Source of the DNA: an uncultured Lachnospiraceae bacterium
GTDB taxonomy: Bacteria > Bacillota > Clostridia > Lachnospirales > Lachnospiraceae
Length of the DNA stretch: 60,648 nt
NCBI GenBank assembly: GCA_900316805.1
Contig: ONEJ01000059.1
Location: 1-60,648, forward strand
Reading direction: 5' to 3'
The notes beneath the pieces are model-generated. The model saw only the letters and a list, made by a program, of their open reading frames with translations, was not told the DNA's origin and did not search any database. Below are positions 1 through 60,648 of the stretch, one piece after another; position 1 is the first letter of the stretch, and the number at the start of each line of letters is the position of its first letter. The position numbers and the translations under genes are program-made.

Positions 1-43
1 CGTTTGTATTTCCCGTGCCCAATAAGCTCTGTGGATAGAGGCA
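1..43 (-). repeat. Partial copy of a palindromic intergenic repeat
   Basis: Read on the minus strand this stretch gives a block resembling AAATGCCTCTAT, CACA, then GCACGGGAAATACA. The same blocks, in the same order, occur on the plus strand at 11597-11634, where they form the first arm of a 17-bp-stem hairpin. Here the element is cut by the window edge, so only one arm is visible. It is a sequence-level match seen by eye between two intergenic places; function unknown. Confidence 0.5.
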
Positions 44-263
44 TTTACTCGCACTAGGTGCAGGCATCCTGAGAGTGTCTGTCCCAGACGGACTCCAGGC
101 CGGAAGAGTTCAGCTGGCGAATGTACACGAACTTCGAGCCGAAATCCGATACCTGACAAATCTACGCAATTTGTGCGAAATGTTCCGCTACCCATCCCCG
201 GAGGATTCAGGCGGCAGGCGGGGCCGCTGGAAAATCCATGGGGGGGAAGTTTTCGTTCGTTAT
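44..263. other. Non-coding stretch downstream of the FliB-like gene
   Basis: No convincing gene is visible: open frames here lack a ribosome binding site and familiar protein motifs. The end (219-255) resembles one arm of the long hairpin found at 39060-39110. On the minus strand both give CTTCCC, CATGGATTT, CCAGCGG and CCCC in order. The rest (44-218) shows nothing I recognise. Confidence 0.4.
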
Positions 264-1466
264 TTAAATCTGCCGGCTCAAGGCTTCCAGAGAAGCAATC
301 TCCTCCATCATGCACATTTCCTTTAAGTCATCTGCATTCCCCTGGGAGTGCTCCACCTCCTTGGAAAAGATTCTGGCGATATCGATCCGGTCTAATGTGG
401 TAAAATGCCCTCCGTTTCTCTGATACCTTACCGCATCCATATCCCGTACCACTAGGGTGGCAACCACCACAAGTCTGGCATAGGAAATCAGGTCAAAGTC
501 ATATACCGCATTCATGAGATAACGGAAGGTAAAATAGACCAGAAGCTGCTCATAATCCACTTCCCGGTAGTCACCAGATTCCAGAAAGGCTGTCAGTAAT
601 GCCTCATAGGTATCTTCGCGAAACAGCCCGGCAAACTCCTTCTTGGTGTTCACCCACTCATCATCCAGTTCCTCCATCTCCATAAATATGGCAAATCTAT
701 CACAGAAATCCCTATAGCTTAAGCTTCTGTCCCACTTTAGTCCATCCGGCTGCACTTTTGGCACCGTAAGTACCCTGGGGTCTCCCTTGGCCTGATAGTG
801 ATTGATCACATCTTGGGCGCTGCTGCAGAAGGAAAGAAAGCTGCACATCCGCTCCTCGATGGACATTCCTCTATCCTGTAAGATTTCCACCGCCCGATTC
901 TGCACCTGCTCCATAAAAGTGATGAAAGCCGGGTCTTCCTCCTCGTCACAGTCTTCTTTCTTTTCTCTGCAATTTTCTGCCTCCCGGCTGCAATTTTCCA
1001 TCTCCTCGCAGCGATTCTCCGCCTCACCGCCGCATTCGTAGTAATCCGGCATCTCGTGATCCACAAAAAACACCTTCTTCTCCCGCTCAAAGAGAATTCT
1101 TCCTACTTCCTCGCAGGAGAGACTTAGGCACTTCTGCTCCACATTTCCATAAAACAGGCTGAAGCGGGGATACTCCGTGCACACCTCGCACAGTGCCTCC
1201 TCCCCCAATGCCCTATAGAGATCACAGAGGTTGTTATCGTTTAACATGGCGCACCGCTTCGATTCCTTCAGCTTAAAGCGGTATCCGCCACCCTCTGCCA
1301 CATACATACTTTCCCTGAGACGGTCTCCGAAGGCACCCTCACAGCTTTTGTAATAAGCGTAAGAATCCTCATCAATATCAATTTCCCATCCCGCGCAGCA
1401 GCTGTCCTTGCAGTGGCTGGCGATACAGGAGAATTCTTCATAATAATCCGGAACCCGTAAAATCAC
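264..1466 (-). CDS. FliB-family Cys-rich protein (flagellin lysine-N-methylase-like)
   Basis: This 400-residue protein starts as MILRVPDYYEEFSC, the usual beginning of the FliB family. I choose the GTG at 1466 because it overlaps the upstream stop (GTGA) and has GAGGAAGG upstream; the 57 bases before it in frame belong to the neighbouring gene. Cysteines at about 14, 19, 23, 24 and again at 72, 81, 93 and 96 (CEVCTEYPR) match the family's conserved cluster, thought to bind an Fe-S centre. Named members methylate flagellin lysines, but no flagellar gene is visible here, so the substrate is open. A Cys/Glu-rich insertion at residues 144-178 (repeats like MENC, AENC, KEDC) looks unlike the rest and may be lineage-specific. 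Confidence 0.75.
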   Translation of the reverse strand: MILRVPDYYEEFSCIASHCKDSCCAGWEIDIDEDSYAYYKSCEGAFGDRLRESMYVAEGGGYRFKLKESKRCAMLNDNNLCDLYRALGEEALCEVCTEYPRFSLFYGNVEQKCLSLSCEEVGRILFEREKKVFFVDHEMPDYYECGGEAENRCEEMENCSREAENCREKKEDCDEEEDPAFITFMEQVQNRAVEILQDRGMSIEERMCSFLSFCSSAQDVINHYQAKGDPRVLTVPKVQPDGLKWDRSLSYRDFCDRFAIFMEMEELDDEWVNTKKEFAGLFREDTYEALLTAFLESGDYREVDYEQLLVYFTFRYLMNAVYDFDLISYARLVVVATLVVRDMDAVRYQRNGGHFTTLDRIDIARIFSKEVEHSQGNADDLKEMCMMEEIASLEALSRQI

Positions 1467-1780
1467 AATGTGTGCCTGCCTTCCTCTGTTTTTTCCCGAT
1501 AGTGTTCTTCCATTGCTTCCCAATCCGGATCATCTGTTCCCTTGAAGTAATTATACCCCATGTAACCGATGCACCAGATGAGTCCTGCCAGTGTGGTGGA
1601 AACCAGTATCTTAATTCCACAGGCCACAACAAATGTCAGGGTAATCGTTCCTGCCATCCATGCCGAAATAAGCGAGCCTACAGGCAATACCAGAAGCTTC
1701 CATAATCCGTAGTACAATGAGCAGACAATTCCGGCTCCGTAACACAGAAATCCCATGAGACGTTTCCACTGTTTTCGCAT
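1463..1780 (-). CDS. Small membrane protein
   Basis: A 105-residue protein with a basic N-terminus (MRKQWKR) and about three hydrophobic segments (roughly residues 9-30, 33-55 and 57-77), followed by an acidic, soluble tail. I recognise no family. It sits directly upstream of the FliB-like gene with a 4-base GTGA overlap, so the two are almost certainly co-transcribed and translationally coupled. That suggests a membrane partner, but this is inference. The start is supported by GGGAGC a few bases upstream. Confidence 0.65.
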   Translation of the reverse strand: MRKQWKRLMGFLCYGAGIVCSLYYGLWKLLVLPVGSLISAWMAGTITLTFVVACGIKILVSTTLAGLIWCIGYMGYNYFKGTDDPDWEAMEEHYREKTEEGRHTL

Positions 1781-1879
1781 GATTTTTTGCTCCCTCTATG
1801 TATCTAATCTATTGATATGTCTATTTTGCCACTTTTTATAGTATTTTGCAAATCCAAGTATTGATATTTTACCAACTTC

Positions 1880-1910
1880 TTCGTGCCAGGCCGAAGTGAC
1901 CTGGCACGAA
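1880..1910 (-). terminator. Hairpin downstream of nrdG
   Basis: An 11-bp perfect inverted repeat (TTCGTGCCAGG / CCTGGCACGAA) with a 9-base loop lies 5 bases past the nrdG stop. There is no clear U-run after it on the minus strand, so it may be a weak terminator or a transcript-stabilising hairpin. Confidence 0.5.
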
Positions 1911-1914
1911 AATG

Positions 1915-2442
1915 TCAATTATTCAGCGGATCCAGCACCACCTTACCGGCTACGCGGGTCTTACGCATATCTATGATCCTCTGATTCTCGGAACCGCGGA
2001 ATTTAAGCATGATATTCTTCTTATCCCGTTCGAATCTGCCATCCACAAGAACGTCGATGTGATCTAAGATCTCATCTGTGACTTCCGTGTATCTGCATCC
2101 GCCGGGAATCAGATCCCTGTCATAGGTAAATCCGCTGTACATCCAGATGGTCCTGCCTGGTATTTCAGCACGCACACGTCTGATCAGATTCACAAGAACC
2201 TTTTGGTTCGACGGTTCGAAGGGTTCGCCTCCAAGAATCGTCAGTCCGGTATAGTATGGCCTTGCCAATTCATCCATGATCTGCTGTTCCATTTCTGGTG
2301 TGTATTCCAGACCATAGTCAAAATCCCATGTCTGCGGTTGAAAACAACCTTCGCAATGATTCGTGCATCCGGATACAAAGATGCTGACCCGCATACCGAT
2401 TCCATTGGCGCAATCGGCCGTCATAATCTCTCCAATATGCAT
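1915..2442 (-). CDS. nrdG: Anaerobic ribonucleotide reductase activating protein (radical SAM)
   Basis: NrdG uses S-adenosylmethionine and a 4Fe-4S cluster to form the glycyl radical on NrdD. The radical-SAM CX3CX2C motif is present as CTNHCEGC, followed by the GGEP motif (LTILGGEPFEP). I choose the ATG at 2442 (MHIGEIM) because GGGAGG lies just upstream. A longer frame to 2481 would put the start inside the hairpin arm at 2461-2505. The protein is then 175 residues, close to the family norm. It follows nrdD on the same strand and is surely its partner. An unusually strong hairpin separates the two genes. Confidence 0.93.
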   Translation of the reverse strand: MHIGEIMTADCANGIGMRVSIFVSGCTNHCEGCFQPQTWDFDYGLEYTPEMEQQIMDELARPYYTGLTILGGEPFEPSNQKVLVNLIRRVRAEIPGRTIWMYSGFTYDRDLIPGGCRYTEVTDEILDHIDVLVDGRFERDKKNIMLKFRGSENQRIIDMRKTRVAGKVVLDPLNN

Positions 2443-2460
2443 ATTTTGTTTTTTCCTCCC

Positions 2461-2505
2461 AAAAGGTGTCCCATAATTCATATTCTGAATTATGGGACAC
2501 CTTTT
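2461..2505. terminator. Perfect 20-bp hairpin between nrdD and nrdG
   Basis: Arms 2461-2480 and 2486-2505 are perfectly complementary (AAAAGGTGTCCCATAATTCA and its reverse complement) around a 5-base loop. It lies after the nrdD stop and ends right before the nrdG ribosome binding site on the minus strand. Read-through into nrdG must cross it, so it probably acts as a partial terminator or attenuator that lowers nrdG relative to nrdD. A T-run follows on the plus strand (CCTTTTTCTTT), but no plus-strand gene ends here. Confidence 0.7.
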
Positions 2506-2524
2506 TCTTTACTATAATGATATA

Positions 2525-4753
2525 TTAATCATCAAACTCCGCTTCGTCAATCTTCAGACTTCTGCTGGACAGATGCAGCACACGTTCCTTAATTTCCTGG
2601 GTACGGCCCTGATTCCAGAACTGGGTTCCGATATAACCGCAGGTACGTCTGGCAACGCTCATCATATCCTGGTTGCGGTTGCCACAGTTCGGGCATTCCC
2701 ATACCAGCTTTCCGCTGTCTTCTTCCTCAACAATCTTGATCTCTCCGTCGTAGCCACAGGCCATACAGTAATCACTCTTGGTATTCAGTTCCGCATACAT
2801 GATGTTGTCATAAATATACTGCATCACCGCCAATACTGCCTCGATGTTATCCTGCATGTTGGGAACCTCCACATAGCTGATGGCTCCACCTGGAGACAGC
2901 TTCTGGAACTGTGCCTCAAATTTCAGCTTGTCGAAAGCGTTGATTTCTTCTGTCACATGTACGTGATAGCTGTTGGTAATATAATTGCGGTCCGTCACGC
3001 CTTCAATAATACCAAAGCGTTTCTGCAGGCACTTGGCAAACTTATAGGTGGTGGACTCAAGTGGTGTTCCGTAAATACTGAAATCAATATTTTCCTTTGC
3101 TTTCCACTCGGCACAGGCATCGTTTAAGTGCTGCATAACCTTTGTGGCAAAAGGCGTTCCCACCTCTGGCTCCGTATGGGAAACCCCGGTCATATAACGG
3201 GTACACTCACACAATCCCGCATAGCCAAGGGAAATCGTGGAATAACCGCCAAAAAGCAGCTTGTCAATGGGTTCTCCCTTCTTCAGCCGCGCCAGCGCAC
3301 CATTCTGCCAGAGAATCGGTGCCACATCGGAAGGCGTGCCAAGAAGTCTCTTGTGACGGCACATCAGTGCCCGATAGCAAAGTTCCAGACGTTCATCCAG
3401 AATCTTCCAGAATTTATCCATATCCCCCTCAGAGGAACAGGCTACGTCCACCAGATTGATGGTGACAACTCCCTGATTGAATCGGCCGTAGTATTTTGCT
3501 TTTCCGGTGTCCGGATCTACATATGGTGTCAAAAAGCTCCGGCAGCCCATACATGGATAACAGTTGCCGTTGCCGTTCTTGTCCACCTTCAGTTCCTTCA
3601 TCTTCTTCTCGGAAATATAATCCGGAACCAGACGCTTTGCAGAGCACTGGGCAGCCAGCTTGGTCAGATACCAGTACTTGGAATCCTCATGAATATTGTC
3701 CTCCTCCAGCACGTAGATCAGCTTCGGGAAGGCTGGGGTAATGTATACACCCTGCTCATTCTTTACGCCCTGGATTCTCTGGTGCAGCATCTCCTCGATG
3801 ATGGCTGCAAGATCGGTTCTGGTCTGTCCTTCCGGCACCTCGTCCAGATACATAAATACAGTAATAAACGGAGCCTGTCCATTGGTGGTCATAAGGGTAA
3901 TGACCTGATACTGGATCATCTGCACGCCGCGATTGATTTCTTCCTTCACCCGAAGCTCAGCAACCTTATTAATCTTCTCCTCGTCCATTTCATATCCAAC
4001 TGCTTTGAATTCCTCACGCACCTGCACGCGGAATTTCTCTCTGCTGACCTGCACGAAAGGAGCCAGGTGGGACAGGGAAATACTCTGTCCGCCGTACTGG
4101 GAGCTGGCAATTTGTGCAATGGCCTGGGTGGCAATGTTACATGCAGTGGAAAAGCTCTTCGGCGGATCGATTCTGGTCTCGCTGATAACCGTTCCGTTTT
4201 GCAGCATATCCTCCAGATTTACCAGACAGCAGTTGTGCATATGCTGGGCAAAATAATCTGCATCATGAAAATGAATCAGACCCTTCTCATGGGCCTCCAC
4301 AATATCCTCCGGCAGCAGGAACCTCTTGGTGATATCCTTGCTGACCTCTCCGGCCATATAATCTCTCTGGACACTGTTGACCGTAGGATTCTTGTTGGAA
4401 TTCTCCTGCTTAACCTCCTCGTTATTGCACTCCAGCAGGCTTAAAATCTGCTGGTCCGTAGAGTTAGACTTACGCACCAGCGCTCTCTTGTAGCGGTAGG
4501 TAATGTAATTACGGGCTACCGTAAAGGCACGCTGGTTCATCAGCTGGTTCTCCACCATATCCTGAATTTCCTCCACACTTGGGGAGTGCTTCATATTCTC
4601 ACAGGCCGTCTCCACATTGGACGCGATCTCCTGAATCTGCTTTTCCGTCAGCTTCTCATAGTCAATAACGGAATCATTTGCTTTTCTGACAGCTGCAATG
4701 ATCTTCTTAATATCGAAAACTGCCTCGCTGCCGCTTCTCTTAATGATTTTCAT
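2525..4753 (-). CDS. nrdD: Anaerobic (class III) ribonucleoside-triphosphate reductase
   Basis: This 742-residue enzyme reduces ribonucleoside triphosphates to deoxyribonucleotides without oxygen. Residues 1 to about 95 form an ATP-cone (MKIIKRSGSEAVFDIKKI start), the allosteric domain. The C-terminal zinc site is visible as Cys663, Cys666, Cys687 and Cys690, and the glycyl radical site is Gly706 in RRTCGYIG. Length and order match the family. Transcription continues to nrdG. The upstream region carries a TTGACA -35 and two NrdR-like boxes, so repression by NrdR is likely. Nothing looks broken. Confidence 0.97.
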   Translation of the reverse strand: MKIIKRSGSEAVFDIKKIIAAVRKANDSVIDYEKLTEKQIQEIASNVETACENMKHSPSVEEIQDMVENQLMNQRAFTVARNYITYRYKRALVRKSNSTDQQILSLLECNNEEVKQENSNKNPTVNSVQRDYMAGEVSKDITKRFLLPEDIVEAHEKGLIHFHDADYFAQHMHNCCLVNLEDMLQNGTVISETRIDPPKSFSTACNIATQAIAQIASSQYGGQSISLSHLAPFVQVSREKFRVQVREEFKAVGYEMDEEKINKVAELRVKEEINRGVQMIQYQVITLMTTNGQAPFITVFMYLDEVPEGQTRTDLAAIIEEMLHQRIQGVKNEQGVYITPAFPKLIYVLEEDNIHEDSKYWYLTKLAAQCSAKRLVPDYISEKKMKELKVDKNGNGNCYPCMGCRSFLTPYVDPDTGKAKYYGRFNQGVVTINLVDVACSSEGDMDKFWKILDERLELCYRALMCRHKRLLGTPSDVAPILWQNGALARLKKGEPIDKLLFGGYSTISLGYAGLCECTRYMTGVSHTEPEVGTPFATKVMQHLNDACAEWKAKENIDFSIYGTPLESTTYKFAKCLQKRFGIIEGVTDRNYITNSYHVHVTEEINAFDKLKFEAQFQKLSPGGAISYVEVPNMQDNIEAVLAVMQYIYDNIMYAELNTKSDYCMACGYDGEIKIVEEEDSGKLVWECPNCGNRNQDMMSVARRTCGYIGTQFWNQGRTQEIKERVLHLSSRSLKIDEAEFDD

Positions 4754-4881
4754 ACTCTTTCCTCCATCCCCTGCGATATATCCTCTTATATTCTTCTTCC
4801 TTTTCGAAAAAGAAATCCTTTTTCAAAAGGAAAAATTCCTGAAACAGAGCCGTCTGTACCCTGTTTTTCTTTCGTACATAC

Positions 4882-4934
4882 AAGATACACTATATCTTGT
4901 GCTCTTGTCAACATCCAGATTCTATATTATGTGG
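4882..4934 (-). promoter_or_regulatory. nrdD promoter with two NrdR-like boxes
   Basis: On the minus strand there is a -35 TTGACA (4906-4911) and a weak -10 around 4882-4888 (GTATCT or TATCTT). A 16-bp palindrome-like site, ACACTATATCTTGTGC on the plus strand (4887-4902), falls between them. A second related site (core CTATATTATGTG, 4922-4933) lies upstream of the -35. The CTATAT cores are exactly 32 bp apart, three helical turns, as expected for cooperative NrdR binding. The NrdR assignment rests on resemblance to the known consensus; no nrdR gene is in the window. Confidence 0.7.
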
Positions 4935-5148
4935 TTATTTTTTCTTCCACAACTATCCCAAAGTCGCTCCAGTCCTTGCTTTTTCAACCCTCCTATACAA
5001 ATCAGCCAAATTTCCAGCCTGTTTTTTGTGCTTTTTCCCCTTTTTACTCTCTACTGCCCAAAAAGCACTGCGCGATTGACAATATAAACTTCCTATATTA
5101 ACATAGAAATCTAGTGGAAACAAAATTTAACAGAAAGGAAAAACTGCT
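4935..5148 (+). promoter_or_regulatory. Promoter region of the ABC exporter pair
   Basis: A -35 TTGACA (5076-5081), a 17-base spacer and a -10 TAACAT (5099-5104) point into the exporter genes. The ribosome binding site AGAAAGGA lies just before the ATG at 5149. The rest of the gap is T/C-rich and shows no operator that I can recognise. Confidence 0.65.
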
Positions 5149-6897
5149 ATGCTGAAAACTCTTCTTGCACAGGTGAAGGAATACAAAAAAGCTTCAATTC
5201 TGACCCCTGTGTTCATGTTCGGCGAGGTCATCATGGAAATGATCATCCCGCTTCTTATGGCATCCATCATCGATGACGGTGTCAACAAAGGTGACACCAG
5301 ACATATCTATATCATCGGCGGGTGGATGGTGGTCACCGCAGTATTCTCCCTCATGTTTGGTCTGCTGGGCGGTAAATATGCTGCCATGGCCTCCATGGGA
5401 CTGGGCAAAAACCTTCGAAAGGCAATGTTTGAAAATATCCAGAATTTCTCCTTTGCCAACATCGACAAATTTAACACCGCAAGTCTGGTAACCCGTATGA
5501 CCACGGATGTGACCAATATCCAGAACGCTTACATGATGATCCTCCGGATGTGCGTGCGGGCGCTGTCATCCCTGGTGACTGCCATGCTTCTGTCCTTTTT
5601 TATCAGTCCGAAGCTGGCTTCCATCTATCTGATTGCGGTGGTGCTGCTGGGTATCTGCCTTGCTTTCATTGTAAAAAAAGCCATGGGCTATTTTCAGGCA
5701 GCATTCCGCAAATATGATGACTTAAACGAGAGCGTCCAGGAAAATGTCTCTGCCATCCGCGTGGTCAAGGCTTACGTCCGGGGGGATTACGAGAAAAACC
5801 GTTTCAAAAAAGCCAGCCGGAACATCTACCATATGCTCTTTCGTGCAGAAAATGTTGTGATCTGGAATGCCCCCCTCATGCAGTTTACCGTATACTGCTG
5901 CATCCTGTTAATCAGCTGGTTTGGCGCTCATATGATCGTGGGCAGCAGCTTAAATACCGGTGATCTGATGGCACTTCTTACCTATTGTATGAACATCCTG
6001 ATGAGTCTGATGATGCTGTCCATGGTATTTGTCATGATTTCCATGAGTGTTGCCAGCGGAAACCGTATCAGTGAAGTCATCAATGAAGAAAGCACCCTGG
6101 CGAACCCTGCAGATCCGGATTACGATGTACCGGACGGCAGCATACAATTCGACCATGTCAGCTTCCGCTACTCCTCCACTTCAGAGGCTCCGGTGTTAGA
6201 TGACATCAATTTGTCTATCCGCTCCGGCGAGACCATTGGCATCATTGGCGGAACCGGAAGTTCCAAGTCCACGCTGGTAAACCTCATCAGCCGTCTCTAT
6301 GATGTGGACGAAGGTGCTGTGTATGTGGGCGGCAAAGATGTCCGTACCTATGATCTGGACACTCTCCGCAACGAGGTCTCCGTGGTGCTGCAGCAAAACG
6401 TGCTTTTTTCCGGCACCATCCTGGACAATCTGCGATGGGGCAAGGCAGATGCCACGGAAGAGGAATGCATAAATGCCTGCAAAATGGCCTGTGCGGACGA
6501 ATTTATCCAGTCTTTCCCGGACAAATACAATACCTATATTGAGCAGGGAGGCACCAATGTCTCCGGCGGTCAGAAGCAGCGCCTGTGCATTGCCAGAGCC
6601 CTTCTCAAGAACCCGAAAATCCTGATTCTCGACGACAGTACCAGCGCCGTGGACACCGCAACGGATGCCCGTATCCGAAAGGCTTTCCGGGAAGCAATCC
6701 CGGGCACAACGAAGCTGATCATTGCCCAGAGAATTTCCTCCGTCATGGAGGCTGACCGGATCATCGTGCTGGATGACGGCCGCCTGAACGGCTTTGGCAC
6801 CCATGAGGAGCTCTTGAAAAATAACACCATCTACCGCGACGTCTATGAGTCCCAGACCCAGGGCGGCGGTGATTTTGACGAAGGAGGTGCGGACTGA
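5149..6897 (+). CDS. ABC exporter half-transporter, degenerate ATP site
   Basis: A 582-residue type IV ABC exporter half: about six membrane helices in residues 1-300, then an ATPase domain. Walker A is GGTGSSKST (about 367-375), the signature is VSGGQ (about 471) and Walker B is ILILDDST. The catalytic Glu after Walker B is Asp, and the H-loop His is Gln (IIAQRISS). These replacements mark the non-hydrolysing site of heterodimeric exporters such as TM287/288 and BmrCD (known from the family). The next gene, overlapping by one base (TGATG), supplies the intact half. Substrate unknown; multidrug or peptide export are both possible. Confidence 0.9.
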   Translation: MLKTLLAQVKEYKKASILTPVFMFGEVIMEMIIPLLMASIIDDGVNKGDTRHIYIIGGWMVVTAVFSLMFGLLGGKYAAMASMGLGKNLRKAMFENIQNFSFANIDKFNTASLVTRMTTDVTNIQNAYMMILRMCVRALSSLVTAMLLSFFISPKLASIYLIAVVLLGICLAFIVKKAMGYFQAAFRKYDDLNESVQENVSAIRVVKAYVRGDYEKNRFKKASRNIYHMLFRAENVVIWNAPLMQFTVYCCILLISWFGAHMIVGSSLNTGDLMALLTYCMNILMSLMMLSMVFVMISMSVASGNRISEVINEESTLANPADPDYDVPDGSIQFDHVSFRYSSTSEAPVLDDINLSIRSGETIGIIGGTGSSKSTLVNLISRLYDVDEGAVYVGGKDVRTYDLDTLRNEVSVVLQQNVLFSGTILDNLRWGKADATEEECINACKMACADEFIQSFPDKYNTYIEQGGTNVSGGQKQRLCIARALLKNPKILILDDSTSAVDTATDARIRKAFREAIPGTTKLIIAQRISSVMEADRIIVLDDGRLNGFGTHEELLKNNTIYRDVYESQTQGGGDFDEGGAD

Positions 6898-8789
6898 TGC
6901 CGGGACCACACGGACCAAAGGGACCAAAACCGAAAATTAAAAATCCGGGAAAACTGTTTTCCCGCCTGATGGGATATGTGCTGAAACGCTATGGCGCGCT
7001 CTATGCCATTGTTGTGATCTCTATCCTTCTTAGTGTTCTCTGCAACACCCAGGGAACCATGTTTATGAAAACCCTGATCGATGACTATATTACCCCCATG
7101 CTACAAAGCCAGAAGGTCGATTATGGGCCGCTTCTTGCAGCCATTGGCAGAGTCGCAGGATTTTATGCACTGGGAGTCATCGCCACCTTTGTTTACAACA
7201 AGCTGCTGATCTATGTGTCCCAGGGAAGCATCCGGAATCTCAGAGATGATCTCTTTTCCCATATGCAGGATCTGCCCATCCGCTACTTTGACACCCACTC
7301 CCACGGAGATATCATGTCTGTTTACACCAACGATATCGATACCCTCCGGCAGGTGATCAGCCAGAGTATTCCGCAGCTTCTGAACAGTCTGGTGACCATC
7401 GTGAATGTCTTTATCTATATGGTGATCTTAAGTGTTCCCCTGACGGTTCTGACACTGGTTATGGTGGGGGTAACCCTCTATACCACCAAGTGCTTTGCAG
7501 GCTCCTCCAGCCGCTATTTTCTGGCTCAGCAGAAGAATCTGGGACAGGTCAATGGCTTCATTGAGGAGATGATAAACGGACAGAAGGTGGTAAAGGTCTT
7601 TACTCATGAAGAGCAGAATATCAAGGATTTCAACCGGCTGAACGAGGAGCTTTTTGACAGTGCCTACAATGCCAACCGCTATTCCAACTATCTGGGGCCG
7701 GTCAACGCCCAGATTGGAAACTTAAGCTATGTGCTCTGCGCCATGGTGGGAGGAGTGTTTGCCCTGACGGGCTTTAGCGGTCTGACCCTTGGAAAACTGG
7801 CCAGCTTCCTGACCTTCAACAAGAGCTTTAACATGCCCATCCAGCAGGTCAGCATGCAGCTAAACAGCGTGGTCATGGCTCTGGCCGGGTGCGAACGCAT
7901 TTTCTCTCTGCTGGATGAACAGCCGGAAACGGATGAGGGTTACGTCACTTTAGTCAATGCCAAAGAGGAAAACGGCAAACTCACAGAAACGGATGAGGAA
8001 ACCGGTCTCTGGGCCTGGAAGCATGTGCATCAGGCGGACGGCTCTGTGGATTACATCCGTCTGACGGGAGATGTGGTCTTTGATGATGTGGACTTTGGCT
8101 ATGTGCCGGAAAAAACCGTGCTCCACAACGTGGATCTCTATGCAACACCGGGCCAGAAAATTGCCTTCGTAGGCTCCACCGGAGCCGGAAAAACCACCAT
8201 TACCAACCTGATCAACCGCTTTTACGATATTCAGGATGGCAAGATCCGCTACGACGGCATCAACATCAACAAGATTAAGAAGGCTGACTTACGGCATTCT
8301 CTGGGTATGGTACTGCAGGATACCCACCTGTTTACCGCCAGTGTCATGGACAATATCCGCTACGGCAAGCTGAATGCCACGGATGAGGAAGTCTACGCAG
8401 CGGCCAGACTGGCCAACGCCGACACCTTTATCCGCCAGCTGCCGGAGGGCTATGATACGATCCTCACCGGTGATGGTGCCAACTTAAGCCAGGGACAGCG
8501 GCAGATGATCGCTATCGCAAGGGCAGCCATTGCCAATCCACCGGTGCTGATCTTAGATGAGGCCACCAGTTCCATCGATACCCGCACGGAACGCATCGTC
8601 CAGGACGGCATGGATAAGCTGATGGCGGGACGCACCACCTTCGTCATTGCCCACCGGCTCTCCACGGTCCGCAACAGTGACTGTATCATGGTTTTAGAGC
8701 AGGGACGCGTGATCGAGCGGGGCAGCCATGATGAATTGATGGCGGCTAAAGGGAAATATTACCAGCTTTATACAGGAAAGACGGCGTAG
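6897..8789 (+). CDS. ABC exporter half-transporter, canonical ATP site
   Basis: A 630-residue partner of the preceding gene with membrane helices in about residues 25-330. Its ATPase is fully canonical: Walker A GSTGAGKTT (about 426), signature LSQGQ (about 528), Walker B ILDEATSS and H-loop AHRLST. A soluble insertion of about 45 residues lies between the two domains (around ETDEETGLWAWKHVHQADG), which accounts for the extra length over the partner. The N-terminus is proline/lysine-rich (PGPHGPKGPKPK). The start overlaps the upstream stop, so the two halves should be made in equal amounts. A strong hairpin terminator follows. Confidence 0.92.
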   Translation: MPGPHGPKGPKPKIKNPGKLFSRLMGYVLKRYGALYAIVVISILLSVLCNTQGTMFMKTLIDDYITPMLQSQKVDYGPLLAAIGRVAGFYALGVIATFVYNKLLIYVSQGSIRNLRDDLFSHMQDLPIRYFDTHSHGDIMSVYTNDIDTLRQVISQSIPQLLNSLVTIVNVFIYMVILSVPLTVLTLVMVGVTLYTTKCFAGSSSRYFLAQQKNLGQVNGFIEEMINGQKVVKVFTHEEQNIKDFNRLNEELFDSAYNANRYSNYLGPVNAQIGNLSYVLCAMVGGVFALTGFSGLTLGKLASFLTFNKSFNMPIQQVSMQLNSVVMALAGCERIFSLLDEQPETDEGYVTLVNAKEENGKLTETDEETGLWAWKHVHQADGSVDYIRLTGDVVFDDVDFGYVPEKTVLHNVDLYATPGQKIAFVGSTGAGKTTITNLINRFYDIQDGKIRYDGININKIKKADLRHSLGMVLQDTHLFTASVMDNIRYGKLNATDEEVYAAARLANADTFIRQLPEGYDTILTGDGANLSQGQRQMIAIARAAIANPPVLILDEATSSIDTRTERIVQDGMDKLMAGRTTFVIAHRLSTVRNSDCIMVLEQGRVIERGSHDELMAAKGKYYQLYTGKTA

Positions 8790-8807
8790 GAGCTTGACGC
8801 AAAAATA

Positions 8808-8850
8808 AAACCGTGAGGCAGAAATGGTTTTTTCTGTCTCACGGTTTTTT
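8808..8850. terminator. Bidirectional terminator between ABC exporter and metY
   Basis: Arms AAACCGTGAGGCAGAAA (8808-8824) and TTTCTGTCTCACGGTTT (8831-8847) pair over 17 bp with one G-U, followed by a T-run on the plus strand. A-rich sequence before the left arm gives T residues on the minus strand, so it can serve the convergent gene ending at 8879 as well. Confidence 0.85.
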
Positions 8851-8878
8851 AGGTACATAGCAATCTTTTTTTGCTGTT

Positions 8879-10162
8879 CTATACTACCTCCAGAGCCTGG
8901 GAAAGATCTGCGATCAGATCCTCCTTATCCTCCAGACCACAGGAGATACGGATCAGTCCTGCCGGAATTCCAGCCTCCAAAAGCTGTTCCTCCGTCATCT
9001 GGCGATGGGTGGAGGTTGCCGGATTTAAGCAGCAGGTTCTGGCATCTGCCACATGAGTCTCGATGGCTGCCAGCTTTAAATTCTTCATGAACTTCTCTGC
9101 TGCGGAACGACCGCCTGCCAGCTCGAAGGAAACCACACCACAGCCGCCATTTGGCATATATTTCTGACCAATCTCATAATACTTATCACTCTTTAAGCCC
9201 GGATAGCTCACATGAGTTACCTTTGGGTGCTGCTCTAAGAATTCAGCGACCGCCTGTCCATTTTCCACGTGACGCGGCATACGCACGTGCAAAGACTCCA
9301 GGCCAAGATTCAAGATAAAGGCATTCTGCGGGGACTGAATGCAGCCAAGATCACGCATCATCTGGGCTGTACACTTGGTAATGAAAGCCCCCTCTTTTCC
9401 AAATTTTTCTGCATAGGTAATTCCGTGGTAAGACTCATCCGGTGTGCAGAGTCCCGGATACTTGTCTGCGTGAGCCATCCAGTCAAACTTGCCGGAATCA
9501 ACGATTGCTCCACCTACAGCGGCTCCGTGTCCGTCCATGTATTTGGTGGTGGAGTGAGTAACGATGTCTGCGCCCCACTCAATAGGACGGCAGTTTACCG
9601 GTGTAGGGAAGGTATTATCCACAATCAGCGGTACGCCGTGGGCGTGGGCAGCCCCAGCAAATTTCTCAATATCCAGAACCGTCAATGCCGGATTGGCAAT
9701 GGTCTCACCAAATACCGCACGGGTATTCTCTTTAAAAGCTGCATCTAATTCTTTTTCGCTGCAGTCCGGAGAAACAAAGGTCACCTCAATGCCCATCTTT
9801 GCCATGGTGACAGAAATCAGATTGAAGGTTCCTCCATAAATAGAAGAGGATGCCACAATATGACTTCCACACTGACAGATGTTGAACAGAGCAAAGAAAT
9901 TTGCAGCCTGTCCCGAAGAAGTGAGCATTGCCGCCGTACCGCCCTCTAAGGCAGCAATCTTCGCAGCCACATGGTCGTTGGTAGGGTTCTGCAGTCTGGT
10001 GTAGAAATATCCCTCTGCCTCTAAGTCAAAGAGTTTGCCCATGTCCTCGCTGGTATCATACTTGAAGGTTGTAGACTGAATGATGGGGATCTGTCTTGGC
10101 TCCCCGTTTCCCGGTGTATAGCCCGCCTGTACACATTTGGTATTTAATTTGTAATCGCTCAT
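8879..10162 (-). CDS. metY: O-acetylhomoserine sulfhydrylase (PLP-dependent)
   Basis: A 427-residue Cys/Met-metabolism PLP enzyme. It most likely makes homocysteine from O-acetylhomoserine and sulfide in the direct-sulfhydrylation route to methionine. The PLP lysine is Lys207 in STTKYMDGHG, with the cofactor motif SSGQAA at about 82-87 and the substrate-side YTRLQNPT at 54-61. Length (about 425-430) fits this branch better than cystathionine synthase or lyase (about 380-390). It stands alone between terminators. I see no SAM riboswitch or S-box-like leader upstream. Confidence 0.9.
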   Translation of the reverse strand: MSDYKLNTKCVQAGYTPGNGEPRQIPIIQSTTFKYDTSEDMGKLFDLEAEGYFYTRLQNPTNDHVAAKIAALEGGTAAMLTSSGQAANFFALFNICQCGSHIVASSSIYGGTFNLISVTMAKMGIEVTFVSPDCSEKELDAAFKENTRAVFGETIANPALTVLDIEKFAGAAHAHGVPLIVDNTFPTPVNCRPIEWGADIVTHSTTKYMDGHGAAVGGAIVDSGKFDWMAHADKYPGLCTPDESYHGITYAEKFGKEGAFITKCTAQMMRDLGCIQSPQNAFILNLGLESLHVRMPRHVENGQAVAEFLEQHPKVTHVSYPGLKSDKYYEIGQKYMPNGGCGVVSFELAGGRSAAEKFMKNLKLAAIETHVADARTCCLNPATSTHRQMTEEQLLEAGIPAGLIRISCGLEDKEDLIADLSQALEVV

Positions 10163-10270
10163 GATTTCCTCCTAATTCTCAATATGTATGTAATCTATTG
10201 TATCACATAGCGGATGATTTTTAAATGATTTTAAATCCATCTAATTCTTTTGCAATCTTCTCAGATTTAT

Positions 10271-10417
10271 ATGTATAATAAATTCACCTCCTTCCCCATC
10301 GACAGTTTTATCGCCCAGTCCTTCGGCACAACCACGGATTATTTATATGGATTAACCGACGATTCTTCCGCTGCCCAGCGGCTGTTCGCCTATTGGCAAA
10401 AAATAAACGCGGATTAA
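10271..10417 (+). pseudogene. Remnant of an XRE-type HTH regulator
   Basis: A 48-residue reading frame whose middle, IDSFIAQSFGTTTDYLYGLTD, matches the end of the DNA-binding domain of XRE-family regulators (pattern IADYFxVSTDYLLGLTDD). The first helices are missing and the frame has no ribosome binding site. It looks like a truncated leftover rather than a working gene. Following sequence in another frame (10393-10530) shows no recognisable continuation. Confidence 0.5.
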
Positions 10418-10524
10418 GCGGACTTCGGCAGATGGCTGTAGATGTGGAAAACTATATCTATCCGGACCGAAAGCAGACCGTGATCGTGGATTACATATCC
10501 AATTACGTATCAAACTTTCTCTTC

Positions 10525-10558
10525 AAAAAGGCTGCCTGGCGTTTGGACCAGGCAGCCT
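10525..10558 (-). terminator. Terminator of the LytTR operon
   Basis: Arms AGGCTGCCTGG (10529-10539) and CCAGGCAGCCT (10548-10558) pair perfectly and are followed by TTTTT on the minus strand. It lies 30 bases after the stop of the DUF3021 gene. Confidence 0.85.
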
Positions 10559-10587
10559 TAAAATCGATTTTCGATTACTTTTCCGTT

Positions 10588-11043
10588 TTAATTTTTATCA
10601 GCTATTTTCGCATTCAGTTTCGAGATACGTCTCTTCCAAATAGCATATTGGATGAGCCACACCACTACAAAAATGGCGAAGAATATCGCGAAGTAACTTA
10701 AGACGCCTTTCAGTGAATGCTCCATCCACTGGCACACATATGCAACTGACATCATAAGCACTGCAACAACTGCAAAATAGCTGCCTGTCTGCTTCAAAAG
10801 ACTCCAATCGTCCTTTTCCCATATAAAAGAACTTCCGGCAAATCCGGCTCCCAGCAATGCACTTAATATGGTCTGAATAATAACTGCCATAATCTCACTT
10901 CCGAACTGTTCTACCAGCCCAGGCACACAGGGATAATAGTTTCCATCCCCAAGGGTAATGGAAATACCTACCGTAATCAGATAACTGACTGCAATACCGC
11001 CTAACAATCCAACACCAATTCTTCCAACAAATTCTTTCTTCAT
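10588..11043 (-). CDS. DUF3021-family membrane protein, LytTR partner
   Basis: A 151-residue protein with four predicted membrane segments (about residues 8-30, 48-72, 85-104 and 112-132) and a basic tail (KRRISKLNAKIADKN). The ATG at 11043 is preferred over a GTG three codons earlier because GAGGTGA sits 6 bases before it. DUF3021 proteins are commonly encoded right after a LytTR regulator, as here. In the streptococcal LytTR regulatory systems HdrRM and BrsRM the membrane protein holds the regulator inactive. The same role is inferred here; the signal is unknown. Confidence 0.8.
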   Translation of the reverse strand: MKKEFVGRIGVGLLGGIAVSYLITVGISITLGDGNYYPCVPGLVEQFGSEIMAVIIQTILSALLGAGFAGSSFIWEKDDWSLLKQTGSYFAVVAVLMMSVAYVCQWMEHSLKGVLSYFAIFFAIFVVVWLIQYAIWKRRISKLNAKIADKN

Positions 11044-11053
11044 AATGATCACC

Positions 11054-11500
11054 TCATAATCCTAATAATTTTTTAATTTTGGAAACATATCTTCTGGAAA
11101 CATAACTTGCATCTCCGTTGGACAATTCCATACAAATGGTTCCTGCAAAGCTCAAATCAAGGCTCTTAATCTTTTTCAGATTCACAATTTCTGAATTCGA
11201 TATCCTTACAAACAGATGATTATCTAACCGCTCCTCTAATTCATAAAGCCGAAGCCGAATCTGATACAGTTCCTGCCCTTTCTTTGCAAATATTTTCCCG
11301 TCTTCTGCATAGATGCGAACCAGTTCTTCCTGCTCTAACAATGTCACTTTATCGTCTTTGAAACCGGAAATGACGGTTGCTGCCTCTTCTGACCTGTTGA
11401 TAAAGTCGATCACCCGATTTACCTCGTCCGTCATACAGGCTGTTGTAATCAATGCTTCAGGCTCTTCAAAATCTGCATCAATCTTAATGTTGATTCTCAT
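11054..11500 (-). CDS. LytTR-domain transcription regulator
   Basis: A 148-residue DNA-binding protein without a receiver domain. The LytTR domain occupies roughly residues 45-148 (EELVRIYAEDGKIFAK, then FVRISNSEIVNLKKIKSL, then VSRRYVSKIKKLLG), a typical arrangement. The start is ATG at 11500 with AGAAAGGAGGT directly upstream. Ten bases separate it from the DUF3021 gene's ATG. Two identical 12-base direct repeats (CATAGGTGGTCG on the plus strand) lie 63 and 84 bp upstream with a 21-bp period, the geometry of LytTR binding sites. Auto-activation is therefore likely. Confidence 0.88.
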   Translation of the reverse strand: MRINIKIDADFEEPEALITTACMTDEVNRVIDFINRSEEAATVISGFKDDKVTLLEQEELVRIYAEDGKIFAKKGQELYQIRLRLYELEERLDNHLFVRISNSEIVNLKKIKSLDLSFAGTICMELSNGDASYVSRRYVSKIKKLLGL

Positions 11501-11525
11501 AGCCAACCTCCTTTCTATGCATTGT

Positions 11526-11595
11526 AGTATACATTGATCAGAAATAAATTCCATAGTTTATCCATAGGTGGTCGTTTTTCTCACATAGGTGGTCG
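11526..11595 (-). promoter_or_regulatory. LytTR promoter with paired direct repeats
   Basis: On the minus strand a good -10 TATACT (11526-11531) is paired, at 17 bases, with a poor -35 (ATGGAA, 11549-11554). Just upstream of it are two exact copies of CGACCACCTATG (11563-11574 and 11584-11595), one every 21 bp. LytTR regulators bind two such repeats two helical turns apart next to weak -35 elements. This makes it a strong candidate for the autoregulatory site. Confidence 0.7.
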
Positions 11596-11617
11596 AAAAT
11601 GCCTCTATACACAAAAA

Positions 11618-11670
11618 TGCGCACGGGAAATACACCTTCAAGCGAAGCGCCTTTGTATTTCCCGTGCGCA
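11618..11670. repeat. 53-bp palindromic element
   Basis: Arms TGCGCACGGGAAATACA (11618-11634) and TGTATTTCCCGTGCGCA (11654-11670) are perfectly complementary over 17 bp around a 19-base loop. The arm and its left flank reappear in reverse orientation at 1-43. It lies between the esterase end and the LytTR promoter and could end transcription, but there is no U-run. I call it an interspersed palindromic repeat. Confidence 0.65.
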
Positions 11671-11712
11671 AATCCATATGGACCATTTTCGTTGGTAAAT
11701 TGCCCGGTAAGC

Positions 11713-12642
11713 TCAGAGTCTGGCGTCACTCCACAGCACATCCATAAATTTCCCTACCTCCGCCCAGGCCTTCTTTGACTCCGGGATGTTGAGGTACGCC
11801 ATCTGGAATACATGGAACATGCCCTCGTAGACGCTGAGGCGCACCTTTACGCCCTGCTGCCTGGCCTTAGCCGCGGCAGAGACGGAATCGCTTAAGAGCA
11901 TCTCGATGGACCCCACCTGGATCAGCATGGGTGGGAAATCCTTAAAGCTTCCAAACAAGGGGGATATGTAACAGTCCATCTTGTCGTAATCCCCCGGATA
12001 GTCGTTCTGATAGATCAGGCTCTCCTTTGTATTTCCAAAAAGGGGATCCTTCTCATAGTTGGTGGTGTAGGACTCGCCGCTGGCGGTGAGATCCGTCCAT
12101 GGAGACATGGCAACAATACCGCCGGGAATGGGCAGATTATGATCCCGCAGGTACATACACAAAGCCATGGCAAGACCGCCCCCGGCGGAATCTCCCGCCA
12201 GAATGATCTGCTCCCCGTAAAAGCCGCTGTCCAGAAGCCACTGATAGGCAGCTAATGCATCCTCCAGGGCGGCCGGGTATTTATGCTCCGGTGCAACCCG
12301 GTAATCCGGCGTCAACACGTTACAGCCGCGGCTGACCTCGTTATAGAGCCCCGCAAAGACGTAGTAAGCATTCCTGACAGCTCCCATATAGCCGCCTCCG
12401 TGAAGCTGCAGGATCACATGATCTGTATTGGGATTTTCCTTCAGGGAAAGCAGCTTCATGGAAAAATTTTCCATGGGAATGGTGGTCATGTTAAAACAGG
12501 CCGGTGGAATCCACGGTGGCTCCTTTAAGCGTTTCCTCAATTCACCACTTTTTATCTTTTTGCCAATCTGAAAATCATTGGTCAGATGCGATAGAAGGTC
12601 CGCGATCACACGGCCCTTGGTGCTTGCTTCACTCTCACTCAT
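11713..12642 (-). CDS. Alpha/beta hydrolase (HSL-type esterase)
   Basis: A 309-residue esterase of the hormone-sensitive-lipase type. The oxyanion-hole motif HGGG is at 81-84, the nucleophile Ser152 in GDSAGGG, and the likely acid and base are Asp252 (or Glu247) and His277 (MFHVF). There is no signal peptide, so it should act in the cytoplasm on acyl esters. Its ATG overlaps the upstream zinc-ribbon gene by four bases (ATGA). That gene in turn overlaps the acyltransferase gene. An esterase coupled to an acyltransferase suggests making and trimming of one ester product, which is inference. Confidence 0.85.
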   Translation of the reverse strand: MSESEASTKGRVIADLLSHLTNDFQIGKKIKSGELRKRLKEPPWIPPACFNMTTIPMENFSMKLLSLKENPNTDHVILQLHGGGYMGAVRNAYYVFAGLYNEVSRGCNVLTPDYRVAPEHKYPAALEDALAAYQWLLDSGFYGEQIILAGDSAGGGLAMALCMYLRDHNLPIPGGIVAMSPWTDLTASGESYTTNYEKDPLFGNTKESLIYQNDYPGDYDKMDCYISPLFGSFKDFPPMLIQVGSIEMLLSDSVSAAAKARQQGVKVRLSVYEGMFHVFQMAYLNIPESKKAWAEVGKFMDVLWSDARL

Positions 12643-13304
12643 ATATGAAATCTCCGTTTTAATTCTGTTCGGGCACGCCGGTCACCGAGAATCAGTGTCC
12701 CCAGGAATAAGAATACCGATGCGGCGAATGCCAGCCACACAAGGTAGGGAAACTGGATCAGTCCTGTAATCCGAAAGATTACAGGAACCACCGAAATCAG
12801 CACGGTGATCAGTTCTGCCATCATATAGCTCTGCCACCCTCTCCGGTTCACGAGGATCAGCACAAAAAGCACCGCATCCAAAGTCAGAATCCCGCTGGGC
12901 AGCACATAGTCTAAAGACCATCCCCGATAACCGGTGAGATAGTCGATTCCCGGTAGCATCATGACCGCCAGCATGATCAGACTCAGTATTTTAAACAACA
13001 GACTGCTCTTTCCCACCAGGGTCATCCAAAGCACTGTATTCAGATACAAAAAGACAATTCCCGCCACCAGACTCCAGGGAAACAGGGGATCTGCGGAATA
13101 ATTGATCACAATCAAAAGAGTTTCTATCAGGATTGACAGAAACAAAAACAAATTTTCCCAAAAACGAAACCGCCTTGTCACTTCAATTGCATTGGGATAA
13201 CTGTTCTCCTGCTTCCCTCCGTCCGTCTGCAGCACATGCTGGCAGAGAGGACACCGATCCGTATCATCCAGAATTACCACGTGACATTTCTGACATCTAT
13301 TCAT
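12639..13304 (-). CDS. Zinc-ribbon membrane protein (DUF6320-like)
   Basis: A 221-residue protein. The N-terminus is a zinc ribbon with two CXXC pairs (CQKCHVVILDDTDRCPLCQ), followed after about 25 residues by six or seven hydrophobic segments and a basic end. I choose the ATG at 13304 because GGAG lies 7 bases upstream; it overlaps the acyltransferase stop by 8 bases. I associate this architecture with DUF6320 from memory. Its constant position between an acyltransferase and an esterase suggests a membrane-bound partner. Catalytic residues are not evident. Confidence 0.75.
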   Translation of the reverse strand: MNRCQKCHVVILDDTDRCPLCQHVLQTDGGKQENSYPNAIEVTRRFRFWENLFLFLSILIETLLIVINYSADPLFPWSLVAGIVFLYLNTVLWMTLVGKSSLLFKILSLIMLAVMMLPGIDYLTGYRGWSLDYVLPSGILTLDAVLFVLILVNRRGWQSYMMAELITVLISVVPVIFRITGLIQFPYLVWLAFAASVFLFLGTLILGDRRARTELKRRFHI

Positions 13305-14598
13305 AATACACTCCGTTCGTCTCAATCTTAACCTCTGCCCCATCCGATGCTATTTTCCGGAAAAACGCCGTCTGTACCAGTGCTTCCGAAAAAATTGAGC
13401 TAAAGGTAAATACCAGGGTGTCCTGATAGGAACAGATGGTTCCCTTGATGGACTGCCCCTTGGACATGGCAAGAAATGCATGAAAATAATCAATATATGG
13501 CTTGTACAACTCTTCAATCTTTACATTGCCGATATTGGTGATGGTGGTGGTGTTGGCCACCGCTGATTTCTCGTAAACCAGCCGCATGACGATATTCTTG
13601 ATAAACAGCGGAATCGGCCGCATCAGCTTATTCATCTGGTTGGACACACTGTAAGAAAACAGATCCTCCAGATGCTCCTTGCTGATCTGGGCATGGAGGC
13701 TGTCACACACGATCTTTACCACCTCTTCAAAGGTGTAGGAATCCTTCTCAGGCCGAAACTCTGCGGAAACCATCACAAAGAAATTTTTCGTAGTATCAGA
13801 GTCAAAATAAGGCCGTAAATTGACCGGAACGGCCACCCGGATGGGCCGCTTCCCCGGCATCCCGTGAAACAGTTCCCTGTACACACTCCACACGAACACA
13901 GAAACCAGATATTCATTGATGGAAGCCCCGTATCGGTGGGCAATCTCCTTTAATTCCTTCACGGACATGATGCCGTGCATCACCCCAAACTCCCCTGCCG
14001 GAAGCCGGTTCTCTTTGATGAGATATGCCTTTTCCTTATGAAAGCCACTGGGCCTGCTCTGCTTATAATTTCTTACAAAGCTGTCCTCCCGGCTCAAGGA
14101 GGTATCCTCGCTTAAGCTGTCTCCCGACTGTTCCTTCAGTTCGGGATGCACCAGCCGCAGATACTGGTAGGTCAGTTCTCTCAGGAAATTGATACCGCCC
14201 ATGCCATCCGTCAACACATGGAATACTTCCAGATTGATACGGTTCTTATAATAGCTGACCCTAAACAGATAATTCCGGTTCTTGTTCTGCCTGATATACC
14301 GGCAGGGGAAACGGTTCTCCTCCCTGACCGTGGGAGCCTTTTTCCCATTTTCCTCAAAATAATACCAGAAAACACCGGTACGCATCCGCACGTTAAAGCC
14401 ATCGATCTTCGGCAGCACTCTGTCGAGAGCCTCCTGAAGGATTTCCCTTTGAATTTCCTCCTTCAGCACCACACTGATCCGGTACACATTGGTCATGTTT
14501 TCCCCTGCAATGGAGGGAAACAGATGTGCCGTATTGTCCAACTTATCCCAGCGGATTTCCCGGGAAATCGTTCTTTTTGACTTCTTTTTATCTTTCAT
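13297..14598 (-). CDS. Condensation-domain-like acyltransferase
   Basis: A 433-residue protein with the HXXXDG catalytic motif of condensation/BAHD/alcohol-acetyltransferase folds: FHVLTDGMGG, His127 and Asp131. The later part has IRVAVPVNLRPYF and a conserved TNIGNV segment, as expected for the second half of such two-lobed enzymes. No carrier-protein or adenylation domain is nearby, so a free acyl-CoA donor is likely. The first residues are very basic (KDKKKSKR). It is the first of three overlapping genes. The product could be an acyl ester of an alcohol or sugar; this is not determined by sequence. Confidence 0.75.
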   Translation of the reverse strand: MKDKKKSKRTISREIRWDKLDNTAHLFPSIAGENMTNVYRISVVLKEEIQREILQEALDRVLPKIDGFNVRMRTGVFWYYFEENGKKAPTVREENRFPCRYIRQNKNRNYLFRVSYYKNRINLEVFHVLTDGMGGINFLRELTYQYLRLVHPELKEQSGDSLSEDTSLSREDSFVRNYKQSRPSGFHKEKAYLIKENRLPAGEFGVMHGIMSVKELKEIAHRYGASINEYLVSVFVWSVYRELFHGMPGKRPIRVAVPVNLRPYFDSDTTKNFFVMVSAEFRPEKDSYTFEEVVKIVCDSLHAQISKEHLEDLFSYSVSNQMNKLMRPIPLFIKNIVMRLVYEKSAVANTTTITNIGNVKIEELYKPYIDYFHAFLAMSKGQSIKGTICSYQDTLVFTFSSIFSEALVQTAFFRKIASDGAEVKIETNGVYYE

Positions 14599-14625
14599 GA
14601 AAATTACCTTCTGATGGTTTCGTTT

Positions 14626-15090
14626 TTAAAACAGGGACACCCCGGCGAGACTCAACACCATCATAATGACCCCTGCCAGAAGAACCCCAAGCATTACCGC
14701 AGCAGTGGTAGATTTAAAATCCATATCCAGAATGCTGGCTGCCAGAGTCCCGGTCCATGCCCCGGTACCGGGCACAGGAATTCCCACGAATAACAGGAGA
14801 GCCAGAAAAAGCCCCCGTCCGGCCTTGGCCTGCAGCTTTTTTCCCCCCTTTTCTCCCTTCTCCAGACACCAGGAGAAAAACTTACCGATCACCGGCTTAT
14901 CAGCCCCCCACATCAGTACTTTTCTGGCAAACAGGTAAATAATGGGAACCGGAAGCATATTTCCGATAATGGAAATCACGTAGGAAGGAACGATGGGCAG
15001 TCCTCTGATCTGGGACACCGGGATCGCTCCACGAAGCTCTATCAGGGGCACCATGGAAATCAAAAAAATCCACAGATAATCTTTTAACAT
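14626..15090 (-). CDS. Small multidrug export-type membrane protein (COG2426-like)
   Basis: A 154-residue membrane protein with about four or five hydrophobic segments, and motifs typical of the small multidrug export family: SMVPLIELRGAIPV near the N-terminus and GIPVPGTGAWTG in the middle. I take the ATG at 15090 (MLKDYLWIF) since GAGG sits upstream. Despite the family name, the substrate is not established. It lies 46 bases after hisC and 27 before the acyltransferase, so it belongs to one operon. Confidence 0.8.
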   Translation of the reverse strand: MLKDYLWIFLISMVPLIELRGAIPVSQIRGLPIVPSYVISIIGNMLPVPIIYLFARKVLMWGADKPVIGKFFSWCLEKGEKGGKKLQAKAGRGLFLALLLFVGIPVPGTGAWTGTLAASILDMDFKSTTAAVMLGVLLAGVIMMVLSLAGVSLF

Positions 15091-15136
15091 AGTTTCGTCC
15101 TCATTTCTTATCATTTTCTTGCAGACTACAGGAAGA

Positions 15137-16198
15137 CTACTTCGGAAGAATCTCCCGCAGCAAATCCAATAGCGTTTTCATCTGCTCATCCGTTCCAACG
15201 GTAATGCGGAGATATTCATTGATCCGCGCAGGCTTACTGAAGTGACGCACATAGATATGATGCTTCTTCAGTTCCTCAAAAAGCTGCTCCCCGGAAACCT
15301 TCGGATGCTTTGCAAAAATAAAGTTGCTCTTGGAATCCCCGAACACGAAGCCAAGCTCGCGAAGCTGCTCCTTGGTCCACTCTCTCGTTTTAATAATTTT
15401 TTCCCTGGTCTCCTCAAAATATGCCGTATCCTTCACAGCCGCAGTTCCCAGTGCAATGGTCAGCGCGTCCATGGTATAGGAATTGAAGGAATATTTCACA
15501 TCATTCAGGTATTTGATCAGTGTCGGATTGCTGATGGCAAAACCGATTCTGGATCCTGCCATGGAGCGGGACTTGGAAAAGGTCTGCACGATGATCACAT
15601 TGTCATACTTCTCGATCAGCGGCAGGGCACTGACACCCCCAAAGTCAATATATGCTTCATCCACGATGACGATCACATCCGGATTTGCCGCGATGATCTT
15701 CTCAATCTCCGAAAGCTCCAACAGTTCTCCCGTAGGCGCATTTGGATTTGGAAATACAATGCCGCCATTTGGTCTTACATAGTCCGCCGGCCGGATCCGA
15801 AAACTGTCATCCAGCGGAATCTGCTCATAGGGAATCCTAAGCATATCAGCCCACACATCATAAAAGGAGTAGGTAATATCCGGAAACAGGATCGGCTGAT
15901 CGGAATTAAAAAATGTCATAAAAAGCATGGCCAGAACATCGTCCGAACCCACACCCACAAAGACCTGATCCTTCTGCACCTGAAACACCTCTGCAATTGC
16001 CTGCACCAGATCTCCCACCAGGGGATCCGGATACAGCCGCAGTCGGTCGGTATCAAAACTTTCTAAGGCTTTTTTTACCCCCGGCGCCGGCGGATAGGGA
16101 TTCTCGTTGGTATTTAACTTAATGACATTTGTATTTTTCGGCTGTTCCCCGGGAACGTAGGGCACAACCTTTCTGATATTATTTTCCCAGTTTTTCAT
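15137..16198 (-). CDS. hisC: Histidinol-phosphate aminotransferase
   Basis: A 353-residue class I/II aminotransferase. It makes histidinol phosphate from imidazole-acetol phosphate in histidine synthesis. Features are the N-terminal KLNTNENPYPP, the NPNAPTG motif at 151-157, VDEAYIDF at 179-186, and the PLP lysine Lys209 in TFSKSRSMAGSRIGF. A perfect AGGAGG precedes the ATG. No other his gene is visible, and the genes that follow in the operon are not histidine genes. It could therefore serve as a broad aminotransferase, but the sequence is a clean HisC. Confidence 0.9.
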   Translation of the reverse strand: MKNWENNIRKVVPYVPGEQPKNTNVIKLNTNENPYPPAPGVKKALESFDTDRLRLYPDPLVGDLVQAIAEVFQVQKDQVFVGVGSDDVLAMLFMTFFNSDQPILFPDITYSFYDVWADMLRIPYEQIPLDDSFRIRPADYVRPNGGIVFPNPNAPTGELLELSEIEKIIAANPDVIVIVDEAYIDFGGVSALPLIEKYDNVIIVQTFSKSRSMAGSRIGFAISNPTLIKYLNDVKYSFNSYTMDALTIALGTAAVKDTAYFEETREKIIKTREWTKEQLRELGFVFGDSKSNFIFAKHPKVSGEQLFEELKKHHIYVRHFSKPARINEYLRITVGTDEQMKTLLDLLREILPK

Positions 16199-16275
16199 AT
16201 TTCCTCCTAGTGAATCTCTTCATGAATCATTTTCCATTGTACCGCATTCTCAAAAAAAGTAAAGAACGGAAACTT

Positions 16276-17880
16276 CTACGCACCAGTCAGCAGCTTCTTA
16301 TATCTTTTTTGGGCTTTCGCAAGCTGGTTGGCATTCTTCACGCTGATTTTCTCCGTGGCACTGAGCTTATCATAGGCTTTCCGGGCTTTTTCAATGGCAG
16401 GTCCCGACTCCTTCGTCACCTTACCGATGGCATCAATGAGGTCCGACGCCGCCTTCGCCTTTGCCGGGTCCGTTCCGGTGCTGCTCTCCGTTCCCGGCAG
16501 TTCATAAACCAGTACCGGATAATTATTTTCCACCGTCTCAAAAATGGTCTTCGCAACTGAAACCGGCAGATTGATGCATCCATGGGATCCGTTGTATTTG
16601 TAAATCGTTCCCCCGAAGCGGCTGCGCCAGGTGGCATCATGCATTCCCACATTGCCGGCAAAGGGCATCCAGTAGGAAACCGGTGTGGCATAATTATCTC
16701 CACGGAGAATGGCGTCCCTCTTCATCCAGAAAATTCCATAAGCGCCGGTGGGAGAAGCATTGTTTCTGGCAACATTTCCCGATACAAAATCCGAATCGAT
16801 CACAAGCTCTCCATCCTTATACAAAAAGAGATGCTGTGCCGTGAGATTGATCTCCACATAGGAATCTCCATAATCATTCTTTCCATGGGAATTGGCTGTC
16901 ATGGTGTAATTGAGATCCCGGGTCACGGCCTTTCCGGCCTTAATGTCTGCAATAAGCTGCTTTTTCTCAGCCTCCTCATCCACCTTCCATCCATAATGGC
17001 TGTCGGCTATGGTGACCTCTGTGCCATAGGAAGTCATAAGTCTTTTCTCCGAATAGCAGGTGTTGTAGCAAGCTGCCAGGAAATGGACGTACTCCTCCAC
17101 CTTATCCTGCCGGATCACCGGCTTTAACTTTTTGTTGAGTTTAAACCATTCCCCGAATTCCGTGGCATCCAGTACCCGCGTGTCCTCCCCCACCCGGAAG
17201 GTAATCACACTCTTTGCATACTGATTCAGCCGTTGGATGGCTTCCGCCAGCCTCTCATCATCATCCAGCACCTTCGGAGCCACATAGACCTCTGCCCCCT
17301 CCAGGGAAAGCTCCTGGGCCATCTCACTGACCGCAGCCTTTACTGCCCCTGACATTTTCTCTTCATCAATTTTTGTGCCCGGAACACATGGCTTTACGGT
17401 AAATCCCACCTTGGGATCATACTTGGAGAAGGATGCACTCTTTGGCTTCACCTGCTTCTTCTCGTCCATACAGTCCAATTCCATCAGTTTCTCTGTCAGC
17501 TTGCTCTCATCGTACTCCACCAGGGTTTTGCCGGTCAGATCATGCCGGAAGAAAAGCTGAAGCGGCCATCCGAAGGCCGGCTGCTGTAAAAGAAGCTGCT
17601 CGATGGTTCCTTCCCATTTCGGCTCCAGGGCAATGTCTGCACCCCGGATTTCCTCCCGCTTTCCTTCCCGTTCTGCCAGGGTCAGGGTATAGGAATGAAT
17701 CTCCTGCGTCATTTCCTCCTTCAGCTTCTCCGGGGTATATCCACCGATACTGCGCCCGTCCAGCCTGGTGCGGGGGAAAAAGTGATTTTGAAAATAGAAG
17801 CCCAGTCCTAGATAGACCAGAAGGAGCAGACCCAAAATCATCGGAATGATTATCCTTTTTTTCTCTTTTGTATTCATCAT
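16276..17880 (-). CDS. L,D-transpeptidase (YkuD) with N-terminal anchor
   Basis: A 534-residue cell-wall enzyme that cross-links peptidoglycan or attaches proteins. One membrane anchor lies at about residues 11-28. Two tandem wall-associated domains follow (about 50-320). The YkuD catalytic domain (about 340-460) has the active-site SHGCINL motif with Cys435 and upstream GMHDATW. A C-terminal helical, lysine-rich stretch of about 70 residues (EKARKAYDKLSATEKISVKN) is an unusual addition. The gene could start at the second of two adjacent ATGs. It is divergent from the PAP2 gene; a palindrome ACTGTTCA/TGAACAGT lies between. Confidence 0.9.
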   Translation of the reverse strand: MMNTKEKKRIIIPMILGLLLLVYLGLGFYFQNHFFPRTRLDGRSIGGYTPEKLKEEMTQEIHSYTLTLAEREGKREEIRGADIALEPKWEGTIEQLLLQQPAFGWPLQLFFRHDLTGKTLVEYDESKLTEKLMELDCMDEKKQVKPKSASFSKYDPKVGFTVKPCVPGTKIDEEKMSGAVKAAVSEMAQELSLEGAEVYVAPKVLDDDERLAEAIQRLNQYAKSVITFRVGEDTRVLDATEFGEWFKLNKKLKPVIRQDKVEEYVHFLAACYNTCYSEKRLMTSYGTEVTIADSHYGWKVDEEAEKKQLIADIKAGKAVTRDLNYTMTANSHGKNDYGDSYVEINLTAQHLFLYKDGELVIDSDFVSGNVARNNASPTGAYGIFWMKRDAILRGDNYATPVSYWMPFAGNVGMHDATWRSRFGGTIYKYNGSHGCINLPVSVAKTIFETVENNYPVLVYELPGTESSTGTDPAKAKAASDLIDAIGKVTKESGPAIEKARKAYDKLSATEKISVKNANQLAKAQKRYKKLLTGA

Positions 17881-17927
17881 GATTCCTCTTGGTTTTCTAT
17901 ATATTTACTGTGATTTTTAGTAACTAA

Positions 17928-17949
17928 ACTGTTCATGGTTCTGAACAGT
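17928..17949. promoter_or_regulatory. Operator-like palindrome upstream of the L,D-transpeptidase
   Basis: ACTGTTCA and TGAACAGT (8-bp perfect arms, 6-base centre) lie 48 bases upstream of the transpeptidase ATG. The site has the size and symmetry of a dimeric repressor operator. The regulator is not known. Confidence 0.45.
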
Positions 17950-18034
17950 CACACGATTTTTATTATATTTCCCGGGGTTTCCCCTGTCAACATCCCCCAA
18001 TGCTTAACATTTTATGAACATTGCGTGAAGCCTA

Positions 18035-18079
18035 TTGTCGGCTGAGCAAAGAGGTGCTATACTCATTAGCGTAATGAGT
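18035..18079 (+). promoter_or_regulatory. PAP2 promoter with overlapping operator palindrome
   Basis: A -35 TTGTCG (18035-18040), a 17-base spacer and a -10 TATACT (18058-18063) lie before the PAP2 gene. A perfect 19-bp palindrome ACTCATTAGCGTAATGAGT (18061-18079) covers the end of the -10 and the likely start point. This arrangement is expected of direct repression. Confidence 0.65.
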
Positions 18080-18108
18080 CACAATGCAAGTGTAAAGGGG
18101 ATTTTACG

Positions 18109-18801
18109 ATGGAACGCTTCAAGTTAGGATTTCGAAATTTATATGACAAGTATAATCATCTGCTTCTGCTTTTGTATTTTCCGGTGTACATGATATGGTT
18201 TGCTTACCTGGAAAAAAACGTGACCACCCGGTTTCACGTGATTCACGTTGCGCTGGATGATTACATTCCCTTCTGTGAGTACTTTATCATTCCGTATTTT
18301 CTGTGGTTTGCCTATGTGGCCTTCGGCTTCATCTATATGGCCTTAACCAGCAAAAAGGATTTCTACAAAATGTGTGCTTTCCTGTATACAGGAATGACTG
18401 TGTTTCTGGTGGTATCCACTTTGTATCCCAACGGGCATTTCCTTCGCCCGGCCTATTATACTCACCACAATTTGTGCACCATGCTCTGTGAATTTTTATA
18501 TTCCACAGATACCGCAACGAACCTGTTTCCAAGCATCCATGTGTACAACTCCATCGGGATCCATCTTGCGATTTCCCACAATGAGAAGCTTGGTCAGAAC
18601 AAAACCATCCGGCTTTTATCCTTTGTGCTGATGGTCAGCATCGTTCTTGCCACCATGTTTCTGAAGCAGCATTCGGTATTTGACGTAGTTACGGCCTTTC
18701 TGCTGGCTTATGTCATGTATCTTCTGGTTTACCGGAGGAATTTCTCCTTCTCCACAGCACCGCGTAAATCCCGCAGTAAGCTCTCTGTTGAGCATCGATA
18801 A
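18109..18801 (+). CDS. PAP2-family membrane phosphatase
   Basis: A 230-residue membrane protein with about six hydrophobic segments and the later part of the PAP2 signature: FPSIHVYNS (about 141-149) and the downstream KQHSVFDVVTAF (about 188-199). The first signature motif (KXXXXXXRP) is not obvious. PAP2 proteins remove phosphate from lipid phosphates such as phosphatidate or undecaprenyl pyrophosphate. A conserved His is present in both visible motifs. AAGGGG precedes the ATG. It is a single gene with its own promoter and terminator, and a likely operator. Confidence 0.75.
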   Translation: MERFKLGFRNLYDKYNHLLLLLYFPVYMIWFAYLEKNVTTRFHVIHVALDDYIPFCEYFIIPYFLWFAYVAFGFIYMALTSKKDFYKMCAFLYTGMTVFLVVSTLYPNGHFLRPAYYTHHNLCTMLCEFLYSTDTATNLFPSIHVYNSIGIHLAISHNEKLGQNKTIRLLSFVLMVSIVLATMFLKQHSVFDVVTAFLLAYVMYLLVYRRNFSFSTAPRKSRSKLSVEHR

Positions 18802-18838
18802 AAAAGTCCTGGGTGTTCACGCACTCAGGACTTTTCTT
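18802..18838 (+). terminator. Terminator of the PAP2 gene
   Basis: Arms AAAAGTCCTGGGTG and CACTCAGGACTTTT (18802-18815, 18822-18835), with one G-U pair, followed by T-rich sequence. The convergent gene ends 10 bases later, so it may serve both. Confidence 0.8.
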
Positions 18839-18845
18839 ATACGCA

Positions 18846-19808
18846 TCACTCTTTCCGGTCAGCCTTACGTTCCACCTGATGCCGGAAAAACGGATCCACG
18901 ATCTGTGCCAATTCCCTCTGATTCTTCGTCTGGGAATCAAATTCCTCCGCAAGATCCTCCAATTGCATACGGTTACGCTCCTCCGACTTTACGATCTCAT
19001 CATCCGCATTCTTAAGAACCGTCATCTGATCCATCATGGCAGACAGATCCTGAATTAAGGAAACCTCTCCTGCCCGGTCAGCCTCCCTGACCACATCACC
19101 GCAGTTCTTCATCAGTTTGGCGGCAGCAATGTTATTATCCTTCAAAAGCGTCACAAGCCGGTGAACTTCCTCTTCCAGTCTCTGAATCTCCGTTTCAGAT
19201 TCGGTAAGCTGTTTTCTGACACTGGCAATCACCTCATCATAATGGGAAGCATAGCTTCGGATAGCCTCCGCAGAAGCAACAAACTGCTTGCCGGCTTCTC
19301 CCAGACGCCCCGCCTCAATGGCCGCATCCAGCGCCAGCACGCCCATCTGCTTGCCGTATTCCTCCATCTGATCCAGCTGCCTTGTCATATCCTTGTTCCG
19401 GGATCTGAACTTTGCCGGTGCCTCGTTCAGATACTTGGACGGTGAGGTAAAATGCTTATTGGCATCTACTAACTCCGTAGTTTTCTCCAGCACCTCGCGA
19501 AAATTTTCTCGGACTTCCTCCTGCTTGCCTTCCATGCCCCCAGCCTTAAAGGCCAGTTCCTGAAAGGAGACGGCAAGCCCATTCTCCAACTCTACATTGC
19601 CCTGTGCCAGCTCTGCAGCGTTGGAAATATTCTGCCGGATCTGCTCCATATCTGCCCCCGCCTGTTTTCTGGAGCCCTCCAGCTCCGATACGGTTGCATC
19701 AAACATATCCTTTTTTTCTTCGACGCTCTCAAAAAACTCATCATCCACCTGAAGCGTCTGTCTTAACTTTTCTAATTCTTCCTGATTTGCTTTATTTCTG
19801 CCGAACAT
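18846..19808 (-). CDS. Soluble MCP-like coiled-coil protein
   Basis: A 320-residue protein without membrane helices, mostly long coiled coil. Residues about 155-185 (MGVLALDAAIEAGRLGEAGK) match the hairpin tip of methyl-accepting chemotaxis proteins, where the usual form is LALNAAIEAARAGEAG. The tip's usual second half (FAVVADEIR) is altered to FVASAEAIR. It lacks a sensor domain, and no CheA or CheW is nearby. It may be a cytoplasmic chemoreceptor-derived scaffold. GGAGGG precedes the ATG. Confidence 0.7.
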   Translation of the reverse strand: MFGRNKANQEELEKLRQTLQVDDEFFESVEEKKDMFDATVSELEGSRKQAGADMEQIRQNISNAAELAQGNVELENGLAVSFQELAFKAGGMEGKQEEVRENFREVLEKTTELVDANKHFTSPSKYLNEAPAKFRSRNKDMTRQLDQMEEYGKQMGVLALDAAIEAGRLGEAGKQFVASAEAIRSYASHYDEVIASVRKQLTESETEIQRLEEEVHRLVTLLKDNNIAAAKLMKNCGDVVREADRAGEVSLIQDLSAMMDQMTVLKNADDEIVKSEERNRMQLEDLAEEFDSQTKNQRELAQIVDPFFRHQVERKADRKE

Positions 19809-19853
19809 GTTATCCCTCCACTGACTCTATTTTACAATGTCCGCGGCTATTTT

Positions 19854-21617
19854 TCAACGATAAGATGAAATCACGAACTGCAGACTTTCCGTATCCCGAT
19901 AGGTATCCAGTTTCGTAGAATAGACAATGGATAACCGGATGGCATTTTCCCTGCCATGCAGGGCATCGGTAAGGGCGTCCTCTCCAAACTGCTCCCGCAC
20001 ATAGTCCATAAACTCCTCCACCCCGCCGAAAAGAACCCCGGCAATCTGCCGGCTCCCGCCGGACACAAGGGTCAGCCGCAGTACGTTTTGATTTTTTCCT
20101 ACCACCCAAAGCCTTTTCACCCGAAGGTTTTTGTCTGCAAAAAGGGGCTTGGGATTGTCCTTGCCAAAGGGTGCCAAAAGGGCCAGCTCATGCACCAACT
20201 CCGTGGTCACATAATCCACCGGCATGGGCACATCGATGTGGATTTTCTGGGTCAGCTCCTCCACCGTAAACGGACAGCACTGGTTAATCTTCCTGCGAAA
20301 AAGCTCCACGTTTTCCTCGGGCAGGGAAAGGCCTGCCGCCATGGGATGCCCGCCAAAGCGGGTAAAAAGCTCCGCGCACTGGCACATCTGCTCATACATG
20401 GAATATTCCTCGATGGATCTCCCGCTTCCCTTGACCCCCTCCTTTGCTCTGGTGAGGATAAAGGTGGGTCGATAATAATATTCCCGGATCCGTCCGGCAA
20501 TAACGCCTGCAATACTCTCGTCCACCTCCGGCAGATACATAACCAGCACCGGATCCCTGTCATAATCTCCTTTCTCGTACAACTCTACAGCCGCCTCCAC
20601 CCCCTTCTGGGTCAGCAGCTTCCGCTCGTCATTCAACGCCACCAGACGGTTGGCCGTCACCACCGCCTCCTGCTCGTCATCCGTGCGAAAAAGAGACAGG
20701 GCCAGCTGTGCCGTCTCCAGACGCCCTGCGGCATTGATGCAGGGACCCAGCACAAAGCCGAAATGATAGCTGTCCACCTGCTGCGATGAAAGCTGACACT
20801 GTGCGATCAGCGCCCGCATACCAATGTTCTTTGTGTGGCGGATCCGTTTCAGTCCCTCCTTCACCAGAATCCGATTCACACCGGTCAGGGACACCACATC
20901 CCCCACCGTGGCAAAGGACACAAATTCCAGCAGTTCCTCCGCCTCTGCTCTGTCAGTACCCATTTTCTCATAGAGAATTTCCACCACCAGCCAAGCCACT
21001 GCTGCCCCACAGAGTTCCTTATAAGGATATCTGCAAGCCTTCCGGTGTGGGTTCACTATGGCATCAGCCTGTGGAAGTATCTCGCAATTTTCCCCTTCCT
21101 TCTCCGCAAAAGGAATCGCATGGTGGTCTGTCAGAAGCACCGTCATCCCCAGTTCTTTCGCGTAGGCGGTTTCCTCTCTGGCAGCTATGCCGTTATCACA
21201 GGTTATGATGGTATCCACACCGCTTTCTCTGGCGTCATCGATCAGATTTCTGTTGAGACCATAACCATCGGTAATCCGGTTGGGAATGGCCACATCCACC
21301 GCTGCCCCCACCCGCGTCAGCCCGCGGAAAAGCACATAGGAAGACATGACACCATCGATGTCATAATCCCCTATGATTCGTATTTTCTGCTTTCCTTTTA
21401 TTTTTCCTGAAAGGAGTTCCACCAGCAGATCCCCATCCTTAAGAAGATGGGGATCCGGCAGATCCGCAAGACTTCCCTCCAGATACAGGCGGATTTCCTC
21501 CTCCGTAACCACATCACGGTTTCGGATGATCCTTGCTGTCACCTGATCGATTCCAAAGCACCTCCCGATTCCTTTGAAATCCGCTTTTTTATTTGCAACC
21601 ATCCACTGTTCTTTCAT
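19854..21617 (-). CDS. recJ: Single-stranded-DNA-specific exonuclease
   Basis: RecJ degrades single-stranded DNA 5' to 3' in recombination and mismatch repair. The DHH motifs are present: GDYDIDGV (Asp84, Asp86), CDNG (Asp140) and DHH (164-166). The DHHA1 motif GGHPMAAG follows in the second half. At 587 residues it is typical of the shorter clostridial forms. It stands 40 bases downstream of the SpoIID-like gene's start region and may share a transcript with the MCP-like gene. AAGGTGA is the ribosome binding site. Confidence 0.93.
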   Translation of the reverse strand: MKEQWMVANKKADFKGIGRCFGIDQVTARIIRNRDVVTEEEIRLYLEGSLADLPDPHLLKDGDLLVELLSGKIKGKQKIRIIGDYDIDGVMSSYVLFRGLTRVGAAVDVAIPNRITDGYGLNRNLIDDARESGVDTIITCDNGIAAREETAYAKELGMTVLLTDHHAIPFAEKEGENCEILPQADAIVNPHRKACRYPYKELCGAAVAWLVVEILYEKMGTDRAEAEELLEFVSFATVGDVVSLTGVNRILVKEGLKRIRHTKNIGMRALIAQCQLSSQQVDSYHFGFVLGPCINAAGRLETAQLALSLFRTDDEQEAVVTANRLVALNDERKLLTQKGVEAAVELYEKGDYDRDPVLVMYLPEVDESIAGVIAGRIREYYYRPTFILTRAKEGVKGSGRSIEEYSMYEQMCQCAELFTRFGGHPMAAGLSLPEENVELFRRKINQCCPFTVEELTQKIHIDVPMPVDYVTTELVHELALLAPFGKDNPKPLFADKNLRVKRLWVVGKNQNVLRLTLVSGGSRQIAGVLFGGVEEFMDYVREQFGEDALTDALHGRENAIRLSIVYSTKLDTYRDTESLQFVISSYR

Positions 21618-21656
21618 ATGTCTATGTCACCTTTTCTTTTGTTTCCTGTTCTCTTT

Positions 21657-22925
21657 CTATCTCAGTTCCGCGATTCGTGATACTGCTACATAGATATCCG
21701 AAATCTTATACCAGGTAGGATAATCCACCACGCCCGTTACCGGAAGACCGAATACCGACTGGAATTTCTCCACGGCCTCCCTGGTTCTGTTGCCATAAAC
21801 TCCGTCCGCTGTCACGGTAGGGATTGCCGGATAAGATCTGGAAATCCGCGCCAGCTGCTCCTGAAGCATCCGTACCTTATCCCCGCTGGCACCTACCCCC
21901 AGATCATATCCGGGCCAGGATGCCGGAATGCCGGAAATTCCCTGGGCACTGTTGATATACATATCATTGCCGTAGTAATTCCTCAGTATCTCAATGGCAG
22001 AATACCCCTGGTCTCCCAGATATTTACTGCCCCACTGGGACATCCAGTTGGGACAGCTCACCCGCTGGCCGTCGCAGTACTGGGTCAGGATCGGCTGCCG
22101 CACCCCCGGTCTGGACAAGTAGTTTTCAAACATCTCATCCACCACCCTGGAAATGCTCTGGAAATAATTGCGTCCAAACATAAACTTGTGGTCATAGGCC
22201 GTGGAGGAGGTGATGGTGAACTGGTAGCCTTTGCCCCGGTACCACTCCGTATAGACCCTGTTTAAGGTAAAGGACATGATTGCCAGAATATTGGCCCGAA
22301 GCGTGGCGTCCGGCCAGGTGGCATAAATCTCTGAGGATGCTACATTCTTGATGTAGTCCCGGTACCGCACATAATAATTTGCCGCAGTAGAATCCGACGG
22401 TGCCCCATCATGCACCACTACGTACTCCGGGATTACCACACGGCTCAATACAATTTCTCCGGTTTCCTCCATGGGCTTGATTTCATCCTCCGGGATCTTC
22501 GGTGGATATTCCCCGTAGAGCGTATGGGCCGGAATTACAATGGTGTCTATGGGATTGCCCGGAGCATCCTCTGCCTCCATGCTCACATTTTGAATGGCGG
22601 CTTCCCCCGGAAGGATATCAATCGCCGAAACTGTAATTTCCCGGTAGCCCGGTGCCTGGACCCGGATTGTATACTCCGCATAGGGCTGCTGTTCCCCCGG
22701 CTCCATGGAGTATTCCAGCGGCGGAGCATTAAGCGTAATCGTCTCACTGTTTCCGGAATCATCCGTGTTCACCTCCTCCAGCGTAACCGACGAATTTCCA
22801 GTATAGGAAATTGCTATTTTTGCCCCCTGCACCGGGTTGCCGGTGGAAGCGTTTGTCAGACTGATGCGAAGCGTTCCTTTATCTATATTGTTGGCACTTT
22901 CATTTACATTCTGCTGCAGATCCAT
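21657..22925 (-). CDS. SpoIID-like protein with peptidoglycan-binding domain
   Basis: A 422-residue protein in three parts. Residues 15-140 look like carboxypeptidase-regulatory (Ig-like) domains (NPVQGAKIAI, PGYREITVS). Residues about 185-335 are SpoIID-like: YVRYRDYIKNVASSEIYATW, then RANILAIMSFTLN, then SQWGSKYLGDQGYSAIEILR. Residues 345-415 are a PG_binding_1 domain (SGDKVRMLQEQLARIS, TADGVYGNRTREAVEKFQ). SpoIID is a lytic transglycosylase of engulfment. There is no signal peptide, so action inside the forefront of the mother cell or spore is inferred from relatives. Confidence 0.75.
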   Translation of the reverse strand: MDLQQNVNESANNIDKGTLRISLTNASTGNPVQGAKIAISYTGNSSVTLEEVNTDDSGNSETITLNAPPLEYSMEPGEQQPYAEYTIRVQAPGYREITVSAIDILPGEAAIQNVSMEAEDAPGNPIDTIVIPAHTLYGEYPPKIPEDEIKPMEETGEIVLSRVVIPEYVVVHDGAPSDSTAANYYVRYRDYIKNVASSEIYATWPDATLRANILAIMSFTLNRVYTEWYRGKGYQFTITSSTAYDHKFMFGRNYFQSISRVVDEMFENYLSRPGVRQPILTQYCDGQRVSCPNWMSQWGSKYLGDQGYSAIEILRNYYGNDMYINSAQGISGIPASWPGYDLGVGASGDKVRMLQEQLARISRSYPAIPTVTADGVYGNRTREAVEKFQSVFGLPVTGVVDYPTWYKISDIYVAVSRIAELR

Positions 22926-22964
22926 ACAAGATCCTTTATATTTTTTGATGTTAGTGTATGCATC

Positions 22965-22993
22965 TTGTGAAAAAAGGTTCCCATTGCTATACT
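22965..22993 (+). promoter_or_regulatory. Promoter of the flavin reductase gene
   Basis: A -35 TTGTGA (22965-22970), a 17-base spacer and a -10 TATACT (22988-22993) point to the flavin reductase gene, leaving a leader of about 90 bases that ends in AGGAGG. A second, weaker -35 (TTGACC, 23024) lies inside that leader. Confidence 0.55.
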
Positions 22994-23086
22994 AGTTTTA
23001 TGATGCAAGGGTCAGTATTCCTTTTGACCTTCATTTCATTGTATCATAACGCATATTAATATTTAAAGTATACAGGAGGATTTTTT

Positions 23087-23593
23087 ATGAACACATTTCA
23101 ACCATGTCCTATGGATCAATTAGAAATGAACCCTTTCACCAAGATTGGAAAAGAATGGGCTTTAGTCTCTGCGGGCAATGCGGACAAATGCAATACCATG
23201 ACTGTCAGCTGGGGAGGCGTCGGTGTCCTCTGGGGCAAAAATGTCGTTTACATTTTTATCCGGGATTCCCGCTACACCAAGGAATTTCTGGACAACGGAG
23301 AACTGTTTTCCCTCTCCTTCTTAGGGGAGGAATACCGTGGTGCCTTAAACTACTGTGGCAGCCACAGCGGAAGAAACGAGGATAAGTTTGCAGCAGCAGG
23401 ACTTAGCCCTGCCTTCCGGAACAATATTCCTTATCCGGATGAAGCAAACCTTGTGCTTCTCTGCCGCAAGATGGCGGTGGTTCCAATTTCGGAGGATACT
23501 TTCACAGATCCTGAAATTGCATCCCGCTGGTATACAGATCATGACATGCACAACATGTATGTTGGGGAGATTCTTGAGGCTGTGACCCGGTAA
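23087..23593 (+). CDS. Flavin reductase-like domain protein
   Basis: A 168-residue single-domain protein of the flavin reductase-like (FMN-binding split barrel) family. Indicators are SAGNADKCNTMTVSWGGVG near the N-terminus, RDSRYTKEFLDNGELFSLS and NYCGSHSGRNEDKFAAAG. Related proteins reduce or bind FMN; the true acceptor is unknown. ACAGGAGGA precedes the ATG. It is a single gene, divergent from the SpoIID-like gene and followed by a hairpin terminator built from a repeat copy. Confidence 0.85.
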   Translation: MNTFQPCPMDQLEMNPFTKIGKEWALVSAGNADKCNTMTVSWGGVGVLWGKNVVYIFIRDSRYTKEFLDNGELFSLSFLGEEYRGALNYCGSHSGRNEDKFAAAGLSPAFRNNIPYPDEANLVLLCRKMAVVPISEDTFTDPEIASRWYTDHDMHNMYVGEILEAVTR

Positions 23594-23642
23594 AGGGCTT
23601 GATGAGCGGCAGGGGCTTGTTGCAAGGCAATGGCTTTCGATA

Positions 23643-23972
23643 GGCGTATAGAGAATAAACATCTCTAACGCCCTTTTTTGACGAAGATAGACCTTCCCCA
23701 TGCTGCCTGTTTTTACAGGATGCTTTGGGTTCTGGATCTCTATTTTTTAGTATGCGCCCACTTTTTCTCATGCGCATACGGATAATGCTGGGATTTTGGG
23801 CGCTGAAAAGTATTTATTTTGTATACGACCATTTTTCCGACGAAAAATGTCCTGTCAGTCCAAATGTTGGGCGTATAGGAAATAATTTCTCTCCAGCGCC
23901 CATTTTCTAACTTAAATCAGAAATAAGCTCCTTTAGTGTGGGCGCATAAGAAAAAAGTGGAGACCAGCGCCC
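23643..23972. repeat. Cluster of about five degenerate hairpin repeats
   Basis: Copies lie at 23643-23679 (+), 23727-23759 (-), 23772-23804 (+), 23869-23901 (+) and 23940-23972 (+). The clearest consensus is GGGCGYATARGAAA, a variable centre with CTCTC or GAGAC, then CCAGCGCCC and a T-run. Ends pair (GGGCGT/AGCGCCC) into hairpins. The first copy is a perfect terminator hairpin with TTTTTT and should end flavin reductase transcripts. Copies 2 and 3 are head to head, sharing GTATGCGC/GCGCATAC. Family and function unknown. Confidence 0.65.
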
Positions 23973-23979
23973 ATTTCAT

Positions 23980-24350
23980 TGAAATAACATGTGGTGATAC
24001 GAAGGGAAATAATCTTTTGTAACCATTTCCATTGTGGTACAATATAGGAAATTAAATTGAATAATTGGTGTTTGTAGGACTGTAGAGTCAAATTTAGTGC
24101 GCGACTGGATTAATATTTCGCCTGTATTATACTGTCCCCATAAGTATGGACACATTTACAGTCGGGTTTCCCCAAAATAGACACTCTCTATTGAGGGCGT
24201 ACGAACCAAACCCCCGAACTTGAGATACAGCCCGTACAAAATCGAGGGGCAGAACGGACTGAATCTCTGAATGAGGAAAACAGTTTAACCTATAGTCTTT
24301 TTTGATAAGTGACGTAGCTAAATCTGAATCCAGACAAAACTCCCCAATGT
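23980..24350. other. Unassigned non-coding stretch downstream of ilvN
   Basis: There is no supported gene. A minus-strand frame of 106 residues (24127-24447) overlaps the ilvN stop region and has no familiar motif. The segment TGTCC-CCATAAGTAT-GGACA (around 24132-24151) is a short inverted repeat. Together with GGGTTTCCCC it resembles the end of an insertion sequence, but no transposase is present. Treat as possible decayed mobile DNA. Confidence 0.35.
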
Positions 24351-24354
24351 TCAT

Positions 24355-24391
24355 AGAAAAATCGGCGGCCAAAACAGCCACCGATAAAAAT
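24355..24391 (-). terminator. Terminator of the thyA-ilvN operon
   Basis: Stem TCGGTGGC/GCCGCCGA (minus strand), one U-G, 7-base loop, then TTTTTC. It sits just beyond the ilvN stop codon (24404). Confidence 0.85.
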
Positions 24392-24403
24392 TGAAAAACG
24401 AAC

Positions 24404-24910
24404 CTACCGGCACTCGGTACTGATAGATTCCACAGCCACCGCCCCACCCCGAACTACGGAGATGTGCTTGAATTTCTTCTTCAGAAGTGCGATCAGATCA
24501 TTGTGCTTGTGCTCGGTTCTCTTGCACTCCAGCATAACGCTGTGCTCACCGATATCCACCACGTCCACCCGCATGGCCTGGGCAATCTGGAAAGCTTCGG
24601 TCATCTGGGCTTCTGTCAGATCAGAGATTGTCACGAACATCAATTCCTTCATACGCAGAGGCACATCTGTCAGGTCGATGACCTTGATGACCTCCACCAT
24701 GCAGTTTAACTGCTTCTTGATCTGCTCAAAGGTAATATCATCCGACTCCACACCGATGGTCATACGGGAAACGGTCTCATCCTCCGTCTCTCCAACGGTC
24801 AGGGAATGCAGGTTATAGGATTTCGCGGAAAAAAGCCCGGAAACCTTGGCAAGTACACCGACCTGGTTTTCTACATACAGTGCGATCCATCTTTTTTTCA
24901 TCTCAGACAT
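24404..24910 (-). CDS. ilvN: Acetolactate synthase small (regulatory) subunit
   Basis: A 168-residue regulatory subunit that gives acetolactate synthase activity and feedback inhibition by branched-chain amino acids. The N-terminal ACT domain (about residues 5-80) contains YVENQVGVLAKVSGLFS and NLHSLTVGETED. The C-terminal domain (about 90-165) ends in KHISVVRGGAVAVES. AGGAGGTG precedes the ATG, and ilvB ends 11 bases upstream, so the two are co-expressed. Confidence 0.93.
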   Translation of the reverse strand: MSEMKKRWIALYVENQVGVLAKVSGLFSAKSYNLHSLTVGETEDETVSRMTIGVESDDITFEQIKKQLNCMVEVIKVIDLTDVPLRMKELMFVTISDLTEAQMTEAFQIAQAMRVDVVDIGEHSVMLECKRTEHKHNDLIALLKKKFKHISVVRGGAVAVESISTECR

Positions 24911-24921
24911 TTTTCCACCTC

Positions 24922-26643
24922 CTATTTCAAAATCATTTCGCTCATAGGGTTACCGCTCTTTACCATAGGAAGAACCAGCTCATCTGTAGCGATCATAAAC
25001 TCGATAACCGTGGGTGCATCGGTGTGCTTCTTTGCCTCTGCAAAGGCTGCATCGATTTCTTCCTCGGAAGTCACGCGGATCCCGTAAGCACCGTAGCTTT
25101 CTGCCAGCTTTACAAAATCCGGTGTATAGGGCGGGCAGGCTTCATTCGGTCCCTTACATTCTACCGGACAGGAGGGGCGTCTTCTCAGACAGGTGGCGCT
25201 GTAGCGCTTGCCGTAAAAGAGCTCCTGCATCTGCCGCACCATGCCCAGATAATAGTTGTTCAAAAGACAGATGGTCACTGCTGCTCCCTGGGTCACGGCA
25301 GTTGCCATCTCCTGAATATTCATCTGGAATCCACCGTCGCCGGTAATGCAGACTACCTGACGATCCGGGTTGGCAAGCTTTGCACCGATGGCTGCCGGGA
25401 AACCAAAGCCCATGGTTCCAAGTCCGCCTGAGGTAATAAGCCGACTGTTCTCATCCAGCTCCAGATACTGGGTTGCCCACATCTGGTGCTGTCCTACATC
25501 CGTCACGTAGATGCTGTGCGGAAATTCCCGGTTGATATGCTCCATGATCATCTGCGGACTCATGCCGCGGTCACGGCGCATGGCAAGGGGATTTTCCTCG
25601 TCCCAGGCGTGGATCTGTGCCAGCCACTTATCGGTTCTCATAGGTTCTGCCCACTCTAAAAGCTTATCCAGTGCAATCCCTGCATCCGCCACTACCGGCA
25701 CATCCACCACCACGTTTCTGGAAATGGACGCGGTGTCCACATCAATATGTACAATCTTTGCCTTCGGGGCAAATTCATTCAGGTCACCGGTGATCCGGTC
25801 GTTAAAACGGGTGCCTATGGAAAAGAGAACATCACACTGGCTGACAGCCATATTGGCGGCATATCTTCCATGCATACCACAATTTCCGATGTAAAGTGGA
25901 TGAGTGGTAGGAATCGCACCCTTTCCCATAATGGTGGTTACCACAGGAACATTCTGCTTCTCTACGAACTTCCGCAGCTTTTCGTTTGCCCTTGCAATAT
26001 TGATGCCGCCACCCGCAAGGATCAGAGGGTTTTTCGCTGATTTAAGAAGCTTGTAAGCCCGCTTCAGCTGTCCCACATGAACCCCGCTGCTGGGCTTATA
26101 CCCCCGAATGTCTACCCGATCCGGATAATCCGATGGCCCGGATGTTGTCTGGATATCTTTCGGAATATCCACCACCACCGGTCCCGGCTTTCCGGTGCTT
26201 GCAATATGGAAAGCCATTTTGATGATTTTTCCCAGATCCTCACGCTTTCTCACCGTAACTCCATACTTGGTGATGCTTCTGGTCATACCTACAATGTCAA
26301 CCTCCTGGAAGGCATCGTTTCCGATGAGCCCCAGAGGCACCTGTCCCGTAAAGCACACCAGGGGAATGCTGTCGTAATGAGCATCTGCGAGTCCTGTAAT
26401 GATATTGGTAGCTCCCGGGCCGCTGGTTACCAGACACACCCCCACCTTTCCGGTGGATCTGGCATACCCTTCTGCCTCATGGATCAGCCCCTGCTCATGG
26501 CGTGGAAGCACCAGATTGATGGCGTCGGTCTTATACAATTCATCGAAAAGATCCGTAACCGTTCCTCCCGGATAGCCAAAGATTGTATCCACACCTTCTT
26601 CCGTCAGCGCTTTTACAAATAATTTTCTTCCTGTGATATCCAT
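24922..26643 (-). CDS. ilvB: Acetolactate synthase large (catalytic) subunit
   Basis: A 573-residue thiamine-diphosphate enzyme that condenses two pyruvates, or pyruvate and 2-oxobutyrate, for valine, leucine and isoleucine synthesis. The catalytic Glu is in LPRHEQGLIHEAEGYA near residue 50. FTGQVPLGLIGNDAFQE lies in the first third, and the ThDP motif GDGGFQMN with following NN is in the C-terminal third. A Cys-rich loop (CLRRRPSCPVECKGPNEACP) near residue 490 is longer than in enteric enzymes. It follows the AEC gene by 12 bases. Confidence 0.95.
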   Translation of the reverse strand: MDITGRKLFVKALTEEGVDTIFGYPGGTVTDLFDELYKTDAINLVLPRHEQGLIHEAEGYARSTGKVGVCLVTSGPGATNIITGLADAHYDSIPLVCFTGQVPLGLIGNDAFQEVDIVGMTRSITKYGVTVRKREDLGKIIKMAFHIASTGKPGPVVVDIPKDIQTTSGPSDYPDRVDIRGYKPSSGVHVGQLKRAYKLLKSAKNPLILAGGGINIARANEKLRKFVEKQNVPVVTTIMGKGAIPTTHPLYIGNCGMHGRYAANMAVSQCDVLFSIGTRFNDRITGDLNEFAPKAKIVHIDVDTASISRNVVVDVPVVADAGIALDKLLEWAEPMRTDKWLAQIHAWDEENPLAMRRDRGMSPQMIMEHINREFPHSIYVTDVGQHQMWATQYLELDENSRLITSGGLGTMGFGFPAAIGAKLANPDRQVVCITGDGGFQMNIQEMATAVTQGAAVTICLLNNYYLGMVRQMQELFYGKRYSATCLRRRPSCPVECKGPNEACPPYTPDFVKLAESYGAYGIRVTSEEEIDAAFAEAKKHTDAPTVIEFMIATDELVLPMVKSGNPMSEMILK

Positions 26644-26655
26644 TCTCGTGTCCTC

Positions 26656-27603
26656 CTATATCAGTCCAAATGTGCGAAGCAGAAAAATCCAGAAGGTCAG
26701 CGTAACCGCCGCCAAAAGTGTCGTTGACACAATGGTGCTGGCGGTCAGCACTCCGTCATTGTTCATACTCTTCGCCATAATATAACAGCTTGGTGTTGTG
26801 GGTGATGCCAGCATAATTAAAATGGCAATCATCTTCTCCCCGGTAAAGCCCATCGAAGCAGCAACTGGCAGGAAAATCATGGGCTGGATCAAAAGCTTGA
26901 TGACCGAAGCCCATACCGTGGGTTTCAGCTTCGCCAACGCTTTTCTGCCCTCAAAGCCGGCACCGATGACGATCAGAGCCAGCGGTGTCGCCAGCTGAGC
27001 CACCGAATTGACGGTCTTATTTATGATCGCCGGAAATTGAATTCCCAGCAGAGCCACCACCATTCCAAGAAAAATCGAAATAATGATGGGGTTTTTCAAA
27101 ATGTTTACGAAGGCCTGTTTGATTTTACCGGTATCCCTTTTCCCCTCCTCCTGTGCCTCAAAAGTCAGCACGATCACAGAATAAATGTTGTAAAGGGGAA
27201 CCGCCCCAATGATCATCAAAGGTCCCATAGCGGAAGCCCCATAAATATTACTGATAAATGCCAGCCCCATAACGGCAGCACTGCTGCGGAAGCCTGCCTG
27301 CACAAAGGCACCCCGGATGCTGTGATCCTTCACAAACAGCTTCGCTGCACCCCAGATTCCCCAGAAACAGATGCTACTTGCAATGGCGCAGAACAGCACA
27401 AATTTCAGGTCAAACACATTTCTGATATCCACGGAAGCGATATCCCGAAACAGCATAAAGGGAAGGGTCACCTTGAAATTAAATTTATTGGCCACCGTGA
27501 CGAAATGCTCATCTAGCATCCCGATCTGTCTTAACACCCAGCCGATGACCATCACCAGAAAAATCGGCAGCGTCACATTGACGCTGAATAAAAAATCACT
27601 CAT
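26656..27603 (-). CDS. AEC-family (auxin efflux carrier-type) transporter
   Basis: A 315-residue membrane protein with about ten hydrophobic segments in two fivefold halves. Motifs typical of the AEC family are VMVIGWVLRQIGML near the N-terminus, QAGFRSSAAVMGLAF in the middle and ILIMLASPTTPSCYIMAKS near the end. Bacterial AEC proteins often carry organic acids. Its place between folA and ilvB suggests metabolite export or import linked to pyruvate or branched-chain acids, but that is inference. The start overlaps the folA stop by four bases (ATGA). Confidence 0.85.
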   Translation of the reverse strand: MSDFLFSVNVTLPIFLVMVIGWVLRQIGMLDEHFVTVANKFNFKVTLPFMLFRDIASVDIRNVFDLKFVLFCAIASSICFWGIWGAAKLFVKDHSIRGAFVQAGFRSSAAVMGLAFISNIYGASAMGPLMIIGAVPLYNIYSVIVLTFEAQEEGKRDTGKIKQAFVNILKNPIIISIFLGMVVALLGIQFPAIINKTVNSVAQLATPLALIVIGAGFEGRKALAKLKPTVWASVIKLLIQPMIFLPVAASMGFTGEKMIAILIMLASPTTPSCYIMAKSMNNDGVLTASTIVSTTLLAAVTLTFWIFLLRTFGLI

Positions 27604-28091
27604 TTTACTCTCTCGTACTTATAAAAATGAAACTCCAGATCAAAATATGTCTGTTCCTCACTGTCTGCGGTAATCTTCCACTCCGGCCGCTCATCCAGAT
27701 TCGGAAAATAAGCATCTGCATCGTAAGAAAAATGAATCTTTGTGATATGTGCCACATCACATTCATCCAGAAGCTGCTCGTAAACCTTTTCCCCTCCGAT
27801 GACGTATATATCCTCACTGTTGTACTTCTTTAATTCCTCGTGAAGTTCATCCATGGAATGCACCACGATGGCGTTGTCCACTTTATAATTCGGATTATGG
27901 GTCAATACAATATTCGTCCGCATTTTTAAAGGACGGCCTCCCGGGAAACTCTCTAAGGTCTTGCGTCCCATGACCACGACCTTCCCCGTGGTGGTCTCCC
28001 GGAAAAATTTCTGATCCATGGGAATGCGCACCAGAAGATTGTTGTTTTTGCCAATGGCCCAGTTGTTGTCTACTGCTGCTATCAAATTCAT
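27600..28091 (-). CDS. folA: Dihydrofolate reductase
   Basis: A 163-residue type I dihydrofolate reductase that regenerates tetrahydrofolate. Visible family features are MNLIAAVDNNWAIGKNN at the start, GKVVVMGRKTLESFPGGRPL (NADPH-binding region) and DIYVIGGEKVYEQLL. It lies 16 bases after thyA, whose reaction oxidises the folate this enzyme restores. Nothing in the sequence suggests a drug-resistant variant. Confidence 0.95.
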   Translation of the reverse strand: MNLIAAVDNNWAIGKNNNLLVRIPMDQKFFRETTTGKVVVMGRKTLESFPGGRPLKMRTNIVLTHNPNYKVDNAIVVHSMDELHEELKKYNSEDIYVIGGEKVYEQLLDECDVAHITKIHFSYDADAYFPNLDERPEWKITADSEEQTYFDLEFHFYKYERVK

Positions 28092-28107
28092 ATGGTTTTT
28101 CTCCTCT

Positions 28108-28956
28108 CTAGACCGCGATAGGAATATCTTTGATCTGCGGCCCAGTCACATAATCCGTGATCTTAATATCATCCGTGGTAAACTGGTAAAAATCCTTGAT
28201 TTCCGGATTCAACCAGAATTTCGGGGCCGGATGCTGCTCTCTGGTGATCAGTTCCTGCACCAGAGGCACGTGGCGGTCGTAGATATGGGCATCTGCGATC
28301 ACGTGTACCAGCTCTCCCACCTGCATGCCGCAGACCTGAGCCAGCATATGCATCAGCACAGCGTACTGACATACATTCCAGTTGTTGGCAGTAAGGACAT
28401 CCTGAGAACGCTGGTTCAAAACCGCATTCAATGTCAGCTTATCCTCCCCCGGCCTCTGGGTCACATTGAAAGTCATACTGTAGGCACAGGGATAAAGATT
28501 CATCTCATGGAGATCCTCATGGACATACATATTGGTCAGGATACGGCGGCTGAAAGGATTGTGCTTCAGGTCGTAGATGACCCGGTCCACCTGATCCATC
28601 ATGCCTTCCTTGTACTGATGTTTCTTTCCCATCTGATAACCGTAGGCCTTGCCGATGGAGCCCTCCGGATCTGCCCACTCATCCCAGATCGTGCTCTTTA
28701 AGTCGTGAATGTTGTTGGATTTTCTCTGCCAGATCCATAGGATTTCCTCTGTGGCCGTCTTGATAGCTGTCTTCCTTAAGGTAATGGCCGGAAATTCCCT
28801 GGAAAGGTCATAGCGGTTTACCACGCCGAACTTCTTGATGGTGTAGGCACTGCTGCCATCCTCCCAGTGGGGACGCACCAGTTCGCCTTCCGTGCTTGTG
28901 CCATTTTCCAATATATCCTTGCACATAGCCACAAAAATTTTATCTGCCTGACTCAT
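28108..28956 (-). CDS. thyA: Thymidylate synthase
   Basis: A 282-residue ThyA-type enzyme that methylates dUMP to dTMP using methylene-tetrahydrofolate. The catalytic Cys157 lies in YPCAYSMTF, the phosphate-binding Arg pair in PFSRRIL (about 138-139), and QRSQDVLTANNWN replaces the Escherichia-type QRSxDxxLGLPFN. The last feature marks the Bacillus/Clostridium branch. It appears to be the first gene of the thyA-folA-AEC-ilvB-ilvN operon. The ribosome binding site is weak (AGAGAGAAG). Confidence 0.95.
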   Translation of the reverse strand: MSQADKIFVAMCKDILENGTSTEGELVRPHWEDGSSAYTIKKFGVVNRYDLSREFPAITLRKTAIKTATEEILWIWQRKSNNIHDLKSTIWDEWADPEGSIGKAYGYQMGKKHQYKEGMMDQVDRVIYDLKHNPFSRRILTNMYVHEDLHEMNLYPCAYSMTFNVTQRPGEDKLTLNAVLNQRSQDVLTANNWNVCQYAVLMHMLAQVCGMQVGELVHVIADAHIYDRHVPLVQELITREQHPAPKFWLNPEIKDFYQFTTDDIKITDYVTGPQIKDIPIAV

Positions 28957-29020
28957 TTTCTTCTCTCTTTCTTTCCTAAGTTCACTAACAACCTATTGTA
29001 ACGAATTTTCATCAAAAAGT

Positions 29021-29935
29021 CTATGATATTATTTGTTGTACTATAAGCCGGTACTCTGCCAATGACTGACACTTTTTGATCTGCTTATAAAATTTCTCTT
29101 TTTCCGGGAAAAAGCGGATCAGATAAAACCAGATTTCCTTCATATGAAACACCACATCCCTCTCCCCCGGAAAAAGGGCAAGACAGCCTTCCAAAATTTC
29201 CTCATGCCATGCCGTAATCTGAGAATTTGACGCTTTCGGTTTCCCAAGGATTTCTCCCACCAGCCCCGGGTTGGCCAGAAGCCCCCGACCGATCATGATA
29301 CGGTCTACCGTGGGAAACAGTTCCGTGATTCTGTGATAGCCCTCCACGGTGGCAATGTCCCCATTGTAGCACAGAGGAGTCTGAATCTGTTCCACCGCCC
29401 GGGCAAAGGCAGAAAGCCTTGGGCTGTTCCGGTAAAAATCCTCCCGGACTCTTGGATGGATAATTACCTCTTCAAAAGGGTATTTTGCAAAAATCCCACA
29501 GAGGGTCTCCCACTCTTCCTCTGACTCCATGCCGATACGGGTCTTCACCGACACGGCAAGGGGGCACCTTTCCATAATCTCTGCCAGGAACTGGTCCAGT
29601 TCCTCCGGATACGCCAATAAACCGGCGCCCCGCTTCTTGGAGACCACAGTGCCGGAGGGACATCCCAGATTAATGTTCCCTCTGGAAAAGCCCAGTTCTT
29701 TCAGCTTTCCTGCCATCTCCACGATCTCATCCGCCCGGTTCCCGATCAGCTGCGGCACCAGCGTAATCCCCTGATTGTTTGCCGGATCTAAATCCCGCAG
29801 AATCTTTTTATTGAACCGCTTCGCAGCAGGAATAAAAGGGGTAAAATAGCGGTCAATATACGGAAAATGATGGGCAAACGCATTCCTCACCACAAATCCA
29901 CTGATGCCCTCAAGGGGCGCAAAATAAAAATGCAT
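29021..29935 (-). CDS. tRNA-dihydrouridine synthase
   Basis: A 304-residue flavoenzyme that reduces uridine in the tRNA D-loop. MHFYFAPLEGISGFVVRNAF is the FMN-binding start. The catalytic Cys92 is in NLGCPSGTVVSKKRGAGLL. VSVKTRIGME and CYNGDIATVEGY follow. I choose the ATG at 29935 because GGAGGAAAAGG lies just upstream; the frame extends 27 codons further without support. It sits alone between thyA and the PAS gene. Confidence 0.9.
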   Translation of the reverse strand: MHFYFAPLEGISGFVVRNAFAHHFPYIDRYFTPFIPAAKRFNKKILRDLDPANNQGITLVPQLIGNRADEIVEMAGKLKELGFSRGNINLGCPSGTVVSKKRGAGLLAYPEELDQFLAEIMERCPLAVSVKTRIGMESEEEWETLCGIFAKYPFEEVIIHPRVREDFYRNSPRLSAFARAVEQIQTPLCYNGDIATVEGYHRITELFPTVDRIMIGRGLLANPGLVGEILGKPKASNSQITAWHEEILEGCLALFPGERDVVFHMKEIWFYLIRFFPEKEKFYKQIKKCQSLAEYRLIVQQIIS

Positions 29936-30092
29936 CCTTTTCCTCCATATATCAAAAAAGTTCCAGGCGCTGGGAGAACATTCTTTTCCTGCTCTACCAC
30001 ATGCCTGGAACCCCATAGATTCTTTCCTATTCGATCAGTCTGTTGGATATCAAACTCTCTACCGGCCCATGACTCCAACCACACTTCCTATA

Positions 30093-30569
30093 TCAATAGG
30101 GTGCGCGGCTGATGCGCATTGGCTCTCCCATCGTCCCCTCATTCAAAATCTTGTTAATACAAATCTCGCACACATCCCCATCACGATCCTGTACACGAAT
30201 CACATGGGTGGACACCCATTGGTACTGATTGCCCCGGCCCTTCTGGTACAGTTTAATCGAAACCTCTTTCTTTCCCTGACCAAAGCTCTGTAACAGCTTC
30301 TCTCTGGAAAAATTCTGCAGAAACAGACTCTGGTAATTGGGATGGATGTACTCCGCTCCATAATCGATCAAATCGTCATATTTTCCTGTCATCGGAAGCT
30401 CACCCGCCAAAAAACCATCATCCTTGATCATGGTGTAGGTATTCTTGGTAAGATTCGCTGATACGATCATCGGATATGCCTGAGATACGGCTTCAAACAC
30501 CAAAAGAATGTCCTTCACACTGATTCCGTTTAATGCCTCAAATTCTTCAAATGTCTTTCCTAGTTTCAT
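30093..30569 (-). CDS. Single PAS-fold protein
   Basis: A 158-residue protein resembling the PAS domain found in front of GGDEF or kinase modules in Lachnospiraceae. Typical parts are LVFEAVSQAYPMIVSANLTKNTYTMI and YDDLIDYGAEYIHPNYQSLF, ending in WVSTHVIRVQDRDGDV. There is no output domain and no transmembrane segment, and the frame stops cleanly. It may be a stand-alone sensor or a remnant of a larger signalling protein. GGGGGG lies before the ATG. Confidence 0.6.
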   Translation of the reverse strand: MKLGKTFEEFEALNGISVKDILLVFEAVSQAYPMIVSANLTKNTYTMIKDDGFLAGELPMTGKYDDLIDYGAEYIHPNYQSLFLQNFSREKLLQSFGQGKKEVSIKLYQKGRGNQYQWVSTHVIRVQDRDGDVCEICINKILNEGTMGEPMRISRAPY

Positions 30570-30730
30570 CCTATGCCCCCCTGCCTAAACATTGAATAAT
30601 CCCCTTCTCCATACCTTTATTATAAAAGGAATCTGCGCATTTTACAAGATACAGAATGTGAAGTTTGTATGTTTATTTTTCATTAATAGTTACTGTTCAC
30701 ACTGACGGTATATTACGTGCAAAGAAAAAA

Positions 30731-30760
30731 CCTTGTAAACTGAAGGCTTACAGGGCTTTC
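30731..30760 (-). terminator. Terminator-like hairpin of the tRNA-Gly tail
   Basis: On the minus strand CCTGTAA, a 9-base loop and TTACAAGG form a stem with one bulge, followed by TTTTTT. It lies downstream of the structured tail of tRNA-Gly and would be a second termination point. Confidence 0.55.
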
Positions 30761-30767
30761 TACAGTA

Positions 30768-30870
30768 GAGCGATAGACGGGCGCAAGACGTCCGGAGGAC
30801 GTCTGCCCTGCGCCGACCGGAGCGAAGCAGAGACAAGAACCCGCACCGCGGGTGAGTGGCTCCGCTTTGC
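30768..30870 (-). repeat. Structured tail repeating the tRNA-Gly 3' end
   Basis: GAGCGATAGACGGG at 30768-30781 repeats exactly the tRNA-Gly 3' end at 30919-30932, about 150 bp away. Between them lie dense hairpins. One is AGACGTCC/GGACGTCT (30786-30793 and 30797-30804) inside a GCGCA/TGCGC outer stem. Another is ACCCGC/GCGGGT. A third is an imperfect GGAGCGAAGC/GCTTTGCTCC pair. This may be a duplication of a tRNA segment or the scar of an integration event. Confidence 0.55.
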
Positions 30871-30874
30871 TCCT

Positions 30875-30916
30875 ACAACGAAAAAGGATATCCTCACGGA
30901 TATCCTTCTTCGTTGT
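30875..30916 (-). terminator. Terminator of tRNA-Gly
   Basis: Arms ACAACGAAAAAGGATATCC (30875-30893) and GGATATCCTTCTTCGTTGT (30898-30916) pair over 19 bp with one mismatch. On the minus strand the stem directly follows the tRNA; TTTTT is part of its 3' arm. Confidence 0.6.
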
Positions 30917-30919
30917 AAG

Positions 30920-30992
30920 AGCGATAGACGGGGCTCGAACCCGCGGTCTCGACCTTGGCAAGGTCGCGCGTTACCAACTACGCCACTATCGC
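30920..30992 (-). tRNA. tRNA-Gly (anticodon GCC)
   Basis: On the minus strand the acceptor stem is GCGATAG/CTATCGC with discriminator U. The anticodon stem CGACC/GGTCG holds loop TTGCCAA, giving GCC for glycine GGC/GGU codons. The T-arm is GCGGG-TTCGAGC-CCCGT. The length is 73 nucleotides, and CCA is not encoded. U as discriminator is normal for bacterial tRNA-Gly. Confidence 0.95.
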
Positions 30993-31175
30993 ATTTCTTA
31001 AGTTCTCTGTGTTCTCCTGAACACATTTAGTATAATACCAGAGGCAACTGCATCTGTCAACCATTTTTTTAAATTTTTTTAATTTTTTTCAATTATTTGC
31101 ACGATTGCGATAATTCAGAAGACCGGATTCCCAAGCTTCATACATTGATTCGCATATAAACAGACTGACAAGGGA

Positions 31176-31206
31176 GAAAGAGTCTGGTACACCGATGTAC
31201 CAGACT
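31176..31206 (-). terminator. Terminator of the NHL-repeat gene
   Basis: A perfect 11-bp stem AGTCTGGTACA/TGTACCAGACT with loop CCGA lies 22 bases past the stop. On the minus strand it is followed by CTTTCTCCCTT, pyrimidine-rich but not an unbroken U-run. Confidence 0.75.
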
Positions 31207-31227
31207 AAGGAACCCGGCTCAATTGAT

Positions 31228-31917
31228 CTACAGCTTGATTCGAAGCAATTCCTCCGTAAACATGTCTCCCACAAACAGGTATCCGCCCTTTATCATCAGG
31301 CCGCAGGGCTCTGCAGGTGCTCTCAAGTCGTTCAGAGAATACGCCTTCACCAGCTCTGTGACTTTTCCCTTGCCAAGCTTCTTCACGGAGCCGTTTCCGG
31401 TATCGGAAATGTACATCACATCCTTGTACATAAGGATCTCCTGTGGATTGGAGAACCGGGCCGACAGAGCGCTTCCCACGGAATCCCCCTCGATTCCCTT
31501 GCGGCTTCCAGCAACGGTCTTTACCTGACCATTCTCTATCTTACAGATGCGGTGGTTGCCGGAATCTGCTACGTACAATGCTCCCTTGTAGTAGTACAGT
31601 CCCGTAGGCTCACAGAAGCCTGCCGACTTCGCGGCACTTCCGTCCTTGTAACCGCTCTTTCCCAACTGACCTGCCAGAACCACATAATTACCGCTCTGGT
31701 TGCGCCTGCGCAGCACATGATAGGTTCGGTCTGCCATGTAAAGTCTTCCACCCCTGTCCTTCGAAATCCCGGAAACAGCCATTGCCGTCTGGCTTTTCTG
31801 GGCAGCCGTATTCTCCGTTGTCTGTGCCGCCAGGACAGTCATTGTTTTCCCCTGGGGCACTGCTGCCACGCAACCCAAAAGCAGTGCAGCTATCACAATC
31901 CACGCCTTTTTCTTCAC
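31228..31917 (-). CDS. Secreted NHL-repeat protein
   Basis: A 229-residue protein with a signal peptide (GTG start at 31917; MKKKAWIVIAALLLGCVAAV). NHL-like beta-propeller repeats follow: GRLYMADRTYHVLRR, GALYVADSGNHRICKI, VMYISDTGNGSVKKL and GYLFVGDMFTEELLRI. Only about four blades are seen, fewer than a complete six-bladed propeller. GGAGGT lies upstream. It is downstream of the ruined cyclase gene and was probably part of its operon. It is the only gene of that locus that still looks intact. Confidence 0.75.
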   Translation of the reverse strand: MKKKAWIVIAALLLGCVAAVPQGKTMTVLAAQTTENTAAQKSQTAMAVSGISKDRGGRLYMADRTYHVLRRRNQSGNYVVLAGQLGKSGYKDGSAAKSAGFCEPTGLYYYKGALYVADSGNHRICKIENGQVKTVAGSRKGIEGDSVGSALSARFSNPQEILMYKDVMYISDTGNGSVKKLGKGKVTELVKAYSLNDLRAPAEPCGLMIKGGYLFVGDMFTEELLRIKL

Positions 31918-31941
31918 ATTCCCTTACCTCCATTTTCTAAT

Positions 31942-33435
31942 TTAAAGTAATTCTTCTGCCTGCAGCACTTCAAAGCCTGCGGCCTTACCCTTCAGAGGAA
32001 CACTGTCCCCTAGGGAAGTAAACCGCACGCGGCCCTCCAAGGCATCTGCCACCGCGCGGCTGACATAGATACAGCCTCCCGGTGCATTGGCCTCCAGCCG
32101 TGCCGCCGTATTGACCGTATCCCCAATGGCAGTGTAGTCCATGCGGTTCGGTGCTCCAATATTGCCTACAACGGCGGGGCCGAAATGTACGCCTACACCA
32201 AAGCTTACGGTCCTTCCATATTTCTCTTCCAGTTCCTTCTGCAATGCCGCAGACCTCTCAATCATGGCAAAGGCCGTCTTTACCGCTTTATAAATACTGT
32301 CCTCCTGGGGCAGCGGTGCTCCCCAGAAAGCCATGGTACAGTCCCCGACAAATTTGTCCAGTGTACCGTTATTCTCAAAAATGCAGGTACTGGTCAAGGT
32401 CAGATACCGATTCAGAATCTGCACGATCTCCGGCGCCACGTATCGCTTAAAGGTAGCCGTCACACGCCGTTTCTCCATGGCCGCCCGCAGGTACCCGGAA
32501 ACGATGCTGCTGACAAACAGCAGGGTTACCGCCAGCGGAATATACAGCGGGGACAGCACAAGGCCTTTTGCGTATGCCAACATGCAGATTCCCAGATATC
32601 CCGCCACAGTTCCCAGCCATCCGGTAAATACCAGAGCAAATTTTCTCCGGTAAAAAAGCAGCGTCCACAAAATACTCACCAGAATGACTGCCACAAGCTG
32701 TGATGCCGTACCCGCTTCCCGCTTCGTCTGTCCCCGCAGGAGAGCGTCCACCATATTGGCCTGGTATTCCACACCATACATCTTACCGGCGTGGTCAATG
32801 GCCGTTGCAAAATCGTCCTGCATGCCTGCCGCATAAGGGCGGATCATCACGATCTTCCCGGCATAGGCAGAAGGGTCGATTTCCCCATTCAACAAATCCA
32901 CCACACCATATCCATCACTGTATGCCCCCGGTTCACCCTGAAACGGAATGTAGTACCGGTATCGGGAATCCGTAACCGGAACCGCCTTGGGTTTCTGTCC
33001 GGTCTGCTCACAGTACAGCTCGTAAATCTGCCGGTGAAAGGAAGGAATCTGCTGCCCATCCGGCAGATCGATCTGCCAAATTCCGTGCCGGAGAACCCCG
33101 TCGGAATCAAACATGGAATTGATGTGTCCCTGCCAGGTGGCATCCTTCAGTTCATCATAAGGCTCATCATAGGCTGTCAGCGCGTACTCATCCACGGAAA
33201 AACTCCCGTCCTTATGCTCCACCACCTGGGAACCGAAGGTACCGGCACAGGCCGTGACCACCGGACAGCTGTTGGCGCAGGCTTCTGCCAGATAGGCATC
33301 CCCCTCCGGATCATCGGATTCCCCCACGTAAAGAACGTCAAGAGCGATCAGGAGGAGAAAGGTCCCATTTCGTCCAGACTCTTCTGATCTATATTGATCA
33401 GTACAACATTGCCGTCCGATGGCACTGTCAATAGA
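31942..33435 (-). pseudogene. CHASE2-adenylate/guanylate cyclase, inactivated
   Basis: A degraded membrane sensor: CHASE2 (about 33330-32700), then three membrane segments, then a class III cyclase domain. Lesion one: near 33380-33435 the normal reading (SDGNVVLINIDQKSLDEMGPF) is in another frame and ends in TGA, and the segment after GPF is deleted. Lesion two: RYVAPEIV is joined directly to QILNRYLTLT near 32425. Intact members have about 60 residues here, including the VDIRGFT segment with the metal-binding Asp. The remaining C-terminus (KFVGDCTMAFWGAP, NRMDYTAIGDTVNTAARLE) is well conserved, so decay is recent. Catalysis is impossible as read. Confidence 0.8.
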
Positions 33436-34375
33436 GGACTTTTCTGCCTTGAAGTAAAGTTTCTCATCATTCCATGTTATATACTGTTTTTTAGCTTCAA
33501 TAATAGCAGTATCTGCTGCAATTACAGTCTTATCCGCTGAAGTGTTTTGAATCACCCCACTTTGTACTGTGCTGTCTGCCGAACCGTTAAAGGAAAGAGT
33601 TCCACCCTGCAGCACGCGGATGACGGTTTCCCCGCTTCCCGTAACAGACTCTACATCTGTCAGTGTCAGATTTCCCGCGGTCTGAAGTTCGTAGGTTCCC
33701 AGTGTGGCATTCATGTTCTTAAGTTCAATGTCTGCGCCTGCCGGTATAAGCATACTTCATCCTGATTATCGAATTGTTCACAATCCTTGAGCCGCCGGAA
33801 CTGGTGATCTTCCCTCCGTCAATAATTCCGTCATTGGTTATACAGCTGCCATTTTCCAGCTTAATCTCATCTGCCAGCAGTCTTCCATCGGATGTCAGGG
33901 TCAGGTTTTTTGCCGAAATAGTACCATTATTCACAAGCCCGGCAACCGTACCGCCCCCTTCTATGCTGATGGATCCGTTCCCTGTGATGGTTCCCTCTGC
34001 CACAATTTGGCCACCACTCTGAATCTGAAGTGCTGCCCCCTGTTCCATCTTTAACTCGGCCCCGGAAGCAACCGTCAGCTTTTTTCCCTTCTGCCGCAGA
34101 GATGCCCTGGTGTTTTCGTCAAGCTTAACTGCCTTGCTGTTGTCCAGACTGATATAAGCGCTGCTCTCTTTGCCGGTTTCTACGGAGTTTCCGTTGTACA
34201 GCCGCATCCCCAGAGAAATCTTGCACGTTGTTCCATTCTACGTCTTAACCTTCACTGTCCCCTCTGTCTGGGTCAGCTTCATGGTGGTCGCCCGCGCCGT
34301 TGCCGCATATACCGGGGTACAGGTAGAACCTGCCAAAAGCAGCACCATTACCACACTGAGTACTTTACTTATCCC
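33436..34375 (-). pseudogene. FecR-domain protein, inactivated
   Basis: The remains start with a signal-peptide-like SKVLSVVMVLLLAG near 34372, which lacks an ATG, GTG or TTG at its expected place. The frame reads TQTEGTVKVKT and then hits a TAG at 34238-34240. It continues in frame as GMRLYNGNSVETGKESSAYISL, typical of FecR domains, then as a beta-solenoid (QSGGQIVAEGTITGNGSI). Near 33740 the frame shifts to IPAGADIELKNMNATLG. The C-terminal end is fused to the broken cyclase gene. Four separate lesions make function very unlikely. Confidence 0.75.
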
Positions 34376-35401
34376 CCCTCAATCCGCGTGGATATCCGCT
34401 TCCGTTCAACCTCTCATGGTGCTGGATGGCATAGGTGACGACTTCCTTATATTCCTCCCCAAATTCCATCTGCTCCAGCATACGCCGGGTCATTTCCACG
34501 TGATCCTGCATGATCTGGCGTTCCTGCTCCGTCAGGGTTCCCCGTTTGATCAGAAGCTGCTGCCGTTCCTCCTTGGTAATCCAAGGCTGCACCGTGCCGT
34601 CCTCCTCCTCGTAGGTCCGGGCGGTCAGTTCCATAACCTGATCCCGGAGTGTATCCGTCAGAAATCCTGCTTCGTTAACCTTGTCGATCAGTTCTCTCTC
34701 CTGAACCGCATCCTCTAACAACTGCTTTTCCCATCCTCTCCGATGATTCCCTGCAGCCTTTCAATCTTTGTGAGCAGCCGGATCCTATCCAGACGATCCA
34801 TTACCCTCTGATAATTTTCTCCCAGCCGGTCTTTCTTGTCCATAATCTCCGCCGGGGTGATGAGTTTTCCAATATCATGGAGTCTGACACTCATCAGGAA
34901 AATATATTCTTCCTTCTCATTGAATGACCATCCCAGCTGCTGCCTGTTCAGCCAATTTATAAAACGTTTCGCATAGAGGGTCATATTGTTGGTATGGTTT
35001 GCGGTGTAGGGCGATCTCTCATCCACCGCCGTTGTTATGACCCGCACGAAGGAATCCAGCATTTTCTGGATCTGCTGGGCGTACTGGCGATTCGTCAGGC
35101 AGATAGCCGCCTGAGAGCCCAGTGCTGACAGGATCTGCTCATATTCTGTCCGGAAGGGGATCACATTTCCATCCTCATCCAGAGCATTGATCAACTGGAG
35201 CACACCGATGACCTCTCCCTTATCGTCCTCCATGGGAACCACCATCATGGTCTGGGTCCGGTAGCCGGTGATCTGGTCATATTTCTTCGGACCGGAAAAA
35301 TCATAGACCGAGCTTACGTACACACTTGGAATATTGATCAGACTTCGGGAAAGTACGCCGCAGGCACACACATTTTCCTTCGACAACGGCACTGGCGGCA
35401 T
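34365..35401 (-). pseudogene. GAF/HD-GYP phosphodiesterase, inactivated
   Basis: A cyclic-di-GMP phosphodiesterase-type protein. The GAF part (YRTQTMMVVPMEDDKGEVIGVLQLIN) starts in mid-domain, since the N-terminus is deleted. The HD motif is in RLHDIGKLITPAEIM. Near 34720-34735 the reading shifts frame (after LQGIIGEDGK) and resumes as QLLEDAVQERELIDKVNEAG. The HHERLNGSGYPRGLRGD motif at the end is cut by a stop at the junction with the FecR gene, so the rest of the HD-GYP domain is missing. Inactive as read. Confidence 0.8.
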
Positions 35402-35685
35402 TTTGATCTCACCTCCGCTGCCTCCCTGTCATAAAAGATTGGACCTGTAAGTATCCCCAGCATATGATCAATGTGAAAATGTGTAAAAAACACATGCACC
35501 TTCTCGTGCTCCTTCCACACGCGTTCCGGCAGATTCATAAGGCCTGTACCGGCATCAAAAATCACCGCATCGGATGCTGTTTCCAGTAAAACACAGGCAG
35601 TGGCACCGCCATAGGTAGAAAACTGCTCCCCGCTGACCGGCATGCTCCCCCTGGCACCCAGAATTGTTATCTGACTATTCTTCAC
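35402..35685 (-). pseudogene. Metallo-beta-lactamase-fold protein, truncated
   Basis: The first 95 residues or so of an MBL-fold hydrolase: ILGARGSMPVSGEQFSTYGG, FDAGTG and the metal motif THFHIDHMLGI (HXHXDH). Full-length members are about 250 residues. Here the reading ends after PIFYDREAAEV, where sequence of the next gene's GAF domain begins in another frame. A deletion clearly joined the two genes. The later metal-binding His and Asp residues are missing. Confidence 0.75.
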
Positions 35686-35855
35686 CTTCTGCTCTCCTAA
35701 CTGTTCTTTTTAGTTTTATCGAAAATTACCCCATGTTATTATCATACTACCATGTCCATTCGCAAATGAAAATAGAAAAACACAAAAATCATGTGCCGTG
35801 CATGAAATAAAAAACGCCCGCATACACTTTAGGGAACAGGAAATGGAGGTAAATT

Positions 35856-36287
35856 ATGAGCGTAAAAACCAAAATCGTCGTTCTTCATATGAAAAAGCTG
35901 ATCTTTGCAGGCATTGCCGCACTCCTTGGCATCTTACTTATTCTTTTACTTTTTCTCACCTTACGTAACCGGGAGTCCTCTGGAGGGGAATCGGTGCCCA
36001 CTCTGTATGTGCCGGGGGTATATACCTCTTCCGTCATGATCGATCAGACCGCTATCGATGTACAGGTGGCTGTGGACGAAAATCATATTAACTCCATTTC
36101 ACTCATTAATCTGGATGAATCCGTGGAAACCATGTATCCCCTGATCAAGCCTACGCTGGAGGAGTTGTCCCAGCAGATCATCACGAAGCAGTCTGTGGAT
36201 GATATTACATATTCCAAAAACAACCAGTACACCTCTATGCTGCTGCTTTCCGCAGTAACCGACGCATTAAAAAAGGCATCGCCCTAA
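35856..36287 (+). CDS. Membrane-anchored, degenerate FMN-bind-like protein
   Basis: A 143-residue protein with one N-terminal membrane anchor (about residues 14-36) and an outside domain. From PGVYTSSVMI to SMLLLSAVTDALKKA it follows the shape of the FMN_bind domain, including IDVQVAVDENHINSISLIN. The usual D-[SA]-[ASG]-T flavin-attachment threonine motif is replaced by ITYSKNNQYTS, so covalent flavin is doubtful. GGAGGT precedes the ATG. A single gene; a hairpin terminator overlaps its end. Confidence 0.6.
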   Translation: MSVKTKIVVLHMKKLIFAGIAALLGILLILLLFLTLRNRESSGGESVPTLYVPGVYTSSVMIDQTAIDVQVAVDENHINSISLINLDESVETMYPLIKPTLEELSQQIITKQSVDDITYSKNNQYTSMLLLSAVTDALKKASP

Positions 36288-36305
36288 GCGATGCCTGCTT
36301 TCTTT
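36275..36305 (+). terminator. Terminator overlapping the stop of the FMN-bind-like gene
   Basis: GGCATCGC (36275-36282) and GCGATGCC (36288-36295) flank the TAA stop in a 5-base loop, followed by TGCTTTCTTT. The stem therefore encodes the last residues of the protein. Confidence 0.65.
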
Positions 36306-36315
36306 GTCAAAGCTT

Positions 36316-36558
36316 CTATTCTTCTGTGCTCAGACTATTCATGTAATCTGATACGGCGCTTACATCCGTATAAATGGTCTTGCTGGGCTTCTTCTCCTCA
36401 TAGATCTGATAGCCGGTATAACCAGCCCATCCCACGATGCCTGCAAGCACTGCCGTAAGACAGATTCTCGCAAGAATTCTCTGAGCTTTTTCCTTTGCCA
36501 TGATTTTCTTGCGGTTTGCTTTCTCTTTCTTATATTTATCTACCTTTGCCTGACTCAT
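36316..36558 (-). CDS. Small single-span membrane protein
   Basis: An 80-residue protein: a highly basic N-terminus (KVDKYKKEKANRKKIMAKEKAQR), one membrane segment (about residues 29-51) and a short acidic C-terminal tail. GGAGAG precedes the ATG. I know no function. The layout (K/R-rich inside, short outside tail) is common among clostridial proteins of this size. Its neighbours give no clue, being convergent with the FMN-bind-like gene and about 80 bases downstream of feoB. Confidence 0.55.
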   Translation of the reverse strand: MSQAKVDKYKKEKANRKKIMAKEKAQRILARICLTAVLAGIVGWAGYTGYQIYEEKKPSKTIYTDVSAVSDYMNSLSTEE

Positions 36559-36641
36559 ATTCTCTCTCCTGCCTGTTCTTTCTATCTTTTGAACTATTCA
36601 CGGATTATTTTACACATTTTGTCACAAAAAAGCAAGCCCTA

Positions 36642-38993
36642 TCAGCCAAGTCCGCACATTAGTCCCACACTGTGGACCAGAAATGCCATCAGCCATGCGA
36701 TCACACACTGCATGATCACCACAAGAACCGCCCACTTGCCCCCCAGTTCCCGCTTGACAGCGGCAATCGCTGCCACACAGGGAGTATACAAAAGGGTGAA
36801 CACCAGAAATACTGCCGCAGTAAAAGGCGTCAGTATATCCACCGCCGACAAAACGGTCATGGTGCTGACCACGCTCTCCTTGGCCATCAGTCCCGTGATC
36901 AGTGCCGTGGAAATGCGCCAGTCCCCAAAGCCTAAGGGGGCAAACAGCGGAGCGATCAGCCCTCCGACGGCAGCCAGAATACTGTCTTTGGAATCAGCCA
37001 CAATGTTCAGGTGCAGGTCAAAGCTCTGTAAGAACCAGATCACTAATGCTGCAATAAAAATCACCGTAAAGGCTTTGTTCAAAAAATCCTTTGCCTTATC
37101 CCAGATCAACTGTCCCACGCTCTTGGCGCCGGGCAGCCGGTAGTTGGGAAGTTCCATGACAAAAGGCACCGGCTCTCCTTTAAAGCCCGTATGATCCAGA
37201 ATACATGCAAACACGATCCCCGTCACGATACCCGTAAAATACAGGGCGGTCATCACAAGGGCTCCATGTCCCTGGAAAAAGGCCGCTGACATAAAGGCAT
37301 ATATTGGCATTTTTGCAGAGCAGCTCATAAAAGGTGTCAAAAGAATCGTCATTTTACGATCCCGCTCCGACGGAAGGATTCTCGTAGCCATAATTGCCGG
37401 CACTGAGCACCCAAAGCCAATGATCATGGGCACAAAGCTTCGCCCTGACAAGCCCAGCTTACGAAGCAGCTTATCCATCACAAAGGCCACCCGGGCCATG
37501 TAACCGCTGTCCTCCAGAAGTGACAGGAAAAAGAACAGCGTCACGATCACCGGAAGGAAGCTTAACACACTGCCCACTCCGGCAAAAATACCATCGATCA
37601 CCAAGGAATGCACCACGGAATTCACATGTGCCGCCGAAAGCAGCTGATCCGTCCACGCCGTAAAGGCATCGATACCCATAGAAAGCAGATCCGATAGCCA
37701 CTTTCCGATCAGCCCGAAGGTCAGGTAAAAGATCAGCACCATGATTCCCGCAAATACCGGAAGGGCGGTATATTTTCCCGTGAGTATCCGGTCGATCCTG
37801 CGGCTTCTGATATGCTCTTTGCTCTCATGGGGACGCACCACCGTTGCAGAGCAGACCTTGTGGATAAAGGTAAAACGCATATTAGCCAGTGCTGCCTGAC
37901 GGTCCATGTCGCTCTCTGCCTCCATCTGGGCAATGATATGCTCGATCATTTCCTTCTCGTTCTGATCCAGATGCAGCTTTTCCTCCAGAAGCGTATCTCC
38001 CTCCACCAGCTTGCTGGCCGCAAACCGGGTAGGAATCTTGTATTTGTGGGTGTGATCCGAGATCAGGTGCATAATGGAGTGAATGCACCGGTGCATGGCA
38101 CCGCCATCCGCCCCTTTTTCATCACAGAAATCCATTCGGCCGGGGCGCTCCCTGTATCTTGCCACATGCAGGGCATGCTTTACCAGTTCATCAATTCCCT
38201 CGTCCTTGGCGGCAGAAATGGGAACCACCGGAATTCCCAGGGTATCCTCCAACAGATTGATGTCGATGGTTCCTCCATTTTCCCGCACCTCATCCATCAT
38301 ATTGAGAGCCAGCACCATGGGGATGTCCAGTTCAATGAGCTGCAGAGTCAGATACAGGTTGCGCTCGATATTGGTGGCATCCACAATGTTGATGATTCCT
38401 CTGGGCCGGTCATTTAAGAAGAACTCTCTGGTTACGATTTCCTCGCTGGTATAGGGAGACATGGAATAAATTCCCGGAAGATCTGTCACAAGGGTATTCT
38501 CCTGCCCCCGGATGGGGCCATCCTTCCGGTCCACGGTAACTCCCGGAAAATTCCCTACATGCTGGTTGGAACCGGTCAGCTGGTTAAACAGAGTGGTCTT
38601 GCCACAGTTCTGGTTTCCCGCCAGACCAAAGGTCAATCGTTCTCCCTTCTCGATAGTCTCGCCACGCTTTTTCACATGATAGATGCCCATTTCTCCCAGT
38701 CCGGGATGGGCAGAGCCCTTCGAGGAAAGCTTCTTATCCGTCTGTCCCTGCCGGGAGGGTGAAGCTTTCTCCACGTGGTCAATCCCAATCTGTTCTGCCT
38801 CCGATAACCGAAGGGTCAGTTCATACCCCCACACCAGATATTCCACCGGATCCCCCATGGGTGCTGCCTTCACATATGTAATTTCAGTTCCCGGAATTAA
38901 CCCCATATCCAGAAAGTGCTTCCGCAAGACACCCTCTCCTCCTATTTCCGTCAGGACTGCCTTCTGTCCTGCCTTTAATTCCGCAAGATTCAT
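36642..38993 (-). CDS. feoB: Ferrous iron transporter, FeoA-FeoB fusion
   Basis: A 783-residue ferrous iron importer. Residues 1-75 are a FeoA (SH3-like) domain (MNLAELKAGQKAVLTEIGGE), normally a separate protein. After a Lys/Ser linker comes the FeoB G-domain: G1 GNQNCGKTT at 126-134, G3 DLPGIYS and G4 NMMD. The membrane part follows with about ten helices and GFGCSVPAIMATR, a typical FeoB gate motif. No separate feoA or feoC is seen. GGGAG precedes the ATG. A long hairpin separates it from proC, so iron control (for example Fur) would act at its own promoter. Confidence 0.93.
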   Translation of the reverse strand: MNLAELKAGQKAVLTEIGGEGVLRKHFLDMGLIPGTEITYVKAAPMGDPVEYLVWGYELTLRLSEAEQIGIDHVEKASPSRQGQTDKKLSSKGSAHPGLGEMGIYHVKKRGETIEKGERLTFGLAGNQNCGKTTLFNQLTGSNQHVGNFPGVTVDRKDGPIRGQENTLVTDLPGIYSMSPYTSEEIVTREFFLNDRPRGIINIVDATNIERNLYLTLQLIELDIPMVLALNMMDEVRENGGTIDINLLEDTLGIPVVPISAAKDEGIDELVKHALHVARYRERPGRMDFCDEKGADGGAMHRCIHSIMHLISDHTHKYKIPTRFAASKLVEGDTLLEEKLHLDQNEKEMIEHIIAQMEAESDMDRQAALANMRFTFIHKVCSATVVRPHESKEHIRSRRIDRILTGKYTALPVFAGIMVLIFYLTFGLIGKWLSDLLSMGIDAFTAWTDQLLSAAHVNSVVHSLVIDGIFAGVGSVLSFLPVIVTLFFFLSLLEDSGYMARVAFVMDKLLRKLGLSGRSFVPMIIGFGCSVPAIMATRILPSERDRKMTILLTPFMSCSAKMPIYAFMSAAFFQGHGALVMTALYFTGIVTGIVFACILDHTGFKGEPVPFVMELPNYRLPGAKSVGQLIWDKAKDFLNKAFTVIFIAALVIWFLQSFDLHLNIVADSKDSILAAVGGLIAPLFAPLGFGDWRISTALITGLMAKESVVSTMTVLSAVDILTPFTAAVFLVFTLLYTPCVAAIAAVKRELGGKWAVLVVIMQCVIAWLMAFLVHSVGLMCGLG

Positions 38994-39059
38994 TTTCTAC
39001 TCCCTTATCTGCGCGCTGCCACAATGCAGCTTACGCAATTCTATATTTACTTATTCAAA

Positions 39060-39110
39060 CTTCCCACATGGATTCCCCAGTGGGGACCGCTGGGAAATCC
39101 ATGTGGGAAG
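39060..39110. repeat. Long hairpin between feoB and proC
   Basis: Arms 39060-39080 and 39090-39110 pair at 20 of 21 positions (CTTCCCACATGGATT and AATCCATGTGGGAAG at the base) around a 9-base loop. It lies downstream of proC on the minus strand and may end that operon, though only a few U residues follow. A related single arm is seen at 219-255. This suggests a dispersed repeat family. Confidence 0.6.
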
Positions 39111-39120
39111 CTTTAGTTAC

Positions 39121-39921
39121 TTACATATTTCTGGAGATATCCAGGCACTTCATCATGGCTTCTATGACACTGCTTCGCATGCCCTTTTCCTCCAGTACCC
39201 GCACAGCCTGAATCGTCGTGCCTGCCGGGGAACAAACCATATCCTTCAGTTCTCCCGGATGCTTCCCGGTTTCCAACATCATCTTGGCGCTTCCTAACAC
39301 TGCCTGAGAGGCAAACTTGTAGGCCTGGGCTCTTGGCATTCCTCCGGCAACTGCCGCATCCGCCATAGCCTCAATGAACATGAACACATAAGCCGGAGAA
39401 CTTCCGCTGACCGCTGTCACCACATCCATCAAATGCTCCGGAACCACCTCCGTCTCGGAAAAACCGCTGCAGAGCCCACGGATTTCTTCCATATCCGCAT
39501 CACTTACCTGGCTGCCGGCGCACATTCCCATCATGCCGGCCCCCACCATGCAGGGAGTGTTTGGCATGGTGCGGATCACCTTCTGTTTTTCTCCCAGAAG
39601 CTCTGAAAACCACATCAAGGTCTTCCCCGGTGCAATGGATACAAGAATCTCATCCTCCTTCAGGGAACCTTTGATTTCCCGCAACACTTCCTCATAAAAC
39701 TGTGGCTTCACCGCCACAAACAGAATATCTGCAAAGGCTGCAACCGCACTGTTATCCATGGTAGTCTGCACGCCGTATGTTTCCTTTTTCTTCTCCAGAG
39801 ATTCCTTCGTCCGGCAGGAAATCATCATGTCCTGCGGCTCACATTTCCCGGAATCCAGAATCCCTGCCATCATGGCAGTTCCCATATTTCCACAGCCGAT
39901 AAAACCGATTTTCTTACTCAT
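39121..39921 (-). CDS. proC: Pyrroline-5-carboxylate reductase
   Basis: A 266-residue enzyme that makes proline from pyrroline-5-carboxylate. The N-terminal Rossmann motif is GFIGCGNMGTAMMAG. SIAPGKTLMW and VIRTMPNTPCMVGAGMMGMC lie in the middle. The C-terminal signature is DVVTAVSGSSPAYVFMFIEAMADAAVAGGMPR. It lies 36 bases after argJ on the same strand. Proline and arginine synthesis share glutamate as precursor, so co-regulation is sensible. Confidence 0.95.
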   Translation of the reverse strand: MSKKIGFIGCGNMGTAMMAGILDSGKCEPQDMMISCRTKESLEKKKETYGVQTTMDNSAVAAFADILFVAVKPQFYEEVLREIKGSLKEDEILVSIAPGKTLMWFSELLGEKQKVIRTMPNTPCMVGAGMMGMCAGSQVSDADMEEIRGLCSGFSETEVVPEHLMDVVTAVSGSSPAYVFMFIEAMADAAVAGGMPRAQAYKFASQAVLGSAKMMLETGKHPGELKDMVCSPAGTTIQAVRVLEEKGMRSSVIEAMMKCLDISRNM

Positions 39922-39957
39922 ACCATCCCTCCTGCTTCTTCCCTGTGTACCTGTCCA

Positions 39958-41190
39958 TCAGGTACGATAATCTCCATTGATCTTCACGTAATCGTAAGTC
40001 AGGTCGCAGCCCCAGGCCTTGGCCTGCACCTCTCCCTGATGAAGATCAATGTTGATGTAAATCTCGTCAGCCTCCAGCACCTTCTTGGCCTCATCCTCAG
40101 AAAAATCCACACCCGCACCGTTGCGGCATACAGCAATACATCCATGCTCCGAAGCGATATCCACTGCCACCCGGTCAATGGCGAATTCTGCCTCGGCATA
40201 TCCGATGGCGCACAAAATCCGTCCCCAGTTGGCATCTTCCCCGAACATAGCACACTTAGTCAGTGGCGAACGGATCACACTCTTGGCTACAATAATGGCG
40301 GTATCCTGATCCGGTGCCCCTGCGCAGGTACACTCGATCATCTTGGTGGCGCCCTCACCGTCCTTGGCCAGCATCTTGGTCATGGTCATCAGCACCTGAT
40401 ACAGTGCCTTCTTAAAAATTTCGTAGTCCTCATTCTCTGTGGTAATCTCCTGGTTCCCTGCCAGCCCGTTGGCCATGATGCTGACCATATCGTTGGTGGA
40501 GGTATCCCCATCAATACTCAGACAGTTGTAGGTAACTTTCACAATCTCAGACAGAGCCTTCTGGATCAGTTCTGCAGAAATCGCCACATCTGTAGTGACA
40601 AAATTCAGGGTTGTTGCCATATTGGGATGAATCATGCCACTGCCCTTGGCCATGCCGCCAATGGTGCATTCCTTCCCCCCAAGGGTAAAGGAAACTGCGG
40701 TCTCTTTGGGAACCGTATCCGTTGTCATGATGGCGTTGGCAGCTTTCCCGTGATTCTCCTTGGAAAGTCCTGCTGCCAGTTCCTCCACATGGCTTGCAAT
40801 GGGCTCGATGGGAAGTTTCTGTCCGATGACACCGGTAGAAGCCACGATGACCTCCTCTGGCCGAATACCCAGCACATCTGCTGCCAGCTCGCACATCTGC
40901 TGTGCCTTTTCCTCCCCATCTGCATTGCAGGTATTTGCATTCTTGCTGTTGACAATCACTGCCCGGGAGAGTCCTCCCGTTGCTGCCAGATGAGCCTTCG
41001 TCACCAGAATCGGTGCGCCCTTAACCTTATTGGTGGTATAGACTGCCGCAGTCTTACATACCGCCTCAGAGCAGATCATACCCAGATCATTCTTATTCTT
41101 GTCCTTGTTCAACCCACAGTTGACACCGTTTGCTGAAAATCCCCTGGGGGCACATACGCCGCCCTCTTTCATTTGAAAGTCCATTTTCAT
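39958..41190 (-). CDS. argJ: Ornithine acetyltransferase (bifunctional ArgJ)
   Basis: A 410-residue enzyme that moves the acetyl group from acetylornithine to glutamate in the cyclic arginine pathway. The protein self-cleaves at an Ala-Thr bond, seen in GMIHPNMATTLNF (Thr at about 193). MTTDTVPKE and SIDGDTSTND are other conserved parts. Three ATGs crowd the start; I prefer 41190 since GAGAGG is six bases before it. No other arg genes are visible. Whether it also makes acetylglutamate de novo cannot be read from sequence. Confidence 0.93.
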   Translation of the reverse strand: MKMDFQMKEGGVCAPRGFSANGVNCGLNKDKNKNDLGMICSEAVCKTAAVYTTNKVKGAPILVTKAHLAATGGLSRAVIVNSKNANTCNADGEEKAQQMCELAADVLGIRPEEVIVASTGVIGQKLPIEPIASHVEELAAGLSKENHGKAANAIMTTDTVPKETAVSFTLGGKECTIGGMAKGSGMIHPNMATTLNFVTTDVAISAELIQKALSEIVKVTYNCLSIDGDTSTNDMVSIMANGLAGNQEITTENEDYEIFKKALYQVLMTMTKMLAKDGEGATKMIECTCAGAPDQDTAIIVAKSVIRSPLTKCAMFGEDANWGRILCAIGYAEAEFAIDRVAVDIASEHGCIAVCRNGAGVDFSEDEAKKVLEADEIYINIDLHQGEVQAKAWGCDLTYDYVKINGDYRT

Positions 41191-41257
41191 TCTCATCCTC
41201 TCTTTTTCGATTTGATTATTTCAAAATTAGGTTATGACATCCTTCAGGCAAACAGAT

Positions 41258-41281
41258 AACGCCCCAGAATCCGGGGCGTCA
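41258..41281 (-). terminator. Hairpin downstream of the broken MCP gene
   Basis: ACGCCCC/GGGGCGT (41259-41265 and 41273-41279) form a compact GC stem. The following minus-strand sequence is only partly T-rich (TTATCTGTTT). A plausible but weak terminator. Confidence 0.5.
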
Positions 41282-41293
41282 CCTTTCAGGTCA

Positions 41294-42803
41294 TCATGAC
41301 CCGATATATTTATCCAGCTTATGGGAAACAGAAAGAACACTGTCTAACTGCTTCTTTGCATGCTCTGCATTATCCAGATTCTCCACGGAAAGATCCGCTG
41401 CCTGTGCACTGGATGCGGTAACCTCCTCTGTCGTTGCTGACAGATTGCTTATATGATCAACGATCTGGTTGTTGGAATCCGAAAGGCTTCCCAGCATACT
41501 GTTGATATTCTCAATCTCAGAAATCAGGCTGTTCACATTGTCATTCATGATTGCAAAACTCTCGGAAGCCTGCCCAATCATAGAATCCTGCGCATTGACC
41601 GCATCAATGGAGGAGTGAACAGCATCTGCTGCATTGTTTGCATTTTCGGAAAGTTCCCCAAGAATGGAGGCAATGTTTTCCGTTTCGCTTCTGGTCTTCT
41701 CTGCAAGATCCCGGATCTCATCGGCAACTACCGCAAAGCCTCTGCCGGCCTCTCCTGCTCTCGCACTCTCAATGGACGCATTTAATGCCAGCAGATTGGT
41801 CTGGCTGGAAATCGAAAAGATCGTATCGGCGATACTCTTCACGGCAGTGGTTCTCTCCTGTAATGCCTTCATGGATGCCTCAACACCCGTGTTAGTATCT
41901 GCAATGACCTTCGACTGATTTTTCAGACTGTTCATGATTGCAAGGCTCTGGCGGTTCAGTTCCCCGGACTGCTTAGCCACATTGACCATATTCTGTGAAA
42001 AAGAAATCGTCTGCTCAGTAGAATTCTGAATATTCTGAGTCATCATTGTCTGGGCCTGAATATTTTCCGCCGTATTTTGCGTGCTGGAAGAAATATCACG
42101 CATAGCTCCATTGACGATCTCCGTGGAACTGTTCAGGCTGCTGACAATTCCCATGGCATTTTCCGTACCCTGACGAATTTCACCGGCAACTGCGATCACA
42201 TCATCCAGCATGGCTTTCTGTTTCCTCTGCTCCTGCTGCTGACTGCCTAAGGTATCTTCGTTAAACTGATAGGCAATCCCTGTAAGTGTTGCAGATCAGT
42301 ACCAGCATAATCATCAGTATCACCAGCGCCACCACAGAATCCACAATCTCGTATCCCCCGGCATGCCCGGTACCGAACCGAATTGCCATGGTCACTACCA
42401 TTACCAGCGCGTAGCCCGCACCGGACATCCAGGCATACTTCCGTTCAAAAAACACAACACATACGATAAGGGGTAATGCCCCCAGAAAACGGATAGAATC
42501 CTGTCCAAAACCATAGCTCATGCAGCCAGCGATAATAAACAATCCCAGGGCTGCAATGTATCTGAGCAGGTTGGAAGCCGGTTTCCTGCGCCTTCCGATT
42601 AAAAGCGGTATTTCAGCGGCCAGCACCATTCCCGTCACCAGAGCCGCAAAAGCGGTAGTCTGAATTCCCCGAAGCTTCGCCATCCATACCAGAAGAATCA
42701 CAATGCCGTAAAAAATCACATATACCTTAACAAGCACCTCATTGGCCTAAATAATCTGCTGCGCCCTGTCAGCATACCGGTAATTTTTATCATTTGTCTC
42801 CAT
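41294..42803 (-). pseudogene. Membrane methyl-accepting chemotaxis protein, inactivated
   Basis: With GGAGGG upstream, the ATG at 42803 begins METNDKNYRYADRAQQII and is stopped at once by TAG (42747-42749, codon 19). In the same frame, ANEVLVKVYVIFYGIV and five or six membrane segments continue to about 42275. There the frame shifts, and the signalling domain ([20 protein letters not shown] onward) continues in another frame. The tip [31 protein letters not shown] is intact. So the gene has one nonsense codon and one frameshift. Residual translation could give a soluble C-terminal fragment, but full function is lost as read. Confidence 0.75.
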
Positions 42804-42866
42804 ACCGCACCCTCCGTTACATGAATTTTCTCTTTTCATACTAGCACAAAGGTACTAAAAATGCAA

Positions 42867-44204
42867 TTATTCTTTCTCCTCCATGACGCTCTTGTAAGCC
42901 GGACGGATGATCTTGTTCATGCCCACCAATTCCTCCAGACGATGTGCCGACCAGCCAACGATTCTGGCGATGGCAAAGAGCGGTGTATATAATTCCATAG
43001 GAATATCCAGCATTTCATAAACAAAGCCGCTGTAAAAGTCCACATTCGGGCTGACACCCTTGAAAATATGGCGTTTCTCGCCGATCAGCTCCGGAGCCAG
43101 TTCTTCGATCATGTTGTAAAGAGCCATATCCTTCTGACGCTCCTTGGCCACTGCCAGATGCTCCACGTATCCTTTAAAGACACGCTCTCTCGGATCGGAA
43201 AGGGAATAAACGGCATGTCCCATTCCATAAATAAGTCCCTTATGGTCGAAAACTTCTCCCGCCAGCATCTTAGACAGATACGCCCGTACCTCATCCCGGT
43301 CTTCCCAATCCTTCACATGAGTGCGGATATCGTTCATCATCTCCATCACCTTAATGTTGGCTCCGCCATGCTTCGGTCCCTTCAGGGAGGACATGGCTGC
43401 CGCGATGGCAGAGTAAGTATCCGTCCCGGCAGAGGTCACGACTCTTGTGGTAAAGGTACTGTTATTTCCGCCGCCGTGCTCCATATGAAGCATCAGAGCC
43501 ACATCCAGCACCTGGGCCTCCAGCTTCGTATACTTGTTGTCCGGGCGCAGCATCCGAAGGAAATTCTCTGCGGTGGACAGCGTCGGATCAGGCCGGTGAA
43601 TGTACATACTGGAATCATTCTCATAATGGTTGTAGGCATGATATCCGTATACTGCCAGCATCGGGAAATTCGCGATCAGCTGCATACACTGGCGGATATT
43701 GTTTTCAATGGAACCATCTGAGGTGCGGTCATCATAGGCCGCAAGGGTCAGGATACTTCTCGTCATGGAATTCATGATATCCCTGGATGGCGCTTTCATA
43801 ATGACATCTCTGGTAAAATTCGTGGGAAGTGTTCTGCTTTCACCCAATATTTTGGTAAATTTCTTCTGCTCACTTTCCGTGGGCAGCTGTCCGAACAATA
43901 GAAGATACGCTGCCTTCTCAAAACCAAACTCTCCCTCCTTGCTGGAGCCAATGAGAGTTTTCACATTATATCCCCGGTACCACAGTTCTCCGTCACAGGG
44001 AACAGTTTTACCGGATTCATCCTCCCGAAAGGATACGATCTTGGATATTTTGGTAAGTCCTGTCAGAACGCCTTTGCCGTTTACATCACGAAGTCCCCTG
44101 TTGACTCCGTATTCCTGAAACAGATTGTCTGAAATGGTATCGTTTTCCACACACAAGTTCTTTTTCTCTGCCGCATAGTCTGATAAATATTTTCTCTCTG
44201 CCAT
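42867..44204 (-). CDS. gltA: Citrate synthase
   Basis: A 445-residue enzyme joining acetyl-CoA and oxaloacetate. Conserved parts: LHMEHGGGNNSTFTTRVVTS (catalytic His region), KGPKHGGAN and IYGMGHAVYSLSDPRE (the second catalytic His). Catalytic Asp lies in the PNVDFYSGFVYEMLDIP stretch. GGAGTG precedes the ATG. Aconitase and isocitrate dehydrogenase are not nearby. In such fermenters citrate synthase mainly supplies glutamate. The long N-terminal extension (about 60 residues before GLTKISKIVSF) is common in clostridial forms. Confidence 0.92.
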   Translation of the reverse strand: MAERKYLSDYAAEKKNLCVENDTISDNLFQEYGVNRGLRDVNGKGVLTGLTKISKIVSFREDESGKTVPCDGELWYRGYNVKTLIGSSKEGEFGFEKAAYLLLFGQLPTESEQKKFTKILGESRTLPTNFTRDVIMKAPSRDIMNSMTRSILTLAAYDDRTSDGSIENNIRQCMQLIANFPMLAVYGYHAYNHYENDSSMYIHRPDPTLSTAENFLRMLRPDNKYTKLEAQVLDVALMLHMEHGGGNNSTFTTRVVTSAGTDTYSAIAAAMSSLKGPKHGGANIKVMEMMNDIRTHVKDWEDRDEVRAYLSKMLAGEVFDHKGLIYGMGHAVYSLSDPRERVFKGYVEHLAVAKERQKDMALYNMIEELAPELIGEKRHIFKGVSPNVDFYSGFVYEMLDIPMELYTPLFAIARIVGWSAHRLEELVGMNKIIRPAYKSVMEEKE

Positions 44205-44314
44205 TCACAACACTCCATTCTTTTCTTTTTATCTTTCTCTAGTCATAAGACAATTATAACGTAAATTGCGCCGCAAAAAAAGGATTTCATAAAACTTTAA
44301 CATTTGGCCTCTGC

Positions 44315-44344
44315 AAAAAACGGGGGCAGCCGCTGCTGCCCCCG
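44315..44344 (-). terminator. Terminator of the DUF6033-like gene
   Basis: CGGGGGCAGC/GCTGCCCCCG (44321-44330 and 44335-44344) pair perfectly with a 4-base loop, and TTTTTT follows on the minus strand. One of the clearest intrinsic terminators in the window. Confidence 0.92.
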
Positions 44345-44364
44345 ATATCTTTCTGTCCACAATT

Positions 44365-45123
44365 TTATAATTTGAAATCAATCTGTGTTCCCATCTTCTG
44401 TTCCTGTTCCGTTCTTACAAGGTCACTCAGCCCCTCATAATAACGGTCCTGCAGTTTCTTCGCAAGTTCCTCCACCGAGGATGCACTGATGGTTTCCACG
44501 TTACTGCGATCCGAGGCTTCCGCCTTATTGCCACCGGTAACGCCCGTTTTTCTTTCCTCCCCGGCTTTCTCCAGCCTCTCCTTAGCGGCCTTCGCCTGAT
44601 TCTCCTTACGGTCTGCAGTTTTCTGCTTTGCCTGCTTTTCGATCCGTTCCTTCTGTGCAGAAAGAGATTTATCTACCACCGCAAAGAAGGAGGTATTGCC
44701 GTTATCATCCACCTTGATACCATAGGTTTTCACATTTCCCACCAGACTGCCCAGGGTGTCCTTCATCTGGCTCAGCTGGCTGCCGGCGTTTCCAATGATA
44801 TCCTCATACTTCTTGCGGTATTCCTCATCCTCTGCCATCTTCTCGATCTTGCCCGCATCGATCAGCACCAGTGTTCGGTCGGAATTGGCGTATTTCGCTG
44901 CCTTCTGCTCTGCGCCATCCACCTCATCGTTGCTGACCAGAACAAAATCCATGTCGGAGTATTTCTTTTTCAGCTCCTCGTAATACTTGGAAGCCTTCTC
45001 GGAAAGCTGTGGCTGTCCGATGGTGTTTCCATAATTCTGGGTACTGGTTTTGTCTGTCTTCGCCGTCCCTGCGGTGTTGTAATTCCCGGTTACTTTGGAA
45101 TCCACCTGTCCAATTGCACTCAT
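44365..45123 (-). CDS. DUF6033-like protein
   Basis: A 252-residue soluble protein that I associate, from memory, with the DUF6033 family of clostridial proteins. The first 40 residues are low-complexity (Thr/Asn/Gly). A central part reads YYEELKKKYSDMDFVLVSNDEVDG and RTLVLIDAGKIEKMAEDEEYRKKYEDII. A charged coiled-coil (KERIEKQAKQKTADRKENQAKAAK) and VSSVEELAKKLQDRYYEGLSDL-like end follow. GGGAGG precedes the chosen ATG at 45123. No enzyme motif is seen. Single gene with its own terminator. Confidence 0.6.
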   Translation of the reverse strand: MSAIGQVDSKVTGNYNTAGTAKTDKTSTQNYGNTIGQPQLSEKASKYYEELKKKYSDMDFVLVSNDEVDGAEQKAAKYANSDRTLVLIDAGKIEKMAEDEEYRKKYEDIIGNAGSQLSQMKDTLGSLVGNVKTYGIKVDDNGNTSFFAVVDKSLSAQKERIEKQAKQKTADRKENQAKAAKERLEKAGEERKTGVTGGNKAEASDRSNVETISASSVEELAKKLQDRYYEGLSDLVRTEQEQKMGTQIDFKL

Positions 45124-45251
45124 ATTTTGTCCTCCCTGATCCTTAATCATTTTCCGCGTCTCCGACGCAGAGTTCCCTTCAATTATTACATCGGCCGGTC
45201 TGCCTCAATTCTGAACCCCTTTTTTGCATTTTATTTACCATTGATAGATAT

Positions 45252-46967
45252 TCAGAACCCTGCCACATAGATCTGCTGCAGCGCCTGATAGACATCCAGC
45301 GCTCCATATCCCCAGGAGGGATTGGGGTATTCCCTCCCCATCTGACACCTGCAGCCCCGGATCAGAATATTCCCGATCTCGACAGAATTGAGAGCAATAT
45401 CATTCCGCCTTACATCCCCCCACTCCAGAAGCTGGGCACAGGCTCCTGCCGTAATGGCAGCTGCCGCGCTGGTGCCTGTTATGGTGGTGGGATTTCCCCG
45501 GATTCCGATTGCCGCAACGCTGACGGCAGGCGCATTAAAATCCGGTTTCACAGAACCGGACACCGTAAATCCTCTTCCGGAGTTTAAGTACAGACTTCCA
45601 TCTGTACTCTGGTAGCCCCCCACCGAAATGGGAATTGCGGCGGTGGATGGAATCGTCAATGTCGTATCCGGATCCGGCCGCAGGAAAATCACATCCTTCT
45701 CCAGCATCCCCTGCATGGGAAGCCAGATATGAAATCTCCCGGTTATGGTTGTATCCGGGTAGACATACAGTGTCCAGACGCCTCTGGCTGCACGGTCAAA
45801 TCTGACAAAAACCAGCTGGTCTCCTCTGGTTCTTCCTACCGTCCGGTAGTCAATTTCCACACTGGTATTCTCCAGAACAAAATCATGTACCTGATGCCCG
45901 CCGGATCTTGTTGGAATTCCGGGCATAAGGGTTCCACCCGGAGACCGGACGGACACCAGAAACAATTCCGGTGCGCTGGCCCACAGTTCCAGATAAAAAC
46001 CTCTCATGTTTTCCTCCACATTGATTTCTACCGTGACAGGGCTCTCCGTTACATTGTCCGATCTTCCATTGCTGATTCCATAAAAATGATGGCGGGCTGC
46101 TGCCTCATTACCCGTTGCCGTCACAATGCACCGACGCCACAACCCACCAATGTAATTCAGATACTCTGACAGTACACTGGCTCCGGAGCGGCTTCCGTTG
46201 TTGGTTCCAAGCCCCAGACATATGACCAGAGGCTGACCATATTCCTCTGCCTTTTTCTCCAGATAGGCTACCGCCGCCATAATGTCATTTTCCTGAAAAA
46301 CCAGTTTATCCTCAGGTATATAGAAAAATTCCTTCAGATACGGCTTCGCCGGCTTCAGCTTCACCACCAGAATATCCGCAAGGGGTGCACCTCCTGTAAA
46401 ATTGGCCGCAGGATCCTCGCTCCCACAGGCTATACTGGCCAAAGCTGTTCCATGCCCCTGTTCATCTCTCTGGGGAACCAGTTCTCCCGGATTTTGTGAC
46501 CGAAGTGCCTTGTTGATCTGTTCTCTCGTGTATTCCACCCCATAGGCAAAGCCCTCCGGAAGCATCTGTTCATTTTCGGGCACCCCTGTCTGATCCCAAA
46601 TGGCACGGATCCTGGTACTCCCATCCCCGTAGCGGAAGCAGGCATTTTCATAGGCGATTCCCGTATCCACGAAGCCAACAAGAACACCCTGTCCGCGAAG
46701 GGACAGGGTGCTTTGTGTCTGCAGCTTTATGATTCCGCTCTCTTCCAGTGCTGTCGTATCTAACAGACCAAAGCATTTGGGAATTGCAGAGTAGGTATAG
46801 CCCTCGATACTCAAGGGTCCCCCCCGCTGCCTGTTATAATAATAAATCTGATAGGAGTCACTGATTGGCTGCACACAGTCGGGTGCAAAAATCTCCCGCT
46901 CCAAATACTCCCTTGGGATAATCACATCATAGGTGTCATCGGATTTGATGATTTCATCACAGGTCAT
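45252..46967 (-). CDS. Subtilisin-like S8 protease (Csp-like)
   Basis: A 571-residue S8 peptidase related to the clostridial germination proteases CspA/B/C. The catalytic triad is complete: Asp101 (GFVDTGIAY), His172 (DEQGHGTALAS) and Ser500 (TGTSAAAAITAG). A jelly-roll-like insertion lies between His and Ser (about residues 300-470). There is no signal peptide or clear long prodomain; about 85 residues precede the catalytic domain. CspC-type pseudoproteases lack triad residues, so this is the active type. No SleC-like substrate gene is nearby. ATG at 46967 chosen over a TTG two codons earlier because of GGGG spacing. Confidence 0.85.
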   Translation of the reverse strand: MTCDEIIKSDDTYDVIIPREYLEREIFAPDCVQPISDSYQIYYYNRQRGGPLSIEGYTYSAIPKCFGLLDTTALEESGIIKLQTQSTLSLRGQGVLVGFVDTGIAYENACFRYGDGSTRIRAIWDQTGVPENEQMLPEGFAYGVEYTREQINKALRSQNPGELVPQRDEQGHGTALASIACGSEDPAANFTGGAPLADILVVKLKPAKPYLKEFFYIPEDKLVFQENDIMAAVAYLEKKAEEYGQPLVICLGLGTNNGSRSGASVLSEYLNYIGGLWRRCIVTATGNEAAARHHFYGISNGRSDNVTESPVTVEINVEENMRGFYLELWASAPELFLVSVRSPGGTLMPGIPTRSGGHQVHDFVLENTSVEIDYRTVGRTRGDQLVFVRFDRAARGVWTLYVYPDTTITGRFHIWLPMQGMLEKDVIFLRPDPDTTLTIPSTAAIPISVGGYQSTDGSLYLNSGRGFTVSGSVKPDFNAPAVSVAAIGIRGNPTTITGTSAAAAITAGACAQLLEWGDVRRNDIALNSVEIGNILIRGCRCQMGREYPNPSWGYGALDVYQALQQIYVAGF

Positions 46968-47023
46968 ACACAAGCCCCTTATTTCCTTCTGTAACAGTCT
47001 ATGATTTCTTTTCCGGAATATGA

Positions 47024-49429
47024 CTATTTGTCCTTCCGAAGGCTTCTGCTGTCATGGCAGGTAAAATACAGAACCTGATACTCCTGTGCAATTTTATGTA
47101 ACAGTTCCCGTCCGTGATCCACTTTTTCCTCATCCAGATTGACAAAAGGATCATCCAACACCAGAAACGGTTTTTCATCCGGATACATGGCATCCACCAG
47201 AGCCAGACGCATACAGATTCCCAGAAGATCCTGGTATCCTGCGGAAAGCCACTTGCTGTCACGCATTTCCCCCTGCTCCTTTACCTGGACATCAATATTG
47301 GCATTGACCATGTAATCACTTTCCATATCCCCGGTCAACAGCTGGTAATATTTTCCGAAACCATTTTCAATAGGCCCAAGATAACGGGCACTGAACTGCT
47401 CCTTGGCATTTTGCAGGAAATCCTGCGTCATGCCTAAGATTTCAAATTTTTCCGTCTCAATTCTCTGTTGTTCCATACAGATGGAAAGCTGCTGCTGTTT
47501 TTCATCTCTTACATCCAGCTGCTCCTGCAGATCCTCCAGCTGGTGCCGGTACTGCTCAATGCCGTCCCGTACTTCCTCGATCCGCTCGTCCACATCCTGG
47601 ATCATCCGGTTTAATTCATCCAGCGGATAAGGACACTGGTTTTTGATTTCAAACTGTGCGATATCATTTTCCCGCTCAAACAGCTTCTTTTTCTCTAATG
47701 CGGCGTCATAATCCTTCTGGGCGATACGGTATTCTGCGGCCTTCAGCTGCATTCTTCCAATGCCGCCGGTAATATCCTCGCCAAGCACCATCTCCGTCTC
47801 CCGTCCGAAGGAAACCAGTTCCTCCTGGGTACGGTCAAACTCTTCCTTTGCCGCCTGACACCGGAGTTCTCTTGCCTTCAGGCGCTCATAATCCTGCAGC
47901 TGTCCCTTAAGCTCATAGAGCCTTGTCCGGGCAGAAGCCACATCACAAACCACATGATAACGTCCAAAAAAAGCGGTGGTTCTGTCCTCAATGCGTTTCA
48001 TCTCCAAAGCCGCCTGATCCATGGTTTTTTGGATTTCCTCCACCGGCTCATGGAGTTTCCTTTCTTCTTCCAGCTGCCTTTCCTTTTTCTCTTCTATGGC
48101 CTTGGCATCCTTTGCAATCATAGCCTTACGCATATAAATCAAAAGCGCGCCGATGACGGCTGTCACCACTGCACCGATCATAGCCGGAAGGAAAAAGGCT
48201 TTCGGAATCAGCGAAGTCAGGTTAAAAAGCATACCGGCAATAACAGCCGCTGCCACAAGCAGGATTCCGGCAATCAGCAATGGCTTTCGCTCAGAAACCG
48301 CCTCTTCTTTTTCATCGCGCTTAATAGCCATGGCTTCAAAATAAGAGATCTTGGTTTCCAGCTGGGATTTTTCCTCCTTGAGTTTCGCCAGACGATCCAG
48401 TTCCTTTTCCGTATCCGCTAATTCCTTCTCCGAAGGTGTCCGCTCCGCGAACATACCGGAAAGCCGGTTATACTGGGTCTGTTCCTCATCCGTCAGGCCA
48501 AGATTGTGAATCGTTGTCTTAAGGACTCCCAGCATCTGTATCTGCTGGTTCTTTTCCACGAATTCCTGATCCCTGGGCACTCGCCCGGGGAACATCCTCT
48601 GGTAAGATGCCAGCTTCTTCTGCTTCTGCTCTTCCTCCTGACACAAGGTCTCGTAGGTGTTCTTTAAACTTTCCCTGCGGCTCTCCTCACTGGCAAGCTG
48701 AAGGGCCTTGGCATACTGACTGCGGATCCCCATAAGCTCCGTCCGCTGCTTTTGCTTTTCGGAAAGCTTCTCCGAGAGCTCCTTCGCCGCAGTCTCTGCT
48801 GCATCATAGCTGCGCAGCTCCTCCGTCAAGAGCGTGATTGTATTCTTTCTCTTTCGGATAGAACCGGTGGCCCGATCCGGTGACAGTTTGTTCATCCGGT
48901 CATGGATCCGTTTCTGGGCCGTCTCAAAATTGTTGATGTCATTGGTATTCTCCACCAGATTGCCAAGCTTTGCATTAATGGCGTCTGTGGATCCGCACTC
49001 ACAGTCGTTCTGGGCGATGAAGGCACTCCTTTTAAAAGAGGTACTGTCCAGACCAAAAATCTCCACCCCGATGTCCGAAGAAAAATCATGGGACTCCAGA
49101 TTGGTGCTTAAGTCATACAGGTGAAAGGAATCCGTCTTCTCTGTCCGCCCAAAGGTTCTGTTGATGCGATAGGTTCGATCCTGATAGGAAAAATCCAATG
49201 TTCCACCATAGGTTCCCCCCTGCCACGGACGGTATACCACACGCTCCTTATCAAAAGCCCCCGACTCTTTCTTGGAATCAAATCCATAGAACATGACCCG
49301 TAAGAAAGCAGCCAGCGTACTCTTGCCCCAGGCGTTCGGCTCATGGAAAAGGTTGAAGCCTTCTGTAAAATCAATTGTCACATCGGAAAGCTTTCCGAAA
49401 TTTTCAATATGACAGGAAATCAGTTTCAT
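47024..49429 (-). CDS. SbcC/Rad50-like AAA ATPase (YhaN-type)
   Basis: An 801-residue SMC-like ATPase. The N-terminal MKLISCHIENFGKLSDVTID and Walker A (EPNAWGKSTL) and the C-terminal Walker B (LVLDDPFVNLD) flank long coiled coils. The middle has two hydrophobic segments (about residues 370-425), unlike SbcC but like YhaN-type proteins, so membrane association is likely. It starts three bases after the phosphoesterase gene stop, and GGAGGAG lies in that gene's end. The pair probably acts on DNA ends, by analogy with SbcCD/Rad50-Mre11. Confidence 0.82.
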   Translation of the reverse strand: MKLISCHIENFGKLSDVTIDFTEGFNLFHEPNAWGKSTLAAFLRVMFYGFDSKKESGAFDKERVVYRPWQGGTYGGTLDFSYQDRTYRINRTFGRTEKTDSFHLYDLSTNLESHDFSSDIGVEIFGLDSTSFKRSAFIAQNDCECGSTDAINAKLGNLVENTNDINNFETAQKRIHDRMNKLSPDRATGSIRKRKNTITLLTEELRSYDAAETAAKELSEKLSEKQKQRTELMGIRSQYAKALQLASEESRRESLKNTYETLCQEEEQKQKKLASYQRMFPGRVPRDQEFVEKNQQIQMLGVLKTTIHNLGLTDEEQTQYNRLSGMFAERTPSEKELADTEKELDRLAKLKEEKSQLETKISYFEAMAIKRDEKEEAVSERKPLLIAGILLVAAAVIAGMLFNLTSLIPKAFFLPAMIGAVVTAVIGALLIYMRKAMIAKDAKAIEEKKERQLEEERKLHEPVEEIQKTMDQAALEMKRIEDRTTAFFGRYHVVCDVASARTRLYELKGQLQDYERLKARELRCQAAKEEFDRTQEELVSFGRETEMVLGEDITGGIGRMQLKAAEYRIAQKDYDAALEKKKLFERENDIAQFEIKNQCPYPLDELNRMIQDVDERIEEVRDGIEQYRHQLEDLQEQLDVRDEKQQQLSICMEQQRIETEKFEILGMTQDFLQNAKEQFSARYLGPIENGFGKYYQLLTGDMESDYMVNANIDVQVKEQGEMRDSKWLSAGYQDLLGICMRLALVDAMYPDEKPFLVLDDPFVNLDEEKVDHGRELLHKIAQEYQVLYFTCHDSRSLRKDK

Positions 49430-49432
49430 AAG

Positions 49433-50521
49433 CTATATCTCCTCCCCGGATAATGCGTCAATGCCGCACCGAATCACCTGTGTCTTCTGTCCCTCCGATA
49501 AATCTGAGCCAAGCACCATACGGATAAATTCCCCCTTCAGGGAAGCATCCTTCTCATACTCGCTGTATTCCACCCGAAGACGCGTCTGATCCTCCACTTT
49601 CTCAAAGTAGAAATAATCCGTAAACAGATCCTGCAGATAGTCACAGTTAATCTCTGTGTCCACGCCAACTTCTCCCTTTAGAACAAATTTCACCATGCTG
49701 CCGGAAGCATAAGCCGCTTTATCCACCGCCTGTTCCATACGAACCGCCGCCTCCTGGGTTGTCTGTACCCCGGATACATCCACGGGAAGCGTATATAAGG
49801 TCCTGGAAGCAATGGGAACAAAGTCTGTTTTCACAGATCTTGTCTGTTCATCGATATTCAGAAGCACAAAGCCCTTTTTGCCGCACTCATCAAAGCCACG
49901 TCCCTCCAGACAGCCCGGGTAACAGAAGATTCCCCTGTTGTCCAGCACGCCCTGTACAAAGCTGTGGATATGTCCCAGGGCAAGGTAGTCAATATTGTGA
50001 TTGCGAAGTTCGTTTAATCCAATCCGCTCCACCTGATCTGCGCTACGGTACTCATCCGTCTGTCCGTGAAGGGTAACAATATTGATATCCTCCTGATTCA
50101 AAACGAGGGAATTGCTGACCACCGCCCCGTTTCTTTCTGACAGTTCAAGACCGGAAACTACCACATTTCCATAGCGGTAAGAGGTCCATTCCTCCTCGAA
50201 AAAAAGCAGGTTCGATGGAATTTCCTCCAGCTTTGAGAGGAAATTATCGCTGTCATGATTCCCCTTCAGATAAAGGAAATCAATCTGAGGATTGGTACAG
50301 ATCAGATCGTTCACCGTATTTCGCGCAAGGGCCGATACGTTGCGTGTATCAAAAAGATCTCCGGCGATCAGGATCGCCCGCACATCATTTTTCCTGGCAT
50401 ACTCCACCATACGGGTAAAGGTTCTCAGCAGCTCCTTTCTCCGTTCCACCGCCTGAGCCTTGTCCAGATTGGATGTCATTCTGGAATCCAGGTGCAGATC
50501 TGCACAGTGAATTATTTTCAT
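49433..50521 (-). CDS. SbcD/Mre11-like metallophosphoesterase (YhaO-type)
   Basis: A 362-residue nuclease-family protein with the metal motifs of Mre11/SbcD in order: CADLHLDS (Asp8, His10), AGDLFDTRNV, LKGNHDSDN and LALGHIHSF. The C-terminal third contains an extra alpha/beta part (TLPVDVSGVQTTQEAAVR). It is immediately upstream of the YhaN-type ATPase and translationally linked to it. Processing of stalled or broken DNA is inferred from the family. The start ATG is preceded by GGAGGG. Confidence 0.85.
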   Translation of the reverse strand: MKIIHCADLHLDSRMTSNLDKAQAVERRKELLRTFTRMVEYARKNDVRAILIAGDLFDTRNVSALARNTVNDLICTNPQIDFLYLKGNHDSDNFLSKLEEIPSNLLFFEEEWTSYRYGNVVVSGLELSERNGAVVSNSLVLNQEDINIVTLHGQTDEYRSADQVERIGLNELRNHNIDYLALGHIHSFVQGVLDNRGIFCYPGCLEGRGFDECGKKGFVLLNIDEQTRSVKTDFVPIASRTLYTLPVDVSGVQTTQEAAVRMEQAVDKAAYASGSMVKFVLKGEVGVDTEINCDYLQDLFTDYFYFEKVEDQTRLRVEYSEYEKDASLKGEFIRMVLGSDLSEGQKTQVIRCGIDALSGEEI

Positions 50522-50536
50522 ACTCCCCCTCCTTTA

Positions 50537-51946
50537 TCAAACACCGGCAGAGGACTGTCCAATGGCGGCAACACCCCGCATCTCGATTACCGGGCCGCCC
50601 TTTTTTTCCACATAATCCTCTGTAATGATCACTCTGCCAATATTGTCATCTTTCGGAATCTCATACATAGTGTCCAGCATAAATTCTTCAATGATGGCAC
50701 GAAGCGCTCTGGCGCCTACCTTCTTTTCCTTTGCCTTCTTCGCAATGGCGTGAAGGGCTCCCTCCTCGAAAACAAGATCCACCTCATCCATTGCCAGAAG
50801 CTTCCGGTATTGCTTTACAATCGCATTCTTCGGCTCTTTTAGAATTTTCACCAGCATATCCTCCGTCAGTGCCTCCAGGGAGAACAGAATCGGAAGGCGT
50901 CCCAAAAATTCCGGAATCATACCGAACTTTCTCACATCCTCCACCGTCACCTGACAGAGCAAATTTTCTTCATTGTCGTATTTATCTTTCAGATCTGCCT
51001 TAAATCCGATGGAGGCCTCCTTGTTCAGGCGCTCCTTGATGATCTCCTCCAGCTCCGGGAAGGCACCCCCACAGATGAACAGAATATTTTTGGTGTCAAT
51101 CGTTGTCATGGGAACCATGGCATTCTTGCTGCTGGCGCCCACCGGCACCTCCACCTCGGCTCCCTCCAGAAGCTTTAGCATTCCCTGCTGCACGGACTCG
51201 CCACTCACATCTCTCTGGTTGGCATTGCGCTTCTTGGCAATCTTGTCAATCTCATCAATAAAAATGATGCCATGCTCTGCCCGCTCCACATCATTATCCG
51301 CGGCGGCAAGCAGCTTGCTGACTACACTCTCGATATCATCACCAATATAACCGGCCTCCGTCAGGGAGGTAGCATCCGTAATGGCAAGCGGCACATCCAG
51401 AAGCCTTGCCAGAGTCTTAACCAGATAGGTCTTACCGGATCCCGTGGGACCGATCATCAGCATATTGGATTTCTCAATCTCGACCCCATCCTTGTCATCG
51501 CTCATTACCCGCTTATAATGGTTATACACCGCTACAGACATGATTTTCTTTGCCTGCTCCTGACCTACTACATAATCATCCAGACTGGCTTTAATCTTAT
51601 GAGGCGCCGGAATGGAATGGATATCCAGAACCGGTGTCTCCCTCTTTTCTTTCGGTTTTTTCTTTTTTATCTTCTGGGTTTTAGGGATTCCCCCCGGAAA
51701 ATCTGCAAGATTGATCAGACTGATATTGGGCATCTTACCCATATTCATGTTCATCATATCATTCATGTTCAATCCGCTGGAACTCATGGCATCTAAGGTC
51801 TTCTGCATACAGTCATTGCATATGCAGATATCCCCCTGAATATGGATCATCGGGCCGGCAACGGACTCCGGTCTTCTGCAGATATAGCAAATGTCCTCGT
51901 ACTCCTTGGACTTAGCCTCTTCCTCATTATTCTGGTTCTCAGACAT
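50537..51946 (-). CDS. clpX: ClpX-type AAA+ unfoldase, divergent
   Basis: A 469-residue unfoldase. The N-terminal zinc domain has Cys20, Cys23, Cys43 and Cys46. Walker A is GPTGSGKT (166-173), Walker B IIFIDEID. The pore loop is GYIG instead of the standard GYVG (199-202). The ClpP-binding IGF loop is kept (313-315). The RKH loop (normally GGRKHP) is absent: the region is VGASSKNAMVPM (269-280). Met-rich sequence at residues 56-72 and a KKKK stretch at 95-98 form an unusual linker. No clpP or tig neighbours it. I suspect a second, specialised ClpX rather than the housekeeping copy. Confidence 0.8.
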   Translation of the reverse strand: MSENQNNEEEAKSKEYEDICYICRRPESVAGPMIHIQGDICICNDCMQKTLDAMSSSGLNMNDMMNMNMGKMPNISLINLADFPGGIPKTQKIKKKKPKEKRETPVLDIHSIPAPHKIKASLDDYVVGQEQAKKIMSVAVYNHYKRVMSDDKDGVEIEKSNMLMIGPTGSGKTYLVKTLARLLDVPLAITDATSLTEAGYIGDDIESVVSKLLAAADNDVERAEHGIIFIDEIDKIAKKRNANQRDVSGESVQQGMLKLLEGAEVEVPVGASSKNAMVPMTTIDTKNILFICGGAFPELEEIIKERLNKEASIGFKADLKDKYDNEENLLCQVTVEDVRKFGMIPEFLGRLPILFSLEALTEDMLVKILKEPKNAIVKQYRKLLAMDEVDLVFEEGALHAIAKKAKEKKVGARALRAIIEEFMLDTMYEIPKDDNIGRVIITEDYVEKKGGPVIEMRGVAAIGQSSAGV

Positions 51947-51971
51947 TGTTATGTACTCCTTTATTCATTGA

Positions 51972-52014
51972 TACAGAACCATCTTACTGCCACAAGGCAA
52001 AAGATGGCTCTGTA
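51972..52014. terminator. Long hairpin between gatB and clpX
   Basis: TACAGAACCATCTT and AAGATGGCTCTGTA pair at 13 of 14 positions, with an inner TGCC/GGCA stem. It lies between the gatB stop and the clpX ribosome binding site on the minus strand. No U-run follows, so an attenuating or processing hairpin is as likely as a terminator. Confidence 0.5.
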
Positions 52015-52090
52015 TATCACAATTATACGACACCGGTACCCTAAAGACAAGCCGAAAACCTTGATTTCACACTTCTTTTAGAATTATTTG

Positions 52091-53521
52091 TTATAAAATC
52101 TCTTTTAATATTTTATTGACAATTCCCGGATTCGCCTTACCCTTTGTAGCTTTCATGGTCTGTCCCACCAAAAATCCGATGGCCTTCTCCTTACCATTAT
52201 GGTAATCCTCCACCGACTGCGGATTGTCCTTCACAATCTGCTCGATGGTAGCGCGAAGAGCGTCCTCATCATTGTCACTCTTAAGGCCATGCTCCTCCAC
52301 ATACTTTTCCGGATCCACATCCGACGCAAAGATCTGTTCAAATACTTCCTTAGCCACAGATCCGTTGATGGTTCCAGCCTCCGTCATCTCAATGAGCTTT
52401 GCCAGATTGGCAGGTGAGAATTTCAGATCTACTGCATCCATGTTATGTTCTTTCAAAAGACGCATGGTTTCACCCATGAGCCAGTTGGAAACCTTCTTCG
52501 GCTTTCCGCAGAGCTTTGTAGCAGCCTCAAAAATATCTGCCAGTCTCTTCTCGGAGGTCAGAATCTGGGCATCATATTCAGGAAGTCCAAATTCTGCTTC
52601 GTACCTTGCCAGCTTCTCATCCCGAAGTTCCGGCTGGCTGTCCTTAATCTGTTGCAGCCACTCATCGCTGATGACAATGGGAACCAGATCCGGTTCCGGG
52701 AAATAACGGTAATCCTGGGCATCCTCCTTGGAACGCATAGCATAGGAATAACCCTGCTCATCGTTCCAGCGGCGGGTCTCCTGCACAACCTTTTCCCCAG
52801 ACTCGATCAAATCGATCTGTCTGGCGGTCTCTGCCTCGATAGCTCTTGCAATAGCCTTGAAGGATCCGATATTCTTCATCTCGGTACGGGTTCCAAACTG
52901 CTCTGCTCCCTTTTCACGGACAGACAGGTTTACATCCGCACGCATGGAGCCCTCCTGCATCTTGCAGTCGCTGGCGCCCAGATACTGAATGATCATGCGA
53001 AGCTTCTCCAGATAAGCGATCACTTCATCGGCAGAGCGCATATCCGGCTCCGACACGATCTCGATCAGTGGCACACCGGAACGGTTGTAATCCACCAGGG
53101 AAACATCTTCCCAGTCATCGTGTACCAGCTTTCCGGCATCCTCCTCCATATGGATCTCATGGATACCGACGGTTTTCTTTCCTGCCGCCGTCTCGATCTC
53201 CACACCGCCGTCGTGGCAGATAGGAAGATACAGCTGGGAAATCTGATAGTTCTGTGGGTTATCCGGATAAAAATAATTTTTCCGGTCGAATTTACAGTAC
53301 TGGTTGATCTGACAGTTGGTGGCAACGCCTACTGCCATAGCATATTCCACCACCTGTTTATTCAGTACCGGAAGGGATCCCGGCATACCGGTACAAACCG
53401 GACAGGTGTGGGTGTTGGGCGCGCTTCCGAAAGCGGTGGAACAGGCACAGAAAATCTTGGTTTTTGTTGCTAATTCTACATGGACCTCAAGTCCGATGAC
53501 GGTTTCATATTCCTTTGACAT
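52091..53521 (-). CDS. gatB: Asp/Glu-tRNA amidotransferase subunit B
   Basis: A 476-residue subunit of GatCAB that binds mischarged tRNA and phosphorylates its Asp or Glu before amidation. Features: YETVIGLEVHVELATKTKIFC at the start, CPVCTGMPGSLPVLNK (zinc-type region), KNYFYPDNPQNYQISQ and SMRADVNLSVR. The tail (about residues 330-476) is the YqeY-like domain (FLVGQTMKATKGKANPGIVNKIL). GGAGAGG precedes the ATG. The gene follows gatA by about 20 bases. Confidence 0.95.
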   Translation of the reverse strand: MSKEYETVIGLEVHVELATKTKIFCACSTAFGSAPNTHTCPVCTGMPGSLPVLNKQVVEYAMAVGVATNCQINQYCKFDRKNYFYPDNPQNYQISQLYLPICHDGGVEIETAAGKKTVGIHEIHMEEDAGKLVHDDWEDVSLVDYNRSGVPLIEIVSEPDMRSADEVIAYLEKLRMIIQYLGASDCKMQEGSMRADVNLSVREKGAEQFGTRTEMKNIGSFKAIARAIEAETARQIDLIESGEKVVQETRRWNDEQGYSYAMRSKEDAQDYRYFPEPDLVPIVISDEWLQQIKDSQPELRDEKLARYEAEFGLPEYDAQILTSEKRLADIFEAATKLCGKPKKVSNWLMGETMRLLKEHNMDAVDLKFSPANLAKLIEMTEAGTINGSVAKEVFEQIFASDVDPEKYVEEHGLKSDNDEDALRATIEQIVKDNPQSVEDYHNGKEKAIGFLVGQTMKATKGKANPGIVNKILKEIL

Positions 53522-53539
53522 GTTCTGACCTCTCCTTTC

Positions 53540-55003
53540 CTACGCCTCTGCCTCTGGGCTGTGTTTATATTCTCTTGTCTGTTCAAAGCTGTAGGCTGCA
53601 CGGATAATATTCTTCTCCTTGAAGCAGTCGCCGATGATCTGCAGACCGATGGGCAGTCCCTTACGGTCCAGACCGCAGGGAACCGTAATTCCCGGAAGAC
53701 CTGCCAGATTGACAGAAACCGTATAGACATCTCCCAGATACATCTTCAGCGGATCACTTAAGGACTCTCCCAGCTTCGGTGCTGTGGTAGGTGCTGCAGG
53801 TCCGAGGATCACGTCATATTTGGCAAACGCCTTGTCAAAGGCCTGCTTGATCAACGCCTTGGTACGAAGTGCTTTCAGATAATAGGCATCGTAATAACCG
53901 GAGCTGAGTACAAAGGAGCCCAGCATAATACGGCGTTTTACCTCTGGTCCGAAGCCCTCGGAACGGGATTTCTTGTACATATTGTGAAGACCCTCGTACT
54001 CCTCGGTACGATAGCCATATTTCACACCATCAAATCTTGCCAGGTTGGAGCTGGCCTCTGCTGCCGCAATGACATAGTAGGCAGGAATGGCATACTCCAC
54101 AAGGCTTAAATCAAATTCTTCCACAATGGCGCCTTTTTCCTCCAGCTTCTTTGCCGCTGCAAGAATGGCAGATTTCACCTCAGGATCCAGCCCATCTCCC
54201 AGATAATCTCTCGGAATACCGATCTTCATACCCTTCACATCATCCACGAGAGCTGAAGTAAAATCCGTATCCTCCCGCTGCACGGAAGTGGAATCCTTTT
54301 TATCATAAGAGGTAATGGTCTCTAAAATCGTTGCACAGTCGGTTACATCCTTTGCCACCGGTCCGATCTGATCCAGAGAAGAACCGTAGGCGATGAGCCC
54401 GTAACGGGAAACGGTACCATAAGTTGGCTTGATACCGGTCACGCCACAGAAGGAGCTGGGTTGACGGATGGATCCGCCGGTATCTGATCCCAGAGCGTAA
54501 AAGCATTCCTCTGCGGCAACTGCTGCACAGCTTCCGCCAGAGGAACCGCCCGGAACGTGCTCGGTGTTCCATGGATTCTTCGTTACGCCAAAGGCAGAAG
54601 TCTCTGTGGTACTTCCCATAGCAAACTCATCCATGTTGGTTTTTCCGATAATAACTGCTCCCGCCTTTTCCAGATTAACCACAGCCTCTGCGGTGTAGGT
54701 GGGTACAAAATTATATAAGATTTTGGAGCTGCAGGTAGTCAGCAGTCCCTTGGTACACATATTATCCTTGATGGCAACCGGTACACCTGCTAAAGGACCG
54801 GTAAATGTACCGTCATCAATCCCCTTCTGAACTTCCTTCGCCCGGGCAAGAGCGCCCTCTTCATCTACGGTCACAAAGGAGTTAATTTTTTCTTCTTTTT
54901 GATGGATTGCATCCAAAGCAGCCCGTGTGGCTTCTTCCACTGTTACTTCGTGGGCTTTTATTTTCTTTCCCAGCTCAACGGCTGTGAGTGATAATAAATT
55001 CAA
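53540..55003 (-). CDS. gatA: Asp/Glu-tRNA amidotransferase subunit A
   Basis: A 487-residue amidase subunit that supplies ammonia from glutamine. The amidase triad is Lys79 (VAIKDNM), cis-Ser154 and Ser178 (GSDTGGSIRQP), with PGGSSGGS between. These numbers match Staphylococcus GatA exactly if translation starts at the TTG at 55003 (reading MNLLSLTAVELG). The site has AAAGGAGG upstream. A frame extending to 55057 adds 18 residues of no match. So I take TTG as the start. It may make gatA a little weaker than its neighbours. Confidence 0.93.
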   Translation of the reverse strand: MNLLSLTAVELGKKIKAHEVTVEEATRAALDAIHQKEEKINSFVTVDEEGALARAKEVQKGIDDGTFTGPLAGVPVAIKDNMCTKGLLTTCSSKILYNFVPTYTAEAVVNLEKAGAVIIGKTNMDEFAMGSTTETSAFGVTKNPWNTEHVPGGSSGGSCAAVAAEECFYALGSDTGGSIRQPSSFCGVTGIKPTYGTVSRYGLIAYGSSLDQIGPVAKDVTDCATILETITSYDKKDSTSVQREDTDFTSALVDDVKGMKIGIPRDYLGDGLDPEVKSAILAAAKKLEEKGAIVEEFDLSLVEYAIPAYYVIAAAEASSNLARFDGVKYGYRTEEYEGLHNMYKKSRSEGFGPEVKRRIMLGSFVLSSGYYDAYYLKALRTKALIKQAFDKAFAKYDVILGPAAPTTAPKLGESLSDPLKMYLGDVYTVSVNLAGLPGITVPCGLDRKGLPIGLQIIGDCFKEKNIIRAAYSFEQTREYKHSPEAEA

Positions 55004-55069
55004 ATCCCTTTTCCTCCTTTCTTGGAAATCGATCCACGCCAAATTTGACTCCGGCAAGTGAATCCATCT

Positions 55070-55124
55070 CTGTGGTACATCTTTGATGTATCACTTTATC
55101 TGTGGTACATCTTTGATGTATCAC
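55070..55124. repeat. Tandem palindromic repeats between gatC and gatA
   Basis: A 25-bp unit CTGTGGTACATCTTTGATGTATCAC occurs twice (from 55070 and from 55100), 30 bp apart. Each unit is a near-perfect palindrome (GTGGTACATC/GATGTATCAC). In the transcript this gives two successive stems of 10 bp with 3-base loops. The location between two subunits suggests an mRNA processing or stability site; a protein-binding operator is possible too. Confidence 0.7.
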
Positions 55125-55127
55125 ATG

Positions 55128-55424
55128 TTAAGCTTCAACAGTCTTGGGAACCACGAATGCCCTGTCTCTGCGCTCCGGCGCATTGGCAAGGGTCTCCTCA
55201 CCGCCGTCTCCGTTCTCCACAACGTCCTCCCGGAACACATTTTTCACCGGAAAAACGTGGGACAGGGGCTCTACATTGGAGGTGTCCAGCTCATTTAATT
55301 TGTCAATATAATCCAGCATACTTTCCATATCTTTTTTCGCTGCCTCTTTTTCCTCCTCAGACAGCTCCAGCTTGGCAAGAATGCCTACATATTCCATGGT
55401 TTCATCGGAAATTACATTTGCCAT
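55128..55424 (-). CDS. gatC: Asp/Glu-tRNA amidotransferase subunit C
   Basis: A 98-residue small subunit that holds GatA and GatB together. Conserved parts: [44 protein letters not shown] and the [20 protein letters not shown] region. The usual end is [15 protein letters not shown], seen here. It lies 26 bases after aspS. Together with aspS and gatAB it makes one translation unit for Asp and Asn tRNA charging. Confidence 0.93.
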
Positions 55425-55450
55425 AATGGTCTCCTCTCCCGAAAAAAATC

Positions 55451-57196
55451 TTAGTCTCTCACCTTGATATGAGTCTCACGAAGCTGCTGCTCGGTGACCT
55501 CGTTAGGTGCGCCGCACATGAGATCCTGGGCATTTCCGTTCATTGGGAATGCGATGACCTCGCGGATATTCTCCTCATTGCGAAGCAGCATGATCATACG
55601 GTCTACCCCCGGTGCCATGCCGGCATGTGGCGGTGCTCCGTACTGGAATGCGGTGTAGAGAGCTCCGAATTTATTCTTTAATACTTCTTTGTCATAGCCT
55701 GCAATCTCAAAAGCCTTCTCCATGATCTTCATATCATGGTTACGAACAGCTCCGGAAGAAAGCTCCACACCATTGCAGACAATATCGTACTGGTAAGCCA
55801 GAATGTCCAGAGGATTCATGGTTTCCAGTGCCTCCAGACCTCCCTGTGGCATAGAGAACGGATTGTGGGTAAATCCGATCTTCTTGGTCTCCGGATCCTT
55901 CTCAAACATCGGGAAATCGTTGATATAGCAGAAACGATAAGCATTTTTCTCAATGAAATCCAGCTTCTCGCCCAGCTCGGTGCGGATCATTCCTGCATAG
56001 TAAGCGGCACGCTCCTCCTTGTCAGCCATGAAGAAAATGGTATCACCAATCTCCAGTCCTGCCAGGGTACGGAACTCCTCTTTCATCTCCTCCGGAATAA
56101 ACTTGTCAATCGGTCCCTTGTAAGTGCCATCCTCCAGCACTTCCAGATATCCAAGACCGCCCATGCCCAATCCTGTAGCGAATTTCAACAGTTTCTCATG
56201 GAACCCTTTGGACATCTTAGCGTGTACGCGAACCGCACGAACCGTCTTCCCGATAAAGGCCTTAAAGGTACATTTCTGGAAAAAGTCTGTCACATCAATG
56301 ATGCGGAGAGGGTTGCGAAGATCCGGCTTGTCCGTACCGAACTCCAGCATTGCCTGCTTGTAGCTGATAATCGGATATGGTGCCTTGGTGATCTGAGCCC
56401 CTTCCGGTGCAAACTTCTCAAATACAGCAGTCAGAACTTCTTCTCCAACCTTGAAGACATCCTCCTGGGTAGCAAAGCTCATCTCGAAATCCAGCTGATA
56501 GAACTCTCCCGGTGAACGGTCTGCTCTTGCATCCTCATCCCGGAAGCAGGGAGCGATCTGGAAATATTTATCAAAGCCGGATACCATCAAAAGCTGCTTG
56601 TACTGCTGCGGTGCCTGCGGCAGTGCGTAGAATTTTCCCTTAAACTTTCTGGAAGGAACGATATAGTCTCTTGCACCTTCCGGAGAGGATGCACAGAGGA
56701 TTGGTGTCTGTACCTCCAAAAATCCCATCTCTGTCATCTTCTCCCGCAGGAATGCGATGACCTTGGAACGGAAAATAATATTATCCTTTACCTTCTGGTT
56801 TCTCAAATCCAGATAACGATACTTCAGACGCACATCCTCATGTACGTTCTTGCTGGTCATGACCTCGAAAGGAAGCTGGGAATAAACCTCTCCCAGAATG
56901 GTAATTTCCTTGGCATCCAGTTCAATGGTTCCTGATGGAATCTTCGGATTGTAGGTTTCCTCATCTCTCTTTTCGATAGATCCCTGCACAGTAATGGCCT
57001 GCTCCTTGTGGATACCCTCTAACAGTTTGCTGTCGCGGATTACAATCTGCATCACCGCATACATATCCCTCAAATCGATGAAGGATACACCGCCGTGATC
57101 ACGGATATTCTCCACCCATCCTGCGACACGGATGGTCTTTCCGATGTCTGATTCGCTTACCTGGTTTAATGTGACGTCTCTGTAAATGTTGCTCAT
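55451..57196 (-). CDS. aspS: Aspartyl-tRNA synthetase
   Basis: A 581-residue class II synthetase of the bacterial type. The anticodon-binding domain starts [21 protein letters not shown]; class II motifs follow ([15 protein letters not shown] and [13 protein letters not shown]). A GAD domain lies between. The His in RDHGG, where Escherichia coli has Leu (RRDLGS), is, as I recall, found in non-discriminating enzymes that also charge tRNA-Asn. The gatCAB genes next door fit this. The gene is controlled by an Asp T-box just upstream. Confidence 0.95.
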
Positions 57197-57329
57197 GGTT
57201 TACTCCTTTTTCTGTTTCAGCTAGTTGATCATTCCGGGACTTTTTTACAAGAGTATTCTTTAAGAATTCTTCCCGCACAATTCTTACACAAAAACACCGT
57301 GAATCCATCAGAATAACTATATACTTGTA

Positions 57330-57760
57330 AATAAAAAGTCCCGGAATACTGTAACGTATTCCGGGACGGATCAATCAAATCCGCGGTACCACCCGCATTG
57401 AAATATGAGCCGGACTCATATCCCCTCTCTTACGCGTAACGTGCGTTTACGTACGAACCTACTAAGACATCCGCCTCACATTCAGCCCGTCTGCTCCGGA
57501 GTGTTCCCTGTAATAAGGAGGGACCCGCTTGCGGGAGGATTCCTTATTACCTACGCACACGCTTCGCGTCAGCGAACTCTCATGCGTGTGCTCCCTGCAA
57601 CAAGGAGGGACCCGCTTGCGGGAGGATTCCTTATTGCCTTATCAATAAAATATTAATAAAAGTAACAATCTCCTCCGAACAGCGCTCTCAGTCGGTGACG
57701 CTGTATTCCTGTCGGTCTCTGATTGCCAGAGTCTCCTTCATCGCTTTTAACTATGTCTGT
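57330..57760 (-). promoter_or_regulatory. T-box riboswitch (Asp) of aspS
   Basis: The leader binds uncharged tRNA-Asp and then allows transcription. On the minus strand the 5' end has AGCGATGAAGGAGAC; the specifier codon is GAC (57691-57693) in ACCGACTGAGAGCGCTG. The T-box bulge is GCGGGTGGTACCGCGG (57381-57396). The terminator stem GTCCCGGAATAC/GTATTCCGGGAC (57338-57367) is followed by TTTTT. At about 430 bases it is longer than usual because of two inserted palindromic repeats. Confidence 0.92.
57510..57637. repeat. Two palindromic repeats inside the T-box leader
   Basis: Copy 1 is 57510-57550 and copy 2 is 57597-57637; both read AAGGAGGGACCCGCTTGCGG then GAGGATTCCTTATT. Their ends form arms: GTAATAAGGA/TCCTTATTAC in copy 1 and GCAACAAGGA/TCCTTATTGC in copy 2. 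The paired A-to-G/T-to-C change keeps the stem. A third stem, GCACACGC/GCGTGTGC (57555-57562 and 57584-57591), lies between them. They sit between stem I and the antiterminator. Confidence 0.8.
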
Positions 57761-57806
57761 TTTATCACAGATTCGCATTTTTTGCAAGAAAAAACTATGT
57801 TTTTCT

Positions 57807-58451
57807 CTAAATATACTCCTTTAGTTCTATTAACGAATCGATTTTTGCATACAGCATCGGAAGCAGTTCCGCCTCCGGCTGGGTCTGATCCGGCACCATG
57901 ACCACCTTGCATCCGGCACGATAAGCACTGGTAACACCGTTTGGGGAATCCTCCACCGCCATGCACTGGGAAGGGTTCAGCCCCAGCTGGCTGCAAGCGT
58001 ATTGATATACATCCGGCGCCGGCTTTCCCATTTCCACCATACGAGCAGAGATTATTTTCTCAAAATACTCGTAAAGACCAAGCTGTTTTAGGTATTTCTC
58101 CGTGCGCTCAAGGTCTGTGGCCGTGGCAATCGCTGTGATAATTCCCTTATCCTTCAGATCGCTTAGCAGTTCCTTCGCACCGGGTTTCAAATCGATACCC
58201 TTTTCTGCCACCATAGACTCCATAAGCTTTTTCCGGTATGCATGTACCTGCTCGTAACTAAAGTCAGACCCATAAAGTTCCCGGAAATATTCCTTCACAA
58301 AAGGCCGTCCGAGAGAACGAAGTCCATAGGCCTGCTCATCGTTTACCTCATACCCAAAGTGGCGGATGGCTTCCATCCAGCAGATATGATAATACTTTTC
58401 TGTATCGATCAGGGTTCCATCCATGTCAAAAATAACCGCTTGAATTTCCAT
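57807..58451 (-). CDS. HAD-family phosphatase/phosphoglucomutase-like
   Basis: A 214-residue HAD protein of the beta-phosphoglucomutase/GPH type. Motif I is IFDMDGTLIDTE (Asp9, Asp11), motif II TAIATAT, and the end has AVEDSPNGVTSAYRAGCKVVMVPD (motif IV). A cap domain is inserted after motif I (about residues 15-85). Substrates in this group are small sugar phosphates and cannot be told from sequence. GGAGATAG precedes the ATG. A single gene between the T-box leader and a hypothetical gene. Confidence 0.88.
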   Translation of the reverse strand: MEIQAVIFDMDGTLIDTEKYYHICWMEAIRHFGYEVNDEQAYGLRSLGRPFVKEYFRELYGSDFSYEQVHAYRKKLMESMVAEKGIDLKPGAKELLSDLKDKGIITAIATATDLERTEKYLKQLGLYEYFEKIISARMVEMGKPAPDVYQYACSQLGLNPSQCMAVEDSPNGVTSAYRAGCKVVMVPDQTQPEAELLPMLYAKIDSLIELKEYI

Positions 58452-58602
58452 TAACTATCTCCTGTGTTTCCAATGTTTATTATCCGGCAATGTAAAATCT
58501 TTCTTCGGAAATTCACTTTGGAAAAATAACCTTGTAAACCGGATTGTCTCCTGTGGTACAACTTCAAAAATAGATATTCTGTATGTCAGTCTTTCCCGAA
58601 TG

Positions 58603-59058
58603 TTATAACTCCAGGAAACGGTTCCAAGACTCCTCGTCCCCGCTGGCGGCCACCTTAAGGGTATAAGTCCGCTCATCCGTTCCATCGATAACAAGGCAGT
58701 ATAGGCCATCTGCCAGCTTAAATTCACAAATGGTTCCCTCAATCAGTACTTCCTCTTTTTCCTTGTACTGCTCCGGCGGAACCGTCACATCTGCATAGGT
58801 GTTTTTCAGATTTCCGTCTGCATCATATTCCCGGTACCCCTCCAGAATCAGACACGTAATCTCTGCGTTATCCAGCTTCAACATAAGTTCGTTGGTACGC
58901 ATGGTTCTTATGTCGCGATTGCAGTTGTTTTCCGGAAGAATCTTGACATTGTCAATGACTGCACGAAACATGCCGTCTGTCATCTGGATATCTCCGATGA
59001 CTGCTTCTGCGAAATCAAAATGATTCAGTTCATTGGTGGTATTATACTTGTAATTCAT
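58603..59058 (-). CDS. Conserved hypothetical protein
   Basis: A 151-residue soluble protein. I choose the ATG at 59058 (MNYKYNTTNELNHFDFAEAV) because GAGAGG lies 10 bases before it; the frame goes further but overlaps the next gene and lacks a start signal. It is rich in beta-strand patterns (MFRAVIDNVKILPENNC, MRTNELMLKLDNAEITCLIL). No motif or family is recognised. No membrane segment or signal. The 150 bases after its end (58452-58602) show no gene. Confidence 0.55.
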   Translation of the reverse strand: MNYKYNTTNELNHFDFAEAVIGDIQMTDGMFRAVIDNVKILPENNCNRDIRTMRTNELMLKLDNAEITCLILEGYREYDADGNLKNTYADVTVPPEQYKEKEEVLIEGTICEFKLADGLYCLVIDGTDERTYTLKVAASGDEESWNRFLEL

Positions 59059-59188
59059 TCCATCCAGTCCTCTCTCATAACCTGCATAATCCGGGAATCT
59101 TTTTTTCACAAAACAACTCCAAGCATTCCCTGATTGTATCTGTCTATCCGGTATCTTACCACTTTTTGCAACATCTTGCATCCCTTTT

Positions 59189-60175
59189 TCAGGGACTACA
59201 AATCTGGCAGGGCTCATAGCCCTCCGCCACCAGTTTTTCATGGTTTCCGGTATATTCCTTCATATTTCGTTCCGACATTCCTTTTACACTGCTGCAGGAA
59301 GGGTTATGGAATTTGCGTGTATTTGTATTGAGGATGTAGGTGTTATCGTTATTTTCCCGAAGGGATGAAATGCCACCTTTCTCCTGCCAACTATCCCCAG
59401 TGGCGTAATCGATTCGTATTCCCGGTTGGACATTATAGCAAAACACATGGAAGGAAATTCCTTTTCCCTCATCTTCCACCGATAATGCTTCCATCTCCAC
59501 CCCGGAAGCCACCAGATTGTCTCCCTCAAAGAGCGGTGTCACCCGGTACAGCACATGATTGTTCGTTTCCTTTACATAATCAGCCACCTGGTTCTCAAAG
59601 GGGAGCATGCCCTGAATATTTAAATACCTTGTTCCTGTAATGAGATTTTCTACATTTCCGTTTTCTCCTGCCAACTGATACGCAATCAGATGACAGCGGT
59701 TGTACAAATATTTTCCATCTACATTGTCGTACTTCGCCAGCTGCCAGCCGGAGGGACGAACCTGTCCGATTTCTCCCCTTTCTTCCGTTGGCATCAGTTT
59801 CTGGCACACATTGGCAAAAGCCACACCACAGCGCCCTAGAGTATCCAGCCCGCTGTAGGTTTCAAAGGGTTCTGTAGTCAGATCTTTCTCATTAAAATCC
59901 GGTGTATTATTATGAATTTCCACGTAAGGAGAACCGGCATATTCCGGGATTTCGGAAAGGGACAGAGGCTCGGCCGGTATTTCTGCTTCTTCCTCTGTTA
60001 TTTCTGTTTCAATGTTCCCTGGAATCTGGCTGGCCTGTGATTCTGTTTCCAGGCCGACTTCTGTCGTTACCAGCTCAGGGGGTTCAATGGGCCATCGGTC
60101 CCCGGTGTCACATCCTGTAAAAAACAGGCAAAATAATAGAGCCAGTACAGCAATCTTATTTTTCGTTTTTCCCAC
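59189..60175 (-). CDS. Lipoprotein DNA/RNA non-specific endonuclease
   Basis: A 328-residue exported lipoprotein: the signal LALLFCLFFTGCD ends in the lipobox Cys. After an acidic linker comes a DNA/RNA non-specific endonuclease-type domain with the catalytic NRCHLIAYQL and NLITGTRYLN. The C-terminal 50 residues (NTRKFHNPSCSSV, GYEPCQIC) match the small Ada-like metal-binding module often found at the end of such nucleases. Start is GTG at 60175 with GGAGATACC before it. Probably nutrient scavenging or competence; not shown. Confidence 0.85.
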   Translation of the reverse strand: MGKTKNKIAVLALLFCLFFTGCDTGDRWPIEPPELVTTEVGLETESQASQIPGNIETEITEEEAEIPAEPLSLSEIPEYAGSPYVEIHNNTPDFNEKDLTTEPFETYSGLDTLGRCGVAFANVCQKLMPTEERGEIGQVRPSGWQLAKYDNVDGKYLYNRCHLIAYQLAGENGNVENLITGTRYLNIQGMLPFENQVADYVKETNNHVLYRVTPLFEGDNLVASGVEMEALSVEDEGKGISFHVFCYNVQPGIRIDYATGDSWQEKGGISSLRENNDNTYILNTNTRKFHNPSCSSVKGMSERNMKEYTGNHEKLVAEGYEPCQICSP

Positions 60176-60186
60176 GATGGTATCTC

Positions 60187-60648
60187 CTATCGTTCTTCTT
60201 TTTCCATTACAAAATCCAAAAAGGCGCTGCAGCCTGTCACAACATCCCGGTAGGTTTCGTCAAAACGGCCGCTGTACCAGGGATCTCTGCAGTCCCTGTC
60301 ACTTCCGGCGAAAGAAAGAAGTTTATATATTTTGCTTCCTCCCGGATGCCCGGTCATACGCCCCATGTTGCGAATGTTCATGGAATCCATCCCGATCAGA
60401 TAATCATAGTAATCATAGTCCGAAGCTTTCAGCTGAACCGCTCTTTTGCCGTCGCAGCTGATTCCGTGTTTTGCCAGTTCTGCCTTTGCCGGCGGATAGA
60501 CCGGGTTGCCTACGCCGTTCCAGATTTCTTCGGTGCTGGTGGCGGCGGAGGCGATTTCGAACTGGTCTGCGATGCCGCGGTTTTGCACCATGTCCTTTAG
60601 GACGAATTCGGCCATTGGGGAACGGCAGATGTTGCCGTGGCAGATGAA
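60187..60648 (-). CDS. Low-molecular-weight protein tyrosine phosphatase (partial)
   Basis: The reading frame runs off the window edge, so the first residues are missing. The catalytic P-loop CHGNICRSP (CX5R with the nucleophilic Cys) is at the very start of the visible part, and the general-acid Asp is in RDPWYSG near the C-terminus. The visible part has about 153 residues, so only a few are lost. Such enzymes dephosphorylate tyrosine in polysaccharide or stress pathways; no kinase partner is in view. Confidence 0.9.
   Translation of the reverse strand, partial: FICHGNICRSPMAEFVLKDMVQNRGIADQFEIASAATSTEEIWNGVGNPVYPPAKAELAKHGISCDGKRAVQLKASDYDYYDYLIGMDSMNIRNMGRMTGHPGGSKIYKLLSFAGSDRDCRDPWYSGRFDETYRDVVTGCSAFLDFVMEKEER

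Follow-up and report, generated by a model that had tools for sequence, protein, structure and literature searches.

A 60,648-nucleotide stretch of DNA from an uncultured Lachnospiraceae bacterium, here called the window, carries at 31.2–35.7 kb of its minus strand a row of coding remnants resembling a signalling locus. Are these the ruins of a complete operon and, if so, what was the operon, how did it come to lie there, and how long ago was it lost? Lachnospiraceae are a common family in gut habitats. The genome in question, G000, comprises 2,251,978 bases in 103 contigs, of which the window is C79, and is 82.3% complete.

Lesions of the five genes

From 35,685 down to 31,228 the remnants are those of an MBL-fold hydrolase, a GAF/HD-GYP protein, a FecR protein, a CHASE2-adenylate cyclase and an NHL-repeat protein: Pfam matches identify all but FecR, which is known by homology. 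Lesions were mapped by aligning the proteins of intact relatives to the window; as the original prediction had suggested, junctions were also aligned to relatives keeping the full locus, four of them base by base, and the deletion sizes agree (129 bp in 5 of 7 relatives, 67 bp in 6 of 6, 744 bp in 3 of 4 and 312 bp in 3 of 5). By this sequence comparison, the region is confirmed as a broken copy of an operon kept intact in relatives. Seven deletions in the five adjacent genes are firm and an eighth is probable; an amber codon and a small frameshift come in addition. Three of the deletions fuse neighbouring genes (MBL/HD-GYP, HD-GYP/FecR, FecR/cyclase). The operon, 7,075 bp long at locus L134, measures 4,458 bp here. 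The original prediction, made from the letters of the window, had described a signalling locus collapsed by deletions: every lesion that it named was recovered, while its interpretation as a whole is partly supported.

The MBL-fold hydrolase (35428–35685, minus strand, as all remnants and junctions below) is reduced to about its first third, by Pfam and by comparison with intact proteins of 269–296 aa (L134, L133, L024, L026): only the first 86–110 residues match, the domain is about a third complete, and the C-terminus is lost, as had been claimed. At 35429–35452 the gene is fused to GAF/HD-GYP, with about 744 bp missing (744 bp relative to L133, L134 and L026; 768 bp relative to L024). This is the only lesion of MBL in the window: the statement that each gene is broken in at least two ways is thus true of HD-GYP, FecR and the cyclase, and not of MBL.

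The GAF/HD-GYP remnant (34368–35446) has lost both ends, about the first 59–80 and the last 63–71 residues, and lies in two frames relative to 6 of 6 HD-GYP proteins of relatives, with a frameshift near 34,710–34,735; losses and frameshift had both been foreseen. The HD and HHE..GYP motif residues are kept, but spread over two frames instead of one; the HD and GYP residues are invariant in 33 of 33 related proteins. The C-terminal part is joined to the N-terminal part of FecR at 34331–34367, a junction placed by protein alignment and not base by base.

FecR survives in pieces (33436–34330, by protein alignment). Its N-terminus, including the start, is gone through the fusion to HD-GYP; an amber codon stands at 34238–34240, where 6 of 6 aligned FecR proteins (from 5 loci) have a sense codon; and the frame changes near 33,740. 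All three defects correspond to those first described. The frame change is accompanied by a probable deletion of uncertain size: the gap amounts to 66–90 residues relative to L134, L141, L023 and one L022 copy, and to 15 relative to the other L022 copy. Beyond a junction at 34076–34078 most of the FecR domain is gone: the close match stops at 34076 relative to L134, L141, L088, L024, L023 and one of the two L022 copies, and a Pfam scan of the window frame 33725–34207 gave no match to PF04773, which is present in the intact L134 protein. Since complete FecR genes in relatives (n = 49) range from 294 to 1865 aa, a further gap near 33,907–33,958 (relative to L141) was left out of the tally; the shortening of FecR may in part be natural. 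At 33418–33435 the C-terminal part is fused to the N-terminal part of the cyclase (frames and positions by protein alignment, not base by base), at the cost of the FecR end, the intergenic gap and about 42–62 cyclase residues.

The cyclase remnant (31945–33351), 67–78% identical to intact cyclases in protein alignments to the window, comprises the rest of CHASE2, a membrane segment and a catalytic domain without the first metal site; Pfam CHASE2 and Guanylate_cyc both score over cut-off, and both are partial. As predicted, the gene is out of frame and has lost its VDIRGFT segment. The former is seen upstream of a 67 bp deletion in the CHASE2 region, with its junction at 33348–33350 (6 of 6 relatives); the latter corresponds to a 129 bp in-frame deletion at 32421–32427, removing the first metal-binding segment (129 bp relative to L133, L022, L088, L024 and L026; L023 and L134, both poor fits, give 128 and 126 bp). 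In these enzymes two aspartates bind the catalytic metals, and a lysine and an aspartate select ATP. Five of the six catalytic positions checked are kept in the window: among them are the ATP-selecting Lys and Asp and the second metal aspartate, all invariant in 76 of 76 relatives. The first metal aspartate, D in all 76 aligned relatives, is absent, so that the pair is incomplete. An open frame of 603 aa (31942–33753) runs from the FecR remnant into the cyclase; by the alignment frames it is partly out of frame.

The NHL gene (31228–31917) had been taken to be intact, and a possible output of the system. Base alignment to relatives contradicts this: near 31624–31634 the gene has lost, in frame, about 312 bp relative to L133, L022 and L088, 288 bp relative to L134 and 315 bp relative to L023, the last a poor fit, and encodes 229 aa against 327–349 aa in the closest relatives. 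Being itself deleted in part, NHL is not an untouched output gene. A strong hairpin, noticed by eye just downstream (31179–31204) and not reported by a consensus terminator scan, may be the operon terminator.

Homologues naturally having these short forms would have offered another explanation, which fails on the sequences of the relatives. The motif D-[IVL]-R-G-[FY]-T, deleted in the window, is kept in 80 of 80 related cyclases (594–716 aa when complete; two of the 80 end at contig edges), and the 47 complete NHL relatives (from 46 loci; a further 10 are truncated at contig edges) all have at least 327 aa.

The operon in relatives

The relatives are the best 80 of 141 confirmed cyclase relatives, from a scan of species genomes; gene families were counted by running models built from the closest copies on these 80 loci. 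All five families occur together at 22 of the 80 loci, and at 14 of the 36 whose flanks are long enough on either side: among the latter, MBL, HD-GYP and cyclase are found together at 21, FecR at 30 and NHL at 26. The commonest full order, MBL, HD-GYP, FecR, cyclase, NHL, is that of the remnants. It is found at 15 loci, all from Clostridia (L028, L029, L034, L036, L037, L041, L046, L052, L055, L073, L074, L075, L087, L088, L091), and at two more with two FecR genes; many of the other loci end at contig edges, and some have different orders or missing genes. The NHL protein of L041 contains SLH domains.

Operons of Lachnospiraceae and Oscillospiraceae at L029/L134 (JAQXZD010000034.1), L030/L133 (JALEZW010000011.1) and L088 (JALFNQ010000214.1) consist of the same gene families as the window but have full-length frames, no fusions and different genome locations. 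Gene order in L029 and L088 equals that of the window, the MBL gene of L088 being cut by a contig end; L030 has no FecR between its genes, and the same genome has a FecR on another contig (L141).

Identity of the remnants to the nearest copies is 85% for the cyclase, 75% for HD-GYP, 68% for NHL and 64% for MBL. For the cyclase, L088 (85%) is nearest by a small margin; the SecA of that genome is 81–82% identical to that of six genomes of the window's genus, against 93–96% within the genus. The other three, HD-GYP, MBL and NHL, are nearest to L030, a copy from the same-genus genome G060; an origin outside the genus is therefore not required, and transfer from another genus is not claimed, the tree leaving the fork undecided. 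Among 62 same-genus genomes searched, 18, one of them the window's own, match the cyclase at E 1e-20 or better. Carriage on plasmids was discarded: the ten matches listed for an intact cyclase against plasmids, all rhizobial, show 29–31% identity. One of the 650 records in the plasmid search falls in the 60–80% identity band.

Assembly and the rest of the genome

The deletions might be assembly or library artefacts, the organism having the full operon at this place. G000 looks metagenome-assembled, judging by its contig number and completeness, and the remnants show no point decay, as expected of working genes. Against this, a separate false join would be required at every junction, and the locus also has an amber codon and a small frameshift. 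Homology at the junctions, as read from relatives about 25% diverged, would moreover be too little for bridging by k-mer assembly: break points at the four aligned junctions are ambiguous by only 0–5 bp relative to most relatives, with an imperfect homology of about 10 bp at the ends of the 129 bp deletion and homology that is scattered around the NHL one. Long direct repeats, suggested as something to look for at the deletion ends, were found neither at the four base-aligned junctions nor in the window's repeat list.

Breaks elsewhere are no commoner in G000 than in its sister species G018. Under a loose rule, with flags judged by eye and not curated singly, 30 of 281 G018 genes were flagged on 816 kb of G000, and 27 of 264 in the reverse comparison (5 of 64 and 3 of 60 in a smaller first one). 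No genome-wide excess of broken genes over G018 was thus seen, and the similar flags in both directions do not support genome-wide decay. On this evidence, we regard an assembly fault as unlikely.

Genes from other relatives, intact operons included, gave flags for 29 of 156 queries, 21 belonging to this operon and 8 to one chemotaxis gene, in a test that is blind to genes reduced to small remnants. Apparent real breaks outside the operon, identified by eye, lie at 41297–42803 of the window (a methyl-accepting chemotaxis-type gene, 499–516 aa in relatives, with a frameshift near 42,290), at 22843–23590 (a two-frame split of a gene that has 235 aa in G018), at 597–1954 of L155 and at 13752–14164 of L210. 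At 8442–9308 of L229 a gene is found in three pieces over two frames, the only other three-piece gene among the flags read. Recoded stop codons were rejected: in either genome, stops in conserved alignments often sit close to the ends of genes and opposite mixed residues, indicating start-site effects or ordinary breaks.

Age of the inactivation

Conservation was evaluated on relatives chosen by length (76 for cyclase, 33 for HD-GYP, 36 for MBL, 13 for NHL). At 198 positions conserved in at least 95% of relatives (109 in the cyclase, 61 in HD-GYP, 13 in MBL, 15 in NHL), the window differs at 2, both in the cyclase; at the 151 conserved in at least 98%, it differs at none. Intact relatives, left out in turn, show median changes of 1, 1, 0 and 0, in the same order of genes. 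Window-specific changes at codon positions 1, 2 and 3 are inside the range of intact copies, and the excess of nonsynonymous change expected under relaxed constraint is not seen in the remnants. Since these lack point-mutation decay, the inactivation looks very recent, in agreement with the original reading of well conserved motifs and recent loss; as a rough estimate, neutral divergence since then would be about 1% or less, at about 2.2 nonsynonymous sites per position.

Young pseudogenes of Salmonella provide a yardstick: they too were recently inactivated and eroded mainly by deletion, but, in the portion of the study cited here, 346 of 378 carry one inactivating mutation and few have lost more than 20% of their length (PMC2916853). 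By this measure it is unusual for five neighbouring genes to carry nine or ten lesions and no point decay. Many deletions with almost no point decay form an odd mix for a decaying operon, which a fast burst, like an assembly fault, would also match. Since conserved sites changed no more often than in working copies during the time in which seven or eight deletions accrued, these could stem from a short local burst, either a deletion shower or a single accident of replication or repair involving several template switches, and not from slow one-by-one decay; we consider such a burst an unlikely origin.

The insertion site

Alignment of the flanks delimits a block (31090–35818, with true edges within about 31.09–31.12 kb and 35.78–35.82 kb) that the window has and its same-genus relatives lack at this site. 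Its left neighbour is a tRNA-Gly (gcc) gene (30919–30992, minus strand). In G018, 82–86% identical in DNA around the site, 53 bp separate the tRNA-Gly region from the gene at 35,856, against 4.7 kb here. Nineteen same-genus stretches around feo or its neighbours were surveyed: 9 are without a usable flank, and in the 10 informative ones (G018, G005, G010, G058, G041, G073, G072, G049, G011, G051), about 66–87% identical over longer flanking blocks, the flanks are 45–619 bp apart, with no operon match between. These relatives, overlooked in the original prediction, favour arrival followed by decay over the loss of an old resident: the operon probably arrived at the tRNA-Gly/feo site in the window's lineage, and then decayed. 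No clear target-site duplication was found at the insertion.

That the operon is instead an old resident of the genus, which the sampled relatives have shed cleanly from this site and the window's lineage is now losing too, seems improbable. The empty sites could stem from several independent clean losses, and both the nine uninformative stretches and the proximity of three remnants to the G060 copy fit an old residence; but, besides the ten closed sites, the intact copies of G060 and G064 sit elsewhere. The G060 operon has ffh on one side and, on the other, a 403 aa gene and then ftsY; that of G064 adjoins an alaS-like gene (names assigned by eye). In G000 and G041 only 12 bp and 4 bp separate the two sides of the G060 site, which is thus itself empty there; the corresponding distances are about 3.2 kb in G018, 2.8 kb in G005 and 1.4 kb in G064.

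About 1 kb from the operon, between dus and the gene at 30093–30569, a remnant of about 105 bp (29955–30059) corresponds to a 255 aa frame of G018, with 61% protein identity over 36 residues and a stop present; its decay is apparently older.

Function of the intact operon

Among proteins of solved structure, the intact cyclase matches adenylate cyclases best by sequence, and the intact operon is most likely a cAMP module with a surface sensor. In intact relatives the membrane cyclase would sense an outside cue via CHASE2, with FecR and NHL as surface proteins, and make cAMP, while the HD-GYP and MBL enzymes would, we infer, hydrolyse cyclic nucleotides. The substrate of MBL is a guess, since an intact relative scores 49.6 bits against NF041851 (MBL-fold cyclic-nucleotide hydrolase), whose cut-off is 400.

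The window remnant shares the domain order of CHASE2-class III adenylate cyclases, and differs from them in the missing first metal-binding segment and N-terminal part. No publication on the five-gene combination MBL/HD-GYP/FecR/CHASE2-cyclase/NHL was found in literature searches; a related but different cluster is already published for another phylum, the Campylobacterota (PMC9239204). There, a CHASE2 adenylate cyclase is likewise grouped with a phosphodiesterase, acting on cAMP, and with FecR; the three are presented as a likely single pathway, and the cluster is reported to move between species, with signs of horizontal transfer. In the parts of that report cited here, a TPR protein takes the place of NHL, FecR is an outer-membrane protein, neither HD-GYP nor MBL is named, and no decay is described. 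In the BiofilmReg operon of Burkholderia (Proteobacteria), as far as the cited part of its description goes, a FecR surface protein gene also lies beside a CHASE2 sensor gene, but the protein is of FecR/LysM type and the output consists of a histidine kinase and a response regulator, not of cyclase, HD-GYP and MBL (PMC5192318). In Sinorhizobium, the CyaD1 cyclase without its CHASE2 domain is reported, in the section cited, to produce cAMP constitutively (PMC5498481).

A reduced but working system, in which the cell still makes and uses the short NHL protein and the fused FecR-cyclase, is very improbable: the NHL deletion and the 129 bp one keep the frame, the 603 aa frame is open and the residues left are conserved, but the cyclase lacks its first metal aspartate and is out of frame in its N-terminal part, HD-GYP carries a frameshift, FecR lacks its start and contains an amber codon, and MBL has shrunk to about a third. 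The frames of 603 and 229 aa, still open, speak somewhat against complete decay, and a partial product is possible; none of the genes in the window, except possibly NHL, would be expected to give a normal product.

Significance

Taken together, the comparisons make it likely that a complete five-gene operon, most likely a cAMP module in intact relatives, came to sit between the tRNA-Gly and feo genes in the window's lineage, was inactivated there, and is now being removed by deletions. The locus would thus give a clear picture of a multi-gene signalling operon shortly after its inactivation, with deletions far ahead of point mutations, and would illustrate ordinary gene loss with unusual clarity. 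It also draws attention to a five-gene operon that many Clostridia retain and that joins a CHASE2 adenylate cyclase and FecR with HD-GYP, MBL and NHL proteins.
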